Source: Saccoglossus kowalevskii
Lineage: Eukaryota; Hemichordata; Enteropneusta; Harrimaniidae
Direction of reading: 5' to 3'
Assembly: GCF_000003605.2 (NCBI RefSeq)
Contig: NW_003109978.1
Location: 442,354 to 470,515, forward strand
Length of the DNA stretch: 28,162 nt
In this document: one piece after another, positions 1 to 28,162 of the stretch
How the letters are laid out: each line of letters starts with the position of its first letter
Numbering within the stretch: the first letter of the stretch is position 1
The notes under the pieces: model-generated
Database searches by the model: none
Seen by the model: only the letters and a program-made list of their open reading frames with translations
Told to the model about the DNA's origin: nothing
Program-made: the position numbers and the translations under genes

Positions 1-165
1 CTAGCACTTGCAATATGCACATACAAAAAAATGTCAGAAGAGACAACAGTGACACTCAATGTCCAGAACTGTGGCCTGGCACAACAAATATTTGAAAAAA
101 AATGTATTAGTTACATCGGGCCAATAATTATTGTTTTATATAACTTAGACATTGAACATTAGATA
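1..165 (+). CDS. Open frame cut by the left window edge, unrecognised
   Basis: Frame 1 is open from the first base to TAG at 163-165 (about 54 codons), reading KKMSEETTVTLNVQNCGLAQ in its middle. The sequence up to about codon 37 looks protein-like, then becomes hydrophobic and AT-driven. I do not recognise it and see no clear splice site. It may be an exon of the same plus-strand gene as the exon at 801, or chance. Confidence 0.2.
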
Positions 166-800
166 GCGTTAATTCTATAAACATTTATTTCTTTTCGGAG
201 ACGTCTTTTTGTGATTCATTATGACACCTGCAAGTTCCTATCTGCAGAGCGATGTGCGAGGGCGCACTTTAACTAAGACTGAAACTCGCCATTGACTAAT
301 ACCTCGGTACTTCTGGATTATAGTTGTTTTTTCTAGACATTTGAATATAACAAGTTTTGTGTTTCCATTCAACAAGTAGAGACACACCTTTTTTCATTGA
401 TTGCGGCTTGATGATCGCCTTCACATCGTGTTTGTTCTCGCAAACGTCAACATCATATCCGCAAATCTTTTTGTTGGTTTGAGATCTTCTGATCGTAAAA
501 TATTATTAAAAAGTGCGCCCTCTGGCGACAGTAATAGAGAACAACTTGGTGGCATGTATCTGGACGGATCACTGGTCCAGCTGACGGTCAAACATTCATC
601 AACGCGAACTCGTTCATCCTGAGTACGAGTGTGTATAGCATACTAGTATCAAATATCATGTAGAAACTTACCTTATCAATATATTTTTGAATTTCACATT
701 TATTTATTGACAAATACCTCTTTTATTGTCACCAAAAAAGATGTCAAAATGCATAGTGTTTAAACAACATAATTGAAAAATTACATCATATACTTGGCAG
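166..800. other. Non-coding stretch, no gene seen
   Basis: AT-rich sequence without a convincing exon. A 73-codon open frame at 401-622 has no ATG start and a low-complexity look. It contains the short string GCGCCCTCTGGCGACAG (about 514-530), which resembles the ends of the CGCCCTCTAG elements in the introns of the Ig gene and may be a fragment of one. Confidence 0.4.
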
Positions 801-986
801 CATAAAAGTCAGCCTCGGTCCATTCGTTACAACGCTGGTGTAATCATTAGGAAATGGAACAACCAACAGGTTCAATTAATAGCGAAATCTAAAGCTTTGA
901 AAACTCTCCTATCATCACTTAAATATCCATATAGATTTCAAGATGTGATTGACATATATAAAAATGTAAAACTTATTAATAACTGA
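801..986 (+). CDS. Possible terminal exon of a convergent gene
   Basis: After an acceptor-like TATACTTGGCAG the frame is open for 61 codons to TGA at 984-986. It reads HKSQPRSIRYNAGVIIRKW, later KALKTLLSSLKYPYRFQDV and ends KLINN, rich in Lys, Gln and aromatic residues as in real coding sequence. There is no ATG near its start, so it would be an internal-to-terminal exon with the rest of the gene to the left. It would lie tail-to-tail with the Ig receptor gene. No nearby AATAAA was noticed. The family is not recognised. Confidence 0.3.
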   Translation, partial: HKSQPRSIRYNAGVIIRKWNNQQVQLIAKSKALKTLLSSLKYPYRFQDVIDIYKNVKLINN

Positions 987-3255
987 ATGTCACGTGACGA
1001 AGCGAGGTCGTGATGGCGCCCTTTCAACAATTGAATTATACGGGTACAATGAGTGACCGTATATATTTTGTGATTTCGCATACAAAGCTGGTTAATAATG
1101 GAAAATTCGATCCAATCCTCTAATTATCAATATCAATTACTGGAACATTGTACGTTGTACTGTAATACGAATGATAACATCTGTCAACACCGTATAAATT
1201 AGAGGTTATGCAGTATATCGTCTCCTATGTTCACCGAGAAAGTTGTATCACAAATACACTGGTAAGGAGGCACACGTAAATTTCAACTAATACATTAATT
1301 TCGAGATTCAGTATCACATGGTGTTTTTGTCAGACCGACAATTTTTTGTAGCTATTCGTAAAAACAACCTTCACTATATCTATTTCGTCATTATTTACGT
1401 CAGAGTTTGTTCTGATACACCGCATATATTTGACGCAAAAGACCGCCGTCACTTGTTTTCTTTAGGATCTTGAAATCCATGATACGTTTCCCCCTTGCAA
1501 TGTTGTTCCACATACCATAGCTACATTGATATGGACGCGATAACAAATCTAACACTGTTTAAGGTTAACAATAAGTCTCGTAGTCTGACAATGTCGCGTA
1601 AGTTGCGCCATCCGCGGTGCTCCAAGCCCAAGTGGAGTATGATGCCGTTCGGCCTGTGAGAGCGCCACTCACGCCTACATGTCAGACTAATGATAATTTC
1701 GTCGCTCTTTTGTTTTCAACAAAATCTTGGCGTTTTTTTTTCATCCAAGGTCTATTTGAACCAAATGTACTAGTAGTCACTTGCTGTAGCGATTTATTGC
1801 ATACTCACTCTATTCACCATGCTGCGAACGAGCCTTGGGGCAGAATATCAAGTTCACCAGACCCCCCCCCCCCGCACATCTCATGTAACAAAACAGCCAG
1901 CTGGTGTATATGCATGAAATCCTAGTACATTCACCATCGTTAGAGGATTGCTTTTCAAATTGTTTACGTCATCAAATACACGTGTCGTACATATTGATGT
2001 CAAGCTGTGATGTACCGGTTCATTTTCATTTCGCTTAATAAAATGTAGGCTGGCCTGCTTATCTGAACTCGACATCAAGCCACGTTGTGTCCGTATGCCC
2101 CAATCCCATGCTGTAATCTGATATATTCGATGGAGGAAACAAGTTTCGACAAACGATGTAAAATGACACTGATACCGGGGTGATCGAAACTGATATCGAT
2201 TGTAAACACCGTGCATTTTGACCAACAATGCGGTGTTTAATCCTGTGTTCAATGCGCTCTAGTAATATAATTTGGGCGTAAGGGGCGCTGTTCAAATGAT
2301 CTATGCGTTGAGGAGGTTCAAACCCATTTTCTTACGATTGCATATTTGTTGTTGCCTTGGTTTCAGTGATTGTTTTAATATCTCATTCAAAAAGAAATGA
2401 CTTTTTCTAGCGTGAGAATATTTTCCCTCTTACATTCAGTGTTTTTTTTTATTTCACGTTCTCGTGTTCAGCATATAGACTTTTCGATTAGGGTGACATT
2501 CTTCAATGCCGTTTGATGCAATAACGATATTTGCTATTTGGCTAACATGAAATGAAGTCATCTTGGCAATAAGTAATTAAAGTCCTATTTTCTCTCACTT
2601 GTAAACTGTGTTCTCATAGAATACGATGTTTAAAACATAGCAACTATAAATAATATGAAATGATAATCAAATAGACAACAAAATAATCGTCCAGTCACAA
2701 TAAATTTAATAAAATCGTCCCAAAACACATACATATAGTACAGTTAAAAAAATCAAAACAAAACAATAAATCATTGTTGGTTGGGTAACGATGACACAGT
2801 GAGAAAAGTTTGTCTTCAGAAAAAATAATAATGCATGTTCTCTCGGTAGAAGATACCAAGACTTGAGATCAACTGTTAAAAAAATATAGAAAATGCAATA
2901 TTAACCAGATACACTGTATCAACACACTGTAAAACAAATATACGTAAGCAATTAATTAACATTTTAAAATAATTATGAATGATAATCACAATTTTTTAAA
3001 TAGACATTTTTAGTTTGTACATGTTAATTGTTTGGACGAGACAATATATTGGGAATGCAACAGTAAGTTGATCGTCGGTTAAACTAATCAATCTGCGTAT
3101 TTTAACATGCACACAAAGATATATTCAAAATTGTTCCTAAACATTGTTACAAATCCAGTACTACAATATACTTGTATATAAATAATGGTTCTCTTCACGT
3201 GCACATTATATTTACCTTACCTAATACGTCATCATGTATTTGCCACTCTCTCTTT
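987..3255. other. Region between the convergent gene ends; includes the Ig gene 3' UTR
   Basis: No supported gene. A 123-codon minus-strand frame at 1881-2252 has no recognisable motif and overlaps other open frames. The sequence is AT-rich, with A- and T-runs around 2690-3000 and a C-run near 1861-1873. The 3' UTR of the minus-strand receptor must start at 3255 and run leftwards; its end is not visible. Confidence 0.4.
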
Positions 3256-3332
3256 TTATTTACTTCCGGATTGACAATAGTCCGGTATACGGTTTTCACC
3301 GTTTGCAGGTTTAAAAGTAGATAACGTCGTCT
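3256..3332 (-). CDS. Exon 18: end of the coding sequence
   Basis: Acceptor ATATTTTCACAG. In phase 1 it reads GluThrThrLeuSerThrPheLysPro and ends PDYCQSGSK then TAA at 3258-3256. An AATAAA overlaps the stop codon (3260-3255), which would give a very short 3' UTR; another AATAAA on this strand lies near 2450. The frame match is the evidence; an alternative terminal exon further left cannot be excluded. Confidence 0.5.
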
Positions 3333-6300
3333 CTGTGAAAATATATACATATTTATATCAACTTGAAATCTTTCACTCTAAAATAGGTCGTTCCTATTGA
3401 GATTTAGGCCCCCTGTAGTTGAGATCAGTTACTTTATTTCTGTTCTATTTTTGACTCTGCTACGAGAAAGGTATTACGAAAATCATGGTCACAGATGTAT
3501 TCAAGTGAAGTCCATTGACAATTGTTAGATGTATAATGAAACATCAAATTAGTAGTATGACTTTTTGATTATTTTGACACTTTTGGTTGAACATCCACTA
3601 TGTGCTTTTTAATATTGATCTATGCCACTGTGTGCAAACAATTGTTGTTGCATTTTCCTGGGTTTGAATATGCGATTTGATTTCTGTTACTGTTACTGTA
3701 TGGTCAAAATGGCTCCACGTCGTGCCCTATGAGATGTACAATAACAACAGTGTTTCGGAGTTAAAATAAATAATTAATTTTAGAAATGATTTTTGGCAAC
3801 TTTGTCTATTAAAGTGCACCACTGAGATAAGGTCACTGACCGAAGGTTAATTAGAATGTCCTGGATTGTATTCACAATTCATGTATTCATGGACTGCATT
3901 GATCAACATTTTTCTTGTATATATATAATTAATTTAAATGAACTGGGGATTTCAAAGTATGAATTTTAAACATACGATATATAAAATAACACCAGCTTAC
4001 CTGTATACGCATCATCATTCACGTTTCCATGGTTTACAATTCCAGTCGTTCCAGGACTATGTAGGTCTTCAATTAGGTGCCTGAAAACAATATCACAAAC
4101 ATATATATTGTCCTATTTTGCATGACATCAACAAAAACGCGAATTAGGTTTCCGTTAATTTGGGTTGGAAATCTGGCAAAACGACGGTGGTTACGGAAGA
4201 AAGGGTTGTAAAGTTTTTTTTTTGTTTTTTTAATATAAAACCACATTTAATATGACACTGGTAATTACGTATATTTGTTTTTTTTTTAGTCAAACTGTAA
4301 ACAATGCTGATATTTTACCAAATTTTTTGCACTTTATGAATCCATCACCCACTCCAAACCCTAATACACAAATGTACTAATTTCCTGCACAGAACGTTAT
4401 AAATGATTGAACACGTGACTATTACGTATTTTTACGTATCAATGTCACAGAATGTCATTTCATAGATACACGCAACAGTTAAAAACATGCGTTAGTAATA
4501 TTCGTTGAATGCCAGAATGAATTCAAGAAAATGTTCAAATGTTAACATAAAGGGTGGTGGTCGTCGTGCCGCGTCCTGTTTGATATGGGACTCATAGCGA
4601 CGTACACAACGAAGGATAACGCGTGTAAAATACATCGTTTGTTTACACCGCCCTTTAAAGCGGGAGAGTCGTCACCTGCGCAGGCGTCAGATGGCCATTG
4701 CATGTCATTGTTTACAAACAAAGTCTACCCATGAGCCTTTGCGCTTTGTGACGTTTTGCGCAGGTGACGACTATTACGTGTTTACTTGTTATCCAGAATA
4801 CTCACCCGTCTTCGTGAGGTTCTAAAAATAAATAAAAAAAAAGATTATTGATTTTAATCCAATCTACAAAGGCTGTCACGTCAACTGTGTTGAATAATAC
4901 TACTCTGTCTCGATCGCCAGTGGAATCAAAGCCGTCCAAATCCCAGCCACCCTATTGGATAACTACATGTTGGTTTTGCCAGAGGGTGTCATTCAACCCT
5001 TTACATCCGGGATGGTATGTGATGCCGAAGTACTTTGTCCTCGTTGAACTTTGTAAAATGAAGCTTTGTTCAAAATGACAGGGCGCCAAATACATGTACA
5101 ACAAATTTGTCTTTAAAAAAAAACTTTGTTATTTCAAATAGACTGAGTCGAAACCCATTGATAACAGTCGTAGTGACGTATGCATATTCATAATAATAAT
5201 TTTAATGATAATTTTAATCATAATATTAATAATTCAACTGACTGACCTTTGGGTGGGACTTTTGGTGGTGATTTTCTTCTTTGAAAAAGACATATTACTA
5301 GTATAAGTAAAAGTACAATAAGAAGGACGCCACCACCGATTATACTGGGAAGCGCCCACTTGTTCTCAAAAAACGACGTGCCTATACATAAAACAAATAA
5401 GAATCGTGTGTAAACTTTTGAAAGTTTGATGAATGTGATGTATTTTTTGTCTTGTGAATTTATTGTCAATAGAAAAATTTTCAAAGTGAGTGTATTACAT
5501 TTGAACATTACACTCAAAGGCATAGTTGGTAGAACATTACACTCAAAGGCATAGTTGGTAGAACGAGCTCCAATATGGGGGAATTAACTACACTGCAGTT
5601 TCCGATAGATTCTAACTTAGATCGCGGAATCTACAGAAATTAGGTTACCATATTACCTCTATTATTAACGCAAGTGGTTACGATAACCACTATATGCTCT
5701 TTTATTGCAAACTGAATATGTGTTGTATGACACTGATATTTAACATAGTTTGTTTCACTGTGTTACGTCATAAAACTTCTACTTTTCGTACCTGTGCCGA
5801 TTATTGAAAGTTCTATCGTGTGTCTTGTAGTTCCTATCGCATTTGTTGCTTCGCATGTATACGTCCCTGTTTTCTTTTCCGTGACTTTTGTAAGATGGAG
5901 TGAGCTTGTTACTGTAGATCCATCGTAGTCATTTTTAATGTCAATATCTGTTATTTCCACACCAAAATTATTCTTCCATTTGATATATCTAATTGAAGGT
6001 ATGGCATCAATTTTACATATCAGGTTTGCGTCTTTTTCTTCCAATGCCTGCACGTTGTCACCAGTGATGATCGGAGAAACTGTTGAAAAAAACAGAACTT
6101 TAGTCATAACATTAACTTTCATTTGGGCACGTACACCGTCAACAACATTGTTGTGTCCGATTTCGTGAACAACTGAACAACAAATATTTGACATGTAATC
6201 ACATGTAATTTGAGCAATTTGTTTTTGTCAAATACGTATTTCAAACTGTTGTATTTTTAATATAGTTTGGGAGTGAAATTTTAAACATAATTGGAAAATC

Positions 6301-9300
6301 ACTTACAACCTATACTTCGTTCCTATAAAACGCCCGCTATCGACGAAACGCCTTTGTGACGTAGACGGGTGCAAGGGTTACCGTTCATGGCATCGGAACT
6401 ATTTTAACCCATCAATAACAAATACTGATTTTTTATTTCAAATTGACGAACACCTACACAGTTGCTTATTTGAACGAGTTTACTCACATCTATCTACGCC
6501 ATTTGTTACGTCACAGAAGATTCTCGACACTAGAGGGCGGGACTTATTAGAATAGTTTGTACCACAATGCAGAAAAACAAAATGTGAATGTATTATGTAA
6601 AACTTAAGTGATGATAAATATTGTATGCTTACAATGAACTGTGACGGATATCGTATCACTTCTAACATCTGCTGTTGACGAATCAAAATACTGCACGTAC
6701 GATACACAATAGTAAGATCCTGCAAGAGAACGTATCGTTTTTACCAGGTACCCAAGGACAGTAAAAGGCGATTCGTCTACCATCACTGTGGTCCCGTCAT
6801 CACCAGAGTAGTACAGTGCTAGCAAATATGGAGCAGGATATCCACCAACCGCAATACATGTTATATTTAAAGTTTCCCCAAGCAACAAAGGTTTTTCCGG
6901 TCCAGAAATGTTAACAATAGGTGGGTCTGAAATGAACAATTGTGTAACTGTATTAAATTAATTTTACTCGACTGCAAACGCATTTTGTGTGTTTCAAAGC
7001 ACAAATCTGTGATCTTGATAACCGATGTATTCGAAAAAATGAACGCAGTGACAGAAAAGAGTGGAATAATATTTGGTGGCAAACGTCAGTCACGTAATTC
7101 TCTAAATCTCCACGAGATCTCAGCGGCCATTTATGTCTCGTTTTATTTTCAGTATCTCATGTAACTTTCGAGTACTGTAGAATACATTATTTCTGCTGGA
7201 ATTAATTTTTGCTAAAAAGGCTTTTTGGGCGTTTTGTATGGAATTTTCTTTTCACTGATTTTTGATGAGTTTAATGTGAAATATAGGAAAAAAGTATATT
7301 CGCTGGATTTTATTTTTATGGAATAATCCTTTCAGCGAAAATAAATTCCAAGCGAAAATAAAGTATTCTACAGTACTTTATTTTTTGTATAGTTTACAAC
7401 AAATATCAGATTACACTGTCAAAGCTTGTTGTTTGTCGTTTTTGTCTTCTGTGTCGAACTCCGAAACGTTGAAAAGTAGCAAACATTTGTATTCGAAATA
7501 CAGTGAATTAAAAAAATACGAATCGTAAAATAATCCTGAACATACTAAAAAAATTGAATCCGGTGCTAGCATTAAAGGGCGGCAGTCGTCGCGCTGCGCA
7601 TGTGCGATATTTGTGATGATAAGCATTGATTTTCCCACAATCCAATGCGTTCTTCTAGTGTAAATCATAAGTAAATTAGTATGAGTTTTGACCTGGGCCG
7701 CGACTTGGACTAATTACCGCCGGTGGCTCCTTCGATACCTTCCAATCACCTAAAAATACACAATTTAAAGCTTGACAACATCCCAGTTTGTACTCGTTGA
7801 TCTGCGCAACAGTCAAAGTCGCTATCTTTGTTTATATGAGACCCATATATCTCGTGCATGCATGGCGCGACGGCTACCGCCCTTTAAATGTGTTACTGGT
7901 ACTTACATTCAACAATCAACTCCATGGTTGCTTGGTCAGTGGCTATAGTGTTATCGTGGAGCTCATTCACCGCTACGCAAGTATAATTCCCAGTATGAGT
8001 TCTGCTTACTGACCGTATCATAAATATAGTGTCGTTAGAGATAAACATAGCTTCCTTCTTCCACTTTACGTAATGTGGTCTGGGGTTGGCGACTATAGTG
8101 CAGATGAGCATAGTGTCGCGTCCTTCGACAATTCGGGTATGATCTTTAACTCTTACTACTGGTGGGTCTGCATATTATAGAATAGTGAATGAATACCAAC
8201 AGTTCGAATAACGGAATACCAACTAATAATTGCGTCCTCTATGCCCTCTAGCGGCGACACACTTCTGTGACGTCAACATGAAGCAGAGGGCTACAATCAA
8301 TATCGACCAAGTAGCCAACTCTGCTTGATTGTGTAATTGCTGGTCATTTACTAACACAGAAAATTATCGAAAAACAGTATTATTCGACGGATAATCACAG
8401 ATCAATGCAATATCGACGCTATGAACGGTTTTACTTACACTATTACGTCACAGAAGCTGTGTGAGGGCGCGACGTCCAAGGACGGTGTATTGGTTGTAAA
8501 ATTATCATATACGGGGATTAGTTCGAGCAATTCAAAGAGATACGTAAATAATAGCCTTACACATAGCCCGACTGTTATTTCAGACAACGCGTTTGGATGT
8601 TCATATTACAAATAATACTTAATCGACGAATATACACGGCATTCACACGCATGACAGAAACACTCCGTCAACCGTATTATCGGACTCATATGAGTGTAGG
8701 CCACATGAGCAAGTCGCCTAACGGAACAGTGGGAATTGCGTAAAGATTAGGCTGGGAATATTCCACTTATACGACTTAAAACGCGCTTTGACGAACGTCC
8801 GAATCTTCAAACATGTATTCAAAAATAATATACATATTAATAAAACTTGGGTCTTTGATGAATGTCAGCCGATGCCGTCTTATCCTAAAATTGCGTGCAA
8901 GGACCTAAGTAACTGCACACAAAGAGAAAGCGGTTTATCACGCGGGTTTTGTATTATACATACGATAATTTGATACTTACATTGTACGTCAACTATGGCT
9001 GTCCTTGAACTAATTCCCTGTGTTCCATCGAAGTAGGTATTATTAGCGCGACAGATATACTCCCCGGAATCACGTCTAGTTACGTTGAACAATGTGTGGT
9101 CGCTTGAGTTGTCTAATTGTACGCCATTATGTAGCCACTCAACACTGGCGTATTCAGGATTGGAGGCTGTTATTTCACATATCAGCGAGACATCGTCGCC
9201 TTCCTTGCAGAATATCTGTGACAAGATGCTTATAACAGGGGGAACTGTGAAATAATGGTTAACGAATGACATCAGAATTCAATAAATGGGTCATTTTAAA

Positions 9301-12300
9301 TGAGATCGTCACTACCCAATATTGTAATCTGACGTCATGGTTTTTCGGAACCTATCGGTCTGCATGTTTGGTCGCTGGGTCATCTTAAAAAAAATAATAA
9401 GTTAATAAATACAATCGCAATGATGATCGCTAAACATGTCCAGGTTACTAGATCACATATCTACATGAATAACACAAATGGCGATCATGTCTGACAGGTT
9501 GAAAGGTCATAGCGATGTGTTCTTGGTAAATGCATTAAATCGATTAATGTATTCACCGCAAGGAAATATACTCATCTGCAATGGAAAACATTAGGACACC
9601 ACTTATTAGCTGTATGCACCTTGGGGTTCATACTAGTATATCTTTCATTCATTATATTGTTTTGTAATGTATAATTGTGAGTTACTTGTTAGATGTTTTG
9701 TTTTCCCCCTGTGGCCTTTCATTTGTATTTTCCGAAATTGAATTGAAATAACATCACGAACTACATTAAGACAAGTTTATGAACGTGATATAACAGACGG
9801 CACAACCAAACACATATACAGTACATCACTAAACATTGTCAAATCAATGGCAGATAGGGAAATAGTCTCCGATGTATACAAGCAAAGGACAATGTCATAT
9901 GTTTCGAAATAAGTCAATAGGTCGTGCCCCACATGCTCCACCCGCAATATATCCTTCTGTGTCATATGGTTTTCTGCTAGAAACCAGGTGATATTGATGT
10001 CCACAGCGAATGCCAAATTCACCTGACAATTCAGGGACTAATGTTTGGGGTCAGCGTGATTTCCATTGCATTTTCATGTTAAATACTATAATCAGTTACT
10101 CAATTAGGAATATTGTACCTGGTTCAGTCATCTCCGAAAGAAAACAAATGCTGACACGTTAAGAAGGAAAGCGTGAGTTTGTTTTAGATAGGAAACATGT
10201 TGTTTATATTATATATATCAGAACACGTTGCGTAGTGCCCGTCAATTCATATAGATCTACTGGACTCGTTACTTACACTGAATATCTAGGTATATAAATG
10301 CATTGGCAAGTCCCTTTGTTCCGTCGTAAAAATTGTTCTCAGCATGACATCTGTATGTACCAATCTGGTCTCTGCTAACAGCATCGATCACAAGTTCCGA
10401 TGTTGTTGATACAATGGATCCATTCTGTGATTGCCATATTACGTTTGCTGTGGGGTTTGCATTTGATATGCACAGGACACTGTAATGTCCCCCCTCGATG
10501 ACTTCACCATTTTGATTATCGACTATTTGCAGATCCGGTTTGTCTGTAAATAAAAGCCATACACGTATTGACAAGTAAACTTGTAAACTTATCAGTAAAA
10601 CCGCGACCCAAGAACTATTGTTAACCATCATCGGATTAGTATTTACCAGTCTTAGAGTCTTAGAGTAATATGCGACTCGTGTGTTTCTGTCAAAATGTAC
10701 AAACAACATTTGAAATTTTAATGCTGTTATAAGTATGAAGGGGAAATGCTGGCCTTCTTGTTCGACGTTTTTTGATTATTTTTCTCCAAACTGTGTACGG
10801 TGATTCGTTATTTTTATTCAATTGTCTTCATACTTATAACAGTATTTTTGTTCTTTTCAGTTTTCATAGTAGACTATTTCAATACGTACACTGTATGTAA
10901 AGAGTTGTTACGTTGCTACCAGTTCCCATGCTGCCATCGTAAAAAATATTGGTTGCAGTGCAATTGTATTCTCCAACAAGATCCCGCGTGATGTCCGCCA
11001 TTTCGTAGATACCGGATCCATGTATAGCCATGCCGTCTTTATACCACATGATGGCGCTGTTATCTGGATTTGCATCGGCGACAGAGCATTCCAGCTGTAC
11101 GGTATCGCCCTCCTTTCGTGTCTGTGGAGAGGTTAAATTCACAACGGGGGGATCTAAAAGGGTATAAACAACATATACATTTGTATCATATAAATAGGCA
11201 TTTCCTGTCAGTCATGACCTCAAACGACAAAATGCTTATCTGACGTAATTGGGTGAAATAAAAGCCGTACACGACAGCCGAGTCATAGAGGGCGCTACAC
11301 GTGAATCTGAAGCGGTTCGACGACTGTGACGCTCAATAACTATTTCAATAACTGAAAATCAAACAATTTTATAAAAACATGGGGTTTGTTTTATATTTCT
11401 TTATGCAATTTACAAACTTAATGCAAAGAAGTATATAATCTAATATTACATTGTTATTATAATTACAATAATTATTTTATTGTAATTATTGTAGTAATAG
11501 TATACAGAAACCCAGTGTTCAAACTGAAATATAGACTAAAATTAAAACAGCATCACGATTTGTGTTCTCATTTGAAAAAAAACACACAATATGTTACTTG
11601 CACGTAAACCATTATTGTATATTGAACTCCTTTACAAATGGCAGAATTAAAACCTGCTTTCTCCCAAAATGAGGCTGATGTGTTGTCGCGTGTTGGACAA
11701 CATACACTGTGTTTTAGTTTGCAGTGTGAAACTGTATAGATCAATATCAATGGTGATAGAAACTTACATTGTACGTCAAAGAAAATCCAATCAGTATGAC
11801 TACCAATTGAGTTGTCCCAAAACACGTTCCTAGCTTTGCAGGTGTATATTCCCGTATGTTCACGGCGAACACTGTCTATGGCTAATGTTTCACTTCTGGA
11901 CACGATGTTACCTGCATATTCCCAGTGCACCACGGGTCCAGGGTTGGCGGTGACGTTACATCGCGTGATGTATGGCCGACCTTCGACGGCATACCAGTCT
12001 GACCTGTCACTGACGGTTACCGTAGGATCATCTGCGAAGAAGAAACACATGTTAGTCTATATTGTTGGCCTGGTAGAATAATTATTTTTTTTTGTATCAC
12101 GCCACATTGGCGATGCAACAAGTGTTATTTATTTTCTTTTACGTTGCTACTGCGAGATCTCGCATTTTGCGTGAAAACGAACTGAATTTCGATATTTAAC
12201 TAATGAATTTCAAAATCAAATCATTTGATTGTTGTAGTAGACGTTAGACCCGTGTTCCTCACGTATTACGCGAGAACTCGCAGTGATCAGTAAATCACCT

Positions 12301-15300
12301 ACGAATATACTTGTGTCAATGATCAAGGTGTATTCAATCATTACAGTATTGTCGTTTCGTTTCAAAGAGGATGCATTATACTGTAAAAAGGTTAATTATT
12401 CACTGGGTTTTAATTTTGCTTATTTCGCTGACTGGAAAATGCGCTAAATTAAAACCCAGTGAATATGTAAAATTGAGCATGGAACACATTATCTAAATAA
12501 TAAACAGTGAATTTAAAACCCACTGAATATGTCTGAAATGTCAAATCAGAAATTTAAACCCAATGAAAATTAGTCATTTTACAGTAATCTCTTATGAGGG
12601 CAGTGTGTCACGAACGAATACGTGAGAGCTTGCCATGTATACACGTGACTCACTTGGATTGTAGTAGAGATATCTTGTAGATGTTGGAGTATCCAGGCGA
12701 GATATCGGTTGAGCAGGGTGTTATATGTTTTAGTACATCACGGAAAATAACAATCTCAACAGAATGGCCACCACTGCTGGTATTTTCAAATGGTGGACCT
12801 GTTGCGTCAGACGCGCATTGAAAAATGGGCGAAAGACCATATAAGTGACCATGAAAAGGAGATCACGTTTCATAAATCTTGTGCAGTTACAAGGGGTGAT
12901 GTAGCGGACAATATGTCACACCATTGAACACAGTGTAATACGCTCTACCAGTAGAATACTAGTATATATATTTACTCACATTGCACATCGATAAAAATAC
13001 TGGCTTCTCCTTTTCCCCTCTCGTTATTCCAGAAAGTATTCACGACCTCACAGGTGTACAAGGCAGTTTTCTGGCGATCGATTTGTGTAAAATTCAGCCA
13101 TTCATTCCATGCACCCATATTCAACCATGACAACCCGTCAACAGCAGGTTCTGCTTCTAATACGATACATTGTATGGAAATAGATGCACCTTCTTTGACT
13201 TTTCCTCTGCCATCTGTATAACCCACGATATCCAGTACTACATCTGGTTCATCTAGAAATGTTTACATAATCGGTGTTAAACTGTTTTCAATTCCTTTCC
13301 TCTACACTACTACATTACCAGACACGTCTTCTTAAAGCCTCAGTCACGGTCAATGAACAGTTCGTTAAAAAGAGGAGTCGTCACATGCGCATGTGTCAGA
13401 TGGCCATAGCGTTTAATTGTTTACAAACATGCATCTACCCATGAGCCTTTGCGTTTTTTAGCGTGAAAAATACATTATTATAATAATTTGTATATGCAGT
13501 CTAAAAAGTTGTATGGTCGCCAAAATTAGGGTTGAATACGATATCTGTCTGGAATGACCACTGGAGTCTCGATTTTGCTTCCTACGTCTCTCCCTCTTGA
13601 ATTCATAGGTCGACTTTTTTACTCATGTTACGACTGCGTCTGAGGAATCATCGAACTTTCTAGGTTAGTTTTGTTTAGCGCGCTCTTGAAGCAGAATTCG
13701 AATGGCAATGCATAATGGGATTTATCATAGTAAAGATGCATCATGTTTCGATAAATATAACTCGCGAACGCTGTGATACTATAATAATAATAATAACTTT
13801 ATTGCCTCCGTGTAAAATTTTTTACATAGGATAAGTACAGCAAAAAAGAGTTTTAAAATAATAACAAGATATATGTAAGAATTTTACAAAAAAACAAAAC
13901 AAAAGAACTTAACTAGTATTTAAATGTTAAATAAATCTTTTTGTTATGTAAATATAATTGGCAAGTTCTATAATTATGTCAGGATCTTTGCTTGAGAGTA
14001 TATATGTGAACTGTATATTTTTATTGTTGGATGAAAGTAGTGTCATAATTTTTTGGATGAAATTTTCCCTGTGTGTGTTATATTTTGGNNNNNNNNNNNN
14101 NNNNNNNNNNNNNNNNNNNNNNNNNNNNNNNNNNNNNNNNNNNNNNNNNNNNNNNNNNNNNNNNNNNNNNNNNNNNNNNNNNNNNNNNNNNNNNNNNNNN
14201 NNNNNNNNNNNNNNNNNNNNNNNNNNNNNNNNNNNNNNNNNNNNNNNNNNNNNNNNNNNNNNNNNNNNNNNNNNNNNNNNNNNNNNNNNNNNNNNNNNNN
14301 NNNNNNNNNNNNNNNNNNNNNNNNNNNNNNNNNNNNNNNNNNNNNNNNNNNNNNNNNNNNNNNNNNNNNNNNNNNNNNNNNNNNNNNNNNNNNNNNNNNN
14401 NNNNNNNNNNNNNNNNNNNNNNNNNNNNNNNNNNNNNNNNNNNNNNNNNNNNNNNNNNNNNNNNNNNNNNNNNNNNNNNNNNNNNNNNNNNNNNNNNNNN
14501 NNNNNNNNNNNNNNNNNNNNNNNNNNNNNNNNNNNNNNNNNNNNNNNNNNNNNNNNNNNNNNNNNNNNNNNNNNNNNNNNNNNNNNNNNNNNNNNNNNNN
14601 NNNNNNNNNNNNNNNNNNNNNNNNNNNNNNNNNNNNNNNNNNNNNNNNNNNNNNNNNNNNNNNNNNNNNNNNNNNNNNNNNNNNNNNNNNNNNNNNNNNN
14701 NNNNNNNNNNNNNNNNNNNNNNNNNNNNNNNNNNNNNNNNNNNNNNNNNNNNNNNNNNNNNNNNNNNNNNNNNNNNNNNNNNNNNNNNNNNNNNNNNNNN
14801 NNNNNNNNNNNNNNNNNNNNNNNNNNNNNNNNNNNNNTTTTTGTTTGATAGTGAATGTTTTTTCTTTTATGAAGTTTAGTGAATTGTCTTTCAATATTGT
14901 ATGTATTGCATTTAACCATTTGTATTGTATAGTATTGTGTTGTGTTTGTTCTAGGTATGCCTGTTTTGTTAAGATTATCATCTGGGAGTTTCTTTATATG
15001 CAACCAGTAATTAATAGCTTGAACTTTTGCACTGAGTAGTAGTGGATAATGATCCACCTTTGCTCTTGTAAGATTTGTTTGCAGAATTTAATATTGATTT
15101 TTTCAATTGATGTTTTGTCCCATTTAGCATTGTCCTGAATGTCCTGCAAGTCTAGGGCCCATAATTCTGAGCCATAAAGCAAAATTGGTTTTATGTAAAT
15201 GTTAAATAGTTTCATTTTTAGTTTTATGTCTAGATTTCCTAAAAGTACTTTGTTCATGATGTAAATTGATTTTCCAGCTTTACCTGCTAAATTTGACATG

Positions 15301-18300
15301 GCATCAGCAAAACTCCCATTTGATTTTATTGTGATTCCTAGATATGTATAACTGTTATTTGAATGTTATCATTTCCAAAATTGAATTGGTATTTTTTTCT
15401 CAATGTTGATGAACCGAAGATAACAAGTTGAGTTTTTGAAAGGTTCACACTCAATTTCCACTTATTGCAATATTCATTTAGTGTATTTAATGATGTCTGT
15501 AGACCAGCCTGGGTAGTGGAAATAAGGGCTAAATCATCTGCATATAAAATAGAGTTAACAGTGTTATTATTCAGGAGTGGTGGTTCAGTATTAGCAATAT
15601 CCAAACTATCCTTTAAATCGTTAATAAAAATGTTGAAAAGAGTTGGGCTAATTATACATCCCTCTATTAATAGTGAATTCTTTGGTTATATAATTATTTA
15701 TATTAATGCAAGCTTTTGTTTTTGAATACATGTTTTTTATTATTTTGTAAATCTTGCCATTAATGTTATTTTTTAATAGTTTATAGAATAGCCCTACTCT
15801 CCATACCGTGTCGAATGCTTTGGCAAAATCTACAAAACAAACATAGAGTTTTTGTTTATTTTTAATGTGTTTTTGAATTAGAGTTTTTAATACAAAAATT
15901 TGATCAGTTGTTCTGTGGTTTTTTTCTGAAGCCAGTCTGGTTGTTTTTGAGTATTTTATTTTCTTCAATGAAACAGTTTATGCGTTTATTTATAATGGAA
16001 CAGAAGACTTTACCAATACAACTTGAAACAGATATTCCCCTGTAATTTTGAGGGTCTAATTTGTCTCCTTTTTTATAAAGATATAACGATTTTTTTATAT
16101 TCAGATGTGATTGTTCGCGCTTATTTGATCAAAGACCTCCCAACCCCTACAAAAAATACCTAATTGAAGCTTAGTAACGTCTCAGTTTAGACTTGTTGGC
16201 TAGCATGCATACGACGACCACCGCTCTATAATAATTTGATGTGTTTTCCAAGGAAGTACAGTTGTTGATGTCGAAGTCTAGGGAAACCAGCAATTAATAA
16301 CCCAAGCAAACATATGTACATGTGTGATCCATCATGCGTGTGGAAATACTATGCCGTGCCCAGGAGCTGATCCTGGCCAGCAAAATGTAATGGGGGTGGG
16401 GGTGGGGGTGGGGGGTGGGGGATGGGGGTTGGGGGTTGGGGGCGGGTGGGGATTGGAAGATTCGCTTAAAATTTACGAAGCGTAAATCGCAGAGAAGCTA
16501 TGCGTAGTCCAGATGATATGAATGATCGTTTTTTTTTGGGGGGGGGGGACATGGCCCCCCTGGCCCCCTTCTGGATCCCATCAAGAAAGGCCTCACACTT
16601 ACGTACACAATGTTTAAAAACTGATATACTTACACTGCACCGTTAATTGTATATAATCCACACCGTCACCAATTTCACCATTATGGAAAGTGTTACTGGC
16701 ATCGCACAGGTACATCCCTTCGTCTTGAACTCTCACTTCCTCGATCACAAGCTGTGATTGTCGTATGCGTGTTATTCCAGTCGGATCCAACCATTCAATG
16801 GCAGATTCAGGATTTGAATCAACCGTACAATTAGCGATGTAGCGTCGTCCCCTGATTGCCATTCCTTTGCTTTCGTCCTGTATTTTTACTATAGGTTTGT
16901 CTGTTGTAAAATATGTGGGTTAAAAATAGGGTGAAAATAAGTATCTGAAGTAGGAACCACTAGCATGTGTTACTATGACTACGGTGTTGATGTTTTTAGA
17001 ATCAACATCTTAATATCATATATGCATAAAGCACGTGTTGCCCAATATTGTAGCGATCAAATATGTCAATGAGGTTTGATGCCTATTTATTTATTAATTT
17101 ATACTGACTTTGCTTAATGTGGTTACCCAATTCACGATACATACATCATAGAAAACAATCGCTCGTTGAAAATTGCAATGACGTCAACAACACCGAAAAA
17201 TGAAAATAACAAAAACATTCAACAGGCAAAGAACGTAAGTGGCAATCAGCACGAATAACATTACGGTAACCGACACTGTAAAACTACATTCCATGCCAAT
17301 CCATTAATAACATACGTCTCGATGACTGGGATATTGGCAACGTTCCATTCGGAACATTCGAATAATTATAAACTTACACTGAACGTTAAGGTGTATCGTC
17401 GCATTACCATATCCTTCGTCTCCGGTATAAAGCGTGTTTTCTGCCTCACACGTGTATGCTCGCTTGTGGTTTTTAGTAGCTCTTATTATTCGAAGCACCT
17501 CCCCATTAACGTCTACCCCTCCTCCGTAATTCACCCAAATTCCAAAAGTATCAGGATTGGCTGATACATTGCAAATAGCTACGTAGTCTCGACCTTCGAT
17601 AACTGTCGTGTTACTGGCATCCATAATAGTGACATCAGGAGAATCTTTATATAGAAAAATAATATTCAAACAGTGTCATAAAAACATGCATAGTTATGCG
17701 CAATAATTTGTTTGTGTTGGTAGTGCTTTCAATATTGTCATTTTTAGTTGTACGCATGCGCACACAGATAACAAATATGGCGACAGTCTTAGGCGCCACG
17801 CCCAATCATTTTGATCGTCACACTAGAAGAAATATGATAGTATGCTGTATTTGCGACGAATAGTTACTGAAATGTACAACTAATTTTAAGCGATTATTGA
17901 TTGAAAATATGACAAAAATGTTCATTCAAACATATTGCATTGCATTGTTTGAGAAATTTATGCTTTACGATACAAAATGTAATTAAAAATATTATATTGA
18001 ATGGTAATGTACGTGATGTCATGTTCCAAGTTAAAATACACTTACATTGTACATCTAGTTGAACGTTCGCAGTGCCATTGCCTTCTTCGCCATTATAGTA
18101 TAGATTCGACATCACACACTTATATTGTCCACTTTCACTTCTGTCTATATTGTTGATTGTTATGTTGCTACTGTTTGCGATGATGTAATCGAATGGATTG
18201 GTCCAATATATGCGTTCCAATTCAGGAGGATTACCGTAGTCAACAATACGACAGTCACTGGAAAATGTTTCTCCTTCGACTAGAGGAGTGATACTTTCAG

Positions 18301-21300
18301 CTGAGGTTTCTACTTGCGGTGCATCTACAGTAAATGCAATTGATTATCTCAGTTAGTTGACAAATTATGCATATATGTTCAGTCAAATCTAGAGAGATTG
18401 ACATCTAATTTGTACGACAATCAGAGCTTAAGATCAAGCAAAGACGAAGTTCACAATGAGCTCCGACGATCACTAAAACTGTATATCCCCCGCTGCTGGG
18501 GAGAACACTTGTGTTATCATTATTATTTTACCGAGTAAACCTTAAAATAGTTCTTCCAAGACAGCCACGTAGAGCTGAATGCATGGCAGACATTCATTGT
18601 ATGTCTCGTTTTATACTTCATGTTTTTTTTGAATCTACAATTTCAGTCGAATGATGTTCCAGTTCCTATCAAAATTCCGGATCTTAATCTTAGTTAGGCA
18701 TTGGAATATGTTTGGATGTCATGGCCATTGGGTATAAGAGTATTTGAATGCACCAATGGTCCAGAAATTTGATTTACTATGAATTTGATATTTTCTGACT
18801 CATGAGAGTGTTAACTTGTGAAATCATTGTAACTTATAATACGACGTTCAATAAAATTGGAATGTTTTGGATCGCGAGGCATACCCAGCAATGAAATGAA
18901 CATGACACAGGGACTATTTATCTAATGAATATTGACATCGACATCCAATGTACGGATGTAGCTTGATATCAGAGGATATATATTCGTTATTGTTCATACA
19001 ACGACAATTTTGGCAAATAATAAATCGAAAGAGGTCAAAGGGCAGACGATCCTTCAACGTTGAATAGTTACCTGTCTTAAAATGTACAAACAAATTTCTT
19101 GATAAATAGATTTAAGTGTCCGTTCTTAAAAATATCTGAAATCCATTATGAGATGTCCATTTGTTGATGTTCTCAGTGATCGTACCGTAGGCGAGTAATG
19201 AATCATATTGCCAACACGCGAAATAGTAGATGTAACCATATTACCTATTAAATTAATTATTTTAGTGTAATTTTAATTGGTCAATTTGATGGAATTACAA
19301 ACTGAAACATATTCGTATGAAGAAGAGATTCTAAATATATCAATCGATTAAAGTTAACTGAGCCAGCGTTCCATTGCGTAGGAATAAACACATTTTAATA
19401 ATACATTTAAAGTATCGAAGAATGTTAATTAGCACATTCTTATCTCTAGAATTGCAATCTATTTTCTGATTATGCACATTTCATTTCATAAAGATATATG
19501 TTACTTACATTGGACGTCCATCGTGATCTGAAGATCACATGACACCAACGACCACTGATTCGACGGCAGTGTATAGTGTTCCAGCTGACAGTCGATGTAG
19601 CAATCGGTGTCTGCTCGAGTGAACGTAGTATTCCAGATATTGGTCATGGATGTTTCGCGAGATACTTGAATTCCGTTCTTGTACCACACCAGGTCTCCAG
19701 GGGCGTCGCTACTCAGATCCATGGAGCAAGTGAACACTGTGTGCTCACCGGCGATGACAGTCATTCCTTTATCGACACTACAAGTCGTACCATTCTCTGC
19801 AAAAACATAAAATAAATACTGCAACGTTACGTATTACCCAATTATGAAACAAATAACATCGGACATTAGTTACTTAATGTTTGACTCGTCTGACATACTT
19901 TTGACAGGAATTTTAAGAACTTTTGCTCAATTTTTCAATCTAAGAATAACCGATCGATTGGGGTGAAAATCATCGAAATGAAAAAATTACTATTTTTTGG
20001 GAAATCACAAAGTTATTGATTTCATAGCTACTAGCAATTATGGTAGGTAATTAAGTTTGTCGCAGTTATTGCAACTTTAACTGGTGTCGAATTTTTGATA
20101 ATAAATAGCAATGGTTTGAAATGAGCAAACACAAAATATACTAAACTTGTGTATTCTCATCTGCCCAGTTGTCAAAAAATCACCCTTCATGGCCATGGTC
20201 TTGTACTAGCAAACATTGTATAAGATGTCCATTTTCGGACGTATTAAGTATTTTATAGTACATTGATTGCGAATGAATACGCGTTGGAACAATCTCTCCA
20301 AAAAGACAATATTGAACAAATCTCGGAACTGAAATTCAACTATCATTCAACTTTATATTCCATATTGCAATAACCGACATCGATATAATCACTCATAAAA
20401 ATTGGAAGTATATCATATATAATATTTCCGAATATGTAAGTGTCCCACATTTTGAAACGTAATCGTTAAAATCAGAAGCAAATATGTTATAATGACGTAA
20501 TCAATAGTATCTCGGCGCTTTTTATTACTCTTTTGATCAATAATTTTGCAATGAAGAGGTCAAAAGGTCAAAACAACGGCTTTAAACATCTTATCGAATA
20601 GCTGACCAGGCATAAGTGATGTGTTCGATGCATGCATAATATAGGATATTGATTTCGTCAAAGTGGTTTTCGTTTACCACACCATTAAATATACGCGTTA
20701 TTCACGCTGAGACAATGTATTCTAATAATATATTCTTTACAATGACAAGCATTTGAAGATCGTACAGACCTATTACATATATGCGCGCAGAGGCTCTGGA
20801 AGAAAGGTCGGCAAAGTCCCCACACTCGTAGATATCCTGCTGATCCACTGTTGCATTGTGAATTTTCAAATGGAATTCTTGCTCTTCGCCAACTATCTCG
20901 TATCTGTCATCTTGGTATGTAACTATTCTTCCCAATGATATCCCTTGCTTATTCTCCCCTTTGTACCACGCTACAAAAAGGGGCTCGTCGTAATAGCTAC
21001 AGTTCAATTGCACGGTATTTCCGAAGATGACGAGAGTCGGGACGGGAACTTCTTTGAATGCGTGTATTCGTGAATGCACGATCGCACCTATGAATTGACA
21101 AAAAACAACAACAAATAATCAAGTTTCCCGAAACATTAATCAAACTTTGTATAATTACCAATGGTATTATTTCCTCGTGCAGACAAAGTATGTATCCTCG
21201 ACTTCCCCGCAAAACGAAACCCTGCATTTGTTATGAGTGTGGATGAGCAACATCTATGGACAATACAAAATAAACGCAGCTCACCTATAAAGATCATCAG

Positions 21301-21333
21301 AATCACAATCTGCTCGTATTTACATACATCCAT
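3256..21333 (-). CDS. 13-Ig-domain single-pass transmembrane receptor, 18-exon gene model
   Basis: Predicted type I cell-surface protein of 1316 residues. I joined exons, in transcript order, at 21333-21285, 21087-20770, 19796-19509, 18324-18046, 17644-17378, 16900-16634, 13252-12980, 12031-11768, 11153-10890, 10543-10277, 9244-8981, 8167-7907, 6926-6633, 6079-5792, 5381-5247, 4821-4806, 4080-4001 and 3332-3256. Every junction has GT-AG and the summed length (3951) is a multiple of three. Layout: signal peptide about 1-22, Ig1 about 25-122, Ig2-Ig13 about 123-1214, TM about 1224-1247, cytoplasmic tail to 1316. No Ig exon has a stop or frameshift, so the gene looks functional. Introns between Ig exons are all phase 1. 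By family (seen: Cys, Trp, D-x-G-x-Y-x-C; known: Kirrel, nephrin and hemicentin-like proteins), a role in adhesion or recognition is likely; ligand and exact orthology are unknown. The last three exons are the least certain part. Confidence 0.85.
4001..4080 (-). CDS. Exon 17: cytoplasmic tail
   Basis: 80 bases. Acceptor TTGTTTTCAG, donor GTAAGC. In phase 2 it reads His-Leu-Ile-Glu-Asp-Leu-His-Ser-Pro-Gly, then TTGIVNHGNVNDDAYT, open throughout. The tyrosine in DDAYTE (completed by exon 18) is acidic-flanked and could be phosphorylated, but it fits neither the ITIM nor the ITAM consensus. Confidence 0.65.
4548..4658. mobile_element. Short TTAA-type inverted-repeat element, about 110 bp
   Basis: The ends read TAAAGGGTGGTG at the left and CACCGCCCTTTAA at the right, an imperfect terminal inverted repeat matching the element at 7572-7887. 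The left TTAA has decayed to ATAA. It has no coding capacity. It abuts the next element and shares its TTAA. Confidence 0.55.
4655..4776. mobile_element. TTAA-type inverted-repeat element, second family, decayed right end
   Basis: It starts TTAAAGCGGGAGAGTCGTC then ACCTGCGCA, the same end as the intact copy at 23150-23314. The right end GCGCAGGTGACGACTATTAC is its diverged inverse. The interior (ATGGCCATTGCATG, TTGTTTACAAACAAAG, CTACCCATGAGCCTTTGCG) is shared with the fragment at 13365-13463. It sits in the intron between exons 16 and 17. Confidence 0.6.
4806..4821 (-). CDS. Exon 16: 16-base microexon of the cytoplasmic tail
   Basis: The acceptor is a long T-rich tract ending TTTTTAG and the donor is a perfect GTGAGT. 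Read in the frame left by exon 15 it encodes Glu-Pro-His-Glu-Asp and two bases of Gly, shifting the phase from 1 to 2. The next exon is open in exactly that phase, which is the main support for so short an exon. Skipping it alone would shift the frame; skipping it together with exon 17 (96 bases in all) would not. Confidence 0.6.
5247..5381 (-). CDS. Exon 15: transmembrane segment and start of cytoplasmic tail
   Basis: 135 bases, residues 1215-1259. After a short juxtamembrane stretch (GTSFFENKW) comes a hydrophobic run from Ala1224 to Phe1247, including GGGVLLIVLLLILVICLF, then a basic stop-transfer signal QRRK and a proline-rich SPPKVPPK that could bind an SH3 domain (P-x-x-P next to Lys; inference). 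Acceptor TTATGTATAG; donor GTCAGT, phase 1. The charge pattern sets the N terminus outside the cell. Confidence 0.88.
5503..5564. repeat. 29-bp tandem duplication in an intron
   Basis: A 29-base unit beginning GAACATTACACTCAAAGG occurs twice back to back (5503-5531 and 5532-5560), with no mismatch seen, plus four bases of a third copy. The perfect identity suggests a recent slippage event in the intron between the last Ig exon and the TM exon. Confidence 0.9.
5792..6079 (-). CDS. Exon 14: Ig domain 13, membrane-proximal I-set
   Basis: 288 bases, residues 1119-1214. It starts Phe-Ser-Pro-Ile-Ile (T|TT). Hallmarks are EEKDANLICKIDAIP, IKWKNNFG, SLHLTKVTEKKTGTYTCEATN and TRHTIELSIIG. It is a textbook I-set domain with no FYDG hairpin. 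The donor is GTACGA after ACA-G, joining in phase 1 to the transmembrane exon. Acceptor TTTCAACAG. Confidence 0.9.
6331..6539. mobile_element. Inverted-repeat element with CGCCCTCTAG-type ends, copy 1
   Basis: Left end CGCCCGCTATCGACGAAACG then CCTTTGTGACGTA. The right end, read inverted, is CGCCCTCTAGTGTCGAGAAT then CTTCTGTGACGTAAC. The arms agree over most of about 33 bases. It has no ORF and lies in the Ig12-Ig13 intron. The same ends bound the element at 8242-8470. Confidence 0.65.
6633..6926 (-). CDS. Exon 13: Ig domain 12, lacking the core tryptophan
   Basis: 294 bases, residues 1021-1118. It starts Tyr-Pro-Pro-Ile-Val (T|AC), with LGETLNITCIAVGGYP (B strand) and RSLAGSYYC (F strand). 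There is no Trp anywhere in the exon: the C strand reads YLLALYYSG, so a leucine occupies the usual Trp place. The F-G region (VQYFDSSTADVRSD) is longer than the others. It ends VTVH before GTAAGC. Reading frame and both splice sites are intact, so this looks like divergence rather than decay. Confidence 0.88.
7173..7376. mobile_element. TA-flanked MITE-like element, ends CTGTAGAATAC
   Basis: TA-CTGTAGAATAC at the left and GTATTCTACAG-TA at the right form a perfect short terminal inverted repeat flanked by TA, as left by Tc1/mariner-type transposition. Inside are repeats of GCGAAAATAAA. It is about 200 bp with no coding capacity, in the Ig11-Ig12 intron. Confidence 0.75.
7572..7887. mobile_element. 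TTAA-flanked MITE-like element, 316 bp
   Basis: TTAA-AGGGCGGCAGTCGTCGCGC at the left faces GCGCGACGGCTACCGCCCT-TTAA at the right: 17 of 19 bases of inverted repeat match and TTAA stands at both ends, as expected of non-autonomous piggyBac-like elements. No transposase is encoded. Its right end lies about 19 bases from the donor of the Ig11 exon. A 3' half-copy is at about 16135-16235. Confidence 0.75.
7907..8167 (-). CDS. Exon 12: Ig domain 11
   Basis: 261 bases, residues 934-1020, the shortest Ig exon. It starts Tyr-Pro-Pro-Val-Val (T|AC), with VEGRDTMLICTIVANPRP, VKWKKE, SVSRTHTGNYTC and a different F-G region (VNELHDNTIATD) that lacks the shared hairpin. It ends LIVE before GTAAGT. A TTAA-type element ends only about 19 bases beyond the donor. 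Confidence 0.92.
8242..8470. mobile_element. Inverted-repeat element with CGCCCTCTAG-type ends, copy 2
   Basis: Left end TGCCCTCTAGCGGCGACACA then CTTCTGTGACGTC; the right end inverted is GCGCCCTCACACAGCTTCTG then TGACGTAATAG. It has the same terminal architecture and size class as the copy at 6331-6539. It lies in the Ig10-Ig11 intron. Open frames across it on the plus strand are by-products of the repeat. Confidence 0.6.
8981..9244 (-). CDS. Exon 11: Ig domain 10
   Basis: 264 bases, residues 846-933. It starts Phe-Pro-Pro-Val-Ile: the junction codon is T|TT, so the usual linker tyrosine becomes phenylalanine. Hallmarks are EGDDVSLICEITASNPE, VEWLHNG, NVTRRDSGEYIC and NTYFDGTQGISS. It ends VDVQ before GTAAGT. 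It is the last domain carrying the FYDG-type hairpin. Confidence 0.92.
9245..10276. other. Ig9-Ig10 intron: possible LINE 3' end fragment and an unexplained 81-codon frame
   Basis: At about 9600-9750 the plus strand reads like the 3' end of a non-LTR element, ending CCGAAATTGAATTGAAATAA. Separately, 10022-9777 on the minus strand is open for 81 codons and contains ITWFLAENHMTQKDILRVEH and LLTYFETYDIVLCLY. It has no Ig Cys-Trp-Cys spacing, and stops or frame breaks lie upstream. It was not added to the receptor. Confidence 0.3.
10277..10543 (-). CDS. Exon 10: Ig domain 9
   Basis: 267 bases, residues 757-845. It starts Tyr-Lys-Pro-Asp-Leu (T|AC), with IEGGHYSVLCISNANP, VIWQSQNG, AVSRDQIGTYRC and the F-G hairpin NNFYDGTKGLAN. 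It ends LDIQ before GTAAGT. Acceptor TTATTTACAG. Confidence 0.92.
10724..10842. mobile_element. 119-bp element with perfect 17-bp inverted ends
   Basis: CTGTTATAAGTATGAAG at 10724-10740 is the exact reverse complement of CTTCATACTTATAACAG at 10826-10842. A TA follows the right end. It may be a minimal MITE or a hairpin. It lies in the short (346-base) intron between the Ig8 and Ig9 exons, close to the weak donor of Ig8. Confidence 0.8.
10890..11153 (-). CDS. Exon 9: Ig domain 8
   Basis: 264 bases, residues 669-756. It starts Tyr-Pro-Pro-Val-Val (T|AT), with EGDTVQLECSVADANPD, IMWYKDG, ITRDLVGEYNC and the clearest copy of the shared signature, NIFYDGSMGTGSN. It ends LYIQ. The donor is GTACGT rather than GTAAGT, weaker than its neighbours, so this exon is a candidate for alternative inclusion. 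Confidence 0.92.
11768..12031 (-). CDS. Exon 8: Ig domain 7
   Basis: 264 bases, residues 581-668. It starts Tyr-Asp-Pro-Thr-Val (T|AT). Hallmarks are VEGRPYITRCNVTANPG, VHWEYAG, SVRREHTGIYTC and the F-G hairpin NVFWDNSIGSHTD. It ends FDVQ before GTAAGT. Acceptor CTTCGCAG. Confidence 0.92.
12149..12284. repeat. Inverted repeat with 26-bp arms
   Basis: ACTGCGAGATCTCGCATTTT at 12149 is matched in inverse by the sequence ending GCGAGAACTCGCAGT at 12284. About 21 of 26 bases pair, with a loop of about 84 bases. It may be a degenerate element or a structured intron segment. It lies in the Ig6-Ig7 intron. Confidence 0.6.
12380..12585. mobile_element. TA-flanked MITE-like element, ends CTGTAAAA, copy 1
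   Basis: TA-CTGTAAAAAGGTTAATTATT and CACTGGGTTT at the left are mirrored by AAACCCAATGAAAATTAG and TCATTTTACAG-TA at the right. The interior holds two further inverted copies of the CACTGGGTTTTAATTTTGC string, so it could fold on itself. A second copy is at 23570-23745. Confidence 0.75.
12980..13252 (-). CDS. Exon 7: Ig domain 6
   Basis: 273 bases, residues 490-580. It starts Tyr-Glu-Pro-Asp-Val (T|AT), with KEGASISIQCIVLEAEP (B strand), LSWLNMG (C-strand Trp), WLNFTQIDRQKTALYTC (E-F strands) and the F-G hairpin NTFWNNERGKGE. It ends IDVQ before GTGAGT. It is slightly longer than its neighbours because of extra residues near the A-B strands (GYTDGRGK). Confidence 0.9.
13365..13463. repeat. 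One-ended fragment of the TTAAAGCGGGAG element family
   Basis: TTAAAAAGAGGAGTCGTCAC then ATGCGCATGTGTCAGATGGCC, followed by TTGTTTACAAACATG and CTACCCATGAGCCTTTGCG, matches the element at 4655-4776 in order. The other terminus is not present. Confidence 0.6.
13927..15968 (-). pseudogene. LINE ORF2 reverse transcriptase remnant
   Basis: Coding part of the element above. The longest intact pieces are 15968-15648 (fingers and the catalytic Asp in FVDFAKAFD) and 15604-15338 (YADD and the thumb-proximal WKLSVNLSKTQLVIFG). Next come 15299-14994 (LYGSELW region), and the two edges of the assembly gap. Between INRG and CIISPTLF about eleven bases are missing. The frame switches are small indels, so this is decay by drift. 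Confidence 0.85.
14089..14837. other. Assembly gap (749 N)
   Basis: A run of unknown bases lies inside the C-terminal coding part of the LINE. Both edges read as LINE in the same orientation, so the missing bases are probably LINE sequence. A hidden exon of the receptor cannot be excluded but is unlikely. Translated frames across the gap are artefacts. Confidence 0.98.
16135..16235. repeat. Half-copy of the TTAA-flanked element found at 7572-7887
   Basis: The sequence from CCTCCCAACCCCTACAAAAA through AATTGAAGCTTAGTAACG to GCATGCATACGACGACCACC follows the order of the right half of the 7572-7887 element (CCTTCCAATCACCTAAAAA, AATTTAAAGCTTGACAAC, GCATGCATGGCGCGACGGC). It begins close to where the LINE homology stops. 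Confidence 0.5.
16392..16453. repeat. G-rich minisatellite, G-quadruplex candidate
   Basis: About ten consecutive runs of four to six G separated by T, AT or TT occur on the plus strand, followed by a G9-10 run near 16540. The G-rich strand is the template strand of the receptor gene. It lies in the large Ig5-Ig6 intron, about 180 bases from the Ig5 exon. Confidence 0.9.
16634..16900 (-). CDS. Exon 6: Ig domain 5
   Basis: 267 bases, residues 401-489. It starts Tyr-Lys-Pro-Ile-Val (T|AC). Hallmarks are ANCTVDSNPE, IEWLDP, LVIEEVRVQDEGMYLC and the F-G signature NTFHNGEIGDG. It ends LTVQ before GTAAGT. Downstream lies the longest intron of the gene (3381 bases), which has received a LINE and a G-rich minisatellite. 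Confidence 0.9.
17378..17644 (-). CDS. Exon 5: Ig domain 4
   Basis: 267 bases, residues 312-400. It starts Tyr-Ser-Pro-Asp-Val (junction T|AT) and has AICNVSANP (B strand), GIWVNYG (C-strand Trp) and NHKRAYTCEAEN (F strand). The usual D-x-G before Y-x-C is replaced by His-Lys-Arg, a departure from the I-set consensus that may loosen the E-F turn. The F-G hairpin is NTLYTGDEGYGN. It ends LNVQ before GTAAGT. Confidence 0.9.
18046..18324 (-). CDS. Exon 4: Ig domain 3
   Basis: 279 bases, residues 219-311. Across the phase 1 junction (T|AT) it starts Tyr-Ala-Pro-Gln-Val. Ig hallmarks are SDCRIVD, IYWTNP, a run of Asn-Ser/Thr sequons (NSSNIT), DRSESGQYKC and VQLDVQ. The F-G hairpin reads NLYYNGEEGNGT, the first example of the signature shared by domains 3-10. 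Acceptor TACTGTAG, donor GTAAGT. Confidence 0.9.
19509..19796 (-). CDS. Exon 3: Ig domain 2, cysteine-rich
   Basis: 288 bases, residues 123-218. It begins ENGTTCSVDKG and carries FTCSMD (B strand), LVWYKNG (C-strand Trp) and DCYIDCQLEH (F strand), then SCDLQITMDVQ before the donor GTAAGT. The exon holds five cysteines instead of the usual two, so an extra disulfide or an unpaired Cys is possible. The linker at its start lacks the Tyr-x-Pro-Pro that begins later domains, which fits domains 1 and 2 packing as a membrane-distal pair. Both flanking introns are phase 1. Confidence 0.85.
20770..21087 (-). CDS. Exon 2: end of signal peptide and Ig domain 1 (V-like)
   Basis: 318 bases, residues 17-122. 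Acceptor TCATAG, donor GTCTGT after ATA-G. The Ig fold is read from NCSYY (B-strand Cys), FVAWYKG (C-strand Trp), RYEIVG followed by FHLKIHNATVDQQDIYECG (D, E and F strands with the second Cys). The combination of a Y-x-I-V-G strand, an F-x-L-x-I strand and D-x-Y-x-C is typical of the first, V-type Ig domain of Kirrel/nephrin-like receptors. That resemblance is from memory, not a search. The donor is the weakest in the Ig part of the gene; a GTAATA nine bases earlier (20779-20774) is an alternative but would break the phase with exon 3. Confidence 0.8.
21285..21333 (-). CDS. Exon 1: start codon and most of the signal peptide
   Basis: The ATG at 21333-21331 is the only in-frame methionine codon near this exon. 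It opens MDVCKYEQIVILMIFI, a short n-region followed by a hydrophobic core. The exon ends ATA-G before GTGAGC, a strong donor in phase 1. Joined to exon 2 it continues Gly-Ala-Ile-Val-His-Ser, which completes a hydrophobic h-region and offers a cleavage site near residue 22. A good acceptor-like sequence (TTTACTTACAG) lies about 50 bases upstream of the ATG, so the 5' UTR may be split by another intron. No TATA box or other promoter element was recognised further upstream. Confidence 0.8.
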
Positions 21334-23149
21334 GATGGGAGAAAAGAAATGGTTGATCGCCACATAAATCAAGTCCTGTAAGTAAACGTATCAGGGCGTA
21401 ACCGAAAGTAAGAGGCGAATGACACCACCACACTGTAGCAAGTAAACAACATCCTTGAGTCCGTGTATGTGGAGATATCGCTTACAATTTTAATATTATA
21501 TTTCTTTGCGGGGCGCTGCATAATATTTGTGAAATGAGACGACCTGGAAGAGAACGAACGCGATTCATTCCTGTACATTGGTACGGTTAGTGCGTTTCAA
21601 TTCATCGACATATTGTCAATGATATATAATTTGAATTGGGGAACGCGTATGTCATTTCCGTCTGGGGTTATACCAAGCGCACATGTCGAGTTTGTTTTAA
21701 CCACGGGGTTTTGTCTATGTATTTACCCACTTGATCGTGTTGAGTTAACCGTGTTAAAATATGCACGCAATTCTTTTATTTACCAGGTCTGCAGATCACC
21801 ACGTATTATCTCTATTACACGGAGGTCGTAACACGACACGAGTTCGTCGTCGATGGGGTTCTCGGTATATCGTTATACACATCATGTACCAATCAGGTCA
21901 TTGCCGTTAGCGATAACCGCCGACTAGTCGAAATACCAGCGCCGTGCACAGGCACTTTTGACGTATGTTGTAATGCGATTATCCCAGCATTTTTATTATT
22001 AAACAAGTGTTCTATTAAATAACGCTGCACAGGCCTTTAGAGTCTGAGTTCACTGACTTTAGACAAACGTTTTAGTCGATTTCACGCATCGATATCATAT
22101 ATCTATATCACTGGATTACTTAATCACGTTTTTGATTAGTGGGATTATTATGTCTCGCATAACTGAGGCGTGCCTAGCAGTTATATACTGTAATGCAAAC
22201 ACTATACCCGTATCTAAAAGTTGGTATCGCTCTATCAGATATAAGACTGACATGAAGCAATATGTAAGTATAAATTTGTATTTTGAAATGCTGATTCATG
22301 TGTTATTTAAACCCCTAATTTTTTTATTTTACCTTTTTCCAAAAAACCTTGCAGTGTGTGGATAACGAATTACGCAATCAACGGTCGTAGTGAACACGTG
22401 TACTACGATATAAATATCACCAACTACGGCAAACATACGTTGTTATTGTTTCCCGTCACGTCTAATGACAATTGCCGGTGTTAACGAGTAATTCATATCC
22501 AACCTTCATTATAGAATTTATGAAATGTACTCGTTATATAATATGCAATAACATCACAAGTCCGATATTTGTTACTCTAAACCCAAACAAGTTCTGATTC
22601 TGAAAAGTTCTCATTGGGGGGGGGGGGGTCTGAATTTATTTAGAAATTCCTTGAATCTGTTTCAGCTGGTAATATGTGTTGGGTTCCATTTAAAACAATG
22701 AAGAGTTTTAAAAAATGACGTCTATGACTGACCAGTTAGCGATCTTGTGCCATTAGCGATGGGGTAAAGATAATAAATAAGGCGCTCAATCCACAGTTTC
22801 ATGTCAGATGTTACGTACATCGTCACGAGAGGGCGCACAGCAGTTTGTAAATGTACCTGGTTAGGCAGTGGGAGCCTTCAATATACGATATGTCGGAGCC
22901 TGAATTTCACACGTATCTGTGGATTGTGGAATAAGGTTGTATTATTTGCCACGCTCCATGTGCTGATTTAAATACGCCACATATCACCCGAGGAACGGAA
23001 GAGCTGGATACTCAAGAAAGAGATTGACTGAAGCATGGCCAGCAATGCCCTGTACAGCTATCACGGCTTACACTAAAACCCACAAGCACACTAATGCAGT
23101 CAATATGCAAAGCAAGAAATAGACCCAAACAAACTAATGTATACGAGAA
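21334..23149. other. Upstream flank of the Ig receptor gene
   Basis: It holds the promoter and 5' UTR of the receptor, neither of which can be pinpointed. On the minus strand TTTACTTACAG ends at about 21382 and could be the acceptor of a 5' UTR intron. Open frames here (up to 78 codons) are short, overlap on both strands and show no motif. A G-run is at about 22615-22627. Confidence 0.4.
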
Positions 23150-23314
23150 TTAAAGCGGGAGGGTCGTCACCTGCGCACGCGCGGGAATTGAGTTCCAAGC
23201 GACGATAACAACGCACGCAAAAAACTCAAAGACTCACCGATAGACGCTTTCTTGTAAACAATGACACGCTATGGCCATCTGACGCATGCGCAGGTGACGA
23301 TTCCTCCGCTTTAA
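23150..23314. mobile_element. TTAA-flanked MITE-like element, 165 bp
   Basis: TTAA-AGCGGGAGGGTCGTCACC then TGCGCA at the left faces TGCGCAGGTGACGATTCCTC then CGCT-TTAA at the right. It is the most intact copy of the family with fragments at 4655-4776 and 13365-13463. TTAA at both ends fits piggyBac-like mobilisation. It has no coding capacity. Confidence 0.75.
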
Positions 23315-25414
23315 ACCTTCTTGCTGAAAGTTAAATATCAAAAAAAAAAAAAAAAGTGAAACATCACGGGCACAGTGCCAACATCCGATATTTTTCTATG
23401 CAGGGGTTATTCTGGATTTACCTAAGCATGAACATGCACGTACAAAAGTTAATACATATATCAGAACATCGGAATTGCATTAATTACATTTGATAATTCT
23501 ATCTAATACGTTTAATGTCGAGATACCTACACATACAACTATATGAGAACTCTCAATTTAAAATTAGATTTAAAAGAGTTAATTATTCATTGGGTTTTAA
23601 TTTTCCTTATTTCGCTGACTCGAAATGCGCTAAATTAAAACCCAGTGAATATGTAAAATTTAGCATCATCTAAATGATAAAACCGTGCATTTGAAATGGT
23701 AAATCAGCGAAATTTAAACCAAGTGAAAATTAGTCATTTTACATTACACATTTTAAAAGAAAATGGTTGTGTTGAAATGTACAAGATTTGTGAATAAATA
23801 TAACGCCAATAACATTTCTGGACAACGTCAAAATAAATGTAATTTACACTGAACGTACTCCGCGTACACGAAGTGCACAATAATATGTATTATACAGTTA
23901 ACGTAATGATCAGTTATCTATCTGTGTGTATGTTATTTAAGATCAGCATAAATTATCATGTATTAGTGCATTTTTTTTGTTCCGCCCAAATTAATGAGTG
24001 GTTATTTAGAACTAAAATTTCTGTTAGTTCATGGTGGATTTAATGAACAACAAATAATTGTATTGCACTAAGTGCATTGTGATGGTTACATGTCGGATAT
24101 CCTTCCATCAGTGGCGACGGCACCCTCAAAATTCCGTGCCGCCGCGTCTGTTCCAGTTGTGTGACGGTTATGCGGGGAAACGTGAGGGTTTCTTTCCCTC
24201 TGCTATACAAACTAACTGGAACCGGAACCGGAAATGTAATTTTATGCAGTGCAAGCTTCACAAAACTCCCACACATGCGATATATTTTGAATGCAGTACC
24301 ACTTGTCACCCCATCAAACTGAAGCTGTTTTTGACAGTAGTTGTTATGCAAATGTTCTACTAAAGGTAGAACCTGTCCCACTACAATCCAAATGTGTTGT
24401 TTTTTAAGATAGTGACTCGTGATAAAGGTAGACCCTGCCCAAGTACAGCTCAACGGTTTGGCCAGACCTAGTGACCTATCCTTACTGAAGGTTGAGTCGC
24501 TCCGCAGTGCAGTCCATCTTTACCTGTTAGATCATTGATGTTCTATGAAGGAGCAAACCTAATTTAATTTATATTGGATTTTGTAAGTCAGAAATTTAGT
24601 AACAACAGTGGTTTGAGTATGGAGATACTGATCTGGTAGCTCGTAAATGTATCAACCAGAAGTCCACCACTGAGGGCGCACATCACCACCCGCTTTTAAA
24701 ATGATGTTATAATCGTAAAACATTAGTAGAGAGGGGGACCCCACCAAAAACCTTCTTAAACTGTAGAAAACATCACAATGGAAGTAAAAACTCAGCCTTA
24801 GAAGGAAATAGCGCCACCACCAGATGTTGAAAGTGACGTACAAAACCAAATATTTGGCCGGCGCCATCACTGGAAAAGTCGAGAAATACGCGAACCACGT
24901 GACTAAAACAGAAATATCATCATACCTATCAGGTTAGAGTACTACGGGTTGCCTCTGGTACATAATTAATAATTAATTATCATGCAATAATAACATCGCC
25001 ACGGTTACATGCTGTTACATGATAATTTCATATAATCTTACCTAATACGCACATTTTTCTTTTTTTATTCTTAATTGAGTATGAATACGTGGTTGGAATT
25101 ATGTCTTATTTCCAAGAGTAGCAGCATGTTAGGCCAGGAATAAAAAAAAATGTTCCTAATTGCTCAAAAGCAGAACAGAATGCACTAGAAGCATATTTAA
25201 ATGTTTTTGCAACTCCCCCAAAAAGTACGGACACAAATGCATTTCCACTAATATAATTGATATTTGATGGAGTTATGACTTATATTATAATGACGAGAAA
25301 TGTTTATGTTGTGCTAGTTTATATGTATATATTTCCATATTGTAAGTATTTTTATGATAGTTTTACGTTCGTTATTGTTCAACGAATATTGTGTATATGA
25401 TTATTTCTAAACAG
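23315..25414. other. Intergenic stretch with an unassigned two-strand open region
   Basis: A 15-base A-run near 23341 and a MITE at 23570-23745 are recognisable. At 24453-24040 the minus strand is open for 137 codons and the plus strand is open over 24058-24363; the region looks less AT-rich than its surroundings. The minus frame includes VSLYSRGKETLTFPRITVTQ, which I do not recognise. It could be an old repeat. Nothing else was identified. Confidence 0.35.
23570..23745. mobile_element. TA-flanked MITE-like element, ends CTGTAAAA family, copy 2
   Basis: It shares GTTAATTATTCA(C/T)TGGG, TTATTTCGCTGACT, ATGCGCTAAATTAAAACCCA and the right end GAAAATTAGTCATTTTACA with the copy at 12380-12585, in the same order. 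The left terminus is eroded (TTTAAAAGAG), so this copy is older or truncated. Confidence 0.7.
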
Positions 25415-25503
25415 CTTGGATTGGTATCAGATATTTCAACGGAGATTGGCGGCAATGTTGACAAGTGGACCCCTGACAGGAATACCCCCGGCTGTGTATA
25501 TCT
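25415..25503 (+). pseudogene. Possible C-type lectin domain exon with a frame problem
   Basis: The 89-base block lies between an acceptor-like TTTCTAAACAG and a donor GTAAGT. One frame gives WIGIRYFNGDW, which looks like the central strand of a C-type lectin fold, then hits TGA. The +1-related frame gives NVDKWTPDRNTPGCVYL, which looks like the following W-x-P-x-x-P ... C-V-x-L part. A single small indel would explain the pair, so a broken exon is more likely than a working one. The second frame alone is open across the whole block, so a short intact exon remains possible. No partner exon was found nearby. Confidence 0.35.
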
Positions 25504-27107
25504 GTAAGTAAGTACAATTTCATTGAATATGAACGACATATTACATTACCGCCATGGCAACGTACAGCTTTGCATTAGATAGTCACGCTGAATCGTGGTA
25601 GGGACATGTGCGATGTATTTTTTTATAATAGACATGGTATACCAAATTGTTTGTCGTACTGTTTATTTGCCTCTTTATTTCGTGGAGAATTACTTTTAAC
25701 AAGTCGAACAACTGTAACATTGTCTGTTCAACAAAGTATCTTGCATTACTTGGGACGAGTTATGTTCAATGTGAAAACTTGTCACCGGGAGGTAATCTCG
25801 ACTATATCGGTAGAACGTTCCTTCAGTAGTCGTCGCACATTGTACGTAGCTAGCGCTGATAATTAGAATGTTACCGGTGTTCGAGTTTTCTAAAGTTCAT
25901 ATAAAGTGTGGGGAAACTTTAACTTTTAGAAAATTCAAAAATATGCTAAGTACTTTAATGCAAAATAAAATATATTTATGTCATAGGAAATAATGGAAGG
26001 ATATAGAAATGAAGCAAATTCAATAGACGTTCAAGAAAACAATCACACTGACCTCCATCTCTAAGGATAATACTTTCACTCTATACTGGACACTGAAGTA
26101 ATCTTTCCTAGATCTGACTACCTTGGTCAGCTCCGTAGTCTTATGGGTGATGCTGATGGCGAAACTCGTAATGAAATGACTTGCTACTGAATTTGGAGAA
26201 AGCTGGGAAGTAAATTGAACGAAATGAGTTTATTAATCAATTTATTGAAAATAAATTTCAGACATCCTTACAACATATGCAAATGAGTTTGTTTACTAGA
26301 AGTGTGTGTGTATACAATTATCAAAAACAATGAAGTTTAGTAGTCGATAACATAACATGGTCGTCCAGTTACTGCTAAGCATACACTTTTAGAAATTGCC
26401 AGAATACTTGAATACTTAAATATTTGGTTAATTAGAGTTTTGTTTAGCTGATAAACTAAATATGGTTACACAGTACACATATGACAGTAATATTGTTTTA
26501 GTCAAATATTGTTTTAATTGCTTTTGTTTCAAATTCGACTAGCACTGTTCTTATTCTGAAGAGGTGGACAACAACATATGTCCTAGTTGGTACACATGTT
26601 CCTTGGGGCAATTGAAAATTTGTCATCCAAAGAGACACTACGAAATAAGGCCTAATTTGCATAATTTATGCAAATTATTAAGAACATTTTCTAAATATTA
26701 TTGAAAAAAAAATATTATTCATGTCAAACAAAAATTTCCAGCTTGATATAAAATGTCGATGGATCAAGCAGAAAAACATCATGCAAAATAAATCTTGTAA
26801 TCTGCTAATTAGTACATGAAAATTATTAATTCCGAGGTTTTTAAGCACTGCATTTCGTGGTACAAACTTCCTACATGGCACACATGTTTTTTGTATCAAA
26901 AGGAAAAGATTCATCTACAGAGACACACTGTCTCTATGTATGCATATTATGCATATTAGATCCTCAAAATTCACCAATGAGAAAAAAAATGGTCTTACTT
27001 TGAATGATGTCGAATTAGGCAGTAGGGGGATATCTGAACTAAATTATACTCAGTATTTGTTTAAATAACCTCGAAATTGCATATAATGTGACCTTGTAAA
27101 ACGCTAG
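25504..27107. other. Non-coding stretch with an imperfect repeat near 26575-26965
   Basis: An 86-codon plus-strand frame at 25606-25866 has no recognisable motif. At about 26589-26680 and 26868-26965 related strings recur in the same order (CACATGTT, then an AGAGACAC string, then AT-rich ATGCATA/TTGCATA palindromes), about 285 bases apart. No gene is supported. Confidence 0.35.
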
Positions 27108-27308
27108 CATTGTGAGTTTAAACATGGCCGGAATTCTGTGGAAACTTCTCCCAGACCTGGTTGTCCCTCTTCTGTCTTTGATGAGACATCTGTCCGTCAA
27201 GTTGAGGAAGATCGACACATTACTGTTCGCCAAATAGCCCAAGAGATCAAGATTAGTACAGGGTCTGTGGAAACTATCATTCATGATCATTTGCATATGG
27301 CAAAATAG
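27108..27308 (+). pseudogene. Mariner-type transposase N-terminal fragment
   Basis: The frame reads EFKHGRNSVETSPRPGCPSS, then QVEEDRHITVRQIAQEIKIS and TGSVETIIHDHLHMAK before TAG. This matches the DNA-binding half of mariner transposases: the F-K-x-G-R-x-S-V-E linker, the G-R-P-like turn, and the second helix-turn-helix with R-x-I-T-V-R-Q-I-A and G-S-V-x-x-I-x-H-x-x-L. A stop precedes it at 27105 and another ends it, and the catalytic DD(E/D) domain was not found downstream. It is a dead fragment. The match is from family knowledge. Confidence 0.8.
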
Positions 27309-27609
27309 TTTACAACGACAAACTAAGAGTTGCCCATCAATTTACGCTGAAAATATACAACGGGCAACGTAGTATATCAGTTCTTTAAGTTCAGGGTAAA
27401 ACGACAGCAAATTTGGTTATTTCCGCTATTTACACTGGACGTATCAAACGCATAATTCTAAATTTTCATCGTTTCAGTTTCGATAGTTACACAAGGGAAA
27501 TTCGAACGTTTATTTCCCCAAATGTAAACAACGGATTTACTGCAAAGCACGTTGCTAATCCGACAAGCGGTTATGACGGAAATTCGAATTTTTATGCAGT
27601 GAAGGTACC

Positions 27610-28012
27610 AGATTTGACACCGTTACCTCGATTTGACCTCAGTGGGCTTCTTGGTTCTTTGAAAGACCCATGTTAGGTCGTTTCTTGTCGGATTTGACTC
27701 CGGTCAATTCGACCATGCCAAGTTCAAATAACGCTAGTGCGCAACTCTAAAAGATCTGCAAAACTACTTTCCCCCAGGACTCAATTTGGCCTCAAATTGG
27801 TACCAGGGCAGCCCTTTATTGTTCCCTTGGCGGCTTATTTGTTCCTTTTGGGGCTTTTGACCCCTTGACTTCAGCTTGACCACGTGACCTCGATTTGACT
27901 CCGTGAGCTCGATTTGACTTCTATGCGCTTCTTGGTTCTTTGAAAGTCCCGTGTTAGGTCATTTCTGATCTTATTTGATTCCGTTTTTCGCTGTACCCGG
28001 TCAATTCGATTT
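27610..28012. repeat. Direct repeat pair spaced by 281 bp
   Basis: Copy 1 (about 27610-27715) and copy 2 (about 27891-28012) share CTCGATTTGAC, GCTTCTTGGTTCTTTGAAAG, GTTAGGTC and CCGGTCAATTCGA in the same order. Within and between them the short string CTCGATTTGACTCCG and relatives recur. It may belong to a larger repeat unit. Open frames here are by-products. Confidence 0.65.
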
Positions 28013-28162
28013 GTTTCTATTTCCAAATGTGCTGGTAGCGACCAAATCATTTTTATCACAGGGAGTCAATACCTTTGTGTCAGTAATATTATTCTGCAAA
28101 TAGATTTGCTGTGAAATAAGTATTAAGTTGGTGAGCACGAGCATTTTCAGGATTAAAAAAAC

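Follow-up and report, generated by a model that had tools for sequence, protein, structure and literature searches.

Why does a run of consecutive Ig domains in one hemichordate gene repeat the same F-G hairpin? The hairpin follows the F-strand cysteine in domains encoded by a minus-strand IgSF gene in the window, the 28,162-nucleotide stretch of Saccoglossus kowalevskii DNA analysed here, and it could have been copied within the gene or inherited from an older source. The explanation that we favour, with a probability of about 0.6, is that these domains belong to a subfamily with a longer F-G hairpin, that the subfamily predates the present loci and that the hairpin tips would pack between domains.

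Gene structure and Ig domains in the window

Exons in the window were called from the DNA sequence by splice sites and phase. The predicted gene has 13 Ig exons, all of phase 1-1, followed by a transmembrane exon; each Ig domain has its own exon, and neighbours in the series lie in separate exons.

20770..21087, minus strand: Ig1 exon, V-set-like; phase 1-1, weak-consensus donor gtctgt; Pfam V-set 32.6 bits against a cut-off of 26
19509..19796, minus strand: Ig2 exon, atypical, with extra cysteines and without the hairpin motif; splice sites and phase; under all Pfam cut-offs
18046..18324, minus strand: Ig3 exon, hairpin NLYYNGEEG at 18080-18106; splice sites; Ig_3 29.1 bits against a cut-off of 30
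17378..17644, minus strand: Ig4 exon, hairpin NTLYTGDEG at 17412-17438; splice sites; Ig_3 27.1 bits, below cut-off
16634..16900, minus strand: Ig5 exon, hairpin NTFHNGEIG at 16668-16694; splice sites; Ig_3 35.4 bits
12980..13252, minus strand: Ig6 exon, hairpin NTFWNNERG at 13014-13040; splice sites; Ig_3 17.9 bits, below cut-off
11768..12031, minus strand: Ig7 exon, hairpin NVFWDNSIG at 11802-11828; splice sites; Ig_3 43.2 bits
10890..11153, minus strand: Ig8 exon, hairpin NIFYDGSMG at 10924-10950; splice sites and phase; Ig_3 43.8 bits
10277..10543, minus strand: Ig9 exon, hairpin NNFYDGTKG at 10311-10337; splice sites; Ig_3 36.5 bits
8981..9244, minus strand: Ig10 exon, hairpin NTYFDGTQG at 9015-9041; splice sites; Ig_3 47.2 bits
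7907..8167, minus strand: Ig11 exon, hairpin of equal length, its motif eroded to NELHDNTIA, at 7941-7967; 23 residues between F-strand Cys and exon end
6633..6926, minus strand: Ig12 exon, divergent, VQYFDSSTA at 6670-6696; 24 residues after the Cys; Pfam below cut-off
5792..6079, minus strand: Ig13 exon, short turn NAIG, without the hairpin; 20 residues after the Cys; I-set alignment reaches 90/90
5247..5381, minus strand: transmembrane exon WALPSIIGGGVLLIVLLLILVICLFQRRKSPPKVPPK; phase-1 acceptor, in frame

The limits first given for the hairpin block proved exact: the Ig3 exon starts at 18324 and the Ig10 exon ends with base 8981. The acceptor of Ig1 is of phase 1, and a signal exon is therefore expected upstream; no signal-peptide exon or remaining tail was identified in the window. 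The predicted exon series, with Ig domains in tandem followed by one transmembrane segment, is that of a tandem-Ig type I membrane receptor, and the product, as judged from sequence, is most likely a receptor for adhesion or recognition, anchored as a type I membrane protein and carrying a long stalk of Ig domains.

At least one Pfam Ig model scored above its curated cut-off in 8 of the 13 domains: Ig1 passed V-set and I-set, while Ig5, Ig7-Ig11 and Ig13 passed Ig_3 and others. No model was passed by Ig2, Ig3 (29.1 vs 30), Ig4 (27.1), Ig6 (17.9) or Ig12 (19.1). Alignments to I-set (PF07679) stopped at profile positions 78-80 of 90 in seven of the eight domains Ig3-Ig10, with no alignment reported for Ig6, and ended at 83 in Ig11 and 90 in Ig13; a full-length I-set match including the short F-G turn was found for none of Ig3-Ig10.

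A length class of Ig domains with a longer F-G hairpin

The sequence-only reading had described a motif common to Ig3-Ig10 and absent from Ig1, Ig2 and Ig11-13. All eight peptides are present, but the literal pattern N-x-aromatic-x-[DN]-G-x-x-G fits five of them (Ig3, Ig5, Ig8, Ig9 and Ig10): Ig4 (NTLYTGDEG) has L at motif position 3 and T at position 5, and position 6 is N in Ig6 (NTFWNNERG) and Ig7 (NVFWDNSIG). The motif is indeed missing from Ig1, Ig2 and Ig13, but Ig11 and Ig12 bear eroded forms, NELHDNTIA with its length unchanged and VQYFDSSTA, one residue longer and without the N; the neighbouring gene has CKSYITFYDNTE in its counterpart of Ig12. The hairpin run is Ig3-Ig12, not Ig3-Ig10. 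From the F-strand Cys to the exon end there are 23 residues in Ig3-Ig11, 24 in Ig12 and 20 in Ig13, and length defines the hairpin class better than the literal motif does; all nine domains Ig3-Ig11 combine the 23 residues with N at Cys+4 and [FLY] two residues on. A DNA pattern for Y-x-C-x3-N-x-[FY]-[FY]-[DN]-G-x-x-G, devised once the motif was known and allowing up to three mismatches, gave six matches in the window, three of them exact and none in Ig6 or Ig7, where 0.10 would be expected, and six or more in 0 of 100 shuffles; the repeated hairpin is more than chance.

The wider sample consisted of 70 Ig domains from stretches fetched from the same 572-Mb genome as the window, detected with a profile of ten window domains, nine of them long, from which the hairpin had been trimmed and which still favoured kin of the window. 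With exon ends set by a simple donor score, 35 of the 70 formed a long class (34 with 23 residues from Cys to exon end, one with 25) and 34 a short class of 17-21 residues, including one donor miscall at 12 and with a poor donor in 6 of the 34; the remaining domain was a miscall at 30 residues. Eleven further domains on seven contigs, found with Ig10 as query, all had 23 residues, and long-class domains, later finds included, lie on 12 contigs. That the hairpin sets one group of Ig domains apart was borne out, since 16 of 46 long-class and 0 of 34 short-class domains contain the literal motif, and 36 of 46 and 0 of 34 the looser N-x-[FLY]-[YFWH]-[DN], the 46 being a biased draw in which 11 came through the hairpin-bearing Ig10 query and several stretches were chosen for family resemblance. 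In these 46, N is present in 44, [FLY] in 46, [DN] in 42 and the final G in 35, and the majority pattern is N-[T/I]-[FLY]-[YWHF]-[DN]-[GND]-[STE]-x-G. The F-G beta-hairpin of the subfamily is about five residues longer than that of most other Ig domains sampled here.

The long hairpin is accompanied by an aromatic residue in a V-Q-[YF]-x-P linker towards the next domain. The base at the exon junction is T in 34 of 35 long and 6 of 34 short domains (raw counts, relatedness ignored), and the junction codon is Y or F at 11 of the 13 junctions in the window; among 21 tried outside it, 17 were Y and one H, with three on C55 undecoded. This association may reflect shared descent alone.

Conservation was profiled over 30 non-redundant long-class domains, Ig3-Ig12 among them, with six near-copies and C770:113064 left out and Ig12 kept. 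Both Ig cysteines and the Tyr are kept in all 30 and the Trp in 29, Ig12 alone lacking it. Hairpin positions reached 4.16 bits (N), 2.93 ([DN]), 2.81 ([FLY]), 2.74 (aromatic) and 2.39 (last G) against a column mean of 1.97, and motif position 6 (G/N) stood only at that mean. It had been proposed that the F-G loop was retained as other parts diverged. The first half holds to the extent that some hairpin positions exceed the column mean; the loop is no outlier, however, because the Cys, the Trp, the F-strand Tyr, the BC-loop N-P and the pre-linker Q outrank its aromatic and D/N positions.

Proposed role of the hairpin

The F-G tip of an Ig domain sits at its N-terminal pole, and from this we infer that each hairpin would pack onto the linker and onto the C-terminal end of the domain before it, fixing the inter-domain angle. 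Such packing would explain the retention of the hairpin at so many positions and loci, and this putative structural role between domains ranks as its likeliest function.

Two alternatives bear on the packing step only. The hairpin might be a folding feature, an F-G turn inherited with the subfamily and having no contact role, which we regard as rather unlikely, though not by far. [DN]-G is among the turns favoured in hairpins, and an AlphaFold2 model of Ig9 as a single domain is predicted to fold confidently (mean pLDDT 96.0), with strands F (61-70) and G (76-87) flanking FYDGT, but this account leaves the aromatic pair beside the turn and its association with the aromatic linker unexplained. 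A shade less probable is a surface for ligand or homophilic binding, with many domains of the array taking part. IgSF proteins commonly bind through the F-G loop, and motif position 8 is variable; the motif core, however, varies little from position to position or locus to locus, which is not what a specificity loop would show. Near-identical paralogue exons likewise speak against binding, with dN below dS in four of six comparisons; the other two had dS of 0 with five and two replacement changes, too few to judge. These six dN/dS comparisons gave no clear sign of diversifying selection in the young exons of the neighbouring gene.

Origin of the hairpin class

The sequence-only reading had further taken Ig3-Ig10 for a block grown by exon duplication, to be abandoned if a tree did not group them. 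They do not group: with the hairpin left out, a single Ig3-Ig10 clade was rejected by the AU test with 37 rows (first motif residue N retained; p=5e-7) and with 48 rows (that N removed; p=3.3e-4), on trees of 68-78 kept columns that resolved few forks and, in the 48-row case, had a bootstrap that had not settled. The only short-class rows in these trees and one other were Ig13 and C446:417986. The long class as one clade, again without the hairpin except its first N, was not rejected (AU p=0.43). The length-class label changed five times on the free tree versus 22.9 in shuffles, and five changes instead of one make several origins or losses possible. All trees were built without Ig1 and Ig2. 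Ig12 was left out of the 37-row, 48-row and long-class-clade trees, C770:113064 (donor miscalled) out of the 37-row and long-class-clade trees, and C2039:629742 (donor miscalled) out of the long-class-clade tree; one other tree kept Ig12, C770:113064 and the first N.

The best match of each of the 13 window domains was a domain of another locus (pool of 39 outside versus 12 own-gene domains). In the 48-row tree, Ig6 fell in a starred set (96/94) with domains of C1989, C1241, C1010, C665 and C1501, Ig8 in a starred clade with domains of other loci, Ig13 paired with C446:417986 (95/88) and Ig3 with C1501:216275 (97/75, not starred). Since the Ig3-Ig10 clade is rejected, the long-class clade is not, and all 13 best matches lie outside the gene, the hairpin looks like a subfamily mark older than the window gene and present at many places in the genome, not a trace of exon copying within it. 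The subfamily would have had a single origin or a few, all before the split of the present loci, and its arrays would then have spread by gene duplication, with occasional duplication of two exons inside genes. A motif common to consecutive domains need not imply local exon duplication, as gene arrays can inherit it.

The neighbouring gene has an equivalent 3' end (Ig12-like, Ig13-like, transmembrane), and one of its domains is 52% identical to Ig8. By best match its order is Ig8, Ig9, Ig7, Ig8 (six times), Ig12, Ig13, with Ig8 seven times in all, and that of C1501 is Ig3, Ig7, Ig10, Ig7, Ig8, Ig11; these orders speak against a simple shared domain order. Second-choice matches (Ig5 for Ig9 in the neighbouring gene; Ig4 and Ig6 on C1501) could raise the collinearity of both.

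Serial exon duplication within the window gene, with the F-G loop kept, might be suspected from consecutive exons all of phase 1-1 and from the neighbouring paralogue, where a two-exon unit was recently duplicated (1.74 kb aligned at 89.5% identity). The rejected clade and the better match in another locus for every window domain count against it, as do the 20 longest window self-matches listed, none of which joins two Ig exons; it is refuted under the present trees and we hold it to be very improbable. Gene conversion keeping the hairpin alike between arrays, which the near-identity of neighbour-gene exons at C446:419-423 kb might suggest, is just as remote, since domain bodies within the Ig3-Ig10 block are just 23-37% identical and particular window domains join particular other-locus domains in some clades of the 48-row tree.

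Comparison with known systems

Similar hairpin strings occur in other invertebrate Ig proteins. A profile of 25 hairpin segments (26 positions) matched no Ig chain over the hairpin among solved chains at E<=10, a weak negative; of the nine sequences it returned, eight align over the opening 7-10 profile positions alone, and a bacterial fimbriae-associated protein makes up the rest (positions 5-24, E 3.6). One 26-residue hairpin alone gave 0 matches to solved chains. The DNA pattern had no match in viral contigs and seven in bacterial and archaeal contigs, about the chance estimate from its information content. No description of this hairpin was recognised in the literature searched, at the level of entries, abstract openings and passages of PMC12051499, and six spellings of the motif gave no paper. 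It is conceivable, if unlikely, that this is an undescribed Ig class, absent among solved structures, in which aromatic hairpin and linker form a repeated inter-domain clasp of stiff many-Ig receptors at a dozen or more loci here. If the hairpin is such a clasp, the stiffness of large Ig receptors of the invertebrate type would be predictable from a single short feature of their sequence.

The first Foldseek match of the Ig9 model was perlecan IG3 (1gl4), the second amphioxus IgVJ-C2 (5xpw; 180-residue chain, 26% identity) and the third Robo1 Ig5 (5o5i). Perlecan and Robo1 are matrix and guidance proteins, and their likeness to Ig9 is that of the Ig fold only, as far as compared; Robo1 Ig1-4 chains cover the F-G profile to its last position, 34 residues being set against 39 positions. 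CEACAM5 (1e07, 8bw0), also a Foldseek neighbour, ranked first among the solved chains (whole-chain E 9.2e-39 and 1.8e-24). Compared through solved chains only, it resembles the window gene in having Ig domains in series, but its displayed alignments end at the motif N or one residue beyond, and CEACAM1 (9gh5) rows continue as far as query residue 80, the chain having three residues fewer. CEACAMs have an N-terminal V domain. The Siglecs CD22 (5vkj, 7o52) and MAG (5lf5, 5lfv) are among the closest solved chains by sequence and fold; their best stretches stop 2-5 residues beyond the first motif N. CD22 and MAG have a similar Y-x-P linker.

Architecture of the gene and its hairpin

The window gene comprises 13 predicted Ig exons followed by a predicted transmembrane exon, all 14 with phase-1 boundaries and lengths divisible by three.

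21087 to 5792, minus: Ig1 to Ig13, 13 predicted exons
14089-14837: assembly gap of 749 bases between Ig5 and Ig6
5381-5247, minus: predicted transmembrane exon, after Ig13

The signal exon and remaining tail of the gene were not identified in the window, and an additional exon may lie between Ig5 and Ig6, since the gap and a reverse-transcriptase relic (15338-15977, minus) share that intron. The relic consists of two overlapping frames matching RVT_1 at 58.1 bits, over the cut-off of 29.6, and at 29.0 bits, just under it; the adjoining frame 14994-15365 matched no family. Some Pfam Ig cut-off was passed by 8 of the 13 domains, Ig1 passing that of V-set, while Ig2 (19509-19796, minus) is atypical, with extra cysteines and no Pfam model above its cut-off. 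The junction codon is Y or F at 11 junctions, Ig2-Ig3 through Ig12-Ig13, E at Ig1/Ig2, and G preceding the transmembrane exon, upstream of which lies a perfect 29-base tandem duplication (5503-5564).

The sequence-only reading had assigned a hairpin, N-x-aromatic-x-[DN]-G-x-x-G after the F-strand cysteine, to Ig3-Ig10 only. All eight peptides were found in place; five fit the literal motif while Ig4, Ig6 and Ig7 deviate, and the claimed absence from Ig1, Ig2 and Ig11-13 holds only in part, Ig11 and Ig12 carrying eroded forms. The hairpin is a genuine, clearly bounded feature, and the DNA pattern of the signature had 6 window sites at ≤3 mismatches versus 0.10 expected. The trait that best unites the group is the length from the F-strand cysteine to the exon end, which is 23 residues in Ig3-Ig11, 24 in Ig12 and 20 in Ig13.

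Other features of the window include a short interspersed repeat of ~100 bases (4654-4754, 13372-13465, 23215-23315), present near the neighbour gene too, and a second kind of similar size (12386-12480, 23572-23666), copies of both being 82-94% identical, as well as a G-rich short-period array (16391-16451) and a possible transposase helix-turn-helix fragment (27108-27308, plus) with four Pfam matches, each below its cut-off.

Long and short domains across the genome

Ig domains were sampled from the 572-Mb assembly, in which the window occupies 442354-470515 of contig C446. The stretches sampled adjoined the window or surrounded Ig_3 matches, and the search profile, built from ten window domains, stopped at the F-strand cysteine; detection could therefore not be driven by the hairpin, but still by kinship to the window. 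In this sample, part of which was added later and picked for its family-like look, 35 of 70 domains were long (34 with 23 residues after the cysteine, one with 25), 34 were short (17-21 residues; one miscalled at 12) and one was miscalled at 30, exon ends being set by a simple donor score that was good in 34/35 long and 28/34 short domains. The loose form N-x-[FLY]-[YFWH]-[DN] occurred in none of the 34 short domains, and the junction base was T in 34/35 long versus 6/34 short domains, counts that ignore kinship. A genome search with the Ig10 protein hit 12 contigs, with 39 matches in all (E≤0.01), and all 11 domains newly fetched from 7 of these with this hairpin-bearing query had 23 residues and T at the exon end. 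Outside the window, 21 junction codons tried gave Y in 17, H in 1 and no reading in 3 (one skips an unlisted exon).

Residues at the nine hairpin positions (n = 46 long domains)
Position 1: N 44
Position 2: T 27, I 8
Position 3: F 24, L 14, Y 8
Position 4: Y 14, W 12, H 10, F 5
Position 5: D 33, N 9
Position 6: G 25, N 7, D 6
Position 7: S 24, E 9, T 7
Position 8: variable
Position 9: G 35

Descent of the array

Growth of Ig3-Ig10 as a block by exon duplication, as originally proposed, was unsupported as told. In trees all built without the hairpin, the AU test rejected Ig3-Ig10 as one clade (p = 5e-7, 37 rows; p = 3.3e-4, 48 rows, where the bootstrap had not settled) and also Ig3-Ig11 (p = 2e-4, 37 rows). 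All 13 window domains scored highest against a domain outside their own gene, in a comparison of 39 outside with 12 own-gene domains in which Ig1 and Ig2 scores were all weak. In the 48-row tree, Ig6 grouped with domains of contigs C1989, C1241, C1010, C665 and C1501 (96/94), Ig8 with domains of the neighbour gene, C504 and C1501 (99/89), and Ig13 with its neighbour-gene counterpart (95/88). Over 68 rows of both classes, the long class constrained as one clade was not rejected (p = 0.43), and the free tree required five changes. The outside matches and the trees suggest that the array, hairpin included, is most likely older than the gene.

The neighbour gene, a paralogue at C446:417.6-424.9 kb, lies ~23 kb off on the same strand and has ten long domains, an Ig12-like and an Ig13-like domain, and its own transmembrane exon. 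Because its best matches run Ig8, Ig9, Ig7, six Ig8-like, Ig12, Ig13, the two genes clearly share their 3′ end and are only loosely collinear elsewhere. On C1501 the best matches give the order Ig3, Ig7, Ig10, Ig7, Ig8, Ig11, with Ig4 and Ig6 as close seconds for domains two and three. The neighbour gene also repeats a two-exon unit of ~1.45 kb (alignment 1.74 kb, 89.5% identity), illustrating that an array can grow by another route, recent two-exon duplication.

Proposed role and comparison with known Ig domains

In the Ig fold, the tip of the F-G hairpin points towards the domain before it, and the hairpin may act with the aromatic linker as a structural clasp between domains. We favour such a clasp over a specific ligand site because the hairpin is conserved at many positions and loci and is accompanied by the aromatic linker. 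An Ig9 model from ten window domains (mean pLDDT 96.0) encloses FYDGT between strand F (61-70) and strand G (76-87).

The encoded protein is of an ordinary kind, with a clear subfamily badge. That badge was not found among solved structures, a hairpin-only profile matching no Ig chain over the hairpin, which is a weak negative. Foldseek placed the Ig9 model among ordinary extracellular Ig domains, its neighbours being perlecan IG3, amphioxus IgVJ-C2, Robo1 Ig5 and CEACAM5, and sequence-profile matches listed include CEACAM5, MDGA1, Dscam, contactins, CD22 and MAG. Among the matches listed, up to 60 per search, most best stretches stop at the first N of the motif or a few residues beyond; those running past it were, in one profile search, two Robo1 rows, NCAM1, otk and two shorter stretches, CEACAM1 rows in a second, and, in a third, Robo1 and otk, with chains five residues shorter than the profile.
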